The notes under the pieces were generated by a model. The model worked only from the letters and a program-made list of their open reading frames with translations, had not been told where the DNA came from and ran no database searches. Positions 1 to 64,000 of a stretch of DNA of 64,000 bases are shown one piece after another. The first letter of the stretch is position 1; every line of letters starts with the position of its first letter. Source of the DNA: Paenibacillus albicereus (GTDB lineage Bacteria; Bacillota; Bacilli; Paenibacillales; Paenibacillaceae); NCBI RefSeq assembly GCF_012676905.1, contig NZ_CP051428.1:473501-537500 (forward strand), read 5' to 3'. The position numbers and the translations under genes were made by a program.

Positions 1-190
1 GCTGAGTTTCGTAAGGAGGGCCATCAGCGGTTCGCCGCGCACAGTCCCCCTGCAGCACCGCGACGAAGGGGAAGCCGACTAACCAATCAGCGGCACCTCA
101 AGCGACCGAGTGATGAAAGACCTCTCTCCGGTGGAATACCGAAACGCAGCCGCACATAAGCAACCCTTTTTTAATCAGCTTGAAGCGGCT

Positions 191-226
191 AAGACCGCTC
201 CTGTGGTAGGAGCGGTCTTGTTTTTT
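191..226. terminator. Intrinsic terminator downstream of the lysR gene
   Basis: Arms AAGACCGCTCC and GGAGCGGTCTT enclose a short loop and are followed on the plus strand by a T-rich run. It lies just beyond the stop of the minus-strand LysR gene and would also end plus-strand transcription entering from the left. Confidence 0.75.
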
Positions 227-229
227 CAT

Positions 230-1144
230 TCACTCTTGCCATGGGATTTCTTCCTGCCCTGAAAGCAGCGTCGAGATGAACCGCTCCGCGCTCTTGGACA
301 GGTAGCGGTCCTTGCGCCAGACGATGCCGACCTCGGAGTGGAAGCTGTCGCCGCCGAGCTCGCGCAGCTCGATGCCGGACATCTGGAACGAGGCGAGCAC
401 GGAGCGCGGCAGCACGGTCGCCCCGATGCCCTCGGAGACGAGCGCGAGGATGACGGCGACGCTGGAGCATTCGCACAGGATATGCGGCTCGCAGCCGGCC
501 AGCCGGAACTGCTGGAGCAGCTTCTCGTGCATGGCGGTCGTGCGCTCGGTCTTGAGCGTGAGGAAGGGATGCTCCGCCAGCTCCGCGAGCGAGATCGGTC
601 CGCGCCGCTGAGGCCCCCAGCCGGACGGGAGAATGGCCGCGAACGGGTCCGACGGCAGCGGCGCGATTTCATAAGCCGAAGGCTCCGAGTCGAATTCGAA
701 CGGCAGCCGCGTCACGATCAGCTCGACCTCGCCCGCGTCCATCTCCTGGCCGAGCGAAAAATGGTCGCCTTCATGCACTTTGAACGTCACGTCGGGGTAT
801 TGGCGGTGAAACTTGCGGATCGGATCCGGCAGCAGCGAGATGCACGAGACGACCGCTCCGACGGACAGCACGCCGCGGATGCCTTCGCCTTGCTCCCGCA
901 CCTCCAGCAGCGTATCGGAAAAGTCTCGCATGAGCCGCTCCGCCCGCTCGAGCAGCAGCTTGCCGGCCGCGGTCAGCCGCAGGCTGCGCCCCGTGCGGTC
1001 GAACAGCACGACGCCGAGCTCCTCCTCCATCTGCCGCAGCTGGCGGCTGAGCGGCGGCTGCTCCATGTGCAGCGCGCGCGCCGCGCGCGTGATCTGGCCT
1101 TCGCGGGCGATCGTCACGAAGTAATTCAGCTGGCGCATATCCAT
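230..1144 (-). CDS. LysR-family transcriptional regulator
   Basis: A 304-aa protein of typical LysR length. Residues 1-60 form the winged HTH (MRQLNYFVTIAREGQITRAA, then the QPPLSRQLRQMEEELG recognition-helix region), followed by a linker helix and a substrate-binding-like effector domain at about 90-300. The start is supported by an AAAGGAGG ribosome binding site. It is divergent from ilvE, with an ATAC-N7-GTAT palindrome between them, so it may control ilvE and itself. The effector is unknown; linking it to branched-chain amino acids is only inference from position. Confidence 0.9.
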   Translation of the reverse strand: MDMRQLNYFVTIAREGQITRAARALHMEQPPLSRQLRQMEEELGVVLFDRTGRSLRLTAAGKLLLERAERLMRDFSDTLLEVREQGEGIRGVLSVGAVVSCISLLPDPIRKFHRQYPDVTFKVHEGDHFSLGQEMDAGEVELIVTRLPFEFDSEPSAYEIAPLPSDPFAAILPSGWGPQRRGPISLAELAEHPFLTLKTERTTAMHEKLLQQFRLAGCEPHILCECSSVAVILALVSEGIGATVLPRSVLASFQMSGIELRELGGDSFHSEVGIVWRKDRYLSKSAERFISTLLSGQEEIPWQE

Positions 1145-1209
1145 ATCGGAAGCCTCCTTTTAGGCAACAATGGAAAAGCTGGCCGTAGCGGACGGATGTC
1201 CGGCGTGCC

Positions 1210-1224
1210 ATACCCTGAAGGTAT
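1210..1224. promoter_or_regulatory. Candidate LysR-type operator (ATAC-N7-GTAT)
   Basis: The 15-bp sequence has the dyad ATAC-N7-GTAT inside a longer inverted repeat CCATACC/GGTATGG. This is the LysR-family T-N11-A type of site. It lies 66 bp from the lysR start and 112 bp from ilvE, where an autoregulated divergent activator would bind. Confidence 0.5.
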
Positions 1225-1335
1225 GGAGAACTGGATGAAACCGATCCTTTCACTATAGAGGATCAAGTGGTAGGATGACTAGTAGAAGAATGCTCGAACG
1301 CCGCACGAGGCGGACGACGGAAGGAAGGATCGCAG

Positions 1336-2409
1336 ATGGCTTACGAGTTCAAGATCGAGCGCAGCGCCGCTCCAAAGGTCAAGGAGTCGCTTCGCGGCTC
1401 CGTGTTCGGCACCCGCTTCACGGATCATATGTTCATCCTGGATTACGACAAGGGGCAGGGCTGGCATGACGGCCGCATCGTGCCCTACCAGCCGATCACG
1501 CTCGATCCGGCAGCCAAGGTGTTCCACTACGGTCAGACGATCTTTGAGGGGCTCAAGGCGTATCTGACTCAGGACGGCCGCGTGCTGCTGTTCCGTCCGC
1601 GCAGCAACATCAAGCGCATGAACCTGTCCAACGCCCGCATGAGCATCCCGTCGATCGACGAGGAGCTGTTTCTCGAGGCGCTGCGCCAGCTGCTCGTCGT
1701 CGAGCGCGACTGGGTGCCGTCCGAGGAAGGAACGTCGCTGTACGTCCGTCCGTTCGTCATCGCGACGGAGGCGGTGCTGGGCGTGGCGCCTTCCCATCAG
1801 TACAAGTTCATGATCATCCTCTCCCCGGTCGGAGCCTACTACTCCGAGGGCGTCAACCCGGTCTCCATCTACGTGGAATCCGGCTACGTGCGCGCCGTTC
1901 CGGGCGGCGTCGGCGAGGCCAAGACGGCGGGCAACTACGCGGCCGGCCTGCAGGCGCAGGAGGAAGCGACGGCCAAGGGCTACTCGCAGGTGTTGTGGCT
2001 CGACGGCGTGCAGCGCAAGTACATCGAAGAGGTCGGCAGCATGAACGTGTTCTTCGTGCTCGGCGGCAAGGTCGTCACGCCGGCGCTCAACGGAAGCATC
2101 CTGCACGGCATCACGCGCGACTCGGTCATCTCGATGCTCCGCCACTGGGGCTACGAGGTGGAGGAGCGCCAGCTCTCCATGCAGGAGGTCGCCGACGCGC
2201 ACCGGAACGGCACGCTCGTCGAAGCGTTCGGCACGGGCACGGCGGCGGTCATCTCGCCGATCGGCGAGCTGTACTGGCAGGGCGAGGCGATGAAGGTGAA
2301 CGAAGGCCGCACCGGCGACCTGTCGCAGCGGCTGTACGACGAGCTCACCGGCCTGCAGCGCGGCGAGAAGGAAGACCCGTTCGGCTGGACGGTCGAGCTG
2401 AAGGACTGA
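1336..2409 (+). CDS. ilvE: Branched-chain amino acid aminotransferase
   Basis: A 357-aa fold-type IV PLP enzyme that interconverts Leu, Ile and Val with their 2-oxo acids in the cytoplasm. Visible family motifs are FHYGQTIFEGLKAY, the Schiff-base lysine K196 in GEAKTAGNYA, EVGSMNVFF and the phosphate-binding FGTGTAAVISP near the C-terminus. The length matches the long bacterial/eukaryotic-type BCAT subgroup. The start follows GGAAGGAAGG. The gene is alone on its strand, divergent from a LysR gene, and no T-box leader is visible. Confidence 0.95.
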   Translation: MAYEFKIERSAAPKVKESLRGSVFGTRFTDHMFILDYDKGQGWHDGRIVPYQPITLDPAAKVFHYGQTIFEGLKAYLTQDGRVLLFRPRSNIKRMNLSNARMSIPSIDEELFLEALRQLLVVERDWVPSEEGTSLYVRPFVIATEAVLGVAPSHQYKFMIILSPVGAYYSEGVNPVSIYVESGYVRAVPGGVGEAKTAGNYAAGLQAQEEATAKGYSQVLWLDGVQRKYIEEVGSMNVFFVLGGKVVTPALNGSILHGITRDSVISMLRHWGYEVEERQLSMQEVADAHRNGTLVEAFGTGTAAVISPIGELYWQGEAMKVNEGRTGDLSQRLYDELTGLQRGEKEDPFGWTVELKD

Positions 2410-2426
2410 CCTGGGCATGAAAGAGG

Positions 2427-2461
2427 AGGCGGCTTCCCGCGTAGGGGAAGCCGTCTTTTTG
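2427..2461 (+). terminator. Intrinsic terminator of ilvE
   Basis: GGCTTCCC and GGGGAAGCC arms around a 5-nt loop, followed by TCTTTTTG, 18 bp after the ilvE stop. It is the first of five similar hairpins. Confidence 0.85.
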
Positions 2462-2593
2462 TTGTGTCTGGCGCGTTGCCGGCATGCGCACGGATGTCGC
2501 GGCTGCAACGGCCCTTGCGCCGAGGAGGCGAGGGGCGGCTTTTCGATGGATGAGGAAGTGGCGACGCCGCTGGCTTTCGCTTGGAAGAGGCGT

Positions 2594-2830
2594 GGCTTCC
2601 CGATGGGAAGGCCGAATTTTGCTGACGCGCAGCTGCGGGCTTCTACCGGAAAGACGGCATGGCTTCCCGACGGGGAGGCCGGATTTTTGCTGACGCGCAG
2701 CTGCGGGCGTGCGTTCGGATGACGGAACGGCTTCCCGGCCGGGAGGCCATCATTGGACTTTCGCGATGCCGAGGCGTGAATTAATCCCAGTGTGGCTTCC
2801 CGCTCGGGAGGCCGAATTTTTGTTTCGCGA
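2594..2830 (+). repeat. Four further ilvE-terminator-like hairpins
   Basis: GGCTTCCCG...GGGAGGCC hairpins start at 2594, 2661, 2729 and 2794 (spacing 65-68 bp), mostly followed by GAATTTTTG-like tails. They match the ilvE terminator at 2431. Sequence between them (GACGCGCAGCTGCGGGC) is also duplicated, so this looks like tandem amplification of a terminator unit. No gene is supported between 2462 and 3275. Confidence 0.8.
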
Positions 2831-2921
2831 TGCCGTCGGCTTTGCTGCTCGTTGCCTGGGAAGGCTTTGTGTCCAAGGGGGCGCATGGGCAGGTGCCCGA
2901 AACCCGCAAACCCGCAAAAGG

Positions 2922-3106
2922 CTAACGAAACTGGGTGACGCTATTTGCTCATTTCGAGACCTTTTTTCCGTCTAACGAAACGGAAAAGCCTTATTCGGGC
3001 ATCGAGCTGCGGTTTTGCCTTGATTTTAGACCGATAGCGCATCTCCGTTTCGTTAGAATTTCCTGAAGCTGAATTTTGATGAAATAGCGTCTCTCTTTTT
3101 CGTTAG
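2922..3106. repeat. Four-unit inverted repeat element (CTAACGA family), copy 1
   Basis: CTAACGAAAC occurs at 2922 and 2972 on the plus strand. Its reverse complement ends at 3056 and 3106, the last copy with one variant base. Units in each pair are exactly 50 bp apart. Three of the four continue into a GCGCTATTT/GACGCTATTT-like block. A second element with the same geometry lies at 10650-10843. No coding capacity is apparent. Confidence 0.75.
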
Positions 3107-3234
3107 CGCGCCGACGGCTTGTGGCTGGAAGGCTTTTGTCTCGGGCCAGCCGTGTCACACGGAGCATGCCCACGGCTGCAGCGACCGGGACCATGCCGAT
3201 CCGAATTCCCGTCACTCTACCTGAAATATGGGGA

Positions 3235-3240
3235 TATAAT
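3235..3240 (+). promoter_or_regulatory. Candidate -10 box for the GH16 gene
   Basis: A perfect TATAAT lies 72 bp upstream of the chosen start. No good -35 is visible at 17 bp (TCACTC), so an activator or alternative spacing would be needed. Confidence 0.35.
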
Positions 3241-3311
3241 CCAACATTGGATTCCTCTATAGTTAAGGGCAATCCATGATGAAAGCGTTAACAAGAAAAG
3301 GGGGCTTCGGA

Positions 3312-6300
3312 ATGAGGAAAGGGAAAGCGGTTGCGGCGGCGCTGTGCGCGCTCATTGTGGCGGCAGGCGCGATGCCGGCTTATGGAGCGCCGGCAGCAGG
3401 CGGACAAGCCCGGCCGAGCAGCGGCAGCGGGAAGAATTCGGAAGCGATCGGGACGACGGCAAGAGCAGCCTTGTCAGCTGCAGGAGCGGCGGACGGAGCA
3501 AGCGTAGCGGCAACTGGAGCGGCTCGGGAAGCAGGCGCGGCCGTATCGGCCTCGCCATCGGCAAGCTCGGGCGCGGCCTCAGCGGCCGAGCCATCGGCAA
3601 GCTCGGACGCGGCCGTATCGGCCTCGTCATCGACAAGCTCGGGCGCGACCGCAGCGGCCTCGCCATCGGCAGGTTCTGCAGCGGGCGGCCGCTGGTCCGA
3701 CGAGGTGATGACGAAATGGGCGCAGCTCGGTCTGGCGGCAGGCGATCCGGACGGCTCGGCGCGTCCGCAGGCGGCAGTGACGCGAGCGGAGCTTGCCCAG
3801 CTGATGGTCCGCCTGTTCGGCTTGCCGGCGCCCGAGCGGGCGTCGGCGGAATTCGCCGACGTGAAGCCGGACGCCTGGCACGCGGGAGCGATCGAGGCGC
3901 TGCGCGCCGCAGGACTCGCGACAGGCTATCCGGACGGCAGCTTCCGCCCTTCGATGGCGGTCACGCGGCAGGAAGCCGCCGTGCTGGCGTCCAAGCTGTT
4001 CCGGCTGGCGGATGCCGGCATGACGGCGGACAAGCTCGCCGCCTACTCCGACGGAGCCAAGGCGGCGGCCTATGCGCGGCCGGCGCTGGAGGCGCTGCTG
4101 GCCGGCGGCTACCTGTCGGGCTACGGCGACGGGAGCCTGAAGCCGGGCGCGCCGGTGACGAGAGAGGAAGAGGTCGCTCTCTTGGACCGGCTGGCGGGAG
4201 ACATCGTGGCGGCACCGGGTACGCATGTCAAGGCGAAGGCCGGCAATCTCGTCGTCAAGTCCGGCGGCGTCGTCGTGCAGGGCACGGAGGTGGCGGGCGA
4301 TCTGTACCTGGCGCCGGGCATCGGCGAGGGTGACGTGACGCTGAAGGGCGTCCGCGTCAAAGGACGCATCCTCGTGCAGGGCGGCGGCGCGAACAGCATT
4401 CATCTGGAGGACAGCACGGCCGGCGAGGTCGTCGTAGACAAGGCGTCCGGACCGGTCCGGGTCGTGCTGGAAGGCTCCAGCGAGATCGGCCGGCTGCAGG
4501 CGCAGAGCCGCTCGACGATCGAGATCGGACCGGAGTCCGAAGCGGGCGAGGTGGAGATCGGCGCCGGCGGCGCGGGCTCCGAGCTGACGATTCGAGGCTC
4601 CGCTGGCCGCGTCACGGCAAACGGAGCAGGCGTGACGCTGAACAACGAGCCGGTGCCGGCGGGCGAGAGCCGCGCGGTCGCCTCCGGCGCCGTAAGCGGC
4701 GGCCAGGCGAGTCCTTCGACAAGCCCAAGCCTGTCGCCGAGCCCTTCGCCGAGCGCCGCGCCTCCGGTCGTCGGACCGACATCGGCACCGACGGCCACGC
4801 CGACCGTCGCACCGACCGTCGCACCGACCGCGACCCCGAGCGCGGCGCCGACGGCCACGCCGACGTCGACGCCGACCGTCACCCCGACGGCCACGCCGAC
4901 CGTCACCCCGACGGCCACGCCGACCGTCACCCCGACGCCGACACCGACCGCAACCTCGTCGGCGACGCCGACCCCGACGTCGACCGCTTCCCCGACGCCG
5001 TCTCCGACCTCCACGCCGATCGAAAGCGACTGGACGCTGACGTGGTCGGACGAGTTCGACGGCGATGCGGCGCAGCCGGATGCGAACGGCGTCGACCTCA
5101 GCAAGTGGGGCTACCAGCTCGGCAACGGCGCGGAGTACGGCGTCGACGGGTGGGGCAACAACGAGCAGCAGTTCTACCGCAAGGAGAACATCCAGGTCGA
5201 GGACGGCAAGCTCGTCATCGAGGCGCGCAAGGAAAGCCACGGCGGCAAGCCGTACACGTCCGGCCGGCTGTGGACGTCGCCGACGTTCAGCCAGACGTAC
5301 GGCAAGTTCGAGGCGCGCATGAAGCTGCCGGCGGGCGAAGGGCTGTGGCCGGCGTTCTGGATGATGCCTCAGGACAGCGTCTACGGCGTCTGGGCGTCCT
5401 CCGGCGAGATCGACATCATGGAGGCTCGCGGCCGGCTGCTGAACGAAGTCGGCGGCACGCTCCACCACGGCAAGACATGGCCGGACAACCGCTACACCGG
5501 CAAGGAATACCGTTTCCCCGATGGCGAGGACATCACCGGATTCCACACGTACGGCGTGGAGTGGGAGCCGGGCGAGATCCGCTGGTACGTCGACGGCAAG
5601 CTGTACCAGACGCAGAACGAATGGTCCAGCCAAGGCGTCGGCCAGCCGGACAAATACGCGTTCCCGGCGCCGTTCGACCAGCCGTTCCACCTTATCGTCA
5701 ACCTGGCGGTCGGCGGCAACTACGACGGCGGACGGACGCCGAAGGACTCCGACCTGCCGGGCCGCGTCGAGGTCGACTACGTCCGGGCGTACGAGCTGAC
5801 CGGCCGCGACTACCGCGCGCCGCAGGAGCCGAGCGCGGTCAAGGAGCCGATCCCGGCGGACGCCAAGCTGCCGGTGGACGGCAGCTGGATCCATGACCGG
5901 GAATACGCTCGCGGCCTGACGGACATCGCGGCGCCGGGGACGGAGCTCGACCCGCTGAACTGGAATTTCCTGCATACGAACGAGTTCGGAGGAGCCGGCA
6001 CGGCCAAGGTCGAGACGGTCGGCACCGTGCCGATGGCCCGCATCACGGCGACGGACGGCGGGCTGCAGAGCTATTCGCTGCAGCTCATCCAGCACGCGAC
6101 GCTCGTCAAGGGCCGCAAGTACAAGCTGACCTTCGACGCCAAAGCCTCCGCAGAACGCGCGATCGCAGTCAAGCTCGGCGGCGACGCCGACAACGGCTGG
6201 GCGGCCTACACGGACCAGTTCGCGCCGCAGCTCGGCACGGAGGTCAAGCCGTTCGAGTACCGCTTCGCGATGGGCAACGCGACCGACGCGGCGGCGCGGC

Positions 6301-8495
6301 TGGAATTCAACGTCGGCCTGGCGGCCGGCGACGTCTGGATCGGCAACGTCCGCCTGGAGGAGGTCGAGCGGCTGCGCGACCCGCAGGCGGCCAAGGAGCC
6401 GCTGGAGAGCGGCAACCATGTCTACAACGGCGACTTCGATCTCGGCACGATGGACCGGCTGTCGTACTGGACGCTGGAGGCGGAGACAGCCGCCGGCGCG
6501 ACCGCATCCGTCGATCCGTCGGCCCGCGAGGTCCGGCTGGCGACAGCGGCCGCAGGCGCTCCGCAGGACGCGGCGCTGCGCCAGGACGGCTTGCAGCTGC
6601 TGCAGAGCGACGACTATGAGCTGACGTTCCGCGCCCGGGCTTCCTCCGCAGGACGGACGATCGGCGTGGAGCTCGGCAGCCAGGACGGCAGCCGCATGTA
6701 CGCCTCCCAGCAGGTGGCGCTGGGCACGGAGATGGCGGAGCATAAGCTCGCCTTCACGATGCCTGCGGGCGAAAGCGATCCGCTGGGCCGCCTGTCCATC
6801 CTGTTCGGCGGGGCGGCAGGCGAGGTTCATCTCGATGCCGTGCGCCTGATCCGCACGTCCGATCGCAACGTGGACTACTCCGGCGTGGACCTGTTCCCGC
6901 TGCAGAACGGCGATTTCAGCGGCGGCCTGGCTTCGTGGGAGCCGTTCATTCAAGGGGCCGGAGCGGCCTTCGCGACGGACGGCGGAGCGGCGCGCATCGA
7001 TATCTCCAATGCCGGGACCGAAGGCTGGAACGTCATGCTGAACCAAGGCAACCTGAATGTGAAGAAAGGCTTCGTCTACAAGCTCGAGTTCGACGCCAAG
7101 TCAAGCGAGGCGCGGCCGCTGCAGGCGACGCTGGAGAACGCCTCCTACGCCCGTCGCTTCGACTCGGGGGAGAAGGCGCTGACCGGCGATTGGCAGCACT
7201 TCGCCTACACGTTCAAGCCGAACGCCGACGAGTCGCTCGCGCTCAAGTTCCTGCTCGGCAAGCTGCCCGGCACGCCGGCCGGCAGCCACCAGGTCTGGAT
7301 CGACAACGTCGTGCTGGAGGTCGCCGGCGCTCCGGTCAAGCGGCCGGTGCGGCTGAACGCCGATACGGCCGGCAATACGGCCGGCTCGGAGCTGCAGCTG
7401 ACGTTCGCCGATGATGCCGAGTGGCGGGCGGCGGTCCGCTCGGTGGCGGTGAACGGGCGCACGCTGCAGCCCGACGGCTACGCTCTGGAGCCGGGCGTGC
7501 TGCGCCTGCTGCCGGAGGCTGGTCTGGAAGCCGGCTCGGCGACGGTCGCGGTGCGGGCGGAAGGCTATGCCGACGCCTCCGTCCAGCAGCCGGTCGTCGC
7601 GGCGGACGGCAATCTGCTGGCGAACGGCTCGTTCGCGGCCGGCGAAGCGGGCTGGACGTATTGGAAAGGCGAGGGCGGAGACTCCGCCTTCGCCGTGGAG
7701 GACGGCGCCGCCCAAGCCGACATCTACTACCATGGCGGGATGCATCCGCAGTGGAACGTGCCGGTGAGCTGGTCAAGCCAGCTCATCCAGGGCGGCATCA
7801 AGCTCAAAGGCGGCAGCAGCTACGAGCTGACGTTCCGCGCTTGGAGCGACGCCGACCGTCCGATCGAGGTCGAATGGACGAACGCCGCCGGCGTCGGCAA
7901 GTCGGCGGTCCGCTTGACCGCGGACAGCTCGCGCGTGCACCGCGTCGTCGTGACGCCTTTGAGTGACAGCACGGTCGACCTGAAGTTCCTGCTCGGCAAC
8001 GTGATCGACGGCTCGGCCACGACGCCGGAAGCTCCGCACACGATCCGCATCGACGACGTCGCCTTGCGCGAGCTGCTGCCTTCGGTCCTGCCGAACGTCG
8101 CCTTGCATGCGGCCGCGACGGCTTCATCCGCCTCGCAGCCGGCCATCGCGGCGGTCGACGGCGACGCCGGCACGCGCTGGGAGTCGGCGTTCGGCGATCC
8201 GCAGTGGATCGCGCTTGATCTGGGCGGCCTGCACCGGCTGGAGGAGATCGCGTTGCATTGGGAGGGCGCCTTCGCCTCGCGCTACCGCGTCCAGCTGTCG
8301 AGCGCCGAGGCTCCGGGCGAGGGCGACTGGAGCGACGCCGAAGTCGTAGCCGGCGGCAACGGCGGCGTCGACCGCATTATCCTGCCGTCCGGCACGACGG
8401 CGCGGCAGGTGCGCATCCTCGGCGAAGCGAGGGGAACGGCGTACGGCTATTCGCTGTGGGAGGTCGAGGTCAAGGGCGAGCCGAGCCGGCCGTAG
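3312..8495 (+). CDS. SLH-anchored multidomain GH16 beta-glucanase (laminarinase type)
   Basis: About 1727 aa, secreted and cell-wall attached. Order: signal peptide (1-27); Ala/Ser-rich repeat; three SLH domains (126-299); a beta-roll-like stretch (300-436); Pro/Thr/Ser linker (446-570); GH16 catalytic domain (573-830) with GEIDIME giving nucleophile E699, D701 and acid/base E704; two CBM4/9-like modules (873-1018, 1033-1183) and a third (1195-1338); an Ig-like/HIA-like domain (1343-1430); a fourth CBM4/9-like module (1432-1588); and a C-terminal F5/8 type C (CBM32-like) domain (1593-1726). Substrate is probably beta-1,3- or mixed-linkage glucan. An ATG at 3276 is also in frame, but AAAAGGGGG sits correctly before 3312 and the signal peptide starts there. 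Confidence 0.92.
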
Positions 8496-8639
8496 CGGAA
8501 CGGCGGCCTGGCCTCGCGGCTCGCGAACCGGACCGAGCCGGCCGCAGCCTGGAGCCAATTGACGGCATGCCGGAATGGGACGAATTCGCGGGCTCATATC
8601 CTTTTCTGTATGCATCACGCATGGGGAAGGATGGGGAGC

Positions 8640-9569
8640 ATGACCGTTTCGTACATGGACTACACGAGTCCCGATCTCAAGTTCTCGTTCGACATGAAGA
8701 AGAGCACGGCGTTCAGGACGAACGCGAGCAACTACATCAACATTCTCGGCTACAAGCAGCTGCCGACGCTCGGCTCGGCCTCGCTGTTGGACATCTTCCT
8801 GAGCCGGGGCCACTATGTGGAGCCCCACTACCATCAGAACGCCTCGGAGCTCGTCTACCTGATCTCGGGCTCGGCGATCGTCAGCATGATCAATCCGTTC
8901 ACGAATCAGCTGCTCAGCATCCCGATTACGCCGCAGGAGGTCGTCATCGTGCCCCAGGGCTGGTGGCATTACGAGGAGGCGACTTCCGACGGCACGCATA
9001 TCCTGGCGATCTTCGACGCGCCGACGCCGCAGGTCATCCTCGGCTCCGACATCCTGCGCCTGACGCCGGCCAAGGTGTTCGCCCAGACCTACTGCCTCGA
9101 CGAGGCGAAATGGAAGGAAGCGATCTCGCCGATCAAGCAGACGGTCGCGATCGGGCCGCTCGACAGCTGCAAGCAATCGCGCGACGGCGGGACGGAGGAG
9201 CAGGGGGCGGAGGAGCTGAAGGATGCGCCGAACGTCGGCGCGATCTCCGCGTACCGGACCGCTCCCTCCTGGGCCGGCACCGGCGTGTCGGGACAGCCGG
9301 CCTATGTGTACGGCCAGTCGCCGTTCCAGGCGCAGCCGCCGTACGGCCAAGGCCCGGCTTATGCGCAGGCGGGCGCGGCGCAGCCGGCCGCGCCTGCGGC
9401 CGCTCGGCCGTATGCGCCGCAAGCGGCGGCCTACTATGCCGGCTACGGGCAGCCGCAGGGCTGGGCGTATGCGCCGCAAGGCTACGGCGCGCCTGCCGCG
9501 TACGCGCCGCAGAGCTACGGCTCGCCGCAGGCGTATCCGCCGCAGGCGCCCGGCAGCGGCTGGCGCTGA
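8640..9569 (+). CDS. Cupin-domain protein with Gly/Gln/Tyr/Pro-rich tail
   Basis: About 309 aa. Residues 20-150 form a cupin barrel: GHYVEPHYHQNASELVYLISG carries the His-x-His...Glu metal motif, and PQGWWHYEEA the second His motif. From about 190 the sequence becomes a tail of repeated YGQP, APQ and AYYAGYG elements, as in coat or surface-layer proteins. The start at 8640 is chosen because homology-like sequence begins there; upstream in-frame ATGs give Cys-rich sequence without a good ribosome binding site. Function is unknown; a spore-coat or envelope role is inference from the tail. Confidence 0.8.
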   Translation: MTVSYMDYTSPDLKFSFDMKKSTAFRTNASNYINILGYKQLPTLGSASLLDIFLSRGHYVEPHYHQNASELVYLISGSAIVSMINPFTNQLLSIPITPQEVVIVPQGWWHYEEATSDGTHILAIFDAPTPQVILGSDILRLTPAKVFAQTYCLDEAKWKEAISPIKQTVAIGPLDSCKQSRDGGTEEQGAEELKDAPNVGAISAYRTAPSWAGTGVSGQPAYVYGQSPFQAQPPYGQGPAYAQAGAAQPAAPAAARPYAPQAAAYYAGYGQPQGWAYAPQGYGAPAAYAPQSYGSPQAYPPQAPGSGWR

Positions 9570-9600
9570 GCGGAGCGGCCCGGCAGGGCGCGCTGGCCGC

Positions 9601-9750
9601 GCCAGTCGCCGCTGCGCCAATCACTGCAGGGCCAATCACCGCCGGGCCAATCACTGTCGCGCCGATCACCGCCGGGCCGATCACCGCCGGGCCAATCACC
9701 GCCGGGCCAATCACCGCCGGGCCAATCACTGTCGCGCCAGACGACACCGC
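9601..9750. repeat. 15-bp tandem repeat array, 10 units
   Basis: Unit GCCAATCACCGCCGG with variants (GCCAATCACTGTCGC, GCCGATCACCGCCGG) repeats in register from 9601, 31 bp after the cupin stop. The unit length is a multiple of three, so all frames are open over it, but no start or ribosome binding site supports translation. Confidence 0.85.
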
Positions 9751-9846
9751 GACTGTCGCCGCAGCATGGGCATAGCCCGCCGCAGCGGCGGGCGGAGAAG
9801 AGAAGCCTCGCTGCAGCGCGTTCCGCGCGCAACGGCCTTGCTGCCA

Positions 9847-9877
9847 AGCCGGTCCCTCAGGGGACCGGCTTTTTTTT
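9847..9877 (+). terminator. Intrinsic terminator
   Basis: AGCCGGTCCC and GGGACCGGCT arms with a TCAG loop, followed by eight T residues. It ends transcription from the cupin gene and its 15-bp repeat tail. Confidence 0.9.
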
Positions 9878-10042
9878 GACGTACGGAGCCGGCAAGCGGT
9901 TCGTCCCGACAGTCTCCTGCCCGGAAATTCCGATCGGATAGCTCTAGGCACGGCCGGATTCCTCGATATACTGGAAGATATGGGAACGGGAACCGATCTG
10001 CAAGATCGGACGCCCGCGATCGAACCAGGAGGAGGAACGCGG

Positions 10043-10519
10043 ATGATCGAGCAAGCCAGACAGGAGGACCTGCCGGAAATCCTCACGCTGCAGAGGCTCG
10101 CCTACTTGAGCGAGGCCGCTCTCTATGACGGCATGGCGATCCCACCGCTGACGCAGACGCTGGAGGAGCTGGAGCGGGATCATCAGGAGGGCATCGTGCT
10201 GATCGCGGTGGAAGACGGCGGCATCGTCGGCTCGGTCCGTGCCGAGCGGGACGGGGACTGCGTGCGCATCGGCAAGCTGATCGTGCATCCGTCGGCGCAG
10301 AACCGCGGGATCGGCACTCGGCTGATGGAGGCGGCGGAGCGGCTGTGGCCCGATGCGGCGCGCGCGGAGCTGTTCACCGGCCATCGCAGCGAGAAGAACC
10401 TGGCGTTCCACCGCAAGCTCGGCTACGTGACGTTCGACGAGCGGCGCGTCGACGAGCGGCTGACGCTCATTTACATGGAGAAGCGGCTGTCCCAAGGGGA
10501 TCGGCAGGATGCGGAGTAA
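10043..10519 (+). CDS. GNAT-family N-acetyltransferase
   Basis: 158 aa. Acetyl-CoA motif A is VHPSAQNRGIGTRLMEAAE (R-x-x-G-x-G pattern), preceded by the beta-4 strand region VRIGKLIV and followed by ELFTGHRSEKNLAFHRKLGY, the usual C-terminal half. The ATG at 10043 has AGGAGGA at the right distance, whereas an upstream in-frame ATG at 9980 does not. The acceptor is unknown. Monocistronic. Confidence 0.88.
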   Translation: MIEQARQEDLPEILTLQRLAYLSEAALYDGMAIPPLTQTLEELERDHQEGIVLIAVEDGGIVGSVRAERDGDCVRIGKLIVHPSAQNRGIGTRLMEAAERLWPDAARAELFTGHRSEKNLAFHRKLGYVTFDERRVDERLTLIYMEKRLSQGDRQDAE

Positions 10520-10556
10520 CGAGACGAGGGCGGCAGCTAAAAAGCGGGACATGGCA

Positions 10557-10596
10557 AACAAGACCGTCAGCGGCCGATGCCGCTGACGGTCTTGTT
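10557..10596. terminator. Perfect 18-bp hairpin after the GNAT gene
   Basis: AACAAGACCGTCAGCGGC pairs perfectly across a CGAT loop. There is only a short T stretch after it, so it may be a weak bidirectional terminator or an RNA-stabilising 3' hairpin. Confidence 0.6.
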
Positions 10597-10649
10597 GATG
10601 GAGCGGGCCGACAGCCTCCAGACTGCTTCCGGCACGAGGAGTCTGTGAT

Positions 10650-10843
10650 CTAACGACTCCCCAGACGCTTAGACGCCGGTTTTTCCGCTCTCAGACTCGC
10701 TTACGACTCCTCAACTTGTTAGAAGCCGCAAACAGCGGGATTTATGCGAGTACGCTGCCTTTTTTCAACGCTAAGCTTCCCGCAAGTCGTTAGAATTCGG
10801 CGATGGCTCATTCTGGCCGTCTAAGGAGCTGATTCGTCGTTAG
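10650..10843. repeat. Four-unit inverted repeat element (CTAACGA family), copy 2
   Basis: CTAACGACTCC starts at 10650 and CTTACGACTCC at 10700. The complement GTCGTTAG ends at 10793 and 10843. Both pairs are exactly 50 bp apart, the geometry of the element at 2922-3106, but with a diverged sub-family sequence. Confidence 0.7.
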
Positions 10844-10989
10844 CCTTTGTAGAGCCGGCCACCCTGTGCCTCTTCCGGCACCTTTGCGTTAACCCTACAC
10901 GCTCGACGGCTGCAGGCCCTCTCCCATCCTGTCGTGAGGTTGCGCGCAACCGAGCGTGCGTGTTGGATCGGGAAGAGGACGGGATATGA

Positions 10990-11345
10990 ACGGCGCTTGA
11001 ACCGAGAAGTCGCCTGGATGTGAGCGCCGCCGGAACGGGGAGCGGCATGGAGGCAAGTGATAGCGGAACTGAGAAGCAGCTCGGAAGCCGACGACGCCGG
11101 AACCGGGGAGCGGCATGGAGGCAAGTGATAGTGGAACTGAGAAGCAGCCGGGAGCGGACGACGCCGGAATCGGGGAGCGGCCCGGTGGCGAGTGTTAGTG
11201 GAACCGAGAAGCAGCCTGGAGCGGACGACGCCGGAACCGGGGAGCGGCCTGAAGGCAAGTGATAGTGGAACCGAGAAGCAGCCTGGAGCGGACGACGCCG
11301 GAACCGGAAAGCAGCCGGGAGGAGAGCGGACGATGCCGGAACCGA
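10990..11345. repeat. 67-bp tandem repeat array
   Basis: The landmark GACGCCGGAA (first copy GCCGCCGGAA) occurs at 11026, 11093, 11160, 11227 and 11294, exactly 67 bp apart. Units share GGAACCGAGAAGCAGC and AGTGATAGTGG blocks, and a truncated unit lies at each end. The array fills the space downstream of both the GNAT gene and the convergent GH53 gene. Open frames across it are a by-product of GC content and periodicity. Confidence 0.85.
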
Positions 11346-11459
11346 GAAACAGCTCAGGACCGCGCCAACGTCTGCAGCGCGGCCGGAGCTTGCCGCCAAG
11401 CTTGCGGGGGAGGCGGTTTCGCGCTTGCTAGGCTTGCGGGCGAGGCGGACTCGCGCTTG

Positions 11460-14400
11460 CTAGGCTTGCAGCCGCTTCAGCAGCCGCTGCACCGCGACAG
11501 CGGCTTCGGCGCGGGTAAGCTCCGCCTGGGGCCGGAACGTGCCGGCCGCATCGCCTTGCAGCAGGCCGGCTTCGTAAGCGGCGGCGACGGACGGCGCGGC
11601 CCAGGCCGCGATCGCGGCGGCATCGGCCGCAGCCGGCCGGCTCCCGGCAGCCGCCTCGAGCGGCTTGCCCGCCGCAGCGGCGGCGCGGACGAGCATGGCC
11701 GCCAGCTGCTCGCGGCTCAGCGGCGCTGTCGGCGCGGCGCTGCCGTCCGCCTGGCCGCGGAGGATGCCTGCGTCCTTGGCGGACGCTACGGCATCGGCGT
11801 ACCAGGCGCCCGGGGCGACGTCGGCAAAGCCGGTCGCGGCGCTGCCGGAGGCGCCAAGGCCAAGCGCCCGGACGAGCATGGCCGCCAGCTCCGCGCGGTT
11901 GACGGACTGGCCGGGCAGGAAGCCAGCCTCGCCGGCGCCTTGCACGATGCCTTTGGCCGACAGGCTGGCGATGTCCGCCTGGGCCCAGTGGCCAGCCGGC
12001 ACGTCGGCGTAAGCGACGCTCAGCTCCAGTACGGCGTAGCGTCCGGCCGAGAGCGCTTCGGCGCTCCATTCGCCGCCCGCAAGCCGGGAGCCGAGCTGGT
12101 AGATGGGCGCGCCTTCCTCGCTCAAGCGGAAGATGCCGGAGCGCTCCGCGTCGGAGCCGCTCGCCGCGCTCAGCTTGAGCCGGATGGCAGCCTCCTCGAG
12201 CGGCAGCTCCCGGCCGTCCGCGGCGACATAGCCGACGGCGAGCTCGATCGCGCCGCCTGCGGCGGCATACGCTCGGCGGCCCGGCTGCTGCAGCCGCTGC
12301 AGCTGCTTCTCCACGCCGCCCGCTGCGCTGAGGCGGATCGACAGCGGGCCGTCGCCGGCTTGCCGCCACAGCTTGCGCAGCTCATCGCCGGACAGCTCGG
12401 CGCTCAGGCCGGGCAGCTCGATGCGGAGTCCGGCGGACAGCCGCTCCTTCAGCTCGGCGCCGAGGCGGACGGTCGCCGCTCCGTCCAGCTTGAGGACGGC
12501 AGCCTCGCCGGCATCGCCGACCAGCTGGCCCGGCGCCACGGCGACGATGCCGCTGCTGGCGCCCGGCGTCGGCGTGGCGGAGGCGCTCGGAGCCGGTGTA
12601 GCGCTCGGAGCCGGAGTCTTCTCCGGCGCCGGCGTCGGCGTGCCCGGAGGCTCGCTCGTAGCCGGAGGCTCGCCCGTGCCCGGAGGCACGCCCGTGGCCG
12701 GAGGCTGCCCCGTAGCCGGAGGCTCGCCCGTAGCCGGAGGCTCGCCCGTAGCCGGAGGCTGCCCCGTAGCCGGAGGCTGCCCCGTAGCCGGAGGCTCGCC
12801 CGTAGCTGGGGGCTCGCCCGTGGCCGGAGGCTCGCCCGTAGCCGGGGGCGAGCCCGTAGCCGGAGGCTCGCCTGTAGCCGGAGGCTCGCCTGTAGCCGGA
12901 GGCTCGCCTGTAGCCGGAGGCTCGCCCGTAGCCGGAGGCTCGCCCGTAGCCGGAGGCACGCTCGTGCCCGGAGGCTCGCCCGTAGCCGGGGGCTCGCCCG
13001 TAGCCGGAGGCTCGCCCGTGGCCGGAGGCTCGCCCGTGGCCGGAGGCTCGCCCGTAGCCGGAGGCTCGCCCGTGGCCGGAGGCTCGCCCGTGGCCGGAGG
13101 CTCGCCCGTGGCTGGAGGCTCGCCCGTAGCCGGAGGCTCGCCCGTGCCCGGCAGGTCGCCGGTCCGCGTCAGCCGGATGTCGTCGAAGTAGCCCCAGGCC
13201 GCGCCGGGCGCCTCGACGTCGAAGCCGATCGTCACCTGGCCGTTCCCGACTTCGATGCCGCTGACGTTGTATTCCTTCCACACGTTCCACCCGGCATTGG
13301 CCATGTCCGTGCTCCAGCGCGAGCCGATGCCCGTCTCGGCGTAGAGCTGCAGCTTCGTCTCGCCGCCTGCGCCGGATGCGGCGGCCGTGAGCTCGTACAC
13401 GCCTTTCGGCAGCCCGCTCACGATCTGCGTCAGCGAGAAGCGGTACGGATCGCCATGCCAGTAGTTGAACGCATGCGTGCCGGCATGGGCATTGGCGGCA
13501 TTGTTCTCCACCTTGCCCGCGCCGGCCGTGCCGCCGAGCGTCCAGCCGGTCAGGTCGCCGCTCTCGAAGCCGGGGTTCTGCACGGGGTTCGTCTCCGGCG
13601 CCTTCACCAGCTCGAAGTCGTCCAGATACCCCCACGTGCCGCCCGGAGCCTCGACGTCGAAGCCGACCGTCACTTGTCCGTTCGTCACCTCGATCTCCTC
13701 GACGGCGTACGGCTTCCAGACGTTCCAGCCCGTATTGACGGCATCCGCGCCGAGCGGATCGCCCCCGTGCCCTTCCGCGAACAGCCGCAGCTTCGCCTCG
13801 CCGCCGCCGCCCGACGCCCAGGCGCTGAGGCGGTACATGCCGTTTTCCAGCCCCGTCACCGTCTGGCTGATGCGGTAGCCGTAGTCCGAGCCATGATAAT
13901 AGTTGACGGAATGCCCGCCGCCATGCGCGTTGCCCGCTTCATTCGACAGCTTGGCCGCGCCCTCGGTGCCGGTCAGCGTCCAGCCGGCCAGCCCCCCTTG
14001 CTCGAAGCCCGGATTCGTCAAAAGGTTCGGGTTGTCGACGACCTTCACCTGCACGACAGCCCGCATGGACGCGTCCACGCCCGCGACAGTGCCGCGCACC
14101 TCGTACGTCCCCGGCACCTCCCACTGGCCCGGATCCGCCGGCTCGTCCCAGACGACCGCCCGCTGCTCGATGCTGCCTTCGCTGAGCAGCACGTCGGCCT
14201 CGGCCGGCAGCTCCGGCGCGGAGCCGGCGCTTGCGGTCACGTCCAGAGAGCGGTACACGAGCAGCGGCTTGATGTCGTCCCCGTCGCCCGGCACGAACCG
14301 GAACGCATTCAGCGAATCCAGGGCATTGCCGTCGAAGTCGAACATCGCCTGGTTCTCCCACGCATTGCCCTCGCCGGCTTTCCAGCCGACACCCGCCAGC

Positions 14401-15434
14401 CAGGCCGGCTCCCAGTAGAAGACGCCGAGCCCTTTGCCGCCCTGCACATGGGCGACCGTGTTCAGGATGAGCTCGGTGACGAGCTTCTGGCTCGCGACGC
14501 TCGCCTCGAAGCCGGTCAGCGTCGCTTGCGCCTCGCCGGCGATGTTGCCGTGTCCGTCCGCATCCTCGAGCGTGTACGGGTAGGCCGTCTCCGCGATGAC
14601 GACTTCCTTGCCGTAGCGGGCCGCCAGATCGTCCATATTGCTCTTGAGCTCTTGGAACGTGCCGTGCCAGTATGGATAATAGGACAGCCCGATGACGTCG
14701 TAGTCGATGCCCTGCAGCCGCGCCTGGTCGAAAAACGTCCGGAACTTCGCGTTGCTGCCGCCTTCGGCCAGATGCAGCATGATCTTCGTCTCGTGTCCGG
14801 CCGGCGTCGTCTCGCGCACCGCGCGCACGCCCTCGGACAGCAGCTGCGCGAGCTGCGCGAAGCGGCCGGTCGAGCCGTCCGGCAGCAGGATGCCGGAGTT
14901 GATCTCGTTGCCGATCTGCACCATGTCCGGGTAGGCGCCCTCGGCGAGCAGCTCGTCCATCACCTCGCGGGTGTAGCCGTAGACCGCCGTCTTGAGCTCC
15001 TCGAAGCCGAGCGAAGCCCAGGCGGCAGGCTTGACCTGCTGGCCGGGGTCCGCCCAGAAGTCGCTGTAATGGAAGTCGACGAGCAGGCCCATGCCGGCGG
15101 CCTTCACCCGCTTGGCCATCTCGATGAGATGGGCCTTGTCGTTGTAGCCGTCCGCTTGGACGGGATCGTTCCACAGGCGCAGGCGCACGTAGTTGACGCC
15201 ATGCTCCTTGAGGATCGCGAGCAGGTCGCGCTCGGTCCCTCCGTCATAGAATCGGACGCCCTTGTCCTCGAGCGCTTGCAGCGTGGAGATGTCTACGCCT
15301 TTGATGAAGCCGTCCCGGTCGGACGAAGCGGCCGCCTCGACGGCCGATCCTCCTGCCGGCAGGCCGAGTCCGGCCAGTCCGACGACGAGCGCCAGCACGG
15401 CGGCGCCGAGTCGGCGCAGCAGCTTGGTATGCAC
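11460..15434 (-). CDS. SLH-anchored GH53 arabinogalactan endo-beta-1,4-galactanase
   Basis: 1324 aa, GTG start with a GGGGGA ribosome binding site. Order: signal peptide (1-35); GH53 TIM barrel (about 40-390) with acid/base E177 in VQIGNEIN and nucleophile E282 in VIAETAYPY; Big_4-like domain (405-468); two CBM-like modules starting NPGFEQGG and NPGFESGD (468-610, 615-758); a linker of about 30 GEPPATG-type hexapeptides (762-945); an uncharacterised beta-rich segment (960-1140); three C-terminal SLH domains (1142-1324). It should cleave beta-1,4-galactan of pectin side chains at the cell surface. SLH anchors are at the opposite end from those in the GH16 enzyme. Confidence 0.93.
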   Translation of the reverse strand: MHTKLLRRLGAAVLALVVGLAGLGLPAGGSAVEAAASSDRDGFIKGVDISTLQALEDKGVRFYDGGTERDLLAILKEHGVNYVRLRLWNDPVQADGYNDKAHLIEMAKRVKAAGMGLLVDFHYSDFWADPGQQVKPAAWASLGFEELKTAVYGYTREVMDELLAEGAYPDMVQIGNEINSGILLPDGSTGRFAQLAQLLSEGVRAVRETTPAGHETKIMLHLAEGGSNAKFRTFFDQARLQGIDYDVIGLSYYPYWHGTFQELKSNMDDLAARYGKEVVIAETAYPYTLEDADGHGNIAGEAQATLTGFEASVASQKLVTELILNTVAHVQGGKGLGVFYWEPAWLAGVGWKAGEGNAWENQAMFDFDGNALDSLNAFRFVPGDGDDIKPLLVYRSLDVTASAGSAPELPAEADVLLSEGSIEQRAVVWDEPADPGQWEVPGTYEVRGTVAGVDASMRAVVQVKVVDNPNLLTNPGFEQGGLAGWTLTGTEGAAKLSNEAGNAHGGGHSVNYYHGSDYGYRISQTVTGLENGMYRLSAWASGGGGEAKLRLFAEGHGGDPLGADAVNTGWNVWKPYAVEEIEVTNGQVTVGFDVEAPGGTWGYLDDFELVKAPETNPVQNPGFESGDLTGWTLGGTAGAGKVENNAANAHAGTHAFNYWHGDPYRFSLTQIVSGLPKGVYELTAAASGAGGETKLQLYAETGIGSRWSTDMANAGWNVWKEYNVSGIEVGNGQVTIGFDVEAPGAAWGYFDDIRLTRTGDLPGTGEPPATGEPPATGEPPATGEPPATGEPPATGEPPATGEPPATGEPPATGEPPATGEPPGTSVPPATGEPPATGEPPATGEPPATGEPPATGEPPATGSPPATGEPPATGEPPATGEPPATGQPPATGQPPATGEPPATGEPPATGQPPATGVPPGTGEPPATSEPPGTPTPAPEKTPAPSATPAPSASATPTPGASSGIVAVAPGQLVGDAGEAAVLKLDGAATVRLGAELKERLSAGLRIELPGLSAELSGDELRKLWRQAGDGPLSIRLSAAGGVEKQLQRLQQPGRRAYAAAGGAIELAVGYVAADGRELPLEEAAIRLKLSAASGSDAERSGIFRLSEEGAPIYQLGSRLAGGEWSAEALSAGRYAVLELSVAYADVPAGHWAQADIASLSAKGIVQGAGEAGFLPGQSVNRAELAAMLVRALGLGASGSAATGFADVAPGAWYADAVASAKDAGILRGQADGSAAPTAPLSREQLAAMLVRAAAAAGKPLEAAAGSRPAAADAAAIAAWAAPSVAAAYEAGLLQGDAAGTFRPQAELTRAEAAVAVQRLLKRLQA
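12648..13150. repeat. 18-bp coding repeats for the GH53 linker
   Basis: Near-identical 18-bp units encode E-P-P-A-T-G about 28-30 times. Variants give GSPPATG, GQPPATG and GTSVPPATG. The array is prone to length change by slippage and produces a spurious plus-strand open frame of GGSPVA repeats. Confidence 0.9.
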
Positions 15435-15684
15435 GATGATTCCCCCTTGTTCCGTTCTCCCTTCTATTGTAGGGAAGAGATGAAAGCGCCCCCATTCAGC
15501 GGGCCAACAAAAAGGGATACACTTTCAACGATGCGGGGCGGAAGGCGCACGGCGATTCTCGCGGGCGATGCGGCTCCGCTGCCGGAAAGCAAAAAAAATC
15601 CAGCGGCGGCCGTTTTTTCGGCTCCGCTGAATCATAAATTTTGGTATAGTTGGAACAAGAAATGTGCATAGGCTTTAAGGGCGG

Positions 15685-15720
15685 TGGGCAGCTCTTCCGA
15701 AAGAAAGGAGGTGCTGCCCA
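15685..15720 (+). promoter_or_regulatory. Hairpin sequestering the toxin ribosome binding site
   Basis: TGGGCAGC (15685-15692) pairs with GCTGCCCA (15713-15720). The second arm follows directly on the AAAGGAGG Shine-Dalgarno and includes the A of the start codon, so translation would be blocked until the RNA is opened or processed. Such occlusion is typical of type I toxin mRNAs. Confidence 0.6.
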
Positions 15721-15803
15721 TGACAGTGTTCCAAGCAATATCCCTGATGATTATGTTCGGGATGTTCCTGCTGGCGCTGCTCACCTACTTGAAAAAGAAG
15801 TAG
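15720..15803 (+). CDS. Holin-like type I toxin peptide
   Basis: A 27-aa peptide beginning MTVFQAISLMIMFG, with one hydrophobic segment (about residues 6-23) and a basic end YLKKK. This pattern matches the Firmicute putative holin-like toxin family (Hol_Tox), whose members are the toxin halves of type I toxin-antitoxin loci and insert in the membrane. The ribosome binding site AAAGGAGG is very strong but lies in a hairpin. No protein antitoxin is nearby; an antisense RNA is expected but I could not place its promoter with confidence. Confidence 0.7.
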   Translation: MTVFQAISLMIMFGMFLLALLTYLKKK

Positions 15804-15837
15804 ACCGCCCCACACCCCACAAAGGTTAGGCGGTCTA
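15802..15837. terminator. Hairpin at the toxin stop codon
   Basis: AGACCGCC and GGCGGTCT flank a 20-nt loop immediately after the toxin stop. Similar hairpins follow holin-like toxin genes and could be the region of toxin/antitoxin RNA overlap. Confidence 0.5.
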
Positions 15838-15899
15838 ATTCGCTGCTCTGCCATTTGACGGGATGCAAGCCGCCGCTCTTCAAGCGGAAGCCATTTCCC

Positions 15900-15937
15900 G
15901 GAGGTCTCGGTGCTACAACACCGAGACCTCTTTCTTA
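15900..15937 (+). terminator. Intrinsic terminator of the toxin transcript
   Basis: GAGGTCTCGGTG and CACCGAGACCTC form a 12-bp perfect stem followed by TTTCTTATT on the plus strand, giving a toxin mRNA of roughly 250-290 nt. Confidence 0.75.
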
Positions 15938-16030
15938 TTCATAAGCATAGCATACCCGAAATATACCATCAAGAAGCGAAAAGGAATGGACAAGCAAATC
16001 GAGTGTCATGCTTCTTCCCGGTATCCGCGC

Positions 16031-17677
16031 CTAGCTGCCGAGCGTGACGGACATCGTGCTCAGGTTGGTGCTGTTCTGCCGCAGGCGCAGGCTGGCCGCG
16101 CCGCTCGAGCCCGACTTGATGCGGACGGTGAGCGCCTTGGAGGCGTTGCCGCTGCTGTCGGCCGTCAGGCTGAACGACGAGCTGTAGCCGTAGGCGGTCG
16201 GCCAGCTGCCGTCGGCGTTCTGCACCTGGGCGATCTGCGTGCCGCCGGAGGTCAGATAGATGCCGACGTTGTAGCCGCTGGTCGTGCCGTTCGGCGTCAA
16301 GCCGCTCGCTTTGACCGTGATCTGGAACGACGTGCCGTTGCTCGGCAGCGTCGCCGGCGTCACGAAGCTGTAGCTGAGCACGCCCGGCGTCGGAGTCGGC
16401 GACGCCGTCGGCGAAGCGGTCGGCGTCGGGGTCGGAGTCGCGGTCGGAGCCGGTGTCGGCGACGAGGCGCCGTAGCCGTAGGAGCCGGTCTTGAACGTGG
16501 ACGAGTCGTACCACTTGTAGCCGGCGTTCGGCGCGGCCCATGGCTCGGCCTGCGGTTCGGTCGAGGAGGCCGGATTTTCAAAGGCGAGCAGCGGCGTCGG
16601 GCTGTCGAGCGTCAGCCCGCTCACCTGCGACAGGCTCGTGTAGCTTTCCGGCACGGCCAGCCAGTTCACCAGGTTGACGAGCAGCGTGTCGTCGTCGACC
16701 TCCTTGAAGCCGTCGTACGTCGTTTTGGTCGCGCCGGTGTCCTCGCGCTTGTATTTCGGCGTCGCGTCCTCGACGGGGGAGGAGTCGCCGATGAATGCTG
16801 CCTTGCCCGCGCCTTTTTTGGCGACGGCGACATACGGCCCTTCGGCGACGCCGCCTCCGGCGTAGACGCCCTGATCGACGGCGTTGCCCCACTTGGCGGA
16901 CGTCTGCGGCAGGTAGACGATGCCCTTGGCCTTGGCCGGGTCGATGATCGCGAGCGTGGACCCGGCGTGCATCGCCACGGAGGAGACGCCCTGCGTGATG
17001 CCGAAGGCTTGGCTCGGCGCGACGATCTGCGTCGCGTTCACGTCCCCAAGCGCGTTGTAGCGGAAGCGCACGCCGAAGTTCGTCGCGAGCCAGTCGGAGC
17101 TGACGACGCCCTGCATGGCGGGGGATGCGGCTTCCTCTGCGCTCATGCCCTTGGTTGGATTCGTCCAGGCTCCGCGGCGGTAGCCGTTGATGGACTCGCT
17201 GCCGTCCCAGCGGTTCTTGTTGCGGTCCGCGTTGTAATGGTCGCCGATGAAGAAGATGCTGCCGCCGTTCTGCACGTACTGCGCCATCGCCGCCTGCTCC
17301 GATGCCTTGAACGGCACGTTCGGCTCCGCCGTGATGAACACGTGGTACGGCGTCAGGTCGGAGAGGACGATCGGCGACGTCTTGCGCAGCTCCTTGACGT
17401 CGAAGCCGGCGGACGCGAGTCCATTGGCGAAGTCCGAGAAGCCGCCGTCGATGACCCAGTCCGCCGCGCCGGCCGTCTGGGCATGCGTGTTGTCGAACAG
17501 GATCTTCTTGCCGGCGTTGCCGTTGACGACCTTGGCGGCGATGGACGGCGCGGGGTCCGACGGCCCCTCCGCATAGGCGCGGGAGCCTCCGGGCTGCGCC
17601 AGCGGGGCAGGCAGCAGGAGGGCGGCCGCGACGGCCGCTCCGAGCAGGCGTTTCTTCCATGACGAAGCTGGTTTCAT
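16031..17677 (-). CDS. Secreted protein with GATase-like N-terminal domain
   Basis: About 548 aa with a signal peptide (Lys/Arg then hydrophobic AAVAAALLLPAPLA). Residues 45-365 contain KKILFDNTHAQ, HVFITAEPNVPF and YVQNGGSIFFIGDHYN, the layout of class I glutamine-amidotransferase-like (DUF4350-like) domains found in secreted Paenibacillus proteins. No catalytic Cys nucleophile is evident, so enzymatic activity is doubtful. A Pro/Thr linker (about 415-445) leads to a C-terminal beta-sandwich-like domain. The start at 17677 is preferred over 17716 because AAAGGGG lies 7 bp upstream and the signal peptide begins there. Substrate unknown. Confidence 0.7.
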   Translation of the reverse strand: MKPASSWKKRLLGAAVAAALLLPAPLAQPGGSRAYAEGPSDPAPSIAAKVVNGNAGKKILFDNTHAQTAGAADWVIDGGFSDFANGLASAGFDVKELRKTSPIVLSDLTPYHVFITAEPNVPFKASEQAAMAQYVQNGGSIFFIGDHYNADRNKNRWDGSESINGYRRGAWTNPTKGMSAEEAASPAMQGVVSSDWLATNFGVRFRYNALGDVNATQIVAPSQAFGITQGVSSVAMHAGSTLAIIDPAKAKGIVYLPQTSAKWGNAVDQGVYAGGGVAEGPYVAVAKKGAGKAAFIGDSSPVEDATPKYKREDTGATKTTYDGFKEVDDDTLLVNLVNWLAVPESYTSLSQVSGLTLDSPTPLLAFENPASSTEPQAEPWAAPNAGYKWYDSSTFKTGSYGYGASSPTPAPTATPTPTPTASPTASPTPTPGVLSYSFVTPATLPSNGTSFQITVKASGLTPNGTTSGYNVGIYLTSGGTQIAQVQNADGSWPTAYGYSSSFSLTADSSGNASKALTVRIKSGSSGAASLRLRQNSTNLSTMSVTLGS

Positions 17678-17806
17678 AACTCGTCCCCTTTCGATGGGCG
17701 CGGAATCTTCTTCCATTCCGGCTGAGACTACTATAAGGCGAGAGGAGGGAGTTCGGATAGAGGGATGTGAGGGGCATGTCCGTCTTATTTTTGTAAAGGC
17801 CGGAAG

Positions 17807-17834
17807 GGAACCTTTTCTGCTTTCTCCGGTCTTA
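17807..17834 (+). promoter_or_regulatory. Candidate ECF-type promoter of the sigma factor operon
   Basis: GGAACC is followed about 14-16 bp later by CGGTCTTA, upstream of the ribosome binding site GGGGAGG. GGAAC-type -35 boxes are characteristic of ECF autoregulated promoters. Support is by motif only. Confidence 0.35.
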
Positions 17835-17850
17835 TAGGGGAGGTGAGGGG

Positions 17851-18405
17851 ATGAGGGGAAAGCTGGATTATTTGCAGCATCTCGGGGAGGGCTATGACCG
17901 CGGGGCCGTGCTGGAGCAGCTGATGGAGCGGTTCGGCGGGGACGTGTGGCGCTTCGCCTTCTTTTTGACCGGAAGCCGGGAGGCGGCGGACGACGTGTCG
18001 CAGGAGACGTTCCTCGCGGCTTACCGGTCGCTCTACTCGTTCCGGGGCGGGGAGGCTTCGGCCAAAAGCTGGCTGCTGAAGATCACGCGCAACAAGGCGC
18101 TGCATCAGCTGCAGGGAGCGTTCCGCCGCCGGGTCCGGCTCACGGGACGGCCGCCGGCTTCCGGGGCGGAGCCGGCGGCGGAGCAGATCCATTTCGCCCG
18201 GGCCGAGCGGGCGGAGCTGTGGACGGCCGTGCTGGCGCTGCCGCTCAAGCTGAAGGAAGCGCTGCTGCTGGACTTTCACTATGGCATGAGCCTGCGCGAG
18301 ATCGCGGAGCTGACCGGCGTGCCGGAGGGCACCGTCAAGTCGAGGATTCATCGGGCGAAAAAGAAGCTGCGGGCTCAGTTGGGGGGAATGGACGATGGAC
18401 GATAG
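17851..18405 (+). CDS. ECF RNA polymerase sigma factor
   Basis: 184 aa. Region 2 (about 20-85) includes VWRFAFFLTGSREAADDVSQETFLAAYRSL; region 4 (about 125-178) includes LREIAELTGVPEGTVKSRIHRAKKKL, a canonical sigma HTH. The stop overlaps the start of the next gene by 11 bp, which codes for a membrane protein with a cytoplasmic N-terminus, the usual anti-sigma arrangement. Confidence 0.92.
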   Translation: MRGKLDYLQHLGEGYDRGAVLEQLMERFGGDVWRFAFFLTGSREAADDVSQETFLAAYRSLYSFRGGEASAKSWLLKITRNKALHQLQGAFRRRVRLTGRPPASGAEPAAEQIHFARAERAELWTAVLALPLKLKEALLLDFHYGMSLREIAELTGVPEGTVKSRIHRAKKKLRAQLGGMDDGR

Positions 18406-19603
18406 GCGGTTGAGAGAAGCGCTGCAGGAGCTGCCGCTGGCGGGACCCGAGTTCCGGCCGGAGCTGAAGGCGCTCGTGCGGAGGCGGGCGGCGGCGGAAG
18501 GCGGCCAGGTGGGGGGGCGAAGGCCGGACCCGGAACGGACGGATTTGGAAGGCGTTCGTCCGGCCAGAGGCGGCCCGGCGGACGCGGCCGGCGAGCATCA
18601 TCCGGGACGGACCGTGCCGGATGCGGCCAGGAGCGGCTCCGCAGACCAGGGCGGCGCGCGGCCGGACAGGGGCTGCCCGGCCGATCGGGCGGGCTCGTCC
18701 GCGCTGGAGCCGGTCCCTCGGCGGGCCAGCCGACCGCTCCGCGGCCGGAGCCGCCTGCGCTGGCTCGTGGGCTCGGCGGTGGCGCTGGTCCTGCTGGCGG
18801 CGCTGCTGCCGCCGGACTTGTGGCGCGGGCAGTCGCCCGCTGCTTCCGTTGCCGTAGAGAGGCTGGCGTACGAGCGGGACGGCAAGGTCGTGCTGCAAGC
18901 TTTTCCCGAAGGGAACGGGCTGAAGGCTGGCCTGCGGCAGGGCCTCCTGCTCGTGTTCGACGAGCCGACGTCCGCTCATCGGGGCGAAGAGGTGACCGTG
19001 ACGGCCGTGCACGAGGCGACGGGGGCGAGGGAGACGATCGCCGATGCGCTTGTCGGAGAAGCCGGGCCGGACAGCCAGCCGCTGGAGCGCTTCGGAGCGA
19101 GCTTCGTCCTTCCCTATGGCGGCATGTGGCGGGTGGAGGCGACGCTTGACGGGACCTTCTACGGCGACGTCGTGCTGGCTGCGGCCGAGCCTGAGCCGGC
19201 GGAGAGCCCGTTGTTCCTGTCCAGGACGTATTCGTCCGAGACGCAGTCGTACTCCACGCAGCCGATGCGGGGCGAGGAGGGGCGGGTCGGCATCCTGGAC
19301 GTCGCGTTCACGGCAGGGAGGAGCCAGAAGGTCATGTGGCATTTCTGGGAAAGGAACTTCGGCGAGCTGGACGGCGAATTCGTCGTCCGGGCCGTTCGAC
19401 CGGGAAGCGCCGAGCCCCTCGACGTTTATCCGCAGGTCGGTCCGCCGCCTCGACTCGGCGGCCCGCTGAGCGGCGCGGACCGCCATCTGCCGACCGGCAT
19501 CGCGCTGCCGGAGCCGGGGCTGTGGCGGCTGCTTCCGTACGTGGACGGCCGGCTGATCGGCTCGATCGTCGTCCGCGCGCAGGAGGCGTCGGCTGCGGAG
19601 TGA
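18395..19603 (+). CDS. Membrane-anchored putative anti-sigma factor
   Basis: 402 aa. Residues 1-30 look like the short cytoplasmic anti-sigma start; 35-122 is an unusually Arg/Gly/Pro-rich low-complexity stretch; one TM helix at about 125-145 (LVGSAVALVLLAALLP); the rest (150-402) is an extracytoplasmic beta-rich domain with LSRTYSSETQSYSTQ, resembling DUF4871-type domains. No ZAS zinc motif (His-x3-Cys-x2-Cys) is visible. The overlap with the sigma gene indicates translational coupling. The anti-sigma role is inferred from position and topology. Confidence 0.7.
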   Translation: MDDRRLREALQELPLAGPEFRPELKALVRRRAAAEGGQVGGRRPDPERTDLEGVRPARGGPADAAGEHHPGRTVPDAARSGSADQGGARPDRGCPADRAGSSALEPVPRRASRPLRGRSRLRWLVGSAVALVLLAALLPPDLWRGQSPAASVAVERLAYERDGKVVLQAFPEGNGLKAGLRQGLLLVFDEPTSAHRGEEVTVTAVHEATGARETIADALVGEAGPDSQPLERFGASFVLPYGGMWRVEATLDGTFYGDVVLAAAEPEPAESPLFLSRTYSSETQSYSTQPMRGEEGRVGILDVAFTAGRSQKVMWHFWERNFGELDGEFVVRAVRPGSAEPLDVYPQVGPPPRLGGPLSGADRHLPTGIALPEPGLWRLLPYVDGRLIGSIVVRAQEASAAE

Positions 19604-19707
19604 GCGCCCCCGGCAGGGGACACTCGCGTCGGCTGCCCCGGCGGATAACTCCCCCGCTTGACGACCAGACTAGAGTGGTAAAGTTCTCCTATAGTCATGT
19701 GGAGCGC

Positions 19708-19737
19708 TTGCGGGACGGAAAGCGGCTGTGCTACACT
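19708..19737 (+). promoter_or_regulatory. Promoter of the hflX leader
   Basis: TTGCGG (19708-19713), 18 bp, then TGC directly before TACACT (19732-19737), an extended -10. Predicted start near 19744, giving a leader of about 460 nt before hflX. Confidence 0.6.
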
Positions 19738-19816
19738 CGTAGCAATCAAGCGCGAAAGCCGTCCGCGGGCCGTCAGGCCCCAGCCGGGCGGCTCGCGATC
19801 GAACGGAGGGTTACGT

Positions 19817-19855
19817 GTGATTCATTCGATTCGGATCCGCACGGTGCGTCGCTAA
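19817..19855 (+). CDS. hflX leader peptide with R-x-R arrest motif
   Basis: GTG-initiated 12-codon ORF encoding MIHSIRIRTVRR, with GGAGGG six bases upstream. From memory, the macrolide-sensing ErmDL leader begins MTHSMRLR, so the pattern M-x-H-S-x-R-x-R is shared position by position. The arrest motif R-x-R (residues 6-8) is the plus-x-plus motif at which macrolide-bound ribosomes stall. Too short for homology statistics; the call rests on ribosome binding site, position and motif. Confidence 0.65.
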   Translation: MIHSIRIRTVRR

Positions 19856-20137
19856 TTGAATAGCGCCCATGTTCTGCCTTTGTGCAGGGATCTCGAATCG
19901 TGGATGAATCCACGGTCATAGCTTTGACGCGCCTCTTTCGCGCCTCCCCGTTTCTTCGTCGGCTTCGGCCTTCAGGAGCGGGGCGGCGACGAGGTCGCCT
20001 CTTCCGTCCGCGGAGGACTCCATCTGTCCGGCCGGAGAGCGGCGCGGCGGCATGCTGCCGTCCGCGCTCCCTCCGGGCGCCGCTGCCATGCGGCGGCGCG
20101 GACGGAAGACGAAGCCGATCCATTCTGCATAACTGCG

Positions 20138-20165
20138 AACACGGGCCGCTAGGTCCGTGTTTTTT
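20138..20165 (+). terminator. Attenuator terminator upstream of hflX
   Basis: AACACGGGCC and GGTCCGTGTT (one G-T wobble) with loop GCTA, followed by TTTTTT. It lies between the hflX promoter and start codon, so hflX needs antitermination or readthrough. Confidence 0.8.
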
Positions 20166-20205
20166 CATACCTGAATTTCCCCAAGACAGAGAGGATGATC
20201 CCGAT

Positions 20206-21510
20206 ATGACACATTCCAACCAACACCCCCGCGAGCGCGCGATTCTCGTCGGCGTGCACGAGCAGAACAACCACCAGTTCGCCTACTCCATGCAGGAGCT
20301 GCAAGGGCTGGCCGAAGCCTGCAACATCGAGGTCGTGGCCGAGCTGACGCAAAAGGCGGAGCGCATCCACAGCACGCACTACCTCGGCTCCGGCAAGCTC
20401 GAGGAGCTGGCGGCGCTCATGGAGGCGTACGATTCTCCGACCGTCATCTGCAACGACGAGCTGTCGCCTTCGCAGATCCGCAACCTCGAGGCCGCGGTCA
20501 AGACGAAGGTCATCGACCGCACGATCGTCATCCTCGACATCTTCGCCGAGCGGGCGCAGACGAAGGAAGCTCAGCTGCAGGTCGAGGTCGCGCGCCTGAA
20601 CTACATGCTGCCGCGCCTCGTCGGCTTGCGCGAGTCGCTCGGCCGCCAAGGCGGCGGAGGCGGAGCCGGCCTGCGCAACCGCGGCGCGGGCGAGACCAAG
20701 CTGGAGCTGGACCGCCGCCGCATCGAGGAGCGCATCCACCTGCTGGAGACGGAGCTCGAGAAGCTCGTCCACCAGCGGCAGGTGCAGCGCAAGCGCCGCA
20801 AGAAGAACGAGATTCCCGTGCTGGCGCTCGTCGGCTATACCAACGCCGGCAAGTCGACGCTGCTGAACGCGCTCGTCGATACGTTCCACCCCGACTCCGG
20901 CAAGAACGTGCTCGCCAAAGACATGCTGTTCGCCACGCTGGAGACGTCGGTGCGCAGCATCGAGCTGCCGGATCGCAAGTCATTCCTGCTGACCGATACG
21001 GTCGGCTTCGTCAGCGGGCTGCCCCATCATCTCATCAAGGCGTTCCGCTCGACGCTGGAGGAGGTCGCCGAGGCCGACCTGCTCGTGCATGTCGTCGACT
21101 CCTCCAACCCGGAGTTCAAGCAGCAGATCGAGGTCACCGAGCAGACGCTCAAGGAGCTCGGCGCGGACGGCATCCCGATGCTGTACGCCTTCAACAAGGC
21201 GGATCTCGCCGGCCAGAGCTACCCGCGCGTGGAGCAGGACCGGGTGTACCTGTCCGCCTACAAGCGCGAGGGCGTCGACGAGCTCGTCGCGCAGATCCGC
21301 AAGCAGATTTTCCGCGATTACATCGCCGCCGAGGTCGTCGTGCCCTTCGACCAGGGAGCTTGGGTGTCGTTCTTCAACGAGCATGCCCACGTGCAGGAGA
21401 CGGAGTACGAGGAGGCCGGCACGCGCCTCAAGCTCGAGGTGCGCGAGGCGGATCTGAACCGCTTCTATCAGGAGACAGGCGCGGAGCGGCAGCCGGCGGC
21501 TCGGGAGTAA
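20206..21510 (+). CDS. hflX: GTPase HflX, ribosome-splitting/rescue factor
   Basis: 434 aa. The N-terminal HflX domain carries THYLGSGKLEEL and the Gly-rich loop GRQGGGGGAGLRNRGAGETKLELDRRR, followed by the G domain: G1 GYTNAGKS (210-217), G3 DTVG (from D264) and G4 NKAD (from N330). HflX binds the 50S subunit and splits stalled or antibiotic-bound 70S ribosomes. The frame is open far upstream, but those codons encode Arg-rich sequence across the leader and terminator, so the start is the ATG at 20206 after GAGAGGA. Confidence 0.95.
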   Translation: MTHSNQHPRERAILVGVHEQNNHQFAYSMQELQGLAEACNIEVVAELTQKAERIHSTHYLGSGKLEELAALMEAYDSPTVICNDELSPSQIRNLEAAVKTKVIDRTIVILDIFAERAQTKEAQLQVEVARLNYMLPRLVGLRESLGRQGGGGGAGLRNRGAGETKLELDRRRIEERIHLLETELEKLVHQRQVQRKRRKKNEIPVLALVGYTNAGKSTLLNALVDTFHPDSGKNVLAKDMLFATLETSVRSIELPDRKSFLLTDTVGFVSGLPHHLIKAFRSTLEEVAEADLLVHVVDSSNPEFKQQIEVTEQTLKELGADGIPMLYAFNKADLAGQSYPRVEQDRVYLSAYKREGVDELVAQIRKQIFRDYIAAEVVVPFDQGAWVSFFNEHAHVQETEYEEAGTRLKLEVREADLNRFYQETGAERQPAARE

Positions 21511-21559
21511 GGCGGGCATCCGGTCGAGAAGGCGCGGTTCGGGCGGAAGGCCGGAGCGA

Positions 21560-21784
21560 TGGAACCAAGGCACAAACGTGCCTTGAATGGTCCCAAGTGC
21601 GGCCGTAGCGATGGATCCAAGGCACAAACGTGCCTTGGATGGTCCGGAGTGCGGCCGGAGCGATGAATCCAAGACACAAACGTGCCTTGGATGGTCCGGA
21701 GTGCGGCCGTAGCGATGGAACCAAGGCACAAACGTGCCTTGGTTGAGCCGGATTACGGCCGTAGCGATGGAACCAAGGCACAAA
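21560..21784. repeat. 52-bp tandem array with a hairpin in each unit, 3' of hflX
   Basis: CCAAGGCAC-type arms start at 21565, 21617, 21669, 21721 and 21773, exactly 52 bp apart, each followed by a 4-nt loop (AAAC) and GTGCCTTGG (except the last, which is split by the IS; its right half resumes at 23067). Units also share GGCCGTAGCGATGG. The array starts about 50 bp after the hflX stop. Confidence 0.9.
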
Positions 21785-21828
21785 TGGACCTCTGTCAAGA
21801 AAGTGGACACCTTAGTAACGGACGGAGT

Positions 21829-22698
21829 TCAGGCAGTCCCGTCGAATTCAGCCGCGAATCGCACGGGGGACAGATAACCAAGCGAGCCGTGGATTCGCTT
21901 GCGGTTGTAAAAGAATTCAATGTAGCGGTACATGTCTTGCGAGGCTTGCTTTCGGGTCAAGAATCGCGTGCAATAGACGAGTTCTTTTTTGAGAATGCTG
22001 TGGAACGATTCCATGCTCGCATTGTCATAGCAGTTGCCTCTGCGGCTCATGCTGGCGGTCATGCCGTACTGCTCCAGCTGGCTTCGGTAGGCTTCCGAGG
22101 CGTACTGACTGCCTCGGTCCGAATGGTGCACCAGACCAGCAGGCGGCCCCTTGCTCGCGTAGGCTTTCTCCAGCGCATCCAAAACAAGCTCAGCTTTCAT
22201 ATGGCCTGCAAGCGTCCAGCCGACAATCTCACGGGTGCACAAATCCATGACGCTCGCTAAATACAATCGCCCTTCCCGACAAGGAATGTAGGTGATATCT
22301 GCCACCCATACTTGGTTCGGCAGTTCGACGTCGAACTGCTGGTTCAGGAGATTCGGAGCGATGGGCTGGTCATGATTCGAGTCGGTCGTCGACACCCGGA
22401 AACGGCCAGAAACGCAAGCGCGAAGCTTCATTTCGGCCATGTAGAGACTGACGGTACGTTCGGAAATGGCGTATCCCTCTCGCCGGAGCAGCACGGTGAG
22501 CTTCGGGGCTCCATACCGCCGCTGGGCATCATGAAAGTGGAACCGAATCCGTTCTTGGATGTCCGCTTTAAGCCGTGCCCGGGCGCTGGGAAGCGCCTGG
22601 CTCCATTTGTAGAATCCGCTCCGCGACACTTGCATGACCTTGCACAACTTCTTCAACGGAAAATCGGAGCGGGAGTCCTCTATGAACTGAAATCTCAT
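21829..22698 (-). CDS. IS3-family transposase OrfB (DDE integrase core)
   Basis: 289 aa. An HTH_21-like region (about 45-100) precedes an rve domain with the DDE residues in WVADITYI, HHSDRGSQY and NASMESFHSILKKE. The ATG overlaps the orfA stop (ATGA). Normally the active transposase is an OrfAB fusion made by -1 frameshifting; the frame is open back to the slippery site. Appears intact. Confidence 0.93.
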   Translation of the reverse strand: MRFQFIEDSRSDFPLKKLCKVMQVSRSGFYKWSQALPSARARLKADIQERIRFHFHDAQRRYGAPKLTVLLRREGYAISERTVSLYMAEMKLRACVSGRFRVSTTDSNHDQPIAPNLLNQQFDVELPNQVWVADITYIPCREGRLYLASVMDLCTREIVGWTLAGHMKAELVLDALEKAYASKGPPAGLVHHSDRGSQYASEAYRSQLEQYGMTASMSRRGNCYDNASMESFHSILKKELVYCTRFLTRKQASQDMYRYIEFFYNRKRIHGSLGYLSPVRFAAEFDGTA

Positions 22699-22997
22699 TT
22701 CCGTGGATTGCTGAAGATGTGCACCGCCTTTTTTACGATGGCCAGCTCTTCTTCCATCTCGCTGATCTGGCGTTCCTTCGCTTTGAGCTGTGCTTTCAGC
22801 TCCCGGATCAGCTCGGCGTTGTTCACCGGTTCATTCTCGAATTCCCGATACTGAGCCAGCCACTGATGCAACGTGCTCTTGGGAATGTTCAGTTCTTCGG
22901 CAATGTCTCCCAGCGACTTGGTCTGTTCTTGAATGAACTTTACGGTTTCTTTCTTGAACTCTTCGTTGTAATGCTGACGCCTACGTTCCTCTGTCAT
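22695..22997 (-). CDS. IS3-family transposase OrfA (HTH/leucine zipper)
   Basis: 100 aa. N-terminal HTH_Tnp_1 domain (NEEFKKETVKFIQEQ ... DIAEELNIPKSTLHQWL) followed by a leucine-zipper-like coiled coil (about 55-90). The start at 22997 has GGAGGTG seven bases upstream; an upstream ATG at 23021 is less likely. Confidence 0.9.
   Translation of the reverse strand: MTEERRRQHYNEEFKKETVKFIQEQTKSLGDIAEELNIPKSTLHQWLAQYREFENEPVNNAELIRELKAQLKAKERQISEMEEELAIVKKAVHIFSNPRK
22728..22734 (-). promoter_or_regulatory. Programmed -1 frameshift site A-AAA-AAG
   Basis: In orfA the codons GTA AAA AAG form the heptamer A AAA AAG in the correct phase. Slippage by -1 enters the orfB frame, open from there, giving an OrfAB fusion as in IS150-type elements. 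Confidence 0.75.
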
Positions 22998-23111
22998 GAG
23001 AACACCTCCACATACGGTCATTATTGTCTGTCCGTTAGAGGGTGTCCACTTTTTATTCTAGTTGCAAAACGTGCCTTGGATGAGCGGATTTCGACTCGGT
23101 TCCAATTAAAG

Positions 23112-23157
23112 AAGCGTCCAGCTCCTTCTCGATGAAGGGGGCGGGACGCTTTTTTTA
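23112..23157. terminator. Terminator between the IS/hflX region and ykkD
   Basis: AAGCGTCC ... GGGACGCTT with inner CTTC/GAAG pairing, then seven T residues on the plus strand. It probably served as the original hflX terminator before the IS inserted. Confidence 0.8.
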
Positions 23158-23277
23158 GGCTTAGAAAAACAGCTGGAAGTCGAAGTCGTATCCAAGCTCG
23201 CCGCAATGCTCGAGGCTATGCTTGAACGCTACACTCTCGCGCGTGTCATACGGTCCTTCTCTCCCTCGCGTACCCGC

Positions 23278-23592
23278 TTACCCGAGCGCCTTCAGGCCGA
23301 CGGCCGCGCCGAGCACAAGCGTGATGCAGAGGATGCGCAGGACGCTGCGCGACTCGCCGAAGAACAGCATGCCGACGATCGCTCCGCCGGCCGCTCCGAT
23401 GCCGGTCCAGACCGCATAGGCGGTGCCCATCGGCAGGTCGCGCATCGCCAGGCTGAGCAGCAGGAAGCTGAGCAGGAAGCCGGCGGCCAGCAAGGCGAAG
23501 TTCGCGAAGCTGCGGCGTTCGTTGAGCCGGTTCATCATCGTCACGCCGAACACCTCGCACAGCCCTGCGCCGATCAGATACACCCAGGCCAT
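23278..23592 (-). CDS. ykkD: SMR-family guanidinium exporter subunit YkkD
   Basis: 104 aa, four TM helices. Contains the essential glutamate in LIGAGLCEVFGV and the SMR signature PMGTAYAVWTGIGAAGG. It starts one base after the ykkC stop (TGACATG) and pairs with YkkC as a heterodimer. The guanidine-I riboswitch upstream fixes the likely substrate as guanidinium rather than biocides. Confidence 0.92.
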   Translation of the reverse strand: MAWVYLIGAGLCEVFGVTMMNRLNERRSFANFALLAAGFLLSFLLLSLAMRDLPMGTAYAVWTGIGAAGGAIVGMLFFGESRSVLRILCITLVLGAAVGLKALG

Positions 23593-23593
23593 G

Positions 23594-23944
23594 TCAGACC
23601 GCCTCCTTTCCGGACTTGTCGGCCGCCGGCTCGTGGCCGAGCAGCTTGAGGCCGACGACCCCGATCAGCAGCACGCCGATCAGGGCGAGCTTGACCGGCT
23701 TGACCGGGTCGCCAAAAACAATCATTTCGGCCAGTACGGTGCCGGCCGTGCCGAGTCCGACGAAAACCGCATAGACGGTGCCCACGGGCAGGTGGCGGGC
23801 CGCGTTCAGCAGCACGTAGAAGCTGATGAGGATACAGACCGCGGTCAGCGCCCATTCGAGCGCCGTATCGGCATGCTTGAGGCCGATGACCCAGCCGACC
23901 TCGAACACGCATGCGCCGACGATTTGAAGCCAGTACCGATTCAT
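23594..23944 (-). CDS. ykkC: SMR-family guanidinium exporter subunit YkkC
   Basis: 116 aa, four TM helices. The pattern [19 protein letters not shown] carries the membrane glutamate, and [22 protein letters not shown] is very like Bacillus YkkC. The start at 23944 has AAAGGGG upstream. First gene of a two-gene operon behind a riboswitch and terminator. Charged C-terminal tail. Confidence 0.92.
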
Positions 23945-24051
23945 GAAGAAGTCCCCTTTCGATCGCAGCTCTTTGCTGCGTGTTCTCTTGCCGCGCTTCG
24001 GACGGCCGCCGTTTCCAGTATGCCCCATCCTGCGCAGGAGATGCCCGCAAG

Positions 24052-24097
24052 AAAGCCCGGAAGACAGCCGCCAAAGCGGCGGTCATCTCCCGGGCTT
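24052..24097 (-). terminator. Expression-platform terminator of the guanidine riboswitch
   Basis: On the minus strand AAGCCCGG pairs with CCGGGCTT, with an inner ACCGCCG/CGGCGGC-like stem, followed by TTCTT. The 5' arm overlaps the conserved 3' part of the aptamer, so ligand binding would prevent termination. Confidence 0.7.
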
Positions 24098-24192
24098 TTG
24101 TCCCTCCGTGTCTGCGCGGCCATGTCGGCCGTGCCGTTCCCTCTCGGACCAGTCCGGCGCTCGCTGACGCCGCGGAACCCTAGGCAACTGAT
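24085..24192 (-). ncRNA. Guanidine-I (ykkC) riboswitch
   Basis: On the minus strand the conserved blocks appear in order: CTAGGGTTCCG, GACTGGTCCGAGAG and ACACGGAGGGACAAAAGCCC, ending in CGGGAGA. These are the hallmark sequences of the guanidine-I aptamer. It lies between a strong promoter and ykkC, so guanidine should switch on the exporter. Confidence 0.95.
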
Positions 24193-24199
24193 TCCCGCC

Positions 24200-24228
24200 A
24201 TTATAGCAACCGGGGCGAGAGATGGCAA
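24200..24228 (-). promoter_or_regulatory. SigA promoter of riboswitch-ykkCD
   Basis: TTGCCA (24228-24223), 17-bp spacer, TATAAT (24205-24200) on the minus strand; transcription starts just before the aptamer. Confidence 0.8.
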
Positions 24229-24303
24229 GGTCGGGGACTGGAACTTTCTTGCAGGAGCCGGCGTCTAATCGGGTAGCATCGAGCAGGGAGAGGAAGGGCG
24301 CGG

Positions 24304-24730
24304 ATGAGTCGTGATGGCGATTCAAAAAAGGAGCGGCAGGAGCGGGACGAGAGGGGCGGCCGCAGTCAAGAGCGTGCCGGGCTCCGGCGCGTGGAAAAGG
24401 AACGCCAACCTCAGTGGAAGGATTTCCGCCGCTGGATGCCAGGGAGGCTCTTTCTCACGGCGTCCGGGGCGGCGGGCATGCCGCAGGGCGAAGCATGCGG
24501 TCAGCGGCGCCCTCGTAGGCGCGCTGCTGCTCGCGGCAGGCAGCCTCGGGCTGCTCCGATACGGGCTGACGCATGCCGACGCTGCGCCGTGGGACCATGA
24601 CTCGCCGCTCGCTGCGGCGGGACTGGGGGGATTGCTGCTGTTCAGCGGAGGAGCGCTGGCTCTGGGGCTGGCAAGAGCTTGGATGGCGGTCGGGCCGCTA
24701 TTCCATAGGAATGGGAGAGATGGGGAATGA
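24304..24730 (+). pseudogene. Small membrane protein, apparent frameshift
   Basis: Two frames seem to make one gene. The ATG at 24304 has GAGGAAGG upstream and encodes a charged N-terminus (KKERQERDERGG, then PQWKDFRRWMPGRLFLTASG) that degenerates into Arg-rich sequence after about 24480. The next frame carries two TM helices (GALVGALLLAAGSLGLL; LGGLLLFSGGALALGLA) and ends in a TGA overlapping the next gene's ATG. A +1 shift near 24480-24500 would join them. It may be a real frameshift or a sequencing error; otherwise the intact product starts at 24311. Confidence 0.5.
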
Positions 24731-25281
24731 ACAAGGGCGGATGGACGTCGGAGGAAGAGGAAGCCGCAGGACGGTTCAGGGAACCGTCCGAAAGCTCACC
24801 GGCAAGCGGAAGGGTAAGCGGCAGCGCAATCGTCACGTATCTGCTGCTTTATCTTGTCTTTATAGCGCTGTTCATGGGCGCGGCGCTTGGCGTGGAGCGG
24901 ATCGAGGGCTACAAGATCGCGACGACAGAATACTACGGCTTGATGAATTTGGGCGGCATCTTTGTGGCGATGGTGCTGCTTCTCGCGGTGGTTCTGTATC
25001 CGGTCGTGCTGCTGCCGATTACGCTCGCAGTCAACCGCTGGCTGCGCCATCCGCTGCTGCAGATCGCGCTGTTCCTCGGACTTTTCCTATGGGCGGGACA
25101 GCTGCACTATCGGGATTATCCGCTGTACTTCCGGGAGGGCTATGGGCTCAGCCCATGGACGTCGTGGTGGATGTTCGGGCTTGCGGGACTGCTCTATGCG
25201 GGAGCGAACCTGCTGCTGACGAGTCTGGGGAGAAGTGGTCGTCCGTCTTCCCATCGCTTGCCGCCGGACAGGCTGTCATGA
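24727..25281 (+). CDS. Hypothetical membrane protein, paralogue of its downstream neighbour
   Basis: 184 aa. Hydrophilic N-terminus of about 30 residues, then about four TM helices (TYLLLYLVFIALFMGAALG; a second near FVAMVLLLAVVLYPVVLL; others at 115-130 and 150-170). The last TM reads FGLAGLLYAGANLLLTSLGR, nearly identical to the next gene product. The ATG overlaps the previous stop (ATGA). No function recognised. Confidence 0.75.
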   Translation: MNKGGWTSEEEEAAGRFREPSESSPASGRVSGSAIVTYLLLYLVFIALFMGAALGVERIEGYKIATTEYYGLMNLGGIFVAMVLLLAVVLYPVVLLPITLAVNRWLRHPLLQIALFLGLFLWAGQLHYRDYPLYFREGYGLSPWTSWWMFGLAGLLYAGANLLLTSLGRSGRPSSHRLPPDRLS

Positions 25282-25697
25282 AGCAGATTTGCCGGCCATC
25301 GGGAAGAATTTCGGGAACGACCGTGGTGAAGCCGCTTCTCCTCCTCTTTGTGTTCCTCATCCTGCTGGCGGCTGCCGCCATGACGGCGTATGGGCAAGTC
25401 TATGACGGAATGATTTTATTCGCAGTCGGCTTGCTCGGGCCGCCGGCGTTTGCGGTGCTTGCGCTGCCGCTCACTTTGGCGGCGGATCGCTGGCTTCGTC
25501 CGCGCTGGCTGCAGCTCCCTTTGTTCGGCTTCCTTGGCGGAGCGGCGGGGCGAGGGTTGCCGGTCAGCGAACCTGGCTCGCCTTGGACGGAGGAGCCGCT
25601 GCTTGTTTTTGAGCTATGGCCGTTCGCTCTCGCCGGCTTGCTCTATGCGGGAGCGAACCTGCTTCTGACGAGGCTGGGGAGAAGGAAGCAGACATGA
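25278..25697 (+). CDS. Hypothetical membrane protein, tandem paralogue
   Basis: 139 aa, start overlapping the previous stop (ATGA). About four TM helices: VVKPLLLLFVFLILLAAAA, MILFAVGLLGPPAFAVLALP, LPLFGFLGGAAG, and a C-terminal FALAGLLYAGANLLLTRLGR almost identical to the upstream paralogue. The three overlapping genes 24304-25697 form one operon. Function unknown. Confidence 0.7.
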   Translation: MKQICRPSGRISGTTVVKPLLLLFVFLILLAAAAMTAYGQVYDGMILFAVGLLGPPAFAVLALPLTLAADRWLRPRWLQLPLFGFLGGAAGRGLPVSEPGSPWTEEPLLVFELWPFALAGLLYAGANLLLTRLGRRKQT

Positions 25698-25751
25698 ATG
25701 TTGTAGAGCGGCTGGATCGGCATATTCTCGGCTGCAGGGGTTGCCGGCGAT

Positions 25752-25778
25752 CGAAAAAGCCCCGGCATGCGCCGGGGC
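25752..25778 (-). terminator. Intrinsic terminator
   Basis: GCCCCGGC and GCCGGGGC around ATGC; on the minus strand followed by TTTTT. It ends the minus-strand small gene at 25798 and lies 55 bp after the plus-strand operon. Confidence 0.8.
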
Positions 25779-25797
25779 CGATCGAAGCAGCGTGGGG

Positions 25798-26001
25798 TCA
25801 GGCGAAGCCGACCTTGGGCTTTTCTCTCTCTTTCAAAGGCAGGCTGATCGTGCGGATGGACGTGATGGGAATGTAGAGCTCCTGATAGTCGGTGACGTAT
25901 TTCACGAACTTGTCGTCTGCTTGCTCGAGGACGCCGTTTTCAGCCAGCGTGCCGTCGAGAAAGTGGATCAGAACCTTTTTTCCAATGAGCTTATCCAGCA
26001 T
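25798..26001 (-). CDS. Small conserved-looking protein, possibly Sm-like fold
   Basis: 67 aa starting MLDKLIGKKVLIHFLDGTLA; predicted beta-rich with IPITSIRTISL near the end, the strand-turn pattern of short Sm-like/DUF2642-type barrels. The start at 26001 has GAGGTG upstream; longer in-frame starts add a poor N-terminus. Fold assignment is a guess, and no catalytic residues are visible. Confidence 0.65.
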   Translation of the reverse strand: MLDKLIGKKVLIHFLDGTLAENGVLEQADDKFVKYVTDYQELYIPITSIRTISLPLKEREKPKVGFA

Positions 26002-26190
26002 GGGCGGTTCACCTCGCTTGAGCGGAATGGGTCTTGCTTCCATCATACCGGATGGGGAATACATTAGGATAGGAGTCGAGCGTGCAGCGAGAAAAAAACG
26101 ACTATCCAGCTAGGCTATGGGAAACAAGGGAAGAGTTGCCCTTGTCATGTTCGGCCCGCATGAGTTCGGTTGCAGCCGCTGCCTTAGAAT

Positions 26191-26337
26191 GCGGTCGATG
26201 ATCGAGCTTGGAACAAGCGCGCTGCCGCTAGGTCTGGATGCGGTCGATGATCGAGCTTGGAACAAGCGCGCTGCCGCTAGGTCTGGATGCGGTCGATGAT
26301 CGAGCTTGGAACAAGCGCGCTGCCGCTAAGTTTGGAT
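26191..26337. repeat. Three 49-bp copies of the clpP 3' end
   Basis: Units start at 26191, 26240 and 26289, nearly identical (the last has minor changes). Read on the minus strand, each carries the codons I-I-D-R-I-Q-T and a TAG stop, the last codons of the adjacent clpP, plus its 3' flank with GCGGCAGCGCGCTTGTTCC. They therefore arose by tandem duplication of the gene's end. Confidence 0.9.
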
Positions 26338-26901
26338 GCGGTCTATGATTCCGTACTCCAGCGCCTCCTCCGCCGACATGAAATAGTCGCGGTCCATATC
26401 CCGCTCGATCCGCTCGAGCGGCTGGCCGGTCCGCTCCGCCGCGATGCGGTTGAGCGTCTCGCGCGTCTTCAGGATGCGGCGGGCGGAAATCGCGATGTCG
26501 CTCGCCTGCCCTTGCGCTCCGCCGTGCGGCTGGTGGATCATGACCTCGCTGTTGGGCAGGGCGCTGCGCTTGCCTTTCGCTCCTGCAAGCAGCAGGATCG
26601 CGCCGAACGAATACGCCGCGCCGGTGCAGATCGTCTGGACGTCCGGCTTCACGAGCTGCATCGCGTCGTAGATCGCGAGCCCGGCTGTCGTCGAGCCGCC
26701 GGGGCTGTTGATATACATGGTGATATCTCTCTCCGCGTCATCCGCCGCCAGGAACAGCAGCTGCGCGATGACCGAATTGGCGACGGCGTCGTCGATGGCG
26801 GATCCGACCAGGATGATGCGCTCCTTGAGCAGGCGGGAGTAGATGTCGTAGGAGCGCTCGCCCTTGGCGGTCTGCTCGACGACGTACGGCACGTGGTTCA
26901 T
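26326..26901 (-). CDS. clpP: ClpP-family serine protease (paralogue)
   Basis: 191 aa, normal ClpP length. Catalytic Ser98 in [10 protein letters not shown], His123 in MIHQPHGG, and Asp in [12 protein letters not shown] (D170/D172). The axial motif [17 protein letters not shown] is present. ClpP forms tetradecameric proteolytic chambers with Clp/Hsp100 ATPases. The nucleophile loop (AAYSFG instead of the usual MAASMG) points to a divergent second ClpP rather than the housekeeping copy. Start supported by GAGGAGG. Its 3' end is duplicated downstream. Confidence 0.93.
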
Positions 26902-26966
26902 CGGGGTTCCTCCTCGTCAGCCGGGCCGCAGCATGGCGGCCGGCCGTTGGTTTGCTTCATGCCCCC

Positions 26967-27060
26967 GGTAAACGAACCGGCGCAAGCCGAGGATACGAGG
27001 CGGAAAAAGAAATAAATTTCGCCGGTTCGCGTATCCTTTCGAGGCGGCTGTTCGTTTACC
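26967..27060. promoter_or_regulatory. Nested inverted repeats upstream of the sigma factor gene
   Basis: GGTAAACGAAC (26967) pairs with GTTCGTTTACC (27050); GAACCGGCG (26974) with CGCCGGTTC (27020); GGATACG (26991) with CGTATCC (27030). The first two share bases, so they are mutually exclusive in RNA. It sits between clpP and the divergent sigma gene and may hold operators for both. Confidence 0.55.
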
Positions 27061-27096
27061 GAATACCGATATCCGCACGCAGAAAGGAGCTGCCGC

Positions 27097-27969
27097 ATGG
27101 ACGCAATTCGCATGGCCGCCGAGGAGGAGCGCAGCGCCCTTCGCCGCTATTGCCTCGCCTTGGCCGGTTCGCGCTGGGACGCCGAGGATCTGGAGCAGTC
27201 CGCCTGGTGCCGCGCGCTGGCCTACCCGGGCTGGGAGGGGCACGCCAACCGCGAGGCGCTGCTGCTGCGCATCGCGCGCAATCTGTGGACCGACCAGCAG
27301 AGGAAAAAGGCGCTGCATCAGCGCTCCTTGCCGGAGCTTGCCGCAGCCGAGCCGGACCGGGAAGCAAGCGGCGAAGCCGCCGGAGGGTGGGAGCTGGAGA
27401 CGATGCTCCACTCCCTCGGCCGGCGGCTGACGCCGCTGCAGCTGGCGGTGTGGCTGCTGCGCGAGATGCACGGCAGCAGCATCGCGGAGACGGCGCTTCG
27501 CCTCGGCATGACCGAGGGCGCCGTCAAGGCGGCGATGCACCGCGCCCGCCGCGCGCTCGGCGCGGTCCGCCGCGACTTGGCCGCCGGCGGGCTGCGCGAG
27601 CCCGCGGACGAGGCGCTGCTCGCGCGCGTGCGCGGCCTGGCGGCGGCGCTGCGCGCGGGCGATGCCGCCGCGATCGCGGCGCTCGCCGAGCAGGAAGCGC
27701 TCGAGCCGGCCGTAGCCGCCGCCGCGCTGGCGGGGCGCGGCAGGGCGCAAGCCTCGGCCGGCGCAGCCGCCGTGCCGGCGGACGGCAGCGCCGGCGGCGA
27801 TGGCGCGCGCAGCGACGCGGGCGCGCCGCAGGCTCGCGGCCCAGTCGACGTGCGCGCGCTGCCGGCGCAAGCCGCCTGGAGCGGGCGCGCTGCCTCCTGG
27901 CGCGGGGCTTCCGCCGCCGGTAGTCCCGCCGGTCTGGCCGGCGGCGCCATCTGGGGCTTGGCCGTATAA
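27097..27969 (+). CDS. Sigma-70/ECF-like sigma factor with Ala-rich C-terminal extension
   Basis: 290 aa. Region 2-like (RRYCLALAGSRWDAEDLEQSAWCRAL) and region 4-like (LQLAVWLLREMHGSSIAETALRLGMTEGAVKAAMHRARRAL) fill residues 10-160. Residues 170-290 are low-complexity Ala/Gly/Arg, unlike the folded SnoaL extensions of ECF41-type factors. Start with AAAGGAG. No anti-sigma gene follows. The extension may be lineage-specific, or decayed coding sequence in a shifted frame. Confidence 0.8.
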   Translation: MDAIRMAAEEERSALRRYCLALAGSRWDAEDLEQSAWCRALAYPGWEGHANREALLLRIARNLWTDQQRKKALHQRSLPELAAAEPDREASGEAAGGWELETMLHSLGRRLTPLQLAVWLLREMHGSSIAETALRLGMTEGAVKAAMHRARRALGAVRRDLAAGGLREPADEALLARVRGLAAALRAGDAAAIAALAEQEALEPAVAAAALAGRGRAQASAGAAAVPADGSAGGDGARSDAGAPQARGPVDVRALPAQAAWSGRAASWRGASAAGSPAGLAGGAIWGLAV

Positions 27970-27986
27970 AAGGCAGTACCGTAAAG

Positions 27987-28026
27987 AAGCCTTCCCGAGC
28001 CTCGAAGCGAGGCGGGAAGGCTTTTT
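27987..28026 (+). terminator. Intrinsic terminator of the sigma gene
   Basis: AAGCCTTCCCG ... GGGAAGGCTT with an inner CCTCG/CGAGG pair, followed by TTTTT. Confidence 0.88.
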
Positions 28027-28102
28027 CGATCAGGGGGCCAGTTCTAGCCTGGAATCAGGGCCGGGCTGCCATTGGACGGCCCGCATGCTGCCTTCCGAGC
28101 GA

Positions 28103-28182
28103 TCCGCCCCGCATCCGCCCCGCATCCGCCCGCATCCGCCCCGCATCCGCCCCGCATCCGCCCCCATGCCGCATCCGCCCGC
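28103..28182. repeat. Short tandem repeat of about 11 bp
   Basis: About seven copies of CCGCATCCGCC with small length variation, between the terminator and the convergent SDR stop. Slippage-prone; no gene. Confidence 0.8.
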
Positions 28183-28187
28183 TCCCC

Positions 28188-28973
28188 CTACCGCCCGAGG
28201 AACCCGCCCTCGGAGCGGATCGCCTGGCCGGTGATCCACTGGGCCTCGTCGCTCGCGAGGAAGGCGAGCGCGCGGGCCGCGTCCTCCGGCCGCCCGATGC
28301 GGCCCATCGGGAACAGCGGCAAGAGCTGCCGCTTGAGCTCGTCCGACATCCAGCCGGAGTCGGTCGGGCCCGGGTCAAGCCCGTTGACCGTGATGCCGAG
28401 CGGCGCGAGCCCGGCGGCCAGCGGCTCGATCAAGCCCGCCAGCAGCTGCTTGGTCGCCAAGTACGCGAGGTTGTCGGCGTCCTGCCCTTTGGACAGCAGG
28501 AACAGGATCCGTCCCGCCCCTCCGGCCGGATGCGCCTGCTCGAAGCGGCGCGCGAACTCCATGCTGAGCAGGGCCGGAGCCCGGTTGTTGACGATATAAT
28601 GCCGATCCAGCGACTCCTGCGTCAGCGTCCGATAGCTGGTCGGAGCGCAGTAGCAGGCATTGTGGATGACGATCGAGGGCAGCCGTCCGAGCGCGCGCTC
28701 GGCCTCGTCCAGCACCTGCACGGGCGCGTCCGGGTCCATGAAGTCGGCCTCCATCTGGCCGGCCCGCACGCCCATGCCCTCCAGCTCCTGCTGCAGCCGG
28801 TCGGGCCATCCCATCTGCAGGCCGCAGCCCTCCTCCGCGTCATACGCGCGCCAATGCGTATAGAACAGATCGGCGCCTTGCTCCGCGAGCGCGCGGCAGA
28901 TCGCCGTGCCGATGCCCGCCTCCCGGCTGACGCCGGTGACGAGCGCGGTCCTTCCTTTCAACGCCATGGTCAT
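28188..28973 (-). CDS. SDR-family NAD(P)-dependent oxidoreductase
   Basis: 261 aa. The N-terminus carries the Rossmann motif ALVTGVSREAGIGTAICRALAEQG, followed by the catalytic Ser (FLLSKG) and YLATK, and a C-terminus like 3-oxoacyl-ACP reductase relatives (GPTDSGWMSD, SDEAQWITGQAIRSEGGF). Start at 28973 with GGAGG ten bases upstream; the frame is open far upstream, but that sequence overlaps the glycine riboswitch region and lacks family features. Substrate unknown. Confidence 0.88.
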   Translation of the reverse strand: MTMALKGRTALVTGVSREAGIGTAICRALAEQGADLFYTHWRAYDAEEGCGLQMGWPDRLQQELEGMGVRAGQMEADFMDPDAPVQVLDEAERALGRLPSIVIHNACYCAPTSYRTLTQESLDRHYIVNNRAPALLSMEFARRFEQAHPAGGAGRILFLLSKGQDADNLAYLATKQLLAGLIEPLAAGLAPLGITVNGLDPGPTDSGWMSDELKRQLLPLFPMGRIGRPEDAARALAFLASDEAQWITGQAIRSEGGFLGR

Positions 28974-29067
28974 GAACGCATCGCCTCCTTCTTCAACCAG
29001 CATAAGCCCCGAGGGGGGACGGGGAGTAGGGGCAGGATCGGCTATAGCCGAACTTGCCCTCTCCGGG

Positions 29068-29096
29068 TTGAAGCCGGCTGTCCTCCTGCATATAAT
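29068..29096 (+). promoter_or_regulatory. SigA promoter of the glycine riboswitch-sda operon
   Basis: TTGAAG (29068-29073), exact 17-bp spacer, TATAAT (29091-29096). Confidence 0.8.
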
Positions 29097-29114
29097 GAGA
29101 AGGCACAGCGGATG

Positions 29115-29382
29115 ATGGCAGCGGGAGAGATTGCCTGCAGGACCGGGGCGACGCCGAAGGAGCAACCTGCACGCAGGGGAATCTCTCAGGCAAAAGGACC
29201 TTTGCCGGACGCAGCTCTGGAGAGCATTCCGCGCCGCCTTGCGGACGGCCGATCGGGCAACGAAAGCCCTCGGCTCGCCCGCAAGGCGGCGCGTCGGAAT
29301 CACCCAAGGGGAAACTTCATGGCGCCGATATCGCGGCGCTGGCGGAGGCAACTCTCAGGTACAAGGGACAGAGCGGTGGAAT
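29115..29382 (+). ncRNA. Tandem glycine riboswitch
   Basis: Two gcvT-type aptamers in series. The first has GGGAGAGA, GCCGAAGGAGCAACC and TCTCAGGCAAAAGGACC, closed by CTCTGGAGAG. The second has a long variable arm, then GGAGGCAACTCTCAGGTACA and GGACAGAG. It precedes serine dehydratase genes, so glycine probably induces serine breakdown. Confidence 0.93.
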
Positions 29383-29388
29383 ACGGGG

Positions 29389-29417
29389 AAGCAGAGGGCT
29401 CGCGCGAGCCTTTGCTT
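29389..29417 (+). promoter_or_regulatory. Hairpin after the glycine aptamers (candidate expression platform)
   Basis: AAGCAGAGGGCTCG pairs with CGAGCCTTTGCTT (one mismatch). It lies directly after aptamer 2, where a switchable terminator is expected, but the T-run is weak. Confidence 0.45.
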
Positions 29418-29475
29418 TGACGCATTCCGCCGCCCTGTTCCTTTTCATTTCAGCGATACGCAAAGGAGGAAGCGC

Positions 29476-30195
29476 ATGCGCTTCAAGGATGTCTTCTCGA
29501 TCATCGGGCCGTCCATGGTCGGCCCTTCCAGCTCGCATACCGCCGGCGCGGCGCGCATCGGGCTGGCCGCCCGCAGGCTGCTCGGCGCGATGCCGGAGTC
29601 GGCTCGCGTCAGCTTCTTCGGCTCGTTCGCCGCGACTTACCAGGGCCACGGCACGGATACGGCCGTCGCCGGCGGGCTGCTCGGCATGCGCACCGACGAT
29701 CCGCGCCTGCCGGATGCGGTCGAGCTCGCCGAGGAGGCGGGCCTGGACCTGACCTTCCGCGAGGGCAAGGGGCTGTTCCCCCATCCCAACACCGTGAGGC
29801 TCGACCTGCAGGCCGCGGACGGGCGCAAGCTGTCGCTGCTCGGCACGTCGATCGGCGGCGGCAACGTCGAGATCGTCGAGGTGAACGGCTTCGCCGTCAA
29901 GTTCGGCTGCTCCTGCCCGGCGCTGCTCGTGCGCCATCGCGACCAGCCGGGCGTCATCGCCGGGCTGACCGCCGCCTTGGAGGAGGCCGGGCTCAACATC
30001 GCCGGCTTGTCGCTCAGCCGGATGGAGCGGCAGGGCGAGGCGCTTGCGGTCGTCGAGCTGGACGGCGAGGCGCCCGGCAAGCTGCTGGAGCGGGTGCGGC
30101 GGCTGCCGCATGTGCTCGGCACCGATTATGTCGATCTGAACGGGGAAGAGGAGGAGATGGCGGATGAACTTTCGGACGCTGAAGGAGCTCAGTGA
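29476..30195 (+). CDS. sdaAB: L-serine dehydratase, beta subunit
   Basis: 239 aa. N-terminal serine dehydratase beta fold with IIGPSMVGPSSSHTAGAARIG, then an ACT domain at about 155-230 (RHRDQPGVIAGLTAALEEAG). With SdaAA it forms the [4Fe-4S] enzyme converting L-serine to pyruvate and ammonia. Start at 29476 with AAAGGAGG. Overlaps sdaAA by 32 bp. Confidence 0.95.
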   Translation: MRFKDVFSIIGPSMVGPSSSHTAGAARIGLAARRLLGAMPESARVSFFGSFAATYQGHGTDTAVAGGLLGMRTDDPRLPDAVELAEEAGLDLTFREGKGLFPHPNTVRLDLQAADGRKLSLLGTSIGGGNVEIVEVNGFAVKFGCSCPALLVRHRDQPGVIAGLTAALEEAGLNIAGLSLSRMERQGEALAVVELDGEAPGKLLERVRRLPHVLGTDYVDLNGEEEEMADELSDAEGAQ

Positions 30196-31048
30196 GCGCT
30201 GCCGCGAGGGCGGCCTGACGATCGGGCGCCTCATGCTGCAGCAGCAGGCCAAGGAGTCGGGACGCGAGGAAGCGGAAGAGTTCGCGACGATGAAAGCGTA
30301 CTACGGCATCATGAAGGAAGCCGTCCACAATGGCCTGACCCGCGACACGACGTCGCGCAGCGGCCTCACCGGCCTGGACGCCCAGCGGGTCGCCGCCTAC
30401 AACGAGAGCGCCGAGCCGAGCCTCGGCGGCGACGCCGGACGCGCGATGGCGTACGCGCTCGCCGTCTCCGAGGTGAACGCCTCGATGGGCCGCATCGTGG
30501 CGACGCCGACGGCGGGCTCCTGCGGCATCATCCCCGGCGTGTTCGTCAGCTCGCAGGAGCGGTTCGGCTGGGACGACGACGTCATGACCGAGGCGCTGTT
30601 CGCCGCAGGCGCGATCGGCTACGTCATCGCCAACAATTCCTTCGTCTCCGGCGCGGAGGGCGGCTGCCAGGCCGAGGTCGGCTCCGCCATCGGGATGGCG
30701 GCGGGCGCGCTCGCCGAGCTGCGCGGCGGCACGCCGGAGCAGGCGATGCATGCCGTCGGGCTCGCGCTCAAGAATACGCTCGGCCTTATCTGCGATCCCG
30801 TCGGCGGGCTCGTCGAGATCCCGTGCATCGTGCGCAACGGCTTCGGCGCGGTCACCGCGCTCGCCGCGGCCGACATGGCGCTGGCCGGCGTGCGCAGCGT
30901 CATCCCGAGCGACGAGGTCGTGCAGGTCATGCTCGAGGTCGGCGCGGCGATGCCGGAGAAGCATCGCGAGACGGCCGGCGGCGGGCTGGCCCAGACGCCG
31001 ACCGGCAAAAAGCTGATGGAGGACCTGCGCAAGAAGAAGCGGCGCTAG
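30164..31048 (+). CDS. sdaAA: L-serine dehydratase, alpha subunit
   Basis: 294 aa. Conserved cysteines for the [4Fe-4S] cluster are in TAGSCGIIPG, EGGCQAEVGSA and CDPVGGLVEIPCIVRN. Start overlaps the end of sdaAB and is preceded by GGGGAAGAGGAGG. Two-subunit form as in Bacillus. A terminator follows. Confidence 0.95.
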   Translation: MNFRTLKELSERCREGGLTIGRLMLQQQAKESGREEAEEFATMKAYYGIMKEAVHNGLTRDTTSRSGLTGLDAQRVAAYNESAEPSLGGDAGRAMAYALAVSEVNASMGRIVATPTAGSCGIIPGVFVSSQERFGWDDDVMTEALFAAGAIGYVIANNSFVSGAEGGCQAEVGSAIGMAAGALAELRGGTPEQAMHAVGLALKNTLGLICDPVGGLVEIPCIVRNGFGAVTALAAADMALAGVRSVIPSDEVVQVMLEVGAAMPEKHRETAGGGLAQTPTGKKLMEDLRKKKRR

Positions 31049-31084
31049 AGCCGGCGGAAGCGTGGAGGGGCGGCTCCTCGGAGG

Positions 31085-31132
31085 CGAAGCAGCTCGGCGA
31101 GAAAAGCTCGCCGAGCTGCTTCGGTTTTTTTT
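31085..31132 (+). terminator. Intrinsic terminator of the sda operon
   Basis: GAAGCAGCTCGGCGAG pairs perfectly with CTCGCCGAGCTGCTTC around AAAAG, followed by eight T residues. Confidence 0.93.
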
Positions 31133-31196
31133 AACATCGGATATGTCGCCTAAATTCGTTCCGCGCGGTCAAGTTCGGGCGAAGAGCGGAATAAAC

Positions 31197-31210
31197 TGAA
31201 AGCGGATACA
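31197..31210 (+). promoter_or_regulatory. Candidate cre site (CcpA) before the first sugar ABC operon
   Basis: TGAAAGCGGATACA matches the cre consensus TGWAANCGNTNWCA except for one position. It is 79 bp upstream of the solute-binding protein gene. Confidence 0.45.
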
Positions 31211-31288
31211 GGAAAGCGCTCGACCCGGGAGCGGCATAGGCCTGTCCTCGGGAGGGGCGAAGTCCAGCATGTCAGGAGGAATGACGGA

Positions 31289-32545
31289 GTGATTAAATTC
31301 CGAAGGGTCGCCTTGTCGTTGCTGCCGTTCGCCCTCGTCGCCGCCGGCTGCGGCGGTCCGGCTCCGGCCGATAACACGAAGACGCTTACGCTCTGGTACT
31401 GGAACCGAAGTCTGGACGACGGCCTCATCCGATCGGTCGAGCAGAAGTTTCCCGGCATCAAGATCAACGCCCAAAAGATCGGCGGCGACTTCAAGTCCAA
31501 GCTGAAGACGACGCTGGCCGCCGGCTCGGCCGGTCCGGACATCGTCGCCTTCAATGACTGGGTCTCGGAGCTGTTCGTCAGCTCGGATCGCTTTTATGAC
31601 CTCTACGAGCTCGGCGCCAAGGACATCGAGCCGGACTTCCTCGATTGGAAATGGAACTTCGGCGTCACCCCCGCCGGAACGATGATCGCGCTGCCGATCG
31701 ATACCGGACCGACCGCGCTGTTCTACCGGGCCGATCTGTTCGAGCAGGCGGGATTGCCGAGCGATCCGGCCGAGGTCCGCGAGCAGCTCGGCACCTGGGA
31801 AAGCTATCTGCAGGCGGGCAAGCAGCTGCAGGATCATTTCGGCGGCAAGGTGAAGATGCTTGACAACGCCAACAACATCTACACGCAGGTCAACGCCCAG
31901 TCGGACCGGATTTATTTTTCCAAGGAGGACCGGTTCATCGGCGACCAGCCGCAATCCTCGATGAGAAAGGCCTGGAATCTCGCCGTCCAAGCCGCCGAGA
32001 TGAAGCTGGCTGCGAATGTAAACGCCTTCACGAGCGAGTGGAGCGCCGCCATGAACAACAGCGGCATCGCCTCCTTCGTCGGGGCCGTCTGGATGAAGCA
32101 GGTGCTGGAGGAGGCCGCTCCCGATACGGGCGGCAAGTGGAGGGTGGCGCGGGCTCCCGGGGGAGACGGCAACAACGGGGGCTCCTTCCTCGCTATCATG
32201 AAGACGAGCGCTTACCCGGAGGAAGCGTTCGACGTCATCCGCTACCTGCAGAGTCCCGACCATCAGATCCAGACCTACAAGAATCTGAATCTGTTCCCCT
32301 CGGCCGCCGAAGCGCTGGACGATCCGAGCATGAAGGAGAAGGAGCCCTTTTTCGGGCATCAGGCTACGGGCGAGATTTTCGCGGAATCCGCGCGGAACGT
32401 GAAGCCGGCGTACTTCGGAGGCAAGTATACGAACGTCAACGGCATCGCCCTGCGCGAGCTGACCTCCGTCGTCCTGCAGGGCAAGAATCCCGACAAAGCC
32501 TGGAACGACGCGCAGAACCGCATCCAAAAAGAGCTGCTGCGCTGA
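31289..32545 (+). CDS. Sugar ABC transporter solute-binding lipoprotein
   Basis: 418 aa, GTG start after AGGAGGA. Lipobox LVAAGC puts the lipidated Cys at 21. The rest has the family 1 (MalE/UgpB-like) pattern: LTLWYWNRS, DIVAFNDW, ALPIDTGPTALFYRADLFEQAGL, and a C-terminal AWNDAQNRIQKELL. First gene of a three-gene CUT1-type operon lacking its own ATPase, as usual where a shared MsmX-type ATPase serves several importers. Confidence 0.9.
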   Translation: MIKFRRVALSLLPFALVAAGCGGPAPADNTKTLTLWYWNRSLDDGLIRSVEQKFPGIKINAQKIGGDFKSKLKTTLAAGSAGPDIVAFNDWVSELFVSSDRFYDLYELGAKDIEPDFLDWKWNFGVTPAGTMIALPIDTGPTALFYRADLFEQAGLPSDPAEVREQLGTWESYLQAGKQLQDHFGGKVKMLDNANNIYTQVNAQSDRIYFSKEDRFIGDQPQSSMRKAWNLAVQAAEMKLAANVNAFTSEWSAAMNNSGIASFVGAVWMKQVLEEAAPDTGGKWRVARAPGGDGNNGGSFLAIMKTSAYPEEAFDVIRYLQSPDHQIQTYKNLNLFPSAAEALDDPSMKEKEPFFGHQATGEIFAESARNVKPAYFGGKYTNVNGIALRELTSVVLQGKNPDKAWNDAQNRIQKELLR

Positions 32546-32589
32546 CGGCCGCCGCCCCATAGACCAATGGCTGACAGGAGGTCACCCTT

Positions 32590-33552
32590 ATGGGCAAACC
32601 CATGCTGAACGCAGAGTCTCCCCGCGCCCCGCGCTCCCCGCGGACCAAGGACGGCTTGAGCGCGCGCATCTGGAAGCACCGCAAGGAATACTTCGCCATC
32701 TCCCCGTTTTACCTTTTGTTCGCGGTGTTCGGCTTGTTCCCGATCGCCTTCTCCATGTACCTCTCCTTCCAAAAATGGGACGGAATCGGACGGATGAGCT
32801 ACAACGGGCTGAACAACTACCGCTTCATGCTGACCGATCCGGACTTCTGGAAGGCCGTCGGCAATACGCTCCTGATCTGGATCTACTCGACGATCCCGAT
32901 GCTGTTCCTGGCGCTTGTCGTCGCCTTCCTGCTCAACTCCGCGTTCGTACGGATGCGGACGCTGTACCGCGTCGGCTACTTCCTGCCCAACGTCACCTCG
33001 CTCGTCGCGGTGGCGATCATCTTCGGCACGATCTTTTCCAACAACTACGGCTTGCTGAACTACGTGCTGGACCTGCTCGGCCTGAACTCCATCGAGTGGC
33101 TGAACCGCACCTGGGGCATCCAGCTGGCGATCTCCGTCATGGTGATCTGGCGCTGGGCGGGCTACAACGCGATCATCTATCTGGCCGGTCTGCAGAGCAT
33201 CCCGACCGTGCTCTACGAAGCGGCCAAGATCGACGGGGCTTCGGGCATGCAGGCGTTCTTCCGCATCACCATCCCGAACCTGCGGCCGATCATCCTGTTC
33301 ACGCTCATCACCTCCACCATCGGCGGGATGCAGGTGTTCACCGAGCCCCAGGTGCTCGTCGGCAACGACGGCGGCGCGAGCGGCGGCGGCCTCACGATCG
33401 TCCTTTACCTGTACCGCGAAGCGTTCGTGCACAACTACTTCGGCTACGGGGCGGCCGTCGGGTGGGGGATGTTCCTCCTGATCGCCCTCTTCTCCATCGT
33501 CAACTGGCTGTTCGTCCAAGGCCGTCCGTCCCACGACCAGGGGGTGAAGTGA
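32590..33552 (+). CDS. Sugar ABC transporter permease (MalF/LacF type)
   Basis: 320 aa, six TM helices. The EAA loop reads VLYEAAKIDGASGMQAFFRITIPNLRP, the MalF-type coupling motif. Starts 45 bp after the binding-protein stop with AGGAGGT; it ends one base before the next permease. Confidence 0.92.
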   Translation: MGKPMLNAESPRAPRSPRTKDGLSARIWKHRKEYFAISPFYLLFAVFGLFPIAFSMYLSFQKWDGIGRMSYNGLNNYRFMLTDPDFWKAVGNTLLIWIYSTIPMLFLALVVAFLLNSAFVRMRTLYRVGYFLPNVTSLVAVAIIFGTIFSNNYGLLNYVLDLLGLNSIEWLNRTWGIQLAISVMVIWRWAGYNAIIYLAGLQSIPTVLYEAAKIDGASGMQAFFRITIPNLRPIILFTLITSTIGGMQVFTEPQVLVGNDGGASGGGLTIVLYLYREAFVHNYFGYGAAVGWGMFLLIALFSIVNWLFVQGRPSHDQGVK

Positions 33553-33553
33553 G

Positions 33554-34372
33554 ATGAAAGCCCGATCGATCCTGCTGCATGTCGGCCTGACGGCCGGACT
33601 GCTGCTCTCCGTGTTCCCGTTCTACTGGCTGCTCGTCATGGCGACCCGCACGACGGCGGACATCTACAGCTTCCCGCCGAAGCTCTGGTTCGGCACGAGG
33701 CTCGGGGACAACGTCTCCCGCGTGTTCGAGAACATCGACTTCTTCGGCGCGTTCTGGAACACGCTGTTCGTCGCGTCGGCCTGCGCGGTGCTCGTGCTGT
33801 TCTTCGACTCGCTGGCGGGCTTTACGTTCGCCAAGTTCGATTTTCCCGGCAAAAAGCTCCTGTTCGTGCTGCTGCTCGCCACGATGATGGCGCCGGCCCA
33901 GCTGTCGCTCGTGCCGTCGTTCGTCATCATGGCCAAGTTCGGCTGGGTCGGCTCGTTCAAGGCGCTCATCATCCCCGGCATGGCCAACGCGTTCGGCATC
34001 TTCTGGATCCGGCAGTACGCCCAGGAGTCGGTGCCGAGCGAGCTGCTGGACGCGGGCCGCATCGACGGCTGCGGCTTCATGCGCCTTTACTGGAACGTGG
34101 CGCTGCCGATCCTGCGGCCGGCGCTGTCGTTCCTCGGCGCGTTCACGTTCATCGGCGCCTGGAACGACTACCTGTGGCCGCTCATCATCCTGACCGACGA
34201 GAGCAAGTTCACGCTGCAAGTGGCGCTTTCGTCGCTGAATGGCATTTACGTGACCGATTACTCCATGGTCATCGCCGGCACGCTGCTGGCCGTCATCCCG
34301 CTCATCGTCCTGTTCCTGTTCGTCAGCAAGCAGTTCATCTCCGATATCGCCGCCGGGGCGATCAAGAGCTGA
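33554..34372 (+). CDS. Sugar ABC transporter permease (MalG/LacG type)
   Basis: 272 aa, six TM helices. EAA loop SELLDAGRIDGCGFMRLYWNVALPILRP and C-terminal FISDIAAGAIKS are typical of MalG partners. Preceded by GGGGTGA; TGAGATG junction with the previous gene. Confidence 0.92.
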   Translation: MKARSILLHVGLTAGLLLSVFPFYWLLVMATRTTADIYSFPPKLWFGTRLGDNVSRVFENIDFFGAFWNTLFVASACAVLVLFFDSLAGFTFAKFDFPGKKLLFVLLLATMMAPAQLSLVPSFVIMAKFGWVGSFKALIIPGMANAFGIFWIRQYAQESVPSELLDAGRIDGCGFMRLYWNVALPILRPALSFLGAFTFIGAWNDYLWPLIILTDESKFTLQVALSSLNGIYVTDYSMVIAGTLLAVIPLIVLFLFVSKQFISDIAAGAIKS

Positions 34373-34391
34373 GCGAGGGCTTGATTCAAAA

Positions 34392-34419
34392 GAAGCGCGG
34401 AGCAGGCCGCTCCGCGCTT
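34392..34419. terminator. Bidirectional terminator between convergent operons
   Basis: AAGCGCGGAGC pairs with GCTCCGCGCTT. On the minus strand it is followed by CTTTTG, and its first arm begins inside the ATPase stop codon. Confidence 0.75.
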
Positions 34420-35294
34420 CAAGTCGCATCCTGAAACAGATGCAGATAGACGTCCTCCAGGCTTGGCGCCGCCTCGCGCATGGGCAGGCCGGACAGCGGC
34501 TCATCCTGCACGACCCGGACCCAGATGCCGCCCGAATCGCGCTTGATCTGGCTGACGCGATGCGCCTCCTGGAACGCCTGCAGCTCCTCCTCGCGGATCC
34601 GATACTCGCGCACGCGGCCTTCCGCCATCGCGAGCACGGCTTGAGGAGGGGCTTGGGCGATCTTCTCGCCGCCCCGGATCAGGATGATTTCCTTGGCGAT
34701 CGCTTCGATGTCCTCGACGACGTGGGTGGCGAGCAGCACGATCTTGTCGCCGGCAAGCGTCGCGATCATGTTGCGGATGCGGATGCGCTCCTTCGGATCG
34801 ACCCCGGCCGTCGGCTCGTCCAGAATCAGCACCTTGGGGTCGTTCAGCAGCGACTGGGCGAGCAGCAGGCGCTGCTTCATTCCGCCGGAATAATCGCCCA
34901 GCTTGCGGTCCGCATCCTGCTCCAGGTTGACCCGCTGCAGCCATTCCTCGGTGCGTGCGGCCGTCGTCTTGCGGTCCAGCCCCTTGAGGGCGGCCATGTA
35001 CCAGAGGAAGCGCCTCCCGGTAAAATCGGCGTACATGCCCTGCTGCTGAGGCATGTAGCCGAGCACATGGCGATACGACTTGCCGAGGGAGGCGATCGGA
35101 CGCCCTTCATATCGGACCGCTCCGGCCGACGGCTTCAGCTGGTCGGTCATCATCTTCATGAGCGTCGACTTGCCTGCGCCGTTCGGCCCGAGCAGCCCGT
35201 ATACGCCCGCTGTCAGCTCAGACGTGAACGAGCGGACGGCGGGCGTCTTGCGTCCGGGATAGAGCTTGGTCACTTCATCCAGCGTGAGCGTCAT
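34419..35294 (-). CDS. ABC-2 type transporter ATPase
   Basis: 291 aa. Walker A GPNGAGKST, Q-loop QQQG, signature YSGGMKQRL, Walker B VLILDEPTAG and the H-loop THVVED. A C-terminal extension (about 215-291) is typical of ABC-2 export ATPases. The start at 35294 has AAAGGGG and lies inside the permease gene (20-bp overlap). Last gene of the operon 39413 to 34419. Confidence 0.93.
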   Translation of the reverse strand: MTLTLDEVTKLYPGRKTPAVRSFTSELTAGVYGLLGPNGAGKSTLMKMMTDQLKPSAGAVRYEGRPIASLGKSYRHVLGYMPQQQGMYADFTGRRFLWYMAALKGLDRKTTAARTEEWLQRVNLEQDADRKLGDYSGGMKQRLLLAQSLLNDPKVLILDEPTAGVDPKERIRIRNMIATLAGDKIVLLATHVVEDIEAIAKEIILIRGGEKIAQAPPQAVLAMAEGRVREYRIREEELQAFQEAHRVSQIKRDSGGIWVRVVQDEPLSGLPMREAAPSLEDVYLHLFQDAT

Positions 35295-37725
35295 GCTGTC
35301 GCCCCTTTCTTTCGGATGGATCATGGACGTACCGGACCCAGGCCAGCCTCCAGCCAGCGGCGGCCAGTGCTGCGGTCAGGCCGCAAGCGAGAAGCACCGA
35401 CGGCCAGTAGCTCCGACCGTCGAACGCTTGCGGAAAATGGAACAGGAAGGTGAAGCTGAACGAAGCTACCCATTCCAGACCTGCCGCATGGAGCGCCAGC
35501 GGAAGCAGGAAGATCAGGCTGCCCTGGATGAGAAAGCCGGTCTGGCTGCGGGCGAAGATCGCCAGCGCGGCGAGCAGCAGCACAAGACATTGGAGCATGA
35601 CGGCTTGAAGCGCTCCAGTGACGAACATATACTCGCGGATGGAGAGGGAGCCGCCGATCCGGGCCAACGACTCGATGCTCTGCACGGCGAGCGAGCTGTC
35701 CCAGGACGGATCGCTCCGATAGCTGTTGACGTGCTTCACGGCGAGCAGCGGCAGCGCGATCGCCCAGCCGAGGATGGAGGCGGCGAGCAGCTTGCTCCGC
35801 AGCAGCTTCTCGCGGCCTCGCGGAGCGGCATGCAGGAGCGGCTCCATGTGCGCCTGCCGATCCAGCGCCGCCAGCGGGCTGATCCCGACGAGCAGCAGCG
35901 CTGCGATCCAGAGGCCGACTCCGAGGTCCTTCCTCTCGGAGTCGAACAGCGAATCGCTGGCAAAGCGATTCACGAAGCCGAGATGCTCCACGCCGCGGCT
36001 GCGCTGTTTCAGCAGCTCGTCGCGCTGCGCTTCGACCCGCTGGAACGCCTTTTCCTTTTGGCCGAGGGTCTCCAGCTCTCTCGTCTGCTCGAAGTAGCCT
36101 GCTGGGTCCAGCTTGCCGGAGCGAAGCTGCTCCAGCGCCTGCGCCAGCTGGCTCGGAATGCGGTCAAGCCGCTGGCGCTCCTCGTCCATCCAGCGCAGCT
36201 TGGATTCGGTAAGCTCGCCTCCGAGCTGGCTGAGGTACCCATTGTAGGCCGCGTCATCCGGCTCATACCATCGTCCCTCCAGCTGAAGCAGCTGCCCGCA
36301 CAGGATGCAGGCGGCGAGGATCGCGAAGATGGCTTTGCCGGAGACAAGCAGCTTCCGCAGCTCATGGACCAGCAGGGAATTGCGCCGAGCGAGCCGGAAA
36401 GGCAGACGGTTCAGCCGCTCGATCCAGGAGGGAGGCAGCAGGCGGAGGCGGTACGGCTCGTGGCGGCAGAACAGCCAGCCGCTCCAGGCGGGCAGCGCGA
36501 GCGCAAGCAGGGATAAGGCGATCAGCCCGGCGGTCCGTTTGGATACGGGGTAGCCCAGCAGCGATAGATTTTCATAAGCGGCGAGCAGCTGCGAAGAGTC
36601 TGTCCATGCGGCCAGGTTGATCCATTTGATCCAATTCCACGCCGACGCCGGATGAATGGACTCATACAGGAAAAGCTGCAGGGCCGCCAGCAAGCCGGCG
36701 ATGCCGAAAATGGCGGCAGATTGACGGAAGATCAGGAACAGGAGGCCGAGCAGCAGCGCCAGCACAAGCTGGACGAACAGCTTGCAGACAACATAGAGCG
36801 CCAGGAACTCGCCGACCGTCCACCGTTCTGCGGCGGCTTGAAAGGCCGGCATCGAGACGAGCGGACGGGTCGCGTCTCCGAACCCGTACAACAGCCCCAT
36901 GTCGGCCAGCCGAAGTCCCGTCGAAGCCAGCGCCAGGAACGAGACGGCGAGCAGCAGCACCGTGAGCTTCGTCCCGAAGAGAGGCAATCGCCCATAGGGC
37001 GAAGCCAGCTGCAGCGAGCGCAGGCCGCTGGTCCGATCCGGCAGGAATACCGCCGATGCGATCAGGAACAGGATCAGCAGGTCGAGCAGATCCAGCGCCG
37101 ATTGCTCCGTGCTAGCCACGACCCCTTCCTGCAGTCCGAGGCCATAGGGGGTTCCCTCCAGCTTGCGGAAATCCTCCACCGTCTGGCTCCGGTTGCGGGT
37201 GAGGAAGGGCGAGTCCTCGGCGAAGATGGCATACGAGCCGATCGTTTCCGAATAGCTCGCCATGCCAGTCAGAAAGTCGCGGTGCTGCTGAAAGTGTTCG
37301 TATTGCTCCAGTATCTTGGCTTGCAGGAACAGCTCTCGGGCGATGCGGTTCGGATCGTTGACGTAGATGCTGTCGCGGTAGGCTTCCAGAAGCTCCGGCT
37401 GCTTCGCTAGAGCTTCCTCCGCCATGCGGCTCCAGGGCGAATCGCCTTCGGCCGTCGCAGCGAGCGAGAACGCCTGAAAGGCTTTCAGCCGCTGGACGGC
37501 TTCCTCGGCCCGCTCGTGGCCCTCCTTCTCGCTCATCCCGGCGTAGGAAGCTTCGAGAGCTTCATAGTCCTCGCGTGCCGCGATGAGCTCGGGCTGCTCC
37601 CGCAGCTGCTGCTCGTGCCGGAGGAAGGCTCCAGCCGCAAGCAGGACGAGGATGAGCGCCATCGTCCGCTTCTGGCCGAGGAGCTTGCGGAGTTCCAGCG
37701 TCAGAAGCCTCCAGCGAAGCTCCAT
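35275..37725 (-). CDS. Double-length ABC-2 type permease
   Basis: About 816 aa made of two similar halves. Each begins with a LRKLL-type amphipathic helix and a first TM (ELRKLLGQKRTMALILVLLAA at about 11; HELRKLLVSGKAIFAILAACI near 450), then an extracytoplasmic loop of about 170 residues rich in Glu/Gln, then five or so TM helices. Two fused halves mean a single chain can pair with an ATPase dimer. The start at 37725 follows the lipoprotein stop (TGACATG). It resembles in layout, not in detectable motifs, large permeases next to bacteriocin or small-protein genes. Confidence 0.85.
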   Translation of the reverse strand: MELRWRLLTLELRKLLGQKRTMALILVLLAAGAFLRHEQQLREQPELIAAREDYEALEASYAGMSEKEGHERAEEAVQRLKAFQAFSLAATAEGDSPWSRMAEEALAKQPELLEAYRDSIYVNDPNRIARELFLQAKILEQYEHFQQHRDFLTGMASYSETIGSYAIFAEDSPFLTRNRSQTVEDFRKLEGTPYGLGLQEGVVASTEQSALDLLDLLILFLIASAVFLPDRTSGLRSLQLASPYGRLPLFGTKLTVLLLAVSFLALASTGLRLADMGLLYGFGDATRPLVSMPAFQAAAERWTVGEFLALYVVCKLFVQLVLALLLGLLFLIFRQSAAIFGIAGLLAALQLFLYESIHPASAWNWIKWINLAAWTDSSQLLAAYENLSLLGYPVSKRTAGLIALSLLALALPAWSGWLFCRHEPYRLRLLPPSWIERLNRLPFRLARRNSLLVHELRKLLVSGKAIFAILAACILCGQLLQLEGRWYEPDDAAYNGYLSQLGGELTESKLRWMDEERQRLDRIPSQLAQALEQLRSGKLDPAGYFEQTRELETLGQKEKAFQRVEAQRDELLKQRSRGVEHLGFVNRFASDSLFDSERKDLGVGLWIAALLLVGISPLAALDRQAHMEPLLHAAPRGREKLLRSKLLAASILGWAIALPLLAVKHVNSYRSDPSWDSSLAVQSIESLARIGGSLSIREYMFVTGALQAVMLQCLVLLLAALAIFARSQTGFLIQGSLIFLLPLALHAAGLEWVASFSFTFLFHFPQAFDGRSYWPSVLLACGLTAALAAAGWRLAWVRYVHDPSERKGRQHDAHAG

Positions 37726-37726
37726 G

Positions 37727-38953
37727 TCAGAGATTCTCCATGAAGGAAGTGAAGGCGGCCTTGCCGGACGGGATGTCCGCTTTTTTGAGGGCGGTGTAAA
37801 GAGGATGTCCATCTTTACTCATGAACGTGGCAAAGAAGTAGCGGTCATCGCCTGGCAGAAGGCCGAAGTCTCGAGGAGCGAAGCTTGTATCCACGCTCAT
37901 CGCTTTTGCGGAGTCTGACTTTTGAAAAATGTCGAGCCGGTTCGGCACGCCGGGAGCATCCTCAAGATAGGGGATGATCGGCATCTGGTACAAATAAGCC
38001 GAGTCCGCGGTCAAGAAGCTGAGCACCGCCGGATGCGGAGTCGCTACTTCTTGGATCTGGCTTCCGTCCAAATCGGATTGATAGCGGATATAGCTTCTGG
38101 GGTCGTTTGGATTGCCGTAAAATCGGGAGAAGTATAGCTTGTCGCCGGATAAGGCCTGCAGATTGGTCGAGCCGGAATCGCTGCTGTCCCACAGCTTGAT
38201 CGTCTCTCGGCTAGACAGGTCATGCCGATAGGCATGATAGGGGCTCCCGAGCAAATGCCAGTAAATTTGGTTGCCGAAGGGCAGAACGTCCAGATATTGA
38301 GCCTTTTCATCCTTGGTTTCTCCAAGAACTTCCGCTTTGCCGGCAGGGTTCTCCATGGACACTCGATTGACGCTGCTCGTGTAGCGGCCGTCCTTGTCCG
38401 ATCCTGTCATGGTGAAATAGAGATAGCCTCGGTGAAGAGCGATCGTCGTAGGGCGAAGCGGAAACGTCATGACGTTTTCCCGGCTTGTCCCATCAAGCTT
38501 CATGCGGACCAGAGTGTACTCCGTCTGAGGAACTCCTCCCTCGCCGTCGATCGTCTTGCTCTCAAGAGTATATAAGCGTTCATCGTAGACTTGGGTAAAT
38601 CGAATGAAAATCTGTTCGTTCGAAACAAGCGCTCGGCAGGTCTCTACGGTCGGAGCGGACTTGCAGCCGTTGTTCGGACGCGCGTCCAGCACGATGGGCT
38701 GCAGGCGCTGCGCATCGATAAAGTACAATAAATTTTTATACGTAACGTAATACCCGTCCTCGGAAGGAGCGAAGTTCAGAGCGTAGCCTTGCCGATGGAA
38801 GGCGTAGGGATAGTCGAAATTGGGATCGTACTCATTGCTCTCCGAGAACGACTTCTTGTCGGAGCATCCTGAAGCACCAAAGGCCAGCAGGAGGAGAAGC
38901 GATGCAAGGAGCAAAAGGGATGTTTTAGTTGGTCTAGAGGCGTTTGAGTTCAT
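37727..38953 (-). CDS. Lipoprotein associated with the ABC-2 system
   Basis: About 408 aa. Signal peptide ending in the lipobox FGASGC (Cys at about 30), then repeated segments such as YYVTYKNLLYFIDAQ, RGYLYFTMTGSD, GDKLYFSRFYG and GDDRYFFATFM spaced as in beta-propeller (DUF5050-like) proteins. Start at 38953 with GGAGGA. Between a secreted small protein gene and the permease; probably an extracytoplasmic partner of the transporter. Exact role unknown. Confidence 0.75.
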   Translation of the reverse strand: MNSNASRPTKTSLLLLASLLLLLAFGASGCSDKKSFSESNEYDPNFDYPYAFHRQGYALNFAPSEDGYYVTYKNLLYFIDAQRLQPIVLDARPNNGCKSAPTVETCRALVSNEQIFIRFTQVYDERLYTLESKTIDGEGGVPQTEYTLVRMKLDGTSRENVMTFPLRPTTIALHRGYLYFTMTGSDKDGRYTSSVNRVSMENPAGKAEVLGETKDEKAQYLDVLPFGNQIYWHLLGSPYHAYRHDLSSRETIKLWDSSDSGSTNLQALSGDKLYFSRFYGNPNDPRSYIRYQSDLDGSQIQEVATPHPAVLSFLTADSAYLYQMPIIPYLEDAPGVPNRLDIFQKSDSAKAMSVDTSFAPRDFGLLPGDDRYFFATFMSKDGHPLYTALKKADIPSGKAAFTSFMENL

Positions 38954-38979
38954 AATGGAGTCCTCCGCAGATAGGTATA

Positions 38980-39007
38980 AAAGCCGTTGCTCTTGAAAGA
39001 GCAACGG
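38980..39007 (-). terminator. Readthrough terminator between the small protein and lipoprotein genes
   Basis: GCCGTTGCTC and GAGCAACGGC around a 6-nt loop, followed on the minus strand by TTTTAT. It would set the small protein mRNA well above the downstream ABC genes. Confidence 0.75.
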
Positions 39008-39017
39008 CAAAGTCGCT

Positions 39018-39413
39018 TTAAGATGTTGTAAATGTCGTATCGGTCCAAGTGCCAGTCCCGACTTTCACATAATGCGTTCCTCTAGCATCGATGGATCTAA
39101 CTGGTTGGTGAGCTGAATTCGCGGTCGCTGAAACTCCTGGCTGATAACCGGAAGCTGATTTGGTGACTGGATAAGGAGTAGTGGTAAGTCCGGCATAATA
39201 TCGATACACGACCTCCACCGACACATAAGCGGAGCTGCTTCCGCTGGACGTGGAGGCGCTGCCGCTCGAGCTGCCGATGCTTACGCTGCCGGAAGTCCAG
39301 GCTCCGCCTGCGGAACCGGATACGGACGAGGCGGCAAAGGCAGGCTGGGCAGAGACGATCAGGGCAAGTGCCGCGGCGGAGACGGCAAAGGCTTTCAACT
39401 TGCTTTTTTTCAA
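39018..39413 (-). CDS. Secreted Ser/Gly-rich small protein
   Basis: 131 aa. Starts TTG/ATG-proximal MKKSKLKAFAVSAAALALIV with signal cleavage after QPAFA (about 28). The mature region is Ser/Gly-rich (about 30-60), then VVYRYYAGLTTTPYP and a C-terminal VKVGTGTWTDTTFTTS; no cysteines. First gene of the operon and set apart by a terminator. By analogy with bacteriocin or cell-surface peptide operons it may be the cargo or target of the ABC system, but I see no known family. Ribosome binding site AGGAGGA. Confidence 0.75.
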   Translation of the reverse strand: MKKSKLKAFAVSAAALALIVSAQPAFAASSVSGSAGGAWTSGSVSIGSSSGSASTSSGSSSAYVSVEVVYRYYAGLTTTPYPVTKSASGYQPGVSATANSAHQPVRSIDARGTHYVKVGTGTWTDTTFTTS

Positions 39414-39443
39414 GTGATTTTCCTCCTGGATATAAGAAATGGG

Positions 39444-39459
39444 TTCACTGGCCAGTGAA
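39444..39459. promoter_or_regulatory. Perfect 16-bp palindrome, candidate operator
   Basis: TTCACTGGCCAGTGAA is a perfect palindrome 31 bp upstream of the small protein gene and downstream of AT-rich promoter-like sequence (TTGATA and TATTAT on the minus strand). Confidence 0.5.
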
Positions 39460-39547
39460 GAATTACAAGGAAATTATGCCATATAATATCCATATCTTGA
39501 GGGGGGGTTATCAATTTACAGGGGATAACATCCTCTTATTTCCAATT

Positions 39548-39700
39548 TTATGAACGATTCTCTTCGTTCTTCTCCCGCTCCCGACGGTCTCTTTCCATCG
39601 CCTCCTCCAGCTTGCGCTGCGAGTACGGCTTGTCCTTCGGCATGCGCTCCCAGATGAGGAGCAGCACGACGAGGATGGCGAGCAAGAGCATGTTCGTCAT
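39548..39700 (-). CDS. Small single-TM protein
   Basis: 50 aa from MTNMLLLAILVVLLLIW (one TM) followed by a highly charged tail with ERDRREREKNEENRS. In-frame upstream starts extend into Met/Lys/Glu-rich sequence without signal features. The ribosome binding site is weak, so the start is uncertain. Function unknown. Confidence 0.45.
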   Translation of the reverse strand: MTNMLLLAILVVLLLIWERMPKDKPYSQRKLEEAMERDRREREKNEENRS

Positions 39701-39876
39701 GGATTCTTCAACCCCCATTTCCTTCATCCCCTTCCATTTCACTTCCATTTCTAATTCGACTTCATTCCGTCCTTCCTTCTTTCCCACAAAGGCCATTGAC
39801 ACCGGGACGGCCATCTCTTATCCTTCCCATGACCTGTCGAACGGGTGTTAGCCTAACAGAACGAGGATGATCCTAC

Positions 39877-41679
39877 ATGATGAACCGCACCGCGCCGGCC
39901 CCGATTTCCAGCGCTTCCTTCGAGAGCGCCTTCCAGCAGGCGGCGACGACGGAGAACCGGACGGCGTTCCAGTATCTGATGGCGCTGTACAAGGGGAATT
40001 TCCTCAACCTGACGATCTCGATCGTCTTTTTCCTGGTCAAAAGCCTGCCCGTCTACGTGCTGCCGATCGTGACGGCCAACATGATCAACATCGTCGCGCA
40101 GCCCGGCCAGCATAGCCTGCGGGAGCTGTGGATCAACTTCGCCGTGCTGATCGCCGTCGTCCTGCAGAACATCCCGACCCACGCCGCCTATGTCAGCTTC
40201 CTCAGCCGCGCGATCCGCTCGGTCGAGGCGGGGCTGCGCGGCGCGATGGTGCGCAAGCTGCAGCAGCTGTCGATCAACTCGCATCGCGAGCTGGCCGCCG
40301 GCCGGCTGCAGTCCAAGGTGCTGCGCGACGTCGAGGCCGTCGAGGGCATGAGCAAGCAGCTCATGCTGGCGTTCATCCCGGCGATTTTCAACGTAGTCAT
40401 CGCCTTCGGGCTCACGCTCTACTCCAACTGGCTCTTCTCGATCTTCTACGTGCTGACGGTACCGGCCGCGATCGGCGTCATGCAGATGTTCAAGCGGCGC
40501 ATCCGGCAGAGCAACCGCGAGTTCCGCAAGGAGATCGAGACGATGAGCAGCCACGTCTCCGAGATGGTCGAGATGATCCCCGTCACCAAGGCGCACGGGC
40601 TCGAGCAGGTCGAGATCGACCGCATCGACACGACGCTGCGGCGCTTGCAGGGCAAGGGCTACCGCATGGACCTCGTCGAGGCGTACTTCGGCGCCTCCAG
40701 CTGGGTGACGTTCCAGATCGTGCAGGTCGTCTGCCTGCTGTTCACCGCCTATCTCGCCTACACGGGCAGCATCCCGGTCGGCAACATCGTCATGTACCAG
40801 GGCTACTTCGGCATGATCCTCGGCTCGATCACGGCGCTCATCAACGTCTATCCGATGATCGCCAAGGGCACGGAGTCGATCTCCTCGATCACCGAGATCC
40901 TGCGCTCGACCGACATCGAGGACAACGCCGGCAAGCTCAAGCTCACCCGCCTGAGCGGGGAGTACCGCTTCGAGGACGTGCAGCTGAAGTTCCCGGACGG
41001 CGACCAGCATGTGCTGGAGGAGGTGGCGCTGGACGTGCGCGCGGGCGAGTGCGTGGCGTTCGTCGGCGAGTCCGGGGCGGGCAAGTCGACGATCCTGAAC
41101 CTCGTCATCGGATTCCTGAACCCGACCTCTGGGCGGGTGCTTGTCGACGGCGTGCCGCTGTCCGAGCTGGACCTGTCCGAGTACCGCCGCCATCTCGCCG
41201 TCGTGCCGCAGACGAACATCCTGTTCTCCGGCTCGATCCGCGACAACATCACCTACGGCCTGCAGGGCATCACCGAGGAGCAGGTGATGGAGGCGGTGGA
41301 GCGGGCGCATCTGAGCGAGATGGTCTCTCGCCTCCCGCGGGGCATCGACACGATGGTCGGCGAGCATGGCGGCAAGCTGTCCGGCGGCCAGCGCCAGCGG
41401 ATCGCGATCGCCCGCGCGCTCGTGCGCGATCCGAGCGTCATCCTGCTCGACGAGGCGACGTCCGCGCTCGACAACGCCTCCGAGCATCATGTGCAGCAGG
41501 CGATGCAGCAGCTCATCCAGGGCCGCACGACGTTCATCGTGGCCCATCGCCTCTCCACGATCCGCCACGCGGACCGCATCGTCGTCATGAAGCGCGGACG
41601 CATCCTCGAGGTCGGCACGTTCGATGAGCTGATCGCATGCAAGGGCGAGTTCTACAACCTCAAGCAGCTTCAGATGTGA
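39877..41679 (+). CDS. ABC exporter, fused permease-ATPase
   Basis: 600 aa half-transporter. Six TM helices in residues 40-320, then the nucleotide-binding domain with Walker A GESGAGKST (about 397), signature LSGGQRQR, Walker B VILLDEATSALD and H-loop AHRLST. Homodimeric type IV exporter fold (MsbA/LmrA-like); substrate cannot be read from sequence. Start with GAGGATGATC; an ATG at the next codon is equally possible. Monocistronic, followed by a terminator. Confidence 0.93.
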   Translation: MMNRTAPAPISSASFESAFQQAATTENRTAFQYLMALYKGNFLNLTISIVFFLVKSLPVYVLPIVTANMINIVAQPGQHSLRELWINFAVLIAVVLQNIPTHAAYVSFLSRAIRSVEAGLRGAMVRKLQQLSINSHRELAAGRLQSKVLRDVEAVEGMSKQLMLAFIPAIFNVVIAFGLTLYSNWLFSIFYVLTVPAAIGVMQMFKRRIRQSNREFRKEIETMSSHVSEMVEMIPVTKAHGLEQVEIDRIDTTLRRLQGKGYRMDLVEAYFGASSWVTFQIVQVVCLLFTAYLAYTGSIPVGNIVMYQGYFGMILGSITALINVYPMIAKGTESISSITEILRSTDIEDNAGKLKLTRLSGEYRFEDVQLKFPDGDQHVLEEVALDVRAGECVAFVGESGAGKSTILNLVIGFLNPTSGRVLVDGVPLSELDLSEYRRHLAVVPQTNILFSGSIRDNITYGLQGITEEQVMEAVERAHLSEMVSRLPRGIDTMVGEHGGKLSGGQRQRIAIARALVRDPSVILLDEATSALDNASEHHVQQAMQQLIQGRTTFIVAHRLSTIRHADRIVVMKRGRILEVGTFDELIACKGEFYNLKQLQM

Positions 41680-41706
41680 GTGTCGGCATTGTAGTTTAAT
41701 GGATGC

Positions 41707-41742
41707 AAAAAAATCCTGCCGAGTCGGCAGGATTTTTTGCTT
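41707..41742. terminator. Bidirectional intrinsic terminator
   Basis: AAAAAAATCCTGCCGA and TCGGCAGGATTTTTT form a near-perfect hairpin with T-runs on both strands, between the exporter and the convergent small gene. Confidence 0.92.
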
Positions 41743-41798
41743 GATCTAAATGTGGATCGCGCATGCGGGAGTCCGCCGCGCGCGAGGGCTGCGCTCGC

Positions 41799-42017
41799 TC
41801 AGCTTCTCTTGCGCAGCTCGAAAAACTCGCACTGCGCCCGCGCATGATAGGCGAGGTCGGCGACGCCCGATTGCAGCACGACGGTGCGCTCGTCGAAGCG
41901 CACGATGCAGCTGCCGGACTCGACCATATGGTCGTCGCGGAAGACGCGGACCGGGATGCGTTCGTCGAGCGCTTCCTGGAAGTCGGCATCGGTATGGAGA
42001 GGGCGGATGTAGGCCAT
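41799..42017 (-). CDS. Small hypothetical protein
   Basis: 72 aa starting MAYIRPLHTDADFQEALDER; predicted alternating strands (VRVFRDDHMVESGSCIVRFD, ERTVVLQSGVADLAYHARAQ). Start at 42017 with GGAG eleven bases upstream. No recognised family; the composition is normal for a folded small protein. Confidence 0.6.
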   Translation of the reverse strand: MAYIRPLHTDADFQEALDERIPVRVFRDDHMVESGSCIVRFDERTVVLQSGVADLAYHARAQCEFFELRKRS

Positions 42018-42085
42018 GTCGGCGGCGCTCCTTTGCAAAGGGGGATAGCCCGGATCGGGCTCGGCTCCGGCCATTATACCATAGC

Positions 42086-42481
42086 TCAGGGCAGCTCGGG
42101 CGGGGCGACGAGCTCGACCTTGATGCGGTCCGGGTCCTCGAAAAAGAGGATGTACGTCCCGGCCCCGCCCGCATGAGGATGACGGTCCTCGTACAGCAGC
42201 TTCATGCCCTTGGCTCGCACCTCCTCGGTCAGCCGATCCACCTGCTCCCGCGAGGCGGCATGGAACGCGAGATGGTTCAGTCCGACCCGGGAGCGGTGAT
42301 ACGGCACGTCCAGATGCTTTTCTTTCGCTTGCACGAACACGAGGTAGGTCGAGCCATGCTTCCAGCTGCGGCCTTCCGGCCATTCCTGGAAGGGCTCGTA
42401 CCCGAGCTCGCCGAGGAACCAGCCCCAGAACGAGGCGGATCTTTCCAGGTTGGAGACGTACAATTCGATATGATGCAGCAA
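42086..42481 (-). CDS. VOC-family (glyoxalase/dioxygenase-like) protein
   Basis: About 131 aa, one VOC domain: LHHIELYVSNLERSASFWGW at the start, LNHLAFHAASREQVDRL in the middle and FFEDPDRIKVELVAPPE at the end. Potential metal ligands are the first His, the His of LNHLAFH and the C-terminal Glu. TTG at 42481 is chosen because AAGGAGAG precedes it by five bases and homology begins there; an in-frame ATG lies 45 bp upstream. Reaction unknown. Confidence 0.82.
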   Translation of the reverse strand: MLHHIELYVSNLERSASFWGWFLGELGYEPFQEWPEGRSWKHGSTYLVFVQAKEKHLDVPYHRSRVGLNHLAFHAASREQVDRLTEEVRAKGMKLLYEDRHPHAGGAGTYILFFEDPDRIKVELVAPPELP

Positions 42482-42630
42482 CAGTTCTCTCTCCTTGACG
42501 GTAGAATCGGGCGCGCAGAGCGGCAAGCCCCGCTTTCCAATTCATTTAGACGTAAAAGGAAATCGAAAGTTTCTTTAACTTCCATAAATGGAACAAATCA
42601 TGATAGGGTGGGACGAGGAGGGATGCAGCC

Positions 42631-42855
42631 ATGAATCTGGAGCGGGAAGTGCAGGACTTGAAGCAGCGGGTCGAGGTGCTGGAGGCTAGGGAAAGGGAGC
42701 GGGCGAGAGAGTCGGTGGAGCAGAGGCATGTGCCGACTGCGTTGAAGGAGAGAGGGTTTGGCAAACCCTTTCTGACCGGCTTCGTCGTCATGGCGACCGT
42801 TCTCTTTTTCGTGCTGATTTCTGTCGGCGTCATTCAATTCATAAGCCAGGGATGA
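42631..42855 (+). CDS. Small coiled-coil membrane protein
   Basis: 74 aa. Residues 1-35 form a charged heptad helix (LEREVQDLKQRVEVLEARE), and 47-70 one TM helix (FLTGFVVMATVLFFVLISVGV). Strong GAGGAGG ribosome binding site. Function unknown. Confidence 0.7.
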   Translation: MNLEREVQDLKQRVEVLEARERERARESVEQRHVPTALKERGFGKPFLTGFVVMATVLFFVLISVGVIQFISQG

Positions 42856-42865
42856 AACGAAAGCG

Positions 42866-42905
42866 AAAAGCCCATCCAGCGATAGCATCGCCGAGATGGG
42901 CTTTT
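42866..42905. terminator. Bidirectional terminator
   Basis: AAAAGCCCATC and GATGGGCTTTT with an 18-nt loop, shared by the small membrane protein and the convergent SLH gene. Confidence 0.8.
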
Positions 42906-42914
42906 GGCATGGGG

Positions 42915-44834
42915 CTAGGAAGAGGAAGGCGCAGCAGCTTCAGGTTGATAAGTAATGGTTATCGTCTTTTCCGACGAAAGGCCGAAGCGGTTGGAAGCGA
43001 CGAACCGGAAGGTATTGGCGCCGCTCTGAAGCTTGACGTTCCAGCTGTTGCTGTAGGAAGAGGCAAGCTTGTCGTTCACATAGACCTTAGGCTGGCTGTC
43101 GTTGAGATCCGACACCGTCCAGGTCAGCGTGAATTCCTGGGCTGTCGTCGTCTCCGGCGCATACCCGATCGACAACGTCGGAGCGGCGGGCTGGAACTGC
43201 ACCTCTCGCGTGAGCTCGGTCTTCTGGCCGAGCTTGTTCGTGGCGACGAGCCGGATGGAGTTGGAACCAGGGACGAGCGCGACCTGCGCGCTGCTCGAAT
43301 AGCTGGACATTTCCTGCCCGTTCAGCGTGACGCGCGGACTGCTGTCGTTGAGGTCGGACACGCTCCAGCTGACCGTCAGCTTTTCCTTGTCGACAACCGC
43401 TGCCGTCTCTTCCAGGCGCAGGGACGGTCCGGCGCTTGTGAAGGTGATGACGCGTGTGACCGTCGTGGACTTGCCCTGCTTGTTCTCGGCGCGCACGACG
43501 ATCGTATTGGGCCCTTGCTTCAGCTCGAGCGAGGCGCTCGACTGGAAGCTGGACTGCTCCTGTCCGTTGACGTACACCTTGGGCGAGGAGTCGTTCTTGT
43601 CGCTGACGGTCCAGCTGACGACGGCCCGGCTCTTGTCCGTCGTCTCGGGAAGGGAGACGTTCAGCGAAGGTCCGCCCAGCGACAGCACGGCCGTCTTCAC
43701 GACCTCCGTCGACTTGCCGAAGCGGTTCTCGGCCCGTACGGTGATGACGTTGGCGCCTTCCGACAGCTTCACCGTGGCCGACTCGGAGAAGCTGGATTGC
43801 TTCTGTCCGTTGACATAGATGGTTGGACTGCTATCGTTTGGATCGGTCGCTTTCCAGGACACGGTGATGCTCTCCTTGTCGGTCTGCTCCGGGACGCCGC
43901 TGACGGTAAGCGTAGGCGCTCCTTTCTCGTAGTTGATTTCCTTGGTCACAATCTGGGATTTGCCTCCCGGCATGCGGGCCGTGACAGTGTACGTGTAGGT
44001 GCCTTCCTCATCCAGCTGCAGGGCGACGCGGAACTGTCCTTGCTCGACTTCAGCTTCCGTGCTGTTCAAGAACACCTTCGCTCCTTTGGTGACGGTGCCC
44101 GATACATAAAAGGTGGAAGTCGCGGTCGTAGCGGGCGCGTTGACCTGGAGGGACAGGGCTTGCTGGCTGTCGCCTGCGGCGCTTTTCATGACGCGGTACA
44201 GCAAGGCAGCCGCCTCGGCCCGGGTGACGGGGTCCGCCGGCTTGAGCGTGTAGTCGTTGTAGCCGGTAAGCAGCTTCTTCTCGACGGCGAGAGCCAGGTA
44301 GGTCTCGAGGCCGGGAGAGATTTCGTCGGAATCGTAGTAGCGGGTTAGAATCTGCTTGTTCTCCAGCTCGTCGGGCTGGTAGCCGAGCGTCTTGACCAGA
44401 GCGACGGCGACGTCCTCCCGGGTCGCCTTGCCCGTCGGATTGAAGAAGGCGCGCCCGCTCGGCGGGTAATAGCCGGTCAGGAATTCCTTGGCGGACTCGA
44501 CGGCGGGGTACGACCAGCGGGAAGGGGAGACATCCGCGAACGACTGGCTAGGGTTTTCGGGAAGGTCAAGATAGAAGGACAACGTGACGAGCTGCGCGAA
44601 CTGCTCGCGGGTGACCGGCGACTGGGGCTTGAAGGTCCGATCCTCGAAGCCGTTGACGACACCCAGCTGCACGAGGCTGTCGATCGCATCCTTGGCCCAG
44701 TACGTTCCAGGGAGGTCGGTGAAGGCGGGCGAAGGGGAGGTTGAAGCTGCAGATGCAGATGCAGATGCCAGCGAAGGCATGGCGACCGTCAAGGCGAGCA
44801 GGCCGAGAATAAGCTTGGATTTCGGTTTGAACAT
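42915..44834 (-). CDS. SLH-domain surface protein with Ig-like repeats
   Basis: About 639 aa: signal peptide (1-29), three SLH motifs (about 35-220, e.g. FTDLPGTYWAKDAIDSLVQLG), a linker Ig-like domain, then four repeats of about 85 residues, each with WxxxDxNDSSPxxYVNGQ and VxLxxGxNxIxxRAxNxxG. Repeats of this kind are beta-sandwich stalks in S-layer associated proteins. No catalytic domain. Start at 44834 with GGAGCGG. Probably structural or adhesive at the cell surface. Confidence 0.88.
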   Translation of the reverse strand: MFKPKSKLILGLLALTVAMPSLASASASAASTSPSPAFTDLPGTYWAKDAIDSLVQLGVVNGFEDRTFKPQSPVTREQFAQLVTLSFYLDLPENPSQSFADVSPSRWSYPAVESAKEFLTGYYPPSGRAFFNPTGKATREDVAVALVKTLGYQPDELENKQILTRYYDSDEISPGLETYLALAVEKKLLTGYNDYTLKPADPVTRAEAAALLYRVMKSAAGDSQQALSLQVNAPATTATSTFYVSGTVTKGAKVFLNSTEAEVEQGQFRVALQLDEEGTYTYTVTARMPGGKSQIVTKEINYEKGAPTLTVSGVPEQTDKESITVSWKATDPNDSSPTIYVNGQKQSSFSESATVKLSEGANVITVRAENRFGKSTEVVKTAVLSLGGPSLNVSLPETTDKSRAVVSWTVSDKNDSSPKVYVNGQEQSSFQSSASLELKQGPNTIVVRAENKQGKSTTVTRVITFTSAGPSLRLEETAAVVDKEKLTVSWSVSDLNDSSPRVTLNGQEMSSYSSSAQVALVPGSNSIRLVATNKLGQKTELTREVQFQPAAPTLSIGYAPETTTAQEFTLTWTVSDLNDSQPKVYVNDKLASSYSNSWNVKLQSGANTFRFVASNRFGLSSEKTITITYQPEAAAPSSS

Positions 44835-44970
44835 GAGTTCCGCTCCAATCGATGTCGAATGTGAATCTTTTATCCTAGTTAGGAATAGGAACATCGTACT
44901 AGATTCGACGTCGTTTGGCTATATGTGGAAAATAAAAAGGCCTGCGCGGGAAGGCGCAAGCCGCAAACGT

Positions 44971-46080
44971 TCAGCATCCGAGCTCGTCATGCCGGACGCT
45001 GGAGTCTTCGATCTGGATCGTGCAGTGGCTGATGCCGTGACGATCCTTCATCAGTTCAATGGCCTGCTTCAGAAGCAGGCGATGATCGGCCTGTTCATCC
45101 GCCAGCAGATGGCAGGTCATCGCGTCGAGGCCGGAGGTGATCGTCCAGATGTGGAGGTCATGCACGTCGATGACGCCGGGCAGAGCCTCCAGATCGTCCC
45201 GGACCTGCTGCGTGTCGACGGTTTCGGGAGCGCCTTCCATGAGGATGTGCACGGTGCTTCGGAGCATGCCCCAGGCGCTTTTCACGATCAGCAGCGACAC
45301 GAACACGGAGATGGCGGGATCGGCCCAGTACCACCCGAACGCCCACATCAGCGCCCCGGCCGCGATCGCGCCGACCGAGCCGAGAGCGTCGCCGAGCACA
45401 TGCAGGTAGGCGCTCTTCAGATTGACGTTGCCCTTCACGTCGCCTTGCCGCATGAGGAACCAGGCGCTGGCGAGGTTGGCGAGCAGTCCGACCGCGGCGA
45501 TCAGCAGCATCGAGCGGCTGGCGACCGTCGGAGGCTCCCAGAATCGGCCCCAAGCCTCGACGAGGATGAAGATGGCGATGGCGATCAGCGTCGCGCCGTT
45601 GAACAAGGCCGCCAGAATCTCGAACCGGCGGAAGCCGAACGTGCGCTTCGGCGAGGCCGGCCGGGCGGCGACGCTGATGGCGACGAGGCTCAGCAGCAGC
45701 GCGCCGGCGTCGCTGAGCATATGGCCGCTGTCGGAGAGCAGCGCCAGGCTGCCCGTCACAAGCCCGCCGAAGAACTCCAGCACCATGATGCCGGTCGTGA
45801 TGAGGAAGGCGATCAGCAGTCCGCGCTTGTTGCCGCTGCCGCCTCCGTGGACATGTCCGTGACCCGCGTGGGAGTGGCTGTGTCCGGAGTGGGAATGGTT
45901 ATGCCGGGAGCGGGAATGGCCGTGCGCGCTGTGAGTGTGGCCGTGTCCAGCGTGAGAATGGCTGTGCTCGACGTGGGAATGGCTGTGACCCGCATGCCCT
46001 CGGCTGGGCGGGCTCTCGGAAGGAGGCGTCGCCTTCCGGTCGTCCGAGTTTCTGCGTCCTGGATCCGGTTCATGATTCAT
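44971..46080 (-). CDS. CDF-family metal cation exporter (CzcD type)
   Basis: 369 aa. N-terminal metal-binding tail (30-78) with more than 20 His residues in GHSHSH-type repeats; six TM helices; TM metal site residues in LLSDSGHMLSDAG and YLHVLGDALGS; C-terminal cytoplasmic CDF dimer domain (VIDVHDLHIWTITSG). Exports zinc or similar divalent metals in exchange for protons. Ribosome binding site AAAAGGGG. An ArsR/SmtB-like dyad lies just upstream. Confidence 0.93.
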   Translation of the reverse strand: MNHEPDPGRRNSDDRKATPPSESPPSRGHAGHSHSHVEHSHSHAGHGHTHSAHGHSRSRHNHSHSGHSHSHAGHGHVHGGGSGNKRGLLIAFLITTGIMVLEFFGGLVTGSLALLSDSGHMLSDAGALLLSLVAISVAARPASPKRTFGFRRFEILAALFNGATLIAIAIFILVEAWGRFWEPPTVASRSMLLIAAVGLLANLASAWFLMRQGDVKGNVNLKSAYLHVLGDALGSVGAIAAGALMWAFGWYWADPAISVFVSLLIVKSAWGMLRSTVHILMEGAPETVDTQQVRDDLEALPGVIDVHDLHIWTITSGLDAMTCHLLADEQADHRLLLKQAIELMKDRHGISHCTIQIEDSSVRHDELGC

Positions 46081-46105
46081 AAGGAATCCCCTTTTATTAA
46101 TTAAT

Positions 46106-46125
46106 ATATGAGCAATTGTTCATAT
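46106..46125. promoter_or_regulatory. Candidate ArsR/SmtB-type metal operator
   Basis: ATATGAGCAATTGTTCATAT is a near-perfect dyad of the ATATGA...TCATAT type used by zinc-sensing ArsR/SmtB regulators, 26 bp before the CDF start and inside AT-rich promoter-like sequence. No such regulator gene is in the window. Confidence 0.6.
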
Positions 46126-46350
46126 GTTGAGTGTAGCGGAGCCGATTCGTCGTGTCAAGCCTTGATCCAGGCCGGATGAGGGCGAAGGATGAGGATCCGA
46201 CGGTAGCTTCTGCTGCATGGAGGTAAATCATGTATAGCCTGCCCTTTCATGCTGTCGGCCGAGTCTTCGGACGCCAGCGGTTGAAAAGTGCAGGCATGCT
46301 TTCACGAAGATCACGATGACCAATAAGCCGAAGGCGTCGGAGCGGGTTGC

Positions 46351-46818
46351 GCAGCATGAAGGGGTCGGGACTGCCTTCAGCGAAGCCGCTGGAGCAAGTA
46401 GCGCAGCATGAAGGAGTCGAGACTGCCGTCAGCGAAGCCGCTGGAGCAAGTAGCGCAGCATGAAGGGGTCGAGACTACCTTCAGCGAAGCCACCGGAGCG
46501 TGTTGCGCAGCATGAAGGGGTCGAGACTGCCGTCAGCGAAGCCATTGGAGCAAGTAGCGCAGTATAAAGGGGTCGAGACTGCTGTCAGCGAAGCCGCCGG
46601 AGCGTGTTGCGCAGCATGAAGGAGTCGAGACTGCCCTCAGCGAAGCCGCCGAAGCGTGTTGCGCAGCATGAAGGGGTCGAGACTGCCGTCAGCGAAGCCG
46701 CTGGAGCAAGTAGCGCAGCATGAAGGGGTCGAGACTGCCCTCAGCGAAGCCGACGAAGCGGATTGCGCAGCATGAAGGAGTCGAGACTGCCGTCATGCTC
46801 CGCTCCTTCACGCTAGGG
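46351..46818. repeat. 52-bp tandem array, nine units
   Basis: GCAGCATGAAGG starts at 46351, 46403, 46455, 46507, 46559 (variant), 46611, 46663, 46715 and 46767, each exactly 52 bp apart. Units also share GTCGAGACTGCC and CAGCGAAGCC blocks and alternate between GGAGCAAGTAGC and GGAGCGTGTTGC ends. A partial unit precedes the first. The unit differs from the 52-bp array at 21560. No spacers, so not CRISPR. Nothing else is seen between 46126 and 46840. Confidence 0.92.
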
Positions 46819-46840
46819 ACGAGTCGTCACCTAGATGTGC

Positions 46841-46872
46841 AAAAGCCCCGATCCAAGATGCAGATCGGGGCT
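46841..46872 (-). terminator. Intrinsic terminator of the mqn operon
   Basis: AGCCCCGATC and GATCGGGGCT; on the minus strand the hairpin is followed by TTTTGC. Confidence 0.82.
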
Positions 46873-46946
46873 GGTCGCAGCCGGCAGGGCGGGAATGGCG
46901 CACCCGCAACCGCCGAGGCTCTGAAGCGGCAGAGGCGCGAGAGCCC

Positions 46947-47996
46947 TTAGCTGCGCAGCAGCGCCGGGTCGAACTCGGGGACGAGGCCTTCGCGGGCCGC
47001 GCGGCCGAGCAGCGACTGTACGGCCGCAAGTCCGTCCTCGCCGAGCGAGCGGGTGAACTCGTTGACGTAGAGCGCGATGTGGGAGCGGGCGACGTCCGGC
47101 GACATCTCCTGGGCATGCTCGCGCACATATTCGGCCGATTCGTCGGGATGCGACCAGGCGTATTCGACCGAGGCGCGCGTCCAGCGGGCCAGCGACTCGA
47201 CATCCAGGCCGCGGCGGGCGATGATCGCACCGAGCGGGATCGGCAGGCCGGTGTCGGCCTCCCACCAGGTGCCCATGTCGGCCATCAGCGTCAGGCCGTA
47301 GTCGGGATAGGTGAAGCGCGCCTCGTGGATGACGAGGCCCGCGTCGACACGGCCGTCCCGAACGGCGGGCATGATCTCGTGAAAAGGCAGGACGACGATG
47401 CGCGGCGGCTCGCCGCCGATCTGCTGCGCGGTCCATAGCCGGAACAGCAGGTACGCCGTGGAGCGGTCGCTCGGCACGGCGACCGTCCGTCCGCTCAGCC
47501 AGGACGGGTCCATGCCCGGCGCCGCCGCTCCTGCATGGGCATGGGCCGCGCCGGCAGCGCTTGCTCCAGCCGGAGGATCCAGCGGTTGAATCCGTTCGCC
47601 AGCGTTAGCGCATGCCAGCCGTTCCATTCGCTGCGCCGCGCTCGCTCCGGCATCGGAAACTGAGGCTGCTGCGTCTCCATCGGCCGTCGCCGTCGAATGG
47701 CCTGCCGCCTCCGCCTCGATCCGGCCGCCGCCGGCCGTCAGCACGAGCGGGCCGCAGCCGCGGCCGAGCGCGCCGCCGCACGGAATGAGGGCGTAGCGGT
47801 CCAGGACGTAGGGAAGCGCCGCGTAGGAGATTTTCATGACCTCGGGGCCCTCTCCGCGCGCGGCCCAGCCGTTGGTGACGTCGATGTCGGCGTACGTCAC
47901 GTCCAGCACGGGCGCGCCGTCGATCCGGCCGTGCGCCCAGGCGTGGAAGACGAACGTGTCGTTGGGGCATGGGGAATAAGCGATCTTCATGCTCAT
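46947..47996 (-). CDS. mqnD: 1,4-dihydroxy-6-naphthoate synthase (futalosine pathway)
   Basis: 349 aa, against roughly 270-285 usual. MKIAYSPCPNDTFVFHAWAHG, MKISYAALPYVLDRYAL and GRGCGPLVL mark MqnD, and VIHEARFTYPDYGL holds the catalytic-type His. It converts cyclic dehypoxanthine futalosine to 1,4-dihydroxy-6-naphthoate. Residues 89-162 are an Ala/Gly-rich low-complexity insertion between two beta strands, not a frameshift since both sides are in frame. Start overlaps the mqnB stop (ATGA). Confidence 0.9.
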   Translation of the reverse strand: MSMKIAYSPCPNDTFVFHAWAHGRIDGAPVLDVTYADIDVTNGWAARGEGPEVMKISYAALPYVLDRYALIPCGGALGRGCGPLVLTAGGGRIEAEAAGHSTATADGDAAASVSDAGASAAQRMERLACANAGERIQPLDPPAGASAAGAAHAHAGAAAPGMDPSWLSGRTVAVPSDRSTAYLLFRLWTAQQIGGEPPRIVVLPFHEIMPAVRDGRVDAGLVIHEARFTYPDYGLTLMADMGTWWEADTGLPIPLGAIIARRGLDVESLARWTRASVEYAWSHPDESAEYVREHAQEMSPDVARSHIALYVNEFTRSLGEDGLAAVQSLLGRAAREGLVPEFDPALLRS

Positions 47997-48751
47997 CGGA
48001 TGTTCAGCACCTCCGGCAAAATCGCGGCTGCGCGCTCCAGCGACGCCAGCGCGTCGCCGATCCGCCAGGCGTCGCGGTCCCGCGGGCCGACCGCGTTCGA
48101 GATGGCGCGGATCTCCATCGCCTCGATGCCCTGCATCGAGGCGGCGAGCGCCGCGCCGTAGCCTTCCATCGCCTCCGCCGCCGCGCCGGGAACCCGGCGC
48201 AGCAGCTCGGCGGCCGTCTCCGTGCTGCCCGTCACCGTGGACAGCGTCAGCACCGGCGCCGCCGACGCGATCACGCCGTCCTGCCGCAGCGCTGCCGCCA
48301 GCGCCTCGGCGCGTCCGCTGTCCGTCCGCACGCGCCACGAGCCGAATCCGAGCTCGTCCACGCAGGCGAAGCCCTGCGCGGTCTCCGCTCCGAGATCGGC
48401 GCTGACGATCTCGGTCGCGACGACGACGGAGCCGATCGGCGCGGCTCCGGGGAAGCCGCCGCCGATGCCGGCGCTGACGACATGGCGCAGCGCCGGCCCT
48501 CCGGCGATGGCCAGCGCCGTGCTGGCTGCCGCGGCGGCCGGTCCGACGCCTCCGGCGACGACGATATAGCGCCCGACGCGGCGCAGCGGTCCTTCCGCCT
48601 CGCCGCAGGTTTCCTTCGGGCATGCTTTCAGCAGCCCCCGCACGACGGCGTCGCGCTCGGCCTCGACGGCCGTCACGACGAGCACGTAGGAGGCGCCTTC
48701 GTTATGGAGCAGCCCTGAGGCCGCGAGCCTTCCTTCCTTCTTCTGCTTCAC
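47993..48751 (-). CDS. mqnB: Futalosine hydrolase
   Basis: 252 aa of the nucleoside phosphorylase/hydrolase family. LVVTAVEAERDAVVRG, VSAGIGGGFPGAAPIGSVVVATEI and the substrate motif AAEAMEGYGAALAA (Met-Glu) followed by RAISNAVGPRDRDAW are the family marks. Removes hypoxanthine from futalosine. GTG start with GGAGA. Operon partner of mqnD; mqnA, C and E are not in this window. Confidence 0.9.
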   Translation of the reverse strand: MKQKKEGRLAASGLLHNEGASYVLVVTAVEAERDAVVRGLLKACPKETCGEAEGPLRRVGRYIVVAGGVGPAAAAASTALAIAGGPALRHVVSAGIGGGFPGAAPIGSVVVATEIVSADLGAETAQGFACVDELGFGSWRVRTDSGRAEALAAALRQDGVIASAAPVLTLSTVTGSTETAAELLRRVPGAAAEAMEGYGAALAASMQGIEAMEIRAISNAVGPRDRDAWRIGDALASLERAAAILPEVLNIR

Positions 48752-48879
48752 CCATCATCTCTCCTTATCCCCCTTACGATACTCCTCCCGGCGCGCCGCT
48801 TCAAGTTGGGGAGCTGGCATAAGGGGAGCTGACGGCGGGCGAGGGTGTCGAGAGTGCTTCATCGCGCCGCCAGCCCGGA

Positions 48880-48901
48880 TTTCTTCTCCCGAGGGAGAAG
48901 A
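48880..48901. other. Perfect 10-bp hairpin
   Basis: TTCTTCTCCC and GGGAGAAGAA with a GA turn, between mqnB and the DUF4097 operon terminator; unknown role. Confidence 0.5.
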
Positions 48902-48952
48902 AAGTGCCTTTTTATAGAAGAAAGCCTGCCGCGACTCTTCGCCTGAACGATA

Positions 48953-48993
48953 AAAAGCCGCAGGCTGGCAGCATCATGCTGCCGGCCTGCGGA
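48953..48993 (-). terminator. Intrinsic terminator of the DUF4097 operon
   Basis: CCGCAGGC-x-GGCAGCAT arms pair across the centre, followed on the minus strand by TTTTTAT. Confidence 0.85.
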
Positions 48994-49155
48994 CTTCGCG
49001 CGCCAAGCTGCCGCGCGCCGCTGCTTCCGTCCTGGCGCCTGCTTCTCGCAGCGAGATGCTGCCGCGCGCCTGTGGCACCGTCCCGCCTTCTCGCGCGCCA
49101 AGCTGCCGCGCGCCGCTGCTTCCGTCCTGGCGACTACTTCTCGCGCAGCGAGATG
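48994..49155. repeat. 95-bp tandem duplication of the DUF4097 gene end
   Basis: GCGCGCCAAGCTG occurs at 48998 and 49093, 95 bp apart, each followed by GCCGCGCGCCGCTGCTTCCG and CTTCTCGC...AGCGAGATG. The CTTCTCGC block at 49138 is the real end of the gene (codons for ISLREK and stop, minus strand); the copy near 49044 is a decayed duplicate. Confidence 0.8.
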
Positions 49156-50045
49156 TTGCCCGAGCCGGCGCGCAGCTTCACGCGCACCTCGCCGTCGCCG
49201 TAGACGAGCGTCGCGGAGCTGTCCTCGCTGCCCTTGCCGGCGCTCCAGTCGGTGCGGAACCGTCCGGAGCCGGTGGAGTACTGCACGGTCGCGGACTCCG
49301 GAGCGAACTGCGTGGCGATCGTGACGTTGCCGCTGCCGCTGCTCGCCGTCACCGGCTGCTCCAGCCGGTCCATCTCGGCGCGGATGCTGCCGCTGCCCGT
49401 GTCCAGTACGAGCGCGCCTCCCACGTCCTCAAGGGAGATGTCGCCGCTGCTCGCCTTGGCGGTCAGCTCCTCGGCGCGAACCTGCTCGCCGTCGATGCTG
49501 CCGGAGCCGGTGCGCAGGCTGATCGTGCCGCCCTGGACGGAGCTGAGGTCGATATCGCCGGAGCCGGTCTTGAGCGTCAGCTTCCCGACCTCGATTCCGT
49601 CGGCGTCCAGATCGCCGCTGCCCAGATCCGCTTGAAGCTCTTCGAACTTCCGCTGCGGCAGCTCGATCCGCATCGTCACGTTGACGATGTTGAGGCCGAA
49701 CGAGAAGCCGGTGTCCTCGCCGCCCTTGACGAGCAGCTCGTCGCCGTCCGGCTCCAGGTCGAGCTCGATCCGCTCCAGGAACTTCTTGCTGGCGCGACCC
49801 GTGATGGAGGCGACGATCTTGTCGCGGCTTGCCCCGGGCACGATCTCGATGTCCATGCTGCCGGCTTCGGCCCGCAGGCGGGACACGCCTTCTGCGGGCG
49901 CCTCCTTGCGCAGGCTCACTTCCTCCGTTCCGAATTTGAACAGGCTGTCGCGATCCCCCTGCCCGAACGTGACGCCCGCGCCGATCAGGCCGCCGAGCAG
50001 CAGGATCAGGCCGAGCAGGACGACGTTTCTCATGCTGCGGTTCAT
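49134..50045 (-). CDS. DUF4097-family beta-helix membrane protein
   Basis: 303 aa. One N-terminal TM (MRNVVLLGLILLLGGLIGAG), then repeated short strands LGSGDLDADGIEVGKLTLKTGSGDIDLSSVQ typical of DUF4097/LiaG-like adhesin-helix proteins. Probably senses or structures the envelope with its operon partners. ATG overlaps the HAAS gene stop (ATGA). Its 3' end has been duplicated downstream. Confidence 0.88.
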   Translation of the reverse strand: MNRSMRNVVLLGLILLLGGLIGAGVTFGQGDRDSLFKFGTEEVSLRKEAPAEGVSRLRAEAGSMDIEIVPGASRDKIVASITGRASKKFLERIELDLEPDGDELLVKGGEDTGFSFGLNIVNVTMRIELPQRKFEELQADLGSGDLDADGIEVGKLTLKTGSGDIDLSSVQGGTISLRTGSGSIDGEQVRAEELTAKASSGDISLEDVGGALVLDTGSGSIRAEMDRLEQPVTASSGSGNVTIATQFAPESATVQYSTGSGRFRTDWSAGKGSEDSSATLVYGDGEVRVKLRAGSGNISLREK

Positions 50046-50602
50046 TTCGCCACGCTCCTCTTCATCATTCTTGTATTGGCCAGCAGATACTTCAGCGTCA
50101 TCCGCATGATGCCGCCGGTCAGCTTGTAGGCGGCAGCGCCGAGCAGCAGGCCGAGGCCGGCCGCGACCATCGCGCCGTATACGCCGAGCGTCAGCGGCAG
50201 AGCGTCTCCGAACAGCCCCTCATAGAGGATCGGGAACGCCGCGAGGACGAACGAGCCGGCGACCGCCCACAGCGCGAGCAGCATGCCAAGCAGGGCGAGG
50301 TACGGACCGAGCACGAACACCAGGTTGAAAAAGCCGAGTCCGACCGCGGCGAATACCGCCCGCGACACGAGCCGCACGCCTCCGCCTCCCTGGCTGGCTT
50401 CCTGCACGCGGTAGCCGAGCAGCAGCTCCTTGGCGATCGCGCGCGGATCGCCGAGCTCCGCCGCCGTGGCGGCTTCCGGCTGTCCCTGCTCCGCCGCGAA
50501 CCGGAAGTGCTCCTCGTAGTCGTACATCCATTCCCGCCGCTTCGCTTCGGGCACGGAGGAGAGCTGATGCCACAGCTCGTTCAGATACTGGTCCCTCGTC
50601 AT
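50042..50602 (-). CDS. HAAS-domain (DUF1700) membrane protein
   Basis: 186 aa. N-terminal HAAS helices MTRDQYLNELWHQLSSVPEAKRREWMYDYEEHF and ELGDPRAIAKELLLGYRV, then four hydrophobic segments. HAAS proteins accompany PadR regulators. Start at 50602 overlaps the padR stop (ATGA). Confidence 0.9.
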   Translation of the reverse strand: MTRDQYLNELWHQLSSVPEAKRREWMYDYEEHFRFAAEQGQPEAATAAELGDPRAIAKELLLGYRVQEASQGGGGVRLVSRAVFAAVGLGFFNLVFVLGPYLALLGMLLALWAVAGSFVLAAFPILYEGLFGDALPLTLGVYGAMVAAGLGLLLGAAAYKLTGGIMRMTLKYLLANTRMMKRSVAK

Positions 50603-50919
50603 CGTTCCACACCTTCCTTGATCAGTTCGTCGACGGCATGCGAGAAGGTCCGCCACTCGCGCACGAGCTCCATCAGATGCTGATGCCCAAACGGCGTCAG
50701 CTTGTAATACTTGCGGGGAGGTCCTTCCGGGGACTCGCGCAGGTAGGTCGTGAAGTACCCTTCCTGCGTCAGCCGGTTCAGCAGCGGGTACACGCTGCCG
50801 ACCGCCACCTCGAACTTGGACGACATCGCGACGGCCAGCTCATAGCCGTATCGGTCTTCCCAGGCGGTCAGCGAGAGGACGCACAGGTCGAGCACGCCTT
50901 TCTTGAATTGCACGTTCAT
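50599..50919 (-). CDS. PadR-family transcriptional regulator
   Basis: 106 aa, PadR-s1 winged HTH: GVLDLCVLSLTAWEDRYGYEL, VGSVYPLLNRLTQEGYF and GPPRKYYKLTPFG, plus a short C-terminal dimerisation helix. Start at 50919 with AGGAG. First gene of the coupled padR-HAAS-DUF4097 operon, which it probably represses. Confidence 0.92.
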   Translation of the reverse strand: MNVQFKKGVLDLCVLSLTAWEDRYGYELAVAMSSKFEVAVGSVYPLLNRLTQEGYFTTYLRESPEGPPRKYYKLTPFGHQHLMELVREWRTFSHAVDELIKEGVER

Positions 50920-51050
50920 CCGCATAGCTCCTATCTTATGCTTGGTATTCAATATTGTGTAATAGCAGGCGATGAAGAATACCGCTCGATGAAGCTACGA
51001 TACCACGAGCTATTCATCATGGCAAGATAGCGGCGCGAAAATCAGGCGAA

Positions 51051-51094
51051 AGCCCGGCGCTCCCTCCGTCTCGAGACGGAGGGAGCGCCGGGCT
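51051..51094 (-). terminator. Perfect 22-bp inverted repeat terminator
   Basis: Two 22-nt arms (AGCCCGGCGCTCCC... and its complement) meet with no loop. On the minus strand it is followed by TTTCGCC and TTTT. Downstream of the WYL gene. Confidence 0.75.
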
Positions 51095-51177
51095 GCTAGG
51101 GGAGGAGCGGCTGGACGCGCAATCGGCTCTCGGCGGAGAGGGGGAGAAGCGCGCCGCATTCGGTCCGAGCTTCGGCG

Positions 51178-52104
51178 CTACTTCGTGCCGGCATAGAGCC
51201 GAGCCGCGTCGAGCAGCTCCGTCCGCACCCGCTCGACCAGCTCGGGAGGGCTTTTCGCTTCGACGCGGCTGCCGTAGCTGAGCACGGTCTGCAGCGCTTT
51301 TTCGAGCGAGGAGAATCCGGCTGCGACACGAGAGAAGCCTCCCTCGAGATCCTCGACCGGCTCGTAGCCGAACTCATCGCGGACGCGCGTCCGGACCTCC
51401 GGCCGGAAGATCAGCTCGGCTTCGATGCGGCGGAAGTCCGTCCGATCCATGAACTGCCGCTCGATGTCCTGAAGCGTGTAGGGACGGCGTGCGAAGCCGC
51501 GCTCCAGGCGTTCCAGGCGGAGCATCCGGGAGAGCCGGAATACCCGCAGTCCGGATCGCAGCAGGCAGTAGCCGTACAGATACCAGACGGCGTTTTTCAT
51601 GAACAGGCCCATCGGCTCGGCGGTCCGCTCCGTCTCCTGCCCCTGGCTGTTCAGGTACGAGAAGGAGACGAGCCGCTGCTCGCGGATCGCCCCGTGCAGA
51701 GCGGCCATCCGCGGCCGGTCGCGGGGGAGGGGAGAGTGGTCGAGATCGAGCGGGCTCTCCGGCAGCGAGTCGGGCCGCCGACCGGCCAAGGCGGAGATGC
51801 GCTCCAGCAGCCGGTCGATCTCCTCGACGCCGGCCGCCGAGCGCATGCCGCGCAGCGCGGCGATGATCGAGCCGAACTCCTCCAGGGTGAGCATCTGCTT
51901 CTCGATCCGATAGCCGGGCATCAGCTCGTAGCCGCCGTCGGTGCCCGGGAACGAGACGATCGGCACGCCGGCCTGATTGATCGCCTCCATGTCGCGGTAG
52001 ATCGTACGCAGCGACACCTCGAAGCGGCGCGACAGCTCGGAGGCGTTGACGCGGGATTGGCTGAGCAGCAGCATCGTAATGGCGAGCAGGCGGTCCAGCT
52101 TCAT
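51178..52104 (-). CDS. DeoR/YafY-type regulator with WYL domain
   Basis: 308 aa. N-terminal HTH_11 (MKLDRLLAITMLLLSQ ... LSRRFEVSLRTIYRDMEAINQAG), central WYL domain (about 140-210) with WYLYGYCLLRSGLRVFRLSR, and a WCX-like C-terminus. Start at 52104 with AAGGAGG. Probably a single-component ligand-responsive regulator; the target is unknown, possibly the adjacent epoxide hydrolase. Confidence 0.92.
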   Translation of the reverse strand: MKLDRLLAITMLLLSQSRVNASELSRRFEVSLRTIYRDMEAINQAGVPIVSFPGTDGGYELMPGYRIEKQMLTLEEFGSIIAALRGMRSAAGVEEIDRLLERISALAGRRPDSLPESPLDLDHSPLPRDRPRMAALHGAIREQRLVSFSYLNSQGQETERTAEPMGLFMKNAVWYLYGYCLLRSGLRVFRLSRMLRLERLERGFARRPYTLQDIERQFMDRTDFRRIEAELIFRPEVRTRVRDEFGYEPVEDLEGGFSRVAAGFSSLEKALQTVLSYGSRVEAKSPPELVERVRTELLDAARLYAGTK

Positions 52105-52143
52105 CGGCGGCTCCTCCTTCGGAAAAAGGTCTAAAGAGTTCTT

Positions 52144-52290
52144 CGCCGCTAGGCGGCCGAATCCCTTGCCGGAACCGGCTGCGGGGCGATTCGCCGCTAG
52201 GCGGCCGAATCCTGTCGCCGGGAGAGTCGGCGAGGTCATTCGCCGCTAGGCGACCGAATCCCTTGCTGGAACCGGCTGCGGGGCGATTCG
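52144..52290. repeat. 48/49-bp tandem array, three units
   Basis: CGCCGCTAGGCG starts at 52144, 52192 and 52241, each followed by GCCGAATCC or GACCGAATCC; the first and third units also carry GGAACCGGCTGCGGGGCGAT. Lies between the epoxide hydrolase stop and the WYL start, i.e. 3' of the hydrolase. CGCC-GCTA-GGCG can fold as a small hairpin. Confidence 0.8.
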
Positions 52291-52297
52291 TCCGCCT

Positions 52298-53470
52298 TCA
52301 CCGGAACCGCCGGAAGAAGGCTCGGATGTCGGCCGCCAGCAGCCGGGGCTCGTCGAGCGCGGCGAAGTGGGTGCCGCCCGGCAGCTCGCTCCAGTGGACG
52401 ATGGCGCCGTTGTCGCGCTCGGCGAACGGCCGGATCGTCTTGAAGTCATGCGCGCAGACCGCGACTCCGGTCGGAGCGTCGTTGCGCCTGAATCCGTCCT
52501 GGCTGGCCTGGCGCTGGTTGTCGTAATAGATGCGCGAGGTGGAGGCGGCGGTGCCGGTCAGCCAATAGAGCATGACGTTCGTCAGGAAGTCGTCGCGGCC
52601 GATGAAGCCGACATGGTCGCCGAAGCCGCAGAACAGATCGGCGATCCAGGCCATCTGTCCGACGGGCGAGTCGGCGAGGCCGTAGGCCAGCGTCAGCGGC
52701 CGCTTTTCCATGATGGCGCTGAAGCCGGCCCGCTCGACGAAGCGCGACAAGAAGGCGAGCCGCTCGAAGTCGTCCTGACCGAGCGGCTCCATCTCGCCCG
52801 GCTCGCCGGACGGGAAGCTGAACAGCTGCAGCACGTGGATGCCTTGCAGGCCCTGGGGCTGAAGCACGCCGAGCTCGCGCGACACCATCGCGCCGAGGTC
52901 GCTGCCGTGCGCGCCGTACTGCTCGTACCCGAGGCGCCCCATCAGCTCGTGCATGGCGGCAGCGATGCGGGACACCGGCCAAGGCTCCTCGGTCGGTCCG
53001 GAGAGGCCGAAGCCGGGCAGGGAGGGGATGACGAGATGGAATGCGTCGGTCCGACTTCCGCCATGGGCGGCGGGATCGGTCAGCGGGCCGATCAGATGGC
53101 GGAATTCCACGATCGAGCTGGGCCAGCCGTGCAGCAGCAGCAGCGGGGCGGCATCCGGCTCGGCGGAGCGGACGTGCAGGAAATGGACGTTCGCGCCGTC
53201 GATCTCGGTCGTGAACTGAGGCCGCGCATTCAACGAAGCCTCCTCGGCGCGCCAGTCGTAAGCGTCCTGCCAATAGGCGGCCAGCTCGCGCGCATAGGCG
53301 ACGGAGACGCCGTGCTCCCAGCCGTCCGCGCCGCCGGCCTGCGGCCATCGCGTCAGCTCCAGGCGAAGCCTCAGCTCGGCGAGAGCGGATTCGGACACGT
53401 GCAGCTCGAAAGGGACGATCGGGGCTTGGGCAGCGGACGGGGACGCAGGTCGACGGGATTCATGCGGCAT
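52298..53470 (-). CDS. Epoxide hydrolase (EHN-type alpha/beta hydrolase)
   Basis: About 390 aa. An EHN N-terminal domain (residues 20-115) with LRLRLELTRWPQA and YWQDAYDWRAEEASLNARPQF; then the hydrolase core with oxyanion motif HGWPSS, nucleophile D191 in HGSDLGAMV and catalytic H368 in GGTHFAALDEP. Hydrolyses epoxides to diols. ATG at 53470 is favoured over TTG at 53476 on ribosome binding site spacing (GGAGG, 8 nt). The substrate cannot be inferred. Confidence 0.9.
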   Translation of the reverse strand: MPHESRRPASPSAAQAPIVPFELHVSESALAELRLRLELTRWPQAGGADGWEHGVSVAYARELAAYWQDAYDWRAEEASLNARPQFTTEIDGANVHFLHVRSAEPDAAPLLLLHGWPSSIVEFRHLIGPLTDPAAHGGSRTDAFHLVIPSLPGFGLSGPTEEPWPVSRIAAAMHELMGRLGYEQYGAHGSDLGAMVSRELGVLQPQGLQGIHVLQLFSFPSGEPGEMEPLGQDDFERLAFLSRFVERAGFSAIMEKRPLTLAYGLADSPVGQMAWIADLFCGFGDHVGFIGRDDFLTNVMLYWLTGTAASTSRIYYDNQRQASQDGFRRNDAPTGVAVCAHDFKTIRPFAERDNGAIVHWSELPGGTHFAALDEPRLLAADIRAFFRRFR

Positions 53471-53591
53471 GGGCAAGGCCTCCTCAAGAAGGGGGTTGGG
53501 ATGTCTTCATTTTAATCGGGCAACCCTGACAGCATCCTGTCAACGTGGCCAACACCTGAAAAAATCAAACCTCACCCCTGAAGTTCCTGCC

Positions 53592-53620
53592 TTGTTGCAA
53601 ACGCTTTACGAGCGCATAAT
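53592..53620 (+). promoter_or_regulatory. Promoter with overlapping cre-like core
   Basis: TTGTTG (53592-53597), 17 bp, CATAAT (53615-53620). The spacer contains AAACGCTTT, the core of CcpA cre sites, so glucose repression of the second sugar importer is plausible. Confidence 0.5.
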
Positions 53621-53652
53621 CCAACTATAACCTAGCAAGGGGGACGTAGAAG

Positions 53653-55041
53653 GTGGAAAACCAGATGAAAAAGTCCGATAAGAAAGCTCTGAAGAGATCC
53701 GCGCTGCTGCTGACGGCAGGCGCGCTGGCCGTCGGCCTCGCGGCATGCGGCAGCAACGGCAACAACGAGCCGGCGGCGAATACAGGCGGCGCGTCCAATG
53801 AGGCAGCGGCCAATACGGGAGCGTCCGGCGGCGACAGCGGCAAGAAAGTGACGATCACGTTCCAGAACATCTACCCGGACGAGACCTCCGTCACGAACAA
53901 GATCATGAAGGAGCTCGTCGCCGACTACGAGGCGGCCAACCCGAACATCAAGATCGAGCTCGACTCGCTCAACACCGACCAGCAGAAGCTGAAGCTCAAG
54001 ACGCAGGCCGCTTCCAAGGAAGTGCCGGATATCACGATCGTGAATCCGGCCGCCCAGATGAAGCCTTTCGTCGACGCGGGCGTGCTCGCCCCGCTCAACG
54101 ACATGCTCGACCAGAACGGCCTGAAGGATACGTTCCAAAAAGGGCTCCTCGACTACTACAGCTTCGACGGCAACGTGTACGCGCTGCCGGACGGCAACAA
54201 CATCGAGGTCGTCTACTACAACAAGGACCTGTTCGCGCAAGCGGGCATCACCGACGTGCCGAAGACGTTCGACGAGATGCTTGAGGACGTCAAGGCGCTC
54301 AAGGCCAAGGGCATCACGCCGATCGCGATCGGCGAGAAGGATACGTGGACGGGCTCGTTCCTGTTCATGAACATCCTGCTCCGCACGAACGGCGGCCCGG
54401 GCTTCCTGCAGGACGTCATGGACGGCAAGAAGGACTTCAACGACCCGGCGTTCGTCGAAGCGGTCGACGCGTTCCAGGAGCTGGTGCAGGCCGGCGCGTT
54501 CCCGGAAGGCGCGACGAGCATCGACGCCAACGCAGGCGGCAACATCTTCAAGACGGGCAAAGCGGCCATGTTCATCATCGGCTCGTGGGAAACGGGCAAC
54601 ATCGACGCCTCCAGCGTAGCGGGCAAGGTCGGCGCGTTCTCCTTCCCGACGGTCAACGGCAAGGGCGACGTCAACCAATTCATGCTGGCGCCGGGCTCCG
54701 GCTTCGCGATCAGCGCGAACAGCAAGCATCCGCAAGAAACGAAGGACTTCCTGAACTACTTCATGTCGAACTTCCCGAAAAAGAAATTCGAGCTGAAGGA
54801 CGCGGTCGGCCTCGGCCAGGTCGTCGAAGGAGACTTCGCGGCGGCAGGCTACTCCGAGCTCGCGGTCGGCATCCTCGACCTGTTCAAGAGCGTCAGCGGC
54901 GGCGACCTCGCCTTCGACAACACGATGAATCCGGCCGTCGCCCAGGCTCACCTGAGCAGCATCCAGAACCTGTTCGTGCAGAAGGTCGATTCCAAGCAAG
55001 TGGCCAAGGAGCATCAGGACGCGTTCGCAGCCAACAAGTAA
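53653..55041 (+). CDS. Carbohydrate ABC transporter solute-binding lipoprotein
   Basis: 462 aa. Signal peptide with lipobox LAAC (Cys at about 33), a Gly/Asn/Ala linker, then a family 1 substrate-binding fold: VTITFQNIYPDETSV, VYALPDGNNIEVVYYNKDLFAQAGI, KAAMFIIGSWETGN. GTG at 53653 and ATG at 53665 are both possible starts. Followed by two permeases and a YesM/YesN pair; substrate probably an oligosaccharide. Confidence 0.92.
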   Translation: MENQMKKSDKKALKRSALLLTAGALAVGLAACGSNGNNEPAANTGGASNEAAANTGASGGDSGKKVTITFQNIYPDETSVTNKIMKELVADYEAANPNIKIELDSLNTDQQKLKLKTQAASKEVPDITIVNPAAQMKPFVDAGVLAPLNDMLDQNGLKDTFQKGLLDYYSFDGNVYALPDGNNIEVVYYNKDLFAQAGITDVPKTFDEMLEDVKALKAKGITPIAIGEKDTWTGSFLFMNILLRTNGGPGFLQDVMDGKKDFNDPAFVEAVDAFQELVQAGAFPEGATSIDANAGGNIFKTGKAAMFIIGSWETGNIDASSVAGKVGAFSFPTVNGKGDVNQFMLAPGSGFAISANSKHPQETKDFLNYFMSNFPKKKFELKDAVGLGQVVEGDFAAAGYSELAVGILDLFKSVSGGDLAFDNTMNPAVAQAHLSSIQNLFVQKVDSKQVAKEHQDAFAANK

Positions 55042-55185
55042 GCGCGGCGAAAGGATGAATGCCGGCCCCCTGGCCGGAAGAAAGGCCGGGCGGCAAGGGC
55101 GGTTTCCTCGCAAGAGGAGCTGTCCTTGCCTTTTCGGCACAGCGGTCGGCTTCCGCCCGCTGCGGGAGAGGAGTAGAGAGAAACC

Positions 55186-56079
55186 ATGAATGTGCTCAAA
55201 GTGCGCTGGTGGACGATCGGAATCTTCGTGCTTCCTTGTCTGCTGCTGTATCTGATGATGGTCTTCGTTCCGATCGTCATCTCAGGCTATACGAGCCTGG
55301 TGGAGTGGGACGGCATCGGGGTCAACAAGACGTTCGTCGGCCTCGACAATTACGTCGACATCCTGTTCAACGATCCTTATTTCTGGCCGGCGGTGCGCCG
55401 CACGCTGATGTACGCGGTGTTCTCCATGGCGGAGATTCCGATCTGCCTGCTGTTCGCGATCCTGATCAACCGCTACGTCAAGCGCGGCAACCGGCTCGTG
55501 TCGATCTACTTCATGCCGGTCATCCTGTCGGTCGTCATCATCGGCCAGTTGTGGAAGACGATCTACAATCCGCTCGACATGGGCGGCATGATCAACGGCA
55601 TCCTCAATGCGTTCGGCATGCAGGATCAGATGCGCGCTTGGCTGAGCTCGCCGCAGTTCGCGATGTACTGCCTGTACTTCGTCTCGCTCTGGCAGTATTT
55701 CGGCTATCACCTCATCATCCAGTTCACCGGCGTGCAGAACATCCCGTCCGACATCTACGAGGCGGCCAAGATCGACGGCGCGGACGGCTTCAAGGCCGAC
55801 CGCTACATCACGCTGCCGCTCATCGTGCCGGTGTTCAAGATTTCCATCGTGCTGGCGTTCATCGGCTCCCTGCAGGCGTTCGACCTCATCATGGTCATGA
55901 CCGGCGGCGGACCGGCCCACGCGACGGACGTCATCTCGACGCTCATGTACAACAATACGTTCCTGACCTTCAAGTACGGGTACGGCAGCGCCTTGGCCAT
56001 GACGCTGGTGTTCATCTGCCTGGCGTTCACCTTCGTCATCAACGGCGTCTTCAACCGCATCGAGAAAAAGGTCGGCTAA
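55186..56079 (+). CDS. Sugar ABC transporter permease (MalF/LacF type)
   Basis: 297 aa, six TM helices. EAA loop SDIYEAAKIDGADGFKADRYITLPL; GGGPAHATDVISTLMYNNTF is typical of this class. Preceded by GGAGAGGAG. Second gene of the importer operon. Confidence 0.93.
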   Translation: MNVLKVRWWTIGIFVLPCLLLYLMMVFVPIVISGYTSLVEWDGIGVNKTFVGLDNYVDILFNDPYFWPAVRRTLMYAVFSMAEIPICLLFAILINRYVKRGNRLVSIYFMPVILSVVIIGQLWKTIYNPLDMGGMINGILNAFGMQDQMRAWLSSPQFAMYCLYFVSLWQYFGYHLIIQFTGVQNIPSDIYEAAKIDGADGFKADRYITLPLIVPVFKISIVLAFIGSLQAFDLIMVMTGGGPAHATDVISTLMYNNTFLTFKYGYGSALAMTLVFICLAFTFVINGVFNRIEKKVG

Positions 56080-56095
56080 GGGGGAGATACGGTCT

Positions 56096-56920
56096 ATGGC
56101 ATCCATCAAAAAAGGAGTCGTGTATCTTCTCCTCGGCATCCTTGTCGTCACGCAGGTGTATCCGCTGCTCTGGCTCATCCTGTATTCCTTCAAGACCAAT
56201 GAGGAAATCCTAGGCGGGAGCTTCTTCGCGCTCCCGGCGTCTCCGCGCTTCGCGAACTACACGGAGGCGTACGAGCAGGGCAACTACGTGCGCTATCTGT
56301 TCAACAGCATCTTCGTCACCGTCATCACCATGGTCGTCGTCATCGTGCTGGCGTCCATGGTCGCCTACGCGATCTCCCGCTTCCGCTGGAAGCTCGCGCC
56401 GGTCGCGCTGCTCGTCTTCATGCTCGGCCTGATGATTCCGATGCAGGCGACGCTGCTGCCGCTGATGGTCATGTTCAAGAACATCGGCATCCTCAACACG
56501 CACTGGTCGCTCATCCTGCCGTACATCGCGTTCCAGACGCCGGTCGCGGTGTTCATCCTGAGCGGGTTCATGAAAGGCATCCCGCATGAGATCGAGGAGT
56601 CGGCGTTCATGGACGGCGCGAGCGTGTACCGGATTTTCCGCAGCATCATCCTGCCGATCTCGGTGCCGCCGATCATGACGGTGTGCATCCTGACGTTCAT
56701 CAACATCTGGAACGAGTACATCCTGGCCGCGACGTTCATCTCCTCGGAGAGGCTCAAGACGCTGCCGTTCGGCGTCAACAGCTTCGTCAGCCAGTACACG
56801 ACCAACTACGGCAACATCGGCGCGTTCCTCGTCATGGGCGCGATTCCGGTCATCCTGATCTACTTCATCCTGTCCGAGCGCATCACCAAGGGCATGGTGG
56901 CCGGAGCCGTCAAGGGCTGA
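56096..56920 (+). CDS. Sugar ABC transporter permease (MalG/LacG type)
   Basis: 274 aa. EAA loop HEIEESAFMDGASVYRIFRSIILPI, and the MalG-like ending LSERITKGMVAGAVKG. Starts 17 bp after the partner permease with GGGGGAGA. No ATPase gene follows. Confidence 0.93.
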   Translation: MASIKKGVVYLLLGILVVTQVYPLLWLILYSFKTNEEILGGSFFALPASPRFANYTEAYEQGNYVRYLFNSIFVTVITMVVVIVLASMVAYAISRFRWKLAPVALLVFMLGLMIPMQATLLPLMVMFKNIGILNTHWSLILPYIAFQTPVAVFILSGFMKGIPHEIEESAFMDGASVYRIFRSIILPISVPPIMTVCILTFINIWNEYILAATFISSERLKTLPFGVNSFVSQYTTNYGNIGAFLVMGAIPVILIYFILSERITKGMVAGAVKG

Positions 56921-57016
56921 CGGACTCGGCTGAACCGGACCAGACCGGGTCGGCCGGAGCGTCCGAAGCCGTTCGGATTCAACCGCTGCAACAGATTGAT
57001 CCGCTTCAAAAGCGAA

Positions 57017-57058
57017 CCCCGCCTCCCGCGCGAATTTTTTTCGCGCGGGAGCGCGGGG
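57017..57058 (+). terminator. Strong hairpin between permease and sensor genes
   Basis: CCCCGC/GCGGGG and TCCCGCGCGA/TCGCGCGGGA stack into one stem whose loop contains seven T residues. Weak T-run afterwards; it may partly separate transporter and regulator expression or stabilise the mRNA end. Confidence 0.6.
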
Positions 57059-57094
57059 CTTTGCCGTCATTTTGCCGCCTAAGGGGGGATGCTC

Positions 57095-59035
57095 ATGTGG
57101 CCGCGCAGCCAGACGCTCCAGCAACGGCTCTTTCTCGTGCTGCTCTGCTGCATGACCGGCATCGTCATCGTCGTCAGCCTGCTGTTCTACAACCGCACGA
57201 CCGAGCAGCTGCAGCGCAAGATCAGCGACCTGTCCCAGCGCAACGTGTCGCAGACGATCGGCCTGTTCGACCTGCTGGACAAGGGCTTCGACAGCCTGTC
57301 CAAGTCGATCTCCAACAACTTCGACCTCGTGCGCCTGCTGCAGGCGAGCCCGACCGAGCCGCGCGAGCGCTTCGCGAACGAGCGGGCGATCACGAACATC
57401 ATCGGCACCAACTACTTCTCCCGCGACGATATGATCGGGATCCACATCATCACCGATCGGGGGCAGGTGTACAACTACGGCAACTACGTCAACGAGATGG
57501 TGCCCGGATACCGCTCCAAGGCGTGGTACCGCTCCATCGTCGAGGAAGGCGGCAAAATCGTCTGGCTCGGCATCTATCCGTCGTCCATCGTGGATCAGAA
57601 CGAGCATCGCCCGGTGCTCGCCTTCGGCCGGCAGCTGTTCGACCTCGACGTGCACCGGCCGATCGGCGTCGTGCTGTACGAGTCGAGTCCGGCGTCCATC
57701 GTCGCGGCGCTCGCCAACCTCAAGCTGAGCCCGAGCAGCGAGGTGTACCTGATCGACGAGGGCGGACGTCTCGTCAGCTCCACCGGAGGGGCGCAGCAGC
57801 TGCCGGCCATCGCCGAGGGGCCGCGTCCCGAGACGGCGGGCGAGTCGCTCGTCACGGAAAAGGACGGCAAGCTCGTCGTTTCCTCGCGCCTGCCGTTCGC
57901 GGAGTGGACGGCGATCACGGTGACGCCGGCGCGCGACCTCAAGGTGGAGCTCGTCGAGATGCAGCGCTATCTCATCATCGTCGGCGTCGTGCTCGTCCTG
58001 CTGTCGATCGTGGCGGCGACCGTGCTCTCCAACATGATCTCCTCCCCGATGCGCCGCCTCATCCGCGAGATGAAGCGCGTCGAGCTCGGCAACTTCCAAG
58101 GCGCGGTCGAGTCGCTCAGCTACCGCGAGATGGACGCGATGGCCTCTTCGTTCAACCGCATGGTGCGGCAGATCGGCCGGCTGGTCGATCGGGTGCGGCA
58201 GAGCGCGGCCGGGGAGAAGAACGCGGAGCTGCTCGCCCTGCAATCCCAGGTCAATCCGCATTTCCTCTACAACACGCTCGATATGATCTATTGGATGCTC
58301 GACGAGCGGGAGGAGGACGATCTCGGGGAGGTCGTGCTCGCGCTCTCGCGCATGTTCCGCTACAGCAGCCACTGGGAGCAGGGCGCTCCGGTGACGCTGC
58401 GCGAGGAGCTGGAGCAGATCCGCGACTACTTGACGATCATCACGATCCGCCTCGAAGGGCGGGTGTCGGTCGCGATCGACATCCCGAGCGAGCTGCTTGA
58501 CGTGCCGATGCCCAAGATGACGCTGCAGCCGGTCATCGAGAACGCCGTCAAGCACGGCTTGGAGCCTCTGCAGGGAGACGGACGGCTGGAGCTCGTCGCC
58601 GAGGCTCAGGGCGGCCGGCTGCTGCTGACGGTGCGCGACAACGGCGTCGGCATGGCCGAGGAGACGCTGCGGAGGCTGCGCGCCTCGATCGCGGCCGTGC
58701 CGAGGGCAGGAGACGGGCCGCTGCAGGCGGGGCAGGACGCGGCTTCGGCTCCGCCGTCCGACGGCTCGGCGCCTCCCCCGGCGGACGTTGCGGCAGGACG
58801 CAAGGGAGGACAACCCGGAGACCGCAAGCAGGGCGGCATCGGGCTGGCCAACGTGCATCGACGGCTCGTGCATACGTTCGGGAAGGGGTACGGCCTGCAG
58901 GCGGACAGCGAGCCCGGAGGCGGCACCGTCATCCGCCTGGCGCTGCCGATTCCTCCTCTGACGGGCCGGACGCAAGCGCCCGCGGAGCTGCCGCAGGAGG
59001 CTCAATCGAGACAGGAGGCGAAGAAGACGCCATGA
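57095..59035 (+). CDS. YesM-type sensor histidine kinase
   Basis: 646 aa. TM1 (10-32), an extracytoplasmic sensor domain (about 33-295), TM2 (LIIVGVVLVLLSIVAATVL), HAMP (320-375), then a LytS/YesM His_kinase with phospho-acceptor H389 in QVNPHFLYNTLD and N-box QPVIENAVKHGL. The ATP lid region carries a Pro/Ala/Gly-rich insertion of about 45 residues before GIGLANVHRRL. Start at 57095 has AAGGGGGG at correct spacing. Overlaps the regulator gene (ATGA). Expected to sense extracellular sugar or its binding protein. Confidence 0.93.
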   Translation: MWPRSQTLQQRLFLVLLCCMTGIVIVVSLLFYNRTTEQLQRKISDLSQRNVSQTIGLFDLLDKGFDSLSKSISNNFDLVRLLQASPTEPRERFANERAITNIIGTNYFSRDDMIGIHIITDRGQVYNYGNYVNEMVPGYRSKAWYRSIVEEGGKIVWLGIYPSSIVDQNEHRPVLAFGRQLFDLDVHRPIGVVLYESSPASIVAALANLKLSPSSEVYLIDEGGRLVSSTGGAQQLPAIAEGPRPETAGESLVTEKDGKLVVSSRLPFAEWTAITVTPARDLKVELVEMQRYLIIVGVVLVLLSIVAATVLSNMISSPMRRLIREMKRVELGNFQGAVESLSYREMDAMASSFNRMVRQIGRLVDRVRQSAAGEKNAELLALQSQVNPHFLYNTLDMIYWMLDEREEDDLGEVVLALSRMFRYSSHWEQGAPVTLREELEQIRDYLTIITIRLEGRVSVAIDIPSELLDVPMPKMTLQPVIENAVKHGLEPLQGDGRLELVAEAQGGRLLLTVRDNGVGMAEETLRRLRASIAAVPRAGDGPLQAGQDAASAPPSDGSAPPPADVAAGRKGGQPGDRKQGGIGLANVHRRLVHTFGKGYGLQADSEPGGGTVIRLALPIPPLTGRTQAPAELPQEAQSRQEAKKTP

Positions 59036-60249
59036 ACATTTTGATCGCGGACGATGAAAGCATCATCCGCACCGGCATCCGTCGCACGCTGGAGCAATCG
59101 ATGCCGGACTGCGGCATCCATCTGGCCGCGTCGGCCGACGAGGCGGCCCGCGTGCTGTCGGAGCATCCCATCGACATCGTGCTGACCGACATCCTCATGC
59201 CCGGCATGGACGGCCTCGAGTTCATGCGGCTGTCGCGGCGCAGCTATCCCGGCATCAAGTGGATCGTCATCTCCGCCCATTCGGAATTCGCCTACGCGCA
59301 AAAGGCCGTGCAGCTCGGGGCCAAGGACTACCTGCTCAAGCCGATCGGCAAGAAGCGGCTGCTGGAGCTCGTGCGGGAGCTGGCCGCCGAGCTTGCGGAG
59401 GAGCGCAGCGCGCTCAAGGAGGGCGAGATGCTGCGCAAGAGCCAGAAATACTTGCGCGAGGCGATGTTCCAGCGCCTCGCCTCCGGCCAGGACGTCGGCC
59501 AGCTGGACGTGGCCGCCCTCATGGACCGCTATCCGGCCTTCCACCTCGTCCTCGTGCGGCTGGAGGCCGGCTTGCGGGACGCGGGCCTGGAGCATTTTGT
59601 CGTAGACAACGTCCTGAGCGAGCTGCTGGAGCGGAGCGGGGACGGCTTCGTCGTCAGCTACGACCGCCACACGCTCATCGGCGTAGCCGCCGTAGAGACG
59701 GAGGAAGCCCTCTCCAGCCTGCTCGCCAACGTGCGGGGCTACCTCGGACGGTACCTGCGCCTGCCGTTCCAGGTCGCCAGCAGCGGCCGCATCCGGGAGA
59801 TCCGGCAGGTGCCGGAGACGGTGCAGCGGCTGTACCGCTCCATGACCGCCGCGCCGGGCGAGCCGGGACAGGCGCCGCTGCGCATCAAGGGCGGCAGCGA
59901 CAACAAGGCGATCGAGGTCGCGCTGCAATACATTTCCGCGCATTATCGGGAGGAGTCGCTGTCGCTGGAGCGGATCGCGGCGGTCGTCTATCTCAATCCG
60001 GTCTACTTCAGCCAGCTGTTCAAGCAGAAGACCGGGCAGGGCTTCAAGGACTACTTGATCGGCTTGCGCCTGGAGGACGCCCGGCAGCTGCTGCGGGAAT
60101 CCGACTTGAAGCTGGGGGAGATCGCGGAGCGGATCGGCTACCAGGACATGCGGCATTTCACGCAAGTGTTCCGCAAGCGGTTCAATATGACTCCGACCGA
60201 ATACCGGCAGGAGAAGAAGAACACGGCTCCAGGCATTTCGAATACCTGA
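59032..60249 (+). CDS. YesN-type AraC-family response regulator
   Basis: 405 aa. Receiver domain (1-120) with acidic pocket DDE and phospho-acceptor D53 in VLTDILMPGMDG; middle variable region; C-terminal AraC HTH pair (about 295-395) with VVYLNPVYFSQLFKQKTGQGF and IGYQDMRHFTQVFRKRFNMTP. Partner of the overlapping sensor kinase; likely activates the transporter genes upstream. Confidence 0.94.
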   Translation: MNILIADDESIIRTGIRRTLEQSMPDCGIHLAASADEAARVLSEHPIDIVLTDILMPGMDGLEFMRLSRRSYPGIKWIVISAHSEFAYAQKAVQLGAKDYLLKPIGKKRLLELVRELAAELAEERSALKEGEMLRKSQKYLREAMFQRLASGQDVGQLDVAALMDRYPAFHLVLVRLEAGLRDAGLEHFVVDNVLSELLERSGDGFVVSYDRHTLIGVAAVETEEALSSLLANVRGYLGRYLRLPFQVASSGRIREIRQVPETVQRLYRSMTAAPGEPGQAPLRIKGGSDNKAIEVALQYISAHYREESLSLERIAAVVYLNPVYFSQLFKQKTGQGFKDYLIGLRLEDARQLLRESDLKLGEIAERIGYQDMRHFTQVFRKRFNMTPTEYRQEKKNTAPGISNT

Positions 60250-60593
60250 CATGGGAGTGGAATCTATCGCCGGCCTCCGGTTCCGAACGGGACAGGAGGC
60301 CTCGCTCCGTTCAAGGCGGGAGCAACCTCGTGTCCGGGAGCAAAACCCGTGGTGGAGGGACTTGGGACAGATACATAAAACCAAGGAAAACAGGTAAAAA
60401 TACACAGGCGGTCGAGCTCGTCAAGGAGCCGGAGAAGGGGAGAGGCGAAGCGCGAAGCGTGCGGGAGGCGTGTGCGCCGCCGCTGCGGCAAGCGGAGAGG
60501 AAAGAAAATTTATGAGCAGGTCCGGATTAATATTCATCGAACCGAAATGGATTTATCGTTATTCGCGGGGGCGAGGAAGGAGCTGGAAGCAGA

Positions 60594-60602
60594 AAACGCT
60601 TC
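60594..60602 (+). promoter_or_regulatory. cre-like core upstream of oppA
   Basis: AAAACGCTT within AGAAAACGCTTCT matches the middle of the CcpA cre consensus but not its ends. The 580-bp gap 60250-60831 otherwise holds GC-rich spacer, then AT-rich sequence from about 60500 with no supported gene. Confidence 0.25.
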
Positions 60603-60757
60603 TCTTATGCAGGTTTTTACTTTAGCAAACATTTGCGTTAATCCATTGAAGCGACAACGTAGTAGCAAATAAAACTGCATAATTATCAGTAAATTTAAAT
60701 GATTTACACGATGCTGTTGGAATGATAAATTTATTTGGCAAAAGAAAATAATGCAAG

Positions 60758-60786
60758 TTGTGATTCATCCGTTACAATAGTATAAT
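60758..60786 (+). promoter_or_regulatory. SigA promoter of oppA
   Basis: TTGTGA (60758-60763), 17-bp spacer, perfect TATAAT (60781-60786), 46 bp before the start codon. Confidence 0.85.
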
Positions 60787-60831
60787 TCAGTTATGCTATT
60801 CAACCATTAATGTGAGGGGCGTGTAAGGTTA

Positions 60832-62538
60832 GTGTACAAAAAGACAGGATTGACACTGGCAGCACTTATGATCGCGGGCGGCGTGCTTGCTGCATGCGGC
60901 GACAGCAATAATGGCAATGCAGGCAACACGGGCGCAGCCAACACGGGCAGCGAGAACACGGCAGCGAACAATGCAGGCGGGGAAGCGGCAGCTCCTTCCG
61001 GCGACCAAGTGTTCCGCATGAACCTCACGTCCGAGCCTCCTACGCTTGATCCGGCCCTCATGCAAGACAACGTGTCCGGCACGGTAGCCGACGGCATCTT
61101 CGAAGGCCTCGCCAAGAGCGACAAGAACGGCGAGATCGTTCCCGGCATGGCCGAGAGCTGGGAAGTTTCCGAAGACGGCAAGACGTACACGTTCAAGATC
61201 CGCACGGACTCCAAGTGGTCTTCCGGCAACCCGGTCACCGCGCATGACTTCGAGTTCGCTTGGAAGCGCACGCTCGACCCGAAAGCGGTCAAGCCGGCCC
61301 CTTACGCGTACCAGCTGTACTACGTCCAAGGCGCCGAAGCCTACAACACGGGCAAGGGCAGCGTCGACGAAGTCGGCGTGAAGGCGATCGACGACACGAC
61401 GCTCGAAGTGAAGCTCGTCAACCCGACGACGTACTTCCTGAGCCTCCAAACCTTCTACACCTACTACCCGGTCGACAAGGTAGCGGTCGAGAAGGATCCG
61501 AACTGGGCCAACGAAGCGGCTACCTTCTCCAGCAACGGTCCATTCAAGCTGACGGCATGGGAGCATAACGCCAACCTGACGATCGAGCGCAACGAGAACT
61601 ACTACGCGCAAGCCGACGTGAAGCTCGACAAGGTTCAATTCGCTATGATGGCGGACTCCAACACCGAGCTGAACAACTTCAACACGGACCAGCTCGACTG
61701 GGCCGGCAAGCCGACCGGCACGATCCCAGGCCCGCAAATCGACAAGCTGCGCAAAGAAAACGATCCGCAGCTGAAGATCACCGACGCCGCGAGCACGTAC
61801 TACTACATCTTCAACCAGAGCAAGAAGCCGTTCAACAACGCCAAGGTGCGCAAAGCGCTGTCGCTGTCCATCGACCGTCAGCTGCTGATCGACCGCGTCG
61901 TGCTCGAAGGCCAGAAGCCGGCATTCGGCTTCGTGCCGGCCAGCATCACGGGCGCCGAGAAGAGCTTCCGCGAAGAGACGCAAGAAACGTACTTCTCCGA
62001 GAACGTCGAAGAAGCCAAGACGCTGCTGGCCGAAGGCCTCAAGGAAGAAGGCATGGCTTCCTTCCCGGCGACGACGCTCATCTACAACACGTCGGACAAG
62101 CATGCTAAGATCGCCACGGCCATCACCGAAATGTGGAAGCAGAACCTCGGCGTTGACGTGAAGACCGAAGTCCAGGAATGGAAAGTATTCCTCGACAACC
62201 GCACCAACCTCAAGTACGACATCGCTCGTGCCGGCTGGGGCGCGGACTACAACGATCCGATGACGTTCCTGGACCTCTACATCACGGGCAGCGGCAACAA
62301 CGACATCGGCTACAAGAACGCCGACTACGACAAGCTGATCAAGGACGCTTACGCTTCTGCCGACAAGGCGGAGCGCGTGAAGCTGCTCGCTCAAGCGGAA
62401 AAAATCCTGATGGAAGACATGGCCGTCATGCCGGTTTACTATGACACCAGCTCCTCCCTCGTCAAGGATTACGTGAAGGATGCCTTCATGACGTACAACG
62501 GCAACATCAACTACAACTACGCTTATATCTCCAAATAA
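60832..62538 (+). CDS. oppA: Oligopeptide ABC transporter substrate-binding lipoprotein OppA
   Basis: 568 aa, GTG start. Lipobox VLAAC (Cys at about 22), Asn/Gly/Ala linker, then SBP_bac_5 fold: MNLTSEPPTLDPALMQDN at the start, and NDPMTFLDLYITGSGNNDIGYKNADYDKLI near the end. OppA/DppE cluster length. Terminal genes oppB and oppC follow behind a partial terminator, fitting excess of the binding protein. Confidence 0.93.
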   Translation: MYKKTGLTLAALMIAGGVLAACGDSNNGNAGNTGAANTGSENTAANNAGGEAAAPSGDQVFRMNLTSEPPTLDPALMQDNVSGTVADGIFEGLAKSDKNGEIVPGMAESWEVSEDGKTYTFKIRTDSKWSSGNPVTAHDFEFAWKRTLDPKAVKPAPYAYQLYYVQGAEAYNTGKGSVDEVGVKAIDDTTLEVKLVNPTTYFLSLQTFYTYYPVDKVAVEKDPNWANEAATFSSNGPFKLTAWEHNANLTIERNENYYAQADVKLDKVQFAMMADSNTELNNFNTDQLDWAGKPTGTIPGPQIDKLRKENDPQLKITDAASTYYYIFNQSKKPFNNAKVRKALSLSIDRQLLIDRVVLEGQKPAFGFVPASITGAEKSFREETQETYFSENVEEAKTLLAEGLKEEGMASFPATTLIYNTSDKHAKIATAITEMWKQNLGVDVKTEVQEWKVFLDNRTNLKYDIARAGWGADYNDPMTFLDLYITGSGNNDIGYKNADYDKLIKDAYASADKAERVKLLAQAEKILMEDMAVMPVYYDTSSSLVKDYVKDAFMTYNGNINYNYAYISK

Positions 62539-62566
62539 GCTTACCGCCTGAGCAACTGACAGAGAG

Positions 62567-62643
62567 AAGAAGGGACCGCGGCAGGAGCCGTCGTCCGGCG
62601 CTTTCCGGCGCCGGACCGTCTCCGGACGTCCCTTCTTTCTTTG
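62567..62643 (+). terminator. Partial terminator between oppA and oppB
   Basis: AAGAAGGGAC and GTCCCTTCTT form the outer stem around an inner GTCCGGCGC/GCGCCGGAC stem, followed by TCTTTG. Probably lowers permease expression relative to OppA. Confidence 0.75.
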
Positions 62644-62676
62644 CGGTTGGGCAAGGTAATGAAAAGAGGTGCTGGA

Positions 62677-63603
62677 ATGATTCGATTCATTGGCCGGAGA
62701 TTCCTCAATATTCTCCTGTCCCTGTTTGTCCTTGCGACCCTGACCTTCTTCCTCATGCAGGCGGTGCCGGGCAATCCGTTCCTGGATGAAAAGACGCCGA
62801 AGGCCGCGCAAGAAGCCCTCAAGGCCTTCTACGGCCTGGATAAGCCGCTCTGGCAGCAATATTTCGTCTACCTGGGCAATATCGTGCAGGGCGATCTCGG
62901 CATCTCCTACAAGACGCCGGGCCAGACCGTCACGCAGATCATCTCCCAGTCGTTCCTGTACTCCGCCAAGCTGGGCATCTTCGCGATCATCGTCTCGGTC
63001 ATCGTCGGCGTCGCGCTCGGCATGATCTCCGCGATGTACAACCGCAAGCTGATCGACAAGCTCGCTGTCGTGATCTCCATCCTGGGCATCTCGATCCCGA
63101 ACTTCGTCGTCGCGTCCGTCACGCAATACTACATCGGCGCGGAGTGGAGATGGCTGCCGGTATCCGGCCTCAACTCGCCGCTCGGCTACATCCTGCCGAC
63201 GTTCGCGCTGTCGGCGCTGCCGATCGCGTTCATCGCGCGGCTGACCCGCTCCTCCATGCTGGAGGTGCTGACGGCGGACTACATCCGCACCGCCAAGGCC
63301 AAGGGCATGTCGCCGCTGCGCATCACGCTCCGGCACGGCCTGCGCAACGCGATCCTGCCGGTCGTCACCTACCTCGGACCGATGAGCGCCAACATCATCA
63401 CCGGCGGCGTCGTCGTCGAGAAGATCTACAACGTCCCGGGACTCGGCCAGTTCTTCACGAACAGCGTCACGAACCGCGACTATCCGCTCATCATGGGCAT
63501 CACCCTGTTCTATGCGGTCATCCTGATGTTCGCCCGCTTCCTTGCCGACATCGGCTACGCGATGGTGGATCCGCGGATGAAGAAGAGCAACAAGGGAGGC
63601 TGA
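62677..63603 (+). CDS. oppB: Oligopeptide ABC transporter permease OppB
   Basis: 308 aa, six TM helices starting MIRFIGRRFLNILLSLFVL. The EAA loop TADYIRTAKAKGMSPLRITLRHGLRNAILP is canonical for DppB/OppB. ATG at 62677 with AGAGGTG. Confidence 0.95.
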   Translation: MIRFIGRRFLNILLSLFVLATLTFFLMQAVPGNPFLDEKTPKAAQEALKAFYGLDKPLWQQYFVYLGNIVQGDLGISYKTPGQTVTQIISQSFLYSAKLGIFAIIVSVIVGVALGMISAMYNRKLIDKLAVVISILGISIPNFVVASVTQYYIGAEWRWLPVSGLNSPLGYILPTFALSALPIAFIARLTRSSMLEVLTADYIRTAKAKGMSPLRITLRHGLRNAILPVVTYLGPMSANIITGGVVVEKIYNVPGLGQFFTNSVTNRDYPLIMGITLFYAVILMFARFLADIGYAMVDPRMKKSNKGG

Positions 63604-63609
63604 TCAACA

Positions 63610-64000
63610 ATGGACCCAATCAAGGAAACGAAACGGCCTCTTCCCGATCCGAAGAAGTTCGTGCCGCTGAAGAAGCGTGATTTCGCGCAGCAGCAGATGG
63701 CGCCGAGCTACACGACCTGGAAGCTGGCCATGATGAAGCTGACGGCCAACAAGTTCGCCATGGCCTCCGGCATCGTGCTGCTGCTGATGATTATCATGGC
63801 GATCATCTATCCGCTGTTCACGCCGCATGACTTCCGCTCGCAGTCGCTGATGGATACGTTCCTCGCCCCCGGCGGCACGCACTACTTCGGCACGGACGAG
63901 CTCGGCCGCGACCTGTTCGCCCGCGCTTGGAAAGGCGCGCAAATCTCGCTGACGGTCGGCATTGTCGCCGCCATCGCCGACGTCATCCTCGGCATCATCA
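63610..64000 (+). CDS. oppC: Oligopeptide ABC transporter permease OppC (3' truncated by window)
   Basis: 130 codons visible. A Lys/Pro-rich N-terminus (DPKKFVPLKKRDF), TM1 (GIVLLLMIIMAIIYPLF) and the OppC signature HYFGTDELGRDLFARAWKGAQISL. Begins 6 bp after the oppB stop with GGAGGC. The window ends inside TM2. Confidence 0.93.
   Translation, partial: MDPIKETKRPLPDPKKFVPLKKRDFAQQQMAPSYTTWKLAMMKLTANKFAMASGIVLLLMIIMAIIYPLFTPHDFRSQSLMDTFLAPGGTHYFGTDELGRDLFARAWKGAQISLTVGIVAAIADVILGII

Follow-up and report, generated by a model that had tools for sequence, protein, structure and literature searches.

The hflX gene in this stretch of DNA raises the question of what a very short ORF and an intrinsic terminator do between its promoter and its start codon. 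The window, meaning the whole stretch that was analysed, is 64,000 nucleotides long. The host is a soil-type bacterium. The 5' leader of hflX was read, with a probability of roughly 0.86, as a transcription attenuator of the ErmD/ErmK-HflXr type that would be operated by ribosomes and respond to macrolides. This reading draws on the parts themselves, their conservation, covariation in the OFF domain, codon choice, arm complementarity, homology to the ermD leader and the presence of such leaders before erm, mph and esterase genes, all observed by computation. The original prediction had described a promoter, a 12-codon ORF, two stems and a terminator before hflX, and all of these are present in the sequence, the ORF with a GTG start (Table 1).

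Table 1. Features of the hflX leader region (positions within the window).
Feature	Position	Strand	Details
Sigma-A-type promoter (predicted)	19708..19737	+	-35 TTGCGG 19708-19713; extended -10 TGTGCTACACT 19727-19737
Leader domain, covariance model R1 match	19801..19924	+	60.1 bits, E 9e-16
Shine-Dalgarno GGAGGG of leader ORF	19805..19810	+	Within conserved box GAACGGAGGGTT[A/G]CGTGTG
OFF helix 5' strand	19814..19842	+	3 nt before start, codons 1-8, first bases of codon 9
Leader ORF	19817..19855	+	12 codons, GTG start, TAA stop, MIHSIRIRTVRR
Inner OFF helices	19843..19878	+	19843-19845/19876-19878, 19846-19849/19869-19872, 19850-19854/19861-19865 (RNAfold)
Proximal element, predicted antiterminator strand	19865..19874	+	GCCCATGTTC; 9/10 complementary to terminator 5' arm GAACACGGGC (20137-20146)
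OFF helix 3' strand (anti-antiterminator)	19882..19914	+	Pairs with 19814-19842, 28 bp (RNAfold of 19795-19940)
Variable insert with the two earlier-named stems	19930..20136	+	Not conserved (alignment A1; 26 printed loci)
Intrinsic terminator	20137..20165	+	GAACACGGGCC-GCTA-GGTCCGTGTTTTTT; arms 20137-20147 and 20152-20162
hflX	20206..21510	+	ATG at 20206; TIGR03156 446 bits

In the window promoter TTGCGG and TACACT are spaced by 18 nt. An extended -10 pattern was found within 130 nt 5' of the leader at all 76 loci scanned. It lay 39-45 nt from the start codon at 66 of the 76 loci and lies 88 nt from it in the window. Simple strict-consensus scans reported neither the hflX-leader promoter, which is non-consensus, nor its terminator. 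The terminator was predicted by RNAfold to form an 11-bp hairpin, and the region 19940-20175 was more stable than its own shuffles (z -6.2). Similar terminator cores were seen repeatedly at loci of hflX, erm and mph, mostly as CACAGGC/GCCTGTG and, in the window's genus, as ACACGGGC/GCCCGTGT or near to it. A search of the window's own genome found a single HflX gene. Two types of hflX were distinguished as separate paralogues with 44% identity, and the window hflX is of the leader-controlled, putatively HflXr-like type, as typed against the 44%-identical paralogue.

The putative leader ORF is short, carries a Shine-Dalgarno sequence and has R-x-R in the drug-stalling register. Its R6-I7-R8 falls where ErmDL stalls, with codon 7 at 19835-19837 and codon 8 at 19838-19840. 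Macrolide-bound ribosomes are described as stalling on ErmDL when codon 7 occupies the P site (PMC8298421). The same source describes the arrest as alleviated by changed residues before R-L-R, and the motif alone therefore proves nothing. A Shine-Dalgarno sequence followed by a short ORF of the form M....R.R exceeds chance expectation: dinucleotide shuffling of 19738-20137 yielded one in 6 of 2000 cases. A search of relatives for M-x-H-S-x-R-x-R leaders had been suggested. R-x-R leaders were common among them, but of the 80 family leaders read, only those of the window and of its closest relative had H3 with S4, the combination present in ErmDL. D3 with Y4 or F4 was found in most of the 80.

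The leader belongs to a widespread family. Leader, extended -10 and terminator were present at 7 of 7 window-type hflX genes found across eight genomes of the genus. A leader of the window form, recognised by peptide or DNA pattern, preceded 80 of 90 top-scoring hflX loci of the genus and family, these upstream regions being the top protein matches (7 from the genus and 83 others) and not a random sample. Conservation of the leader ORF in relatives was thus borne out while that of the stems named alongside it was not. The covariance model R1 was made from 41 hflX leaders of other genera and included no member of the window's genus. At E <= 0.001 it matched 88 of the 90 hflX loci, 41 of which were its training set. 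No leader match was seen at three examined loci of the other, 44%-identical hflX type. R1 matches were found in 280 of 394 genomes of the family. For the order the count was 230 of 392, including 51 outside the family, and for the class 84 of 398, including 54 outside the order. Within the class Bacilli 34 of 146 sampled genera had matches. The next-best R1 match within the window scored 11.8 bits. A search of the leader region against Rfam gave nothing credible, with two sub-threshold, chance-level rows only.

The structure of the domain was supported by covariation. In alignment A3 (66 distinct sequences) changes on both sides were seen in 34 of 45 pairs and 90.2% of cells were paired, compared with 11-16 pairs and 39-47% in slid controls. 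In A4 (22 more distant sequences) the figures were 36 of 45 and 86.6%. Both sets were aligned to the R1 model, which favours the structure counted. Helices 8-10 of A3, which match the inner OFF helices of the window, covary. The 41 close hflX leaders showed clear double changes at few pairs only, and the covariation evidence was drawn from the divergent sets A3 and A4. When 76 leaders (L074-L077 being left out) were simply aligned with MAFFT, RNAalifold recovered no more than the small hairpin, since the family is highly conserved and the window's genus was misaligned. The covariance-model route was therefore taken. Against GC-matched synonymous recodings 67 of 75 leaders ranked in the best 5% for helix stability (L074-L077 and one more locus containing N were left out), and 1 of 300 recodings was as stable as the window leader. 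The leader codons are chosen to serve helix pairing. An anti-antiterminator helix containing the leader ORF is present and is backed by covariation.

The original prediction had placed the switch elsewhere, in stems 20000-20012/20097-20109 and 20058-20066/20097-20105. Both stems are perfect in the window (TCTTCCGTCCGCG at 20000-20012 and CCGTCCGCG at 20058-20066, with a shared 3' arm starting at 20097), yet they are located in the species-specific insert and were dropped as the switch. In the closest relative, whose HflX is 98% identical, their 3' arm is altered. Masking in the insert gave no rise in antiterminator pairing. It is the leader-ORF domain (19801-19924), with 19865-19874 paired to the terminator arm, that makes up the conserved switch. 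Attenuation of hflX by a leader peptide of the macrolide type, as first proposed, was supported in outline.

A predicted terminator precedes the gene, and a complementary candidate antiterminator sequence lies upstream of it, with one mismatch to the terminator arm in the window. Across the loci proximal regions paired less well with permuted terminator arms than with their own (0/5000 in both tests). At mph loci the own-arm score of 17.1 was not above the 16.0-18.3 obtained with swapped arms. Five of 68 R1 matches, which had no terminator, were omitted from this own-versus-swapped matrix. The best ungapped proximal match was 7 bp or less at 25 of 74 hflX loci. The hflX proximal-pairing and footprint counts left out five loci whose terminators were unlike or weak (L045, L075, L076, L077 and L094) and L074, where no terminator was found.

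In the proposed mechanism ribosomes would, with no drug present, finish the 12-codon leader and depart. The leader ORF would then pair with the RNA just 3' of it in the 28-bp helix. This helix would sequester the proximal element, so that the terminator could form and transcription would end near 20165. A ribosome held on the leader would move the fold from terminator to antiterminator. The freed proximal element would pair with the terminator 5' arm once made, and RNA polymerase would continue. Readthrough would allow HflX, a ribosome-splitting factor, to be made and drug-stalled ribosomes to be rescued. Stalling, drug induction, termination and readthrough are what we infer for this organism.

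Folding models were in part consistent with this scheme. A ribosome footprint on codon 7 raised antiterminator pairing at 45 of 73 loci and lowered it at none, with one locus containing N outside the counts. The terminator fell at 30 of the 73 and rose at none. With three other 5' ends antiterminator pairing rose at 38-42 loci and fell at 0-2, and the terminator fell at 25-29. Footprints on codons 1, 4 and 8 and masking 5' of the ORF also raised antiterminator pairing, and in the model the effect is not specific to codon 7. A general sensor of stalling, with several elongation inhibitors as cues and macrolides one among many, would fit a helix that opens in the model with the ribosome on codons 1, 4 or 8 as it does on codon 7. 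It would also fit Listeria hflXr, which is described as answering both lincomycin and erythromycin (PMC6310831). It was nevertheless considered rather unlikely, as R-x-R is conserved at codons 6 and 8, a drug-specific register (PMC8298421) that would otherwise be needless, and such leaders stand before macrolide-related gene families. The macrolide reading was preferred. Macrolides are suggested as the cue by the mph and esterase genes, while lincosamides may also be of concern, as they are for erm and hflXr.

Applied to the window by itself, the equilibrium folding model shows weak switching. Of six assumed 5' ends, five gave an antiterminator pairing, with the arm just complete, of 0.82 with a ribosome on codon 7 and of 0.81 with no ribosome; at the sixth end the value with the ribosome was 0.58. 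The finished terminator was kept at 0.94-0.99 with the ribosome on codon 7 for the six assumed 5' ends. With the 5' arm only, the antiterminator was equally likely with and without the ribosome for six of eight assumed 5' ends, including the predicted start, and a clear switch was seen only with two of the eight, 19779 and 19785. The order of folding would therefore have to bring about the switch. The weak switching could also mean that control has been lost in the window's lineage and that the sole hflX found is constitutive, a reading that agrees with the single HflX gene and with the drift of the proximal element and terminator arm from the family sequence. This was judged improbable. Both strands show matching drift, with an own-arm score of 21.9 in the window's genus against 16.0-17.7 when arms were swapped with other classes. 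Codon choice still serves the helix, and leader, extended -10 and terminator are kept at all seven loci of the genus.

Arginine supply was weighed as another cue. Four of the 12 codons of the window leader encode arginine (R6, R8, R11 and R12), and hflX is a general ribosome-rescue factor, so the leader might sense scarce charged tRNA-Arg or generally slow translation with no drug involved. This was considered very improbable because relatives retain R6 and R8 (or a close shift) and vary in the later arginine codons, like domains precede erm, mph and macrolide esterase genes for which a macrolide is the plausible cue, and the RNA family also includes the ermD leader. A riboswitch, in which the compact, conserved and covarying domain would bind the drug directly and leader translation would be unnecessary, is hardly credible, as the ORF, Shine-Dalgarno sequence and R-x-R are kept as coding sequence, the homologous ErmDL is described as acting through ribosome stalling (PMC8298421), protection of the ribosome by ErmC is described as abolishing Listeria hflXr induction (PMC6310831) and Rfam gave no riboswitch match in the region.

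The attenuator reading extends beyond hflX. Among 60 fetched R1 loci, the first ORF downstream to match a reference protein was mph at 22, hflX at 16, erm at 16 and a macrolide esterase at 4, together 58 loci; one set of 20 R1 loci was picked partly for absent window-type hflX or several matches, and two further sets were 20 each out of longer match lists, each with two loci from one genome. An R1-type leader once precedes an MFS transporter. R1 also matched the leader 5' of Bacillus licheniformis ermD (L274), which reads MTHSMRLRFPTLNQ and has a like core and terminator. Its E-value was 3.6e-5 in a 55-kb search, in which E-values are rough, and it scored 25 bits versus 60 bits for the window. 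The likeness to ErmDL that had been suspected was upheld by this match, obtained with hflX leaders of other genera only, and by the shared R6-x-R8 register. The window and ermD leader RNAs appear to share a common descent.

These leaders probably represent one sensor RNA that has a common origin and uses the leader ORF itself as a strand of the OFF helix. It would extend well beyond the order within Bacilli (34/146 genera) and serve as a portable macrolide sensor before four unrelated resistance families (hflX, erm, mph and macrolide esterase) and once an MFS transporter, with the long-studied ErmDL leader as a member. In the window's genus matched changes on two strands would have put the antiterminator in a new register, and the switch would control the sole HflX found. 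No leader RNA before mph or macrolide esterase genes was found in the literature searched. New here are the one RNA architecture common to four macrolide-resistance gene families and the shifted antiterminator of the window's genus. ErmDL, Listeria hflXr and perhaps uORFC-6-1, which were separately described, would be joined with mph and esterase leaders in an apparent single RNA family. The family model can be used as a search tool for inducible macrolide-resistance genes, and the leaders form a comparative set from which to ask what residues govern drug specificity. The findings also suggest that macrolides induce HflX-mediated ribosome rescue in Paenibacillus and related bacteria, among them a species in which no other HflX was found.

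Among known systems the mef/mel (msrD), ermB and ermC attenuators resemble the proposal by description, as a macrolide-stalled leader peptide switches RNA structure in each. ermB and ermC are listed as translation-level, unlike the transcription attenuation proposed for the window. The uORFC-6-1 motif of Bacillales has 51 examples, mostly 5' of hflX, with covariation, an Arg-Leu-Arg leader and a proposed function (Brewer et al. 2021, PMC8632094). Compared by description only, it shares with the window the Bacillales hflX gene and a covarying structure with a leader, but it is described as wholly 3' of the start codon and with RLR. The available text of that description draws no link to erm, mph, esterase or ErmDL.

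In Listeria monocytogenes hflXr is described as induced through its leader by lincomycin, with a response also to erythromycin (Duval et al. 2018, PMC6310831). Induction needs the leader start codon and is lost when ErmC protects the ribosome, according to the same account. Listeria hflXr (lmo0762)/rli80 is like the window in its HflX-type rescue factor, short R-x-R leader ORF and regulated terminator. The rli80 leader, likened to the window by description, differs in having 14 codons and RLR. A second hflX is described in Listeria, whereas one was found in the window genome.

The Bacillus licheniformis ErmDL-ermD or ermK leader was reportedly the subject of Kwak et al. 1991. It is also treated in PMC6333372, and ermK is listed among transcription attenuators (PMC5418344). 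Unlike the window leader, that of ermD controls a 23S rRNA methyltransferase and has an ATG start and RLR; the window leader carries I7 in place of L7 and starts with GTG, points that speak against the attenuator reading. ErmDL-ermD shares with the window the R6-x-R8 leader, the R1-matched domain and the core CTCTG...GCAGAG...CGGGAT..GTCTG. Its terminator core is CACAGGC/GCCTGTG, and it is described as an attenuator at the level of transcription, as is proposed for the window.

The Paenibacillus albicereus genome (5.17 Mb) contains a single HflX gene by protein search of the genome itself, the second match being a GTPase stretch of 33% identity. The promoter, leader ORF with Shine-Dalgarno sequence (SD) and terminator that the original prediction had placed before this hflX were all located in the sequence. 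Approximately 280 nt of RNA lie between leader ORF and terminator. An SD with a short M....R.R ORF arose in 6 of 2,000 dinucleotide shuffles of the hflX upstream region. The leader very probably (approximately 0.86) belongs to the ErmD/ErmK-HflXr kind of macrolide-responsive transcription attenuator, and for it we infer stalling and induction. It is also likely that an RNA sensor of common origin, which includes ErmDL, precedes hflX, erm, mph and esterase genes, with the register of the antiterminator shifted in the window's genus. Both estimates were lowered slightly because the folding model for the window turned out to depend on the assumed 5' end and the mph loci do not favor their own arms.

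Features of the hflX locus and of other parts of the window
Feature	Position	Strand	Basis or remark
Extended -10 promoter	19708-19737	+	sequence, upstream of hflX
SD of leader ORF	19805-19810	+	sequence
Leader ORF, 12 codons, GTG start, MIHSIRIRTVRR	19817-19855	+	sequence
OFF helix, 28 bp	19814-19842 with 19882-19914	+	RNAfold
Terminator	20137-20165	+	upstream of hflX
hflX	20206-21510	+	TIGR03156, 446 bits
ECF-type sigma factor gene, then ORF without any NCBIfam match	17851-19603	+	just 5' of hflX leader
Repeated units around AACCAAGGCACAAACGTGCCTTG	21540-21790		after hflX, adjoining the transposase pair
Apparent transposase pair, presumably IS3-type	21829-23021	-	
Guanidine-I riboswitch	24085-24194	-	Rfam
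Two small ORFs behind the guanidine-I riboswitch, like SMR transporters	within 23278-24194	-	judged from sequence
Glycine riboswitch aptamer	29112-29211	+	Rfam RF00504, 68.8 bits
Large secreted-looking protein with long GEPPAT repeat	11460-15434	-	opposite strand also open

Paenibacillus pasadenensis is close to this genome. The HflX of the nearest genome was 98% identical, and P. pasadenensis DSM 19293 carried the same leader with an HflX of 98% identity. Window-type hflX was present in seven of the eight genomes of the genus, and the leader, extended -10 promoter and terminator were found in 7/7. The eighth genome had only a second HflX type, 44% identical to the window type. At three second-type loci inspected the gene adjoined an ATPase gene, which we take to be spoVK, and neither a leader nor a match to R1, the covariance model of the leader domain, was seen. 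Some HflX was present in 393 of 394 family genomes. Ninety upstream regions of window-type hflX, which were top protein matches and not a random sample, were searched for the leader. It was found by a strict pattern in 76 and by a looser pattern in four more, 80 in all. The common form among the 80, which starts with GTG, was MID[F/Y]IR[V/I]R[T/S]LRG. Three others (L075-L077) carried another RLR leader that begins with ATG, and R-V-K was present in L048. The training set of R1 comprised 41 hflX leaders, none of them from the window's genus. R1 found the window leader domain at E 9e-16, its one match in the genome, and matched 88 of the 90 regions with E of at most 0.001; the 41 training leaders are among these 88. 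L071 was missed and L076 was weaker (E 0.006).

The switch was originally predicted to consist of two competing stems, 20000-20012 with 20097-20109 and 20058-20066 with 20097-20105. Both are present in the window as written, but they are not the conserved switch. They belong to an insert that varies between species in sequence and in length (leader stop and HflX match are 209 to 594 nt apart), and their shared 3' arm is already altered in the closest relative.

RNAfold on single sequences gave a like fold in members of differing sequence. In this predicted OFF helix one strand is the leader ORF and the other is the RNA directly 3' of it, and the domain encloses inner helices and, in many relatives, also a small hairpin. 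The proximal element, the predicted antiterminator strand, resembles the terminator 3' arm and is therefore complementary to the terminator 5' arm. Proximal element and 5' arm read TCTGCCTGTGT and ACACAGGCAGA in many genera, and GCCCATGTTC (19865-19874) and GAACACGGGC (20137-20146), or a near form, in the window's genus, with changes on both strands. The best ungapped match between proximal region and arm was at least 9 bp in 44/74 hflX loci and at most 7 bp in 25/74, and was located outside the proximal element in 10/74. Own terminator arms beat permuted arms in proximal pairing over sets of 74 and of 63 loci (0/5000 permutations each), counts which are inflated by relatedness. In a class matrix, proximal regions of the genus gave 21.9 with their own arms compared to 17.5, 17.7 and 16.7 with erm, other hflX and mph arms, respectively. 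Arms of the genus gave 16.9, 17.5 and 16.0 with proximal regions of erm, other hflX and mph. The mph loci showed no own-arm preference in this matrix (17.1 with own, 16.0-18.3 with other arms).

The OFF domain was compared with 300 GC-matched synonymous recodings for each of 75 leaders. The real codons were in the best 5% for 67 leaders and the best 1% for 37; eight failed, among them L027 (164/300). For the window leader only 1/300 recodings equaled the real one. Among 66 distinct R1 matches 90.2% of cells paired and 34 of 45 pairs had both-sided changes, compared to 39-47% and 11-16 pairs for slid structures. Among 22 more distant matches the values were 86.6% and 36 of 45, compared to 31-47% and 9-20. 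Both alignments lean towards the R1 structure because they were fitted to R1. Masking a ribosome footprint around codon 7 raised arm-proximal pairing in 45 of 73 loci and lowered it in none, while the terminator fell in 30 and rose in none. With three other 5' ends pairing rose in 42, 42 and 38 loci and fell in 0, 0 and 2, and the terminator fell in 29, 27 and 25 with no rise. A mask of equal length within the insert had no such effect. The effect was not specific to codon 7: codons 1, 4 and 8 behaved alike, and a mask directly upstream of the leader ORF also raised the pairing.

For the window alone, modeled equilibrium evidence for switching is weak, and the predicted outcome varies with the assumed 5' end. 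Before synthesis of the terminator arm the OFF helix reached 0.97 (two 5' ends). The complete RNA without a ribosome was OFF (helix 0.97, terminator 0.99). When only the 5' arm of the terminator was present, the antiterminator was 0.75-0.81 without a ribosome and 0.78-0.82 with one for six of eight assumed 5' ends, to which the predicted start (19742-19744) belongs. A clear switch was seen only with 5' ends 19779 (0.02 to 0.75) and 19785 (0.00 to 0.49-0.58), the latter being the end used for the window in the original 73-locus footprint test. With a codon-7 ribosome the finished terminator was still 0.94-0.99 for six assumed 5' ends and was 0.55 for 19779. Attenuators often operate by order of folding, and a switch in the window would have to work in this way.

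R1 matched 280/394 genomes of the family (15/19 genera), 230/392 of the order (including 51 from other families) and 84/398 of the class (34/146 genera; 54 outside the order); these draws overlap and the E-values are rough. Downstream ORFs of 60 R1 loci, in three sets of 20, were compared with five reference proteins. The first match was mph at 22 loci, hflX and erm at 16 each, and a macrolide esterase at four; the remaining two had an MFS transporter and an ORF without Pfam match. Set 1 comprised 9 erm, 4 mph and 7 hflX, set 2 comprised 9 mph, 7 hflX, 2 esterase, 1 erm and 1 none, and set 3 comprised 9 mph, 6 erm, 2 hflX, 2 esterase and 1 MFS. All five Erm proteins scanned passed the NCBIfam cut-off NF000499 and both esterases passed NF052610. 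Two Mph proteins matched macrolide phosphotransferase models (E 1e-85 to 1e-90), below allele cut-offs. A DNA pattern of SD and start gave 60 named loci, 57 from Paenibacillus or Cohnella and three from Bacillus sp. Behind these were window-type hflX (46), mph (4), erm (1) and no reference match (9, several of which end with the available DNA). Five of the nine were re-examined with an esterase reference, giving one more erm and one esterase.

Variant arrangements were also observed. Tandem leader domains precede erm at L133, L134, L140, L141, L142, L143 and L150. In five examined no terminator was found after the second leader, which may therefore act on translation. In L131 (1-1280) a leader-controlled hflX is directly followed by an erm gene that has a separate leader domain, giving the locus two consecutive switches. 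Very short leaders stopping directly after Arg (MIDCSR, MIDFSR, MAHFFRLR, MANFIRWR) were seen, and very short versions occur at L153, L174, L230, L232, L197 and L201. MIN or MID with an immediate stop precedes an esterase (L197) or an ORF judged by eye to be esterase-like (L201). In the very short versions stalling might occur at termination; alternatively, they might not be leaders. Esterase leaders without R-x-R at L240, L241 and L270 (MLDNSNSG[I/V]LGFTN and a longer one), at loci still matched by R1, possibly sense another macrolide class.

An R-x-R leader that attenuates an hflX gene is already known. The open-access literature, mostly listings, gave no report of one RNA architecture for hflX, erm, mph and esterase including the ErmDL leader, nor of Paenibacillus hflX under such control. 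In PMC6310831, lincomycin induces Listeria hflXr via a 14-codon RLR leader; induction requires the leader start codon and is lost once ErmC protects the ribosome. Brewer et al. (2021, PMC8632094) described the uORFC-6-1 motif before hflX in Bacillales, and this motif may be an earlier sighting of the RNA studied here. ermK is listed among transcription attenuators in PMC5418344. In PMC8298421, ribosomes stalled on ErmDL have codon 7 in the P site and Arg8 in the A site. Both Arg residues are required for stalling with telithromycin, residues 4 and 5 are important with erythromycin, and Ala and Gly were the only Ser4 replacements to preserve it. BLASTn of one class leader against plasmid records gave matches of 77-79% identity over 56% of the query in one B. 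licheniformis and five Priestia records. The leader of the P. megaterium record stands before a gene for a putative RNA methyltransferase and one for an msr-type ABC-F protein, and that of the B. licheniformis record lies before ermD. The ermD leader reads MTHSMRLRFPTLNQ and is followed by a core similar to that of the hflX leaders and by a terminator of the form CACAGGC/GCCTGTG. The likeness to ErmDL noted originally was upheld: Ser4, Arg6 and Arg8 of the window leader are at identical positions, and R1, trained without ermD leaders, matched the B. licheniformis ermD leader RNA with 25 bits (E 3.6e-5).
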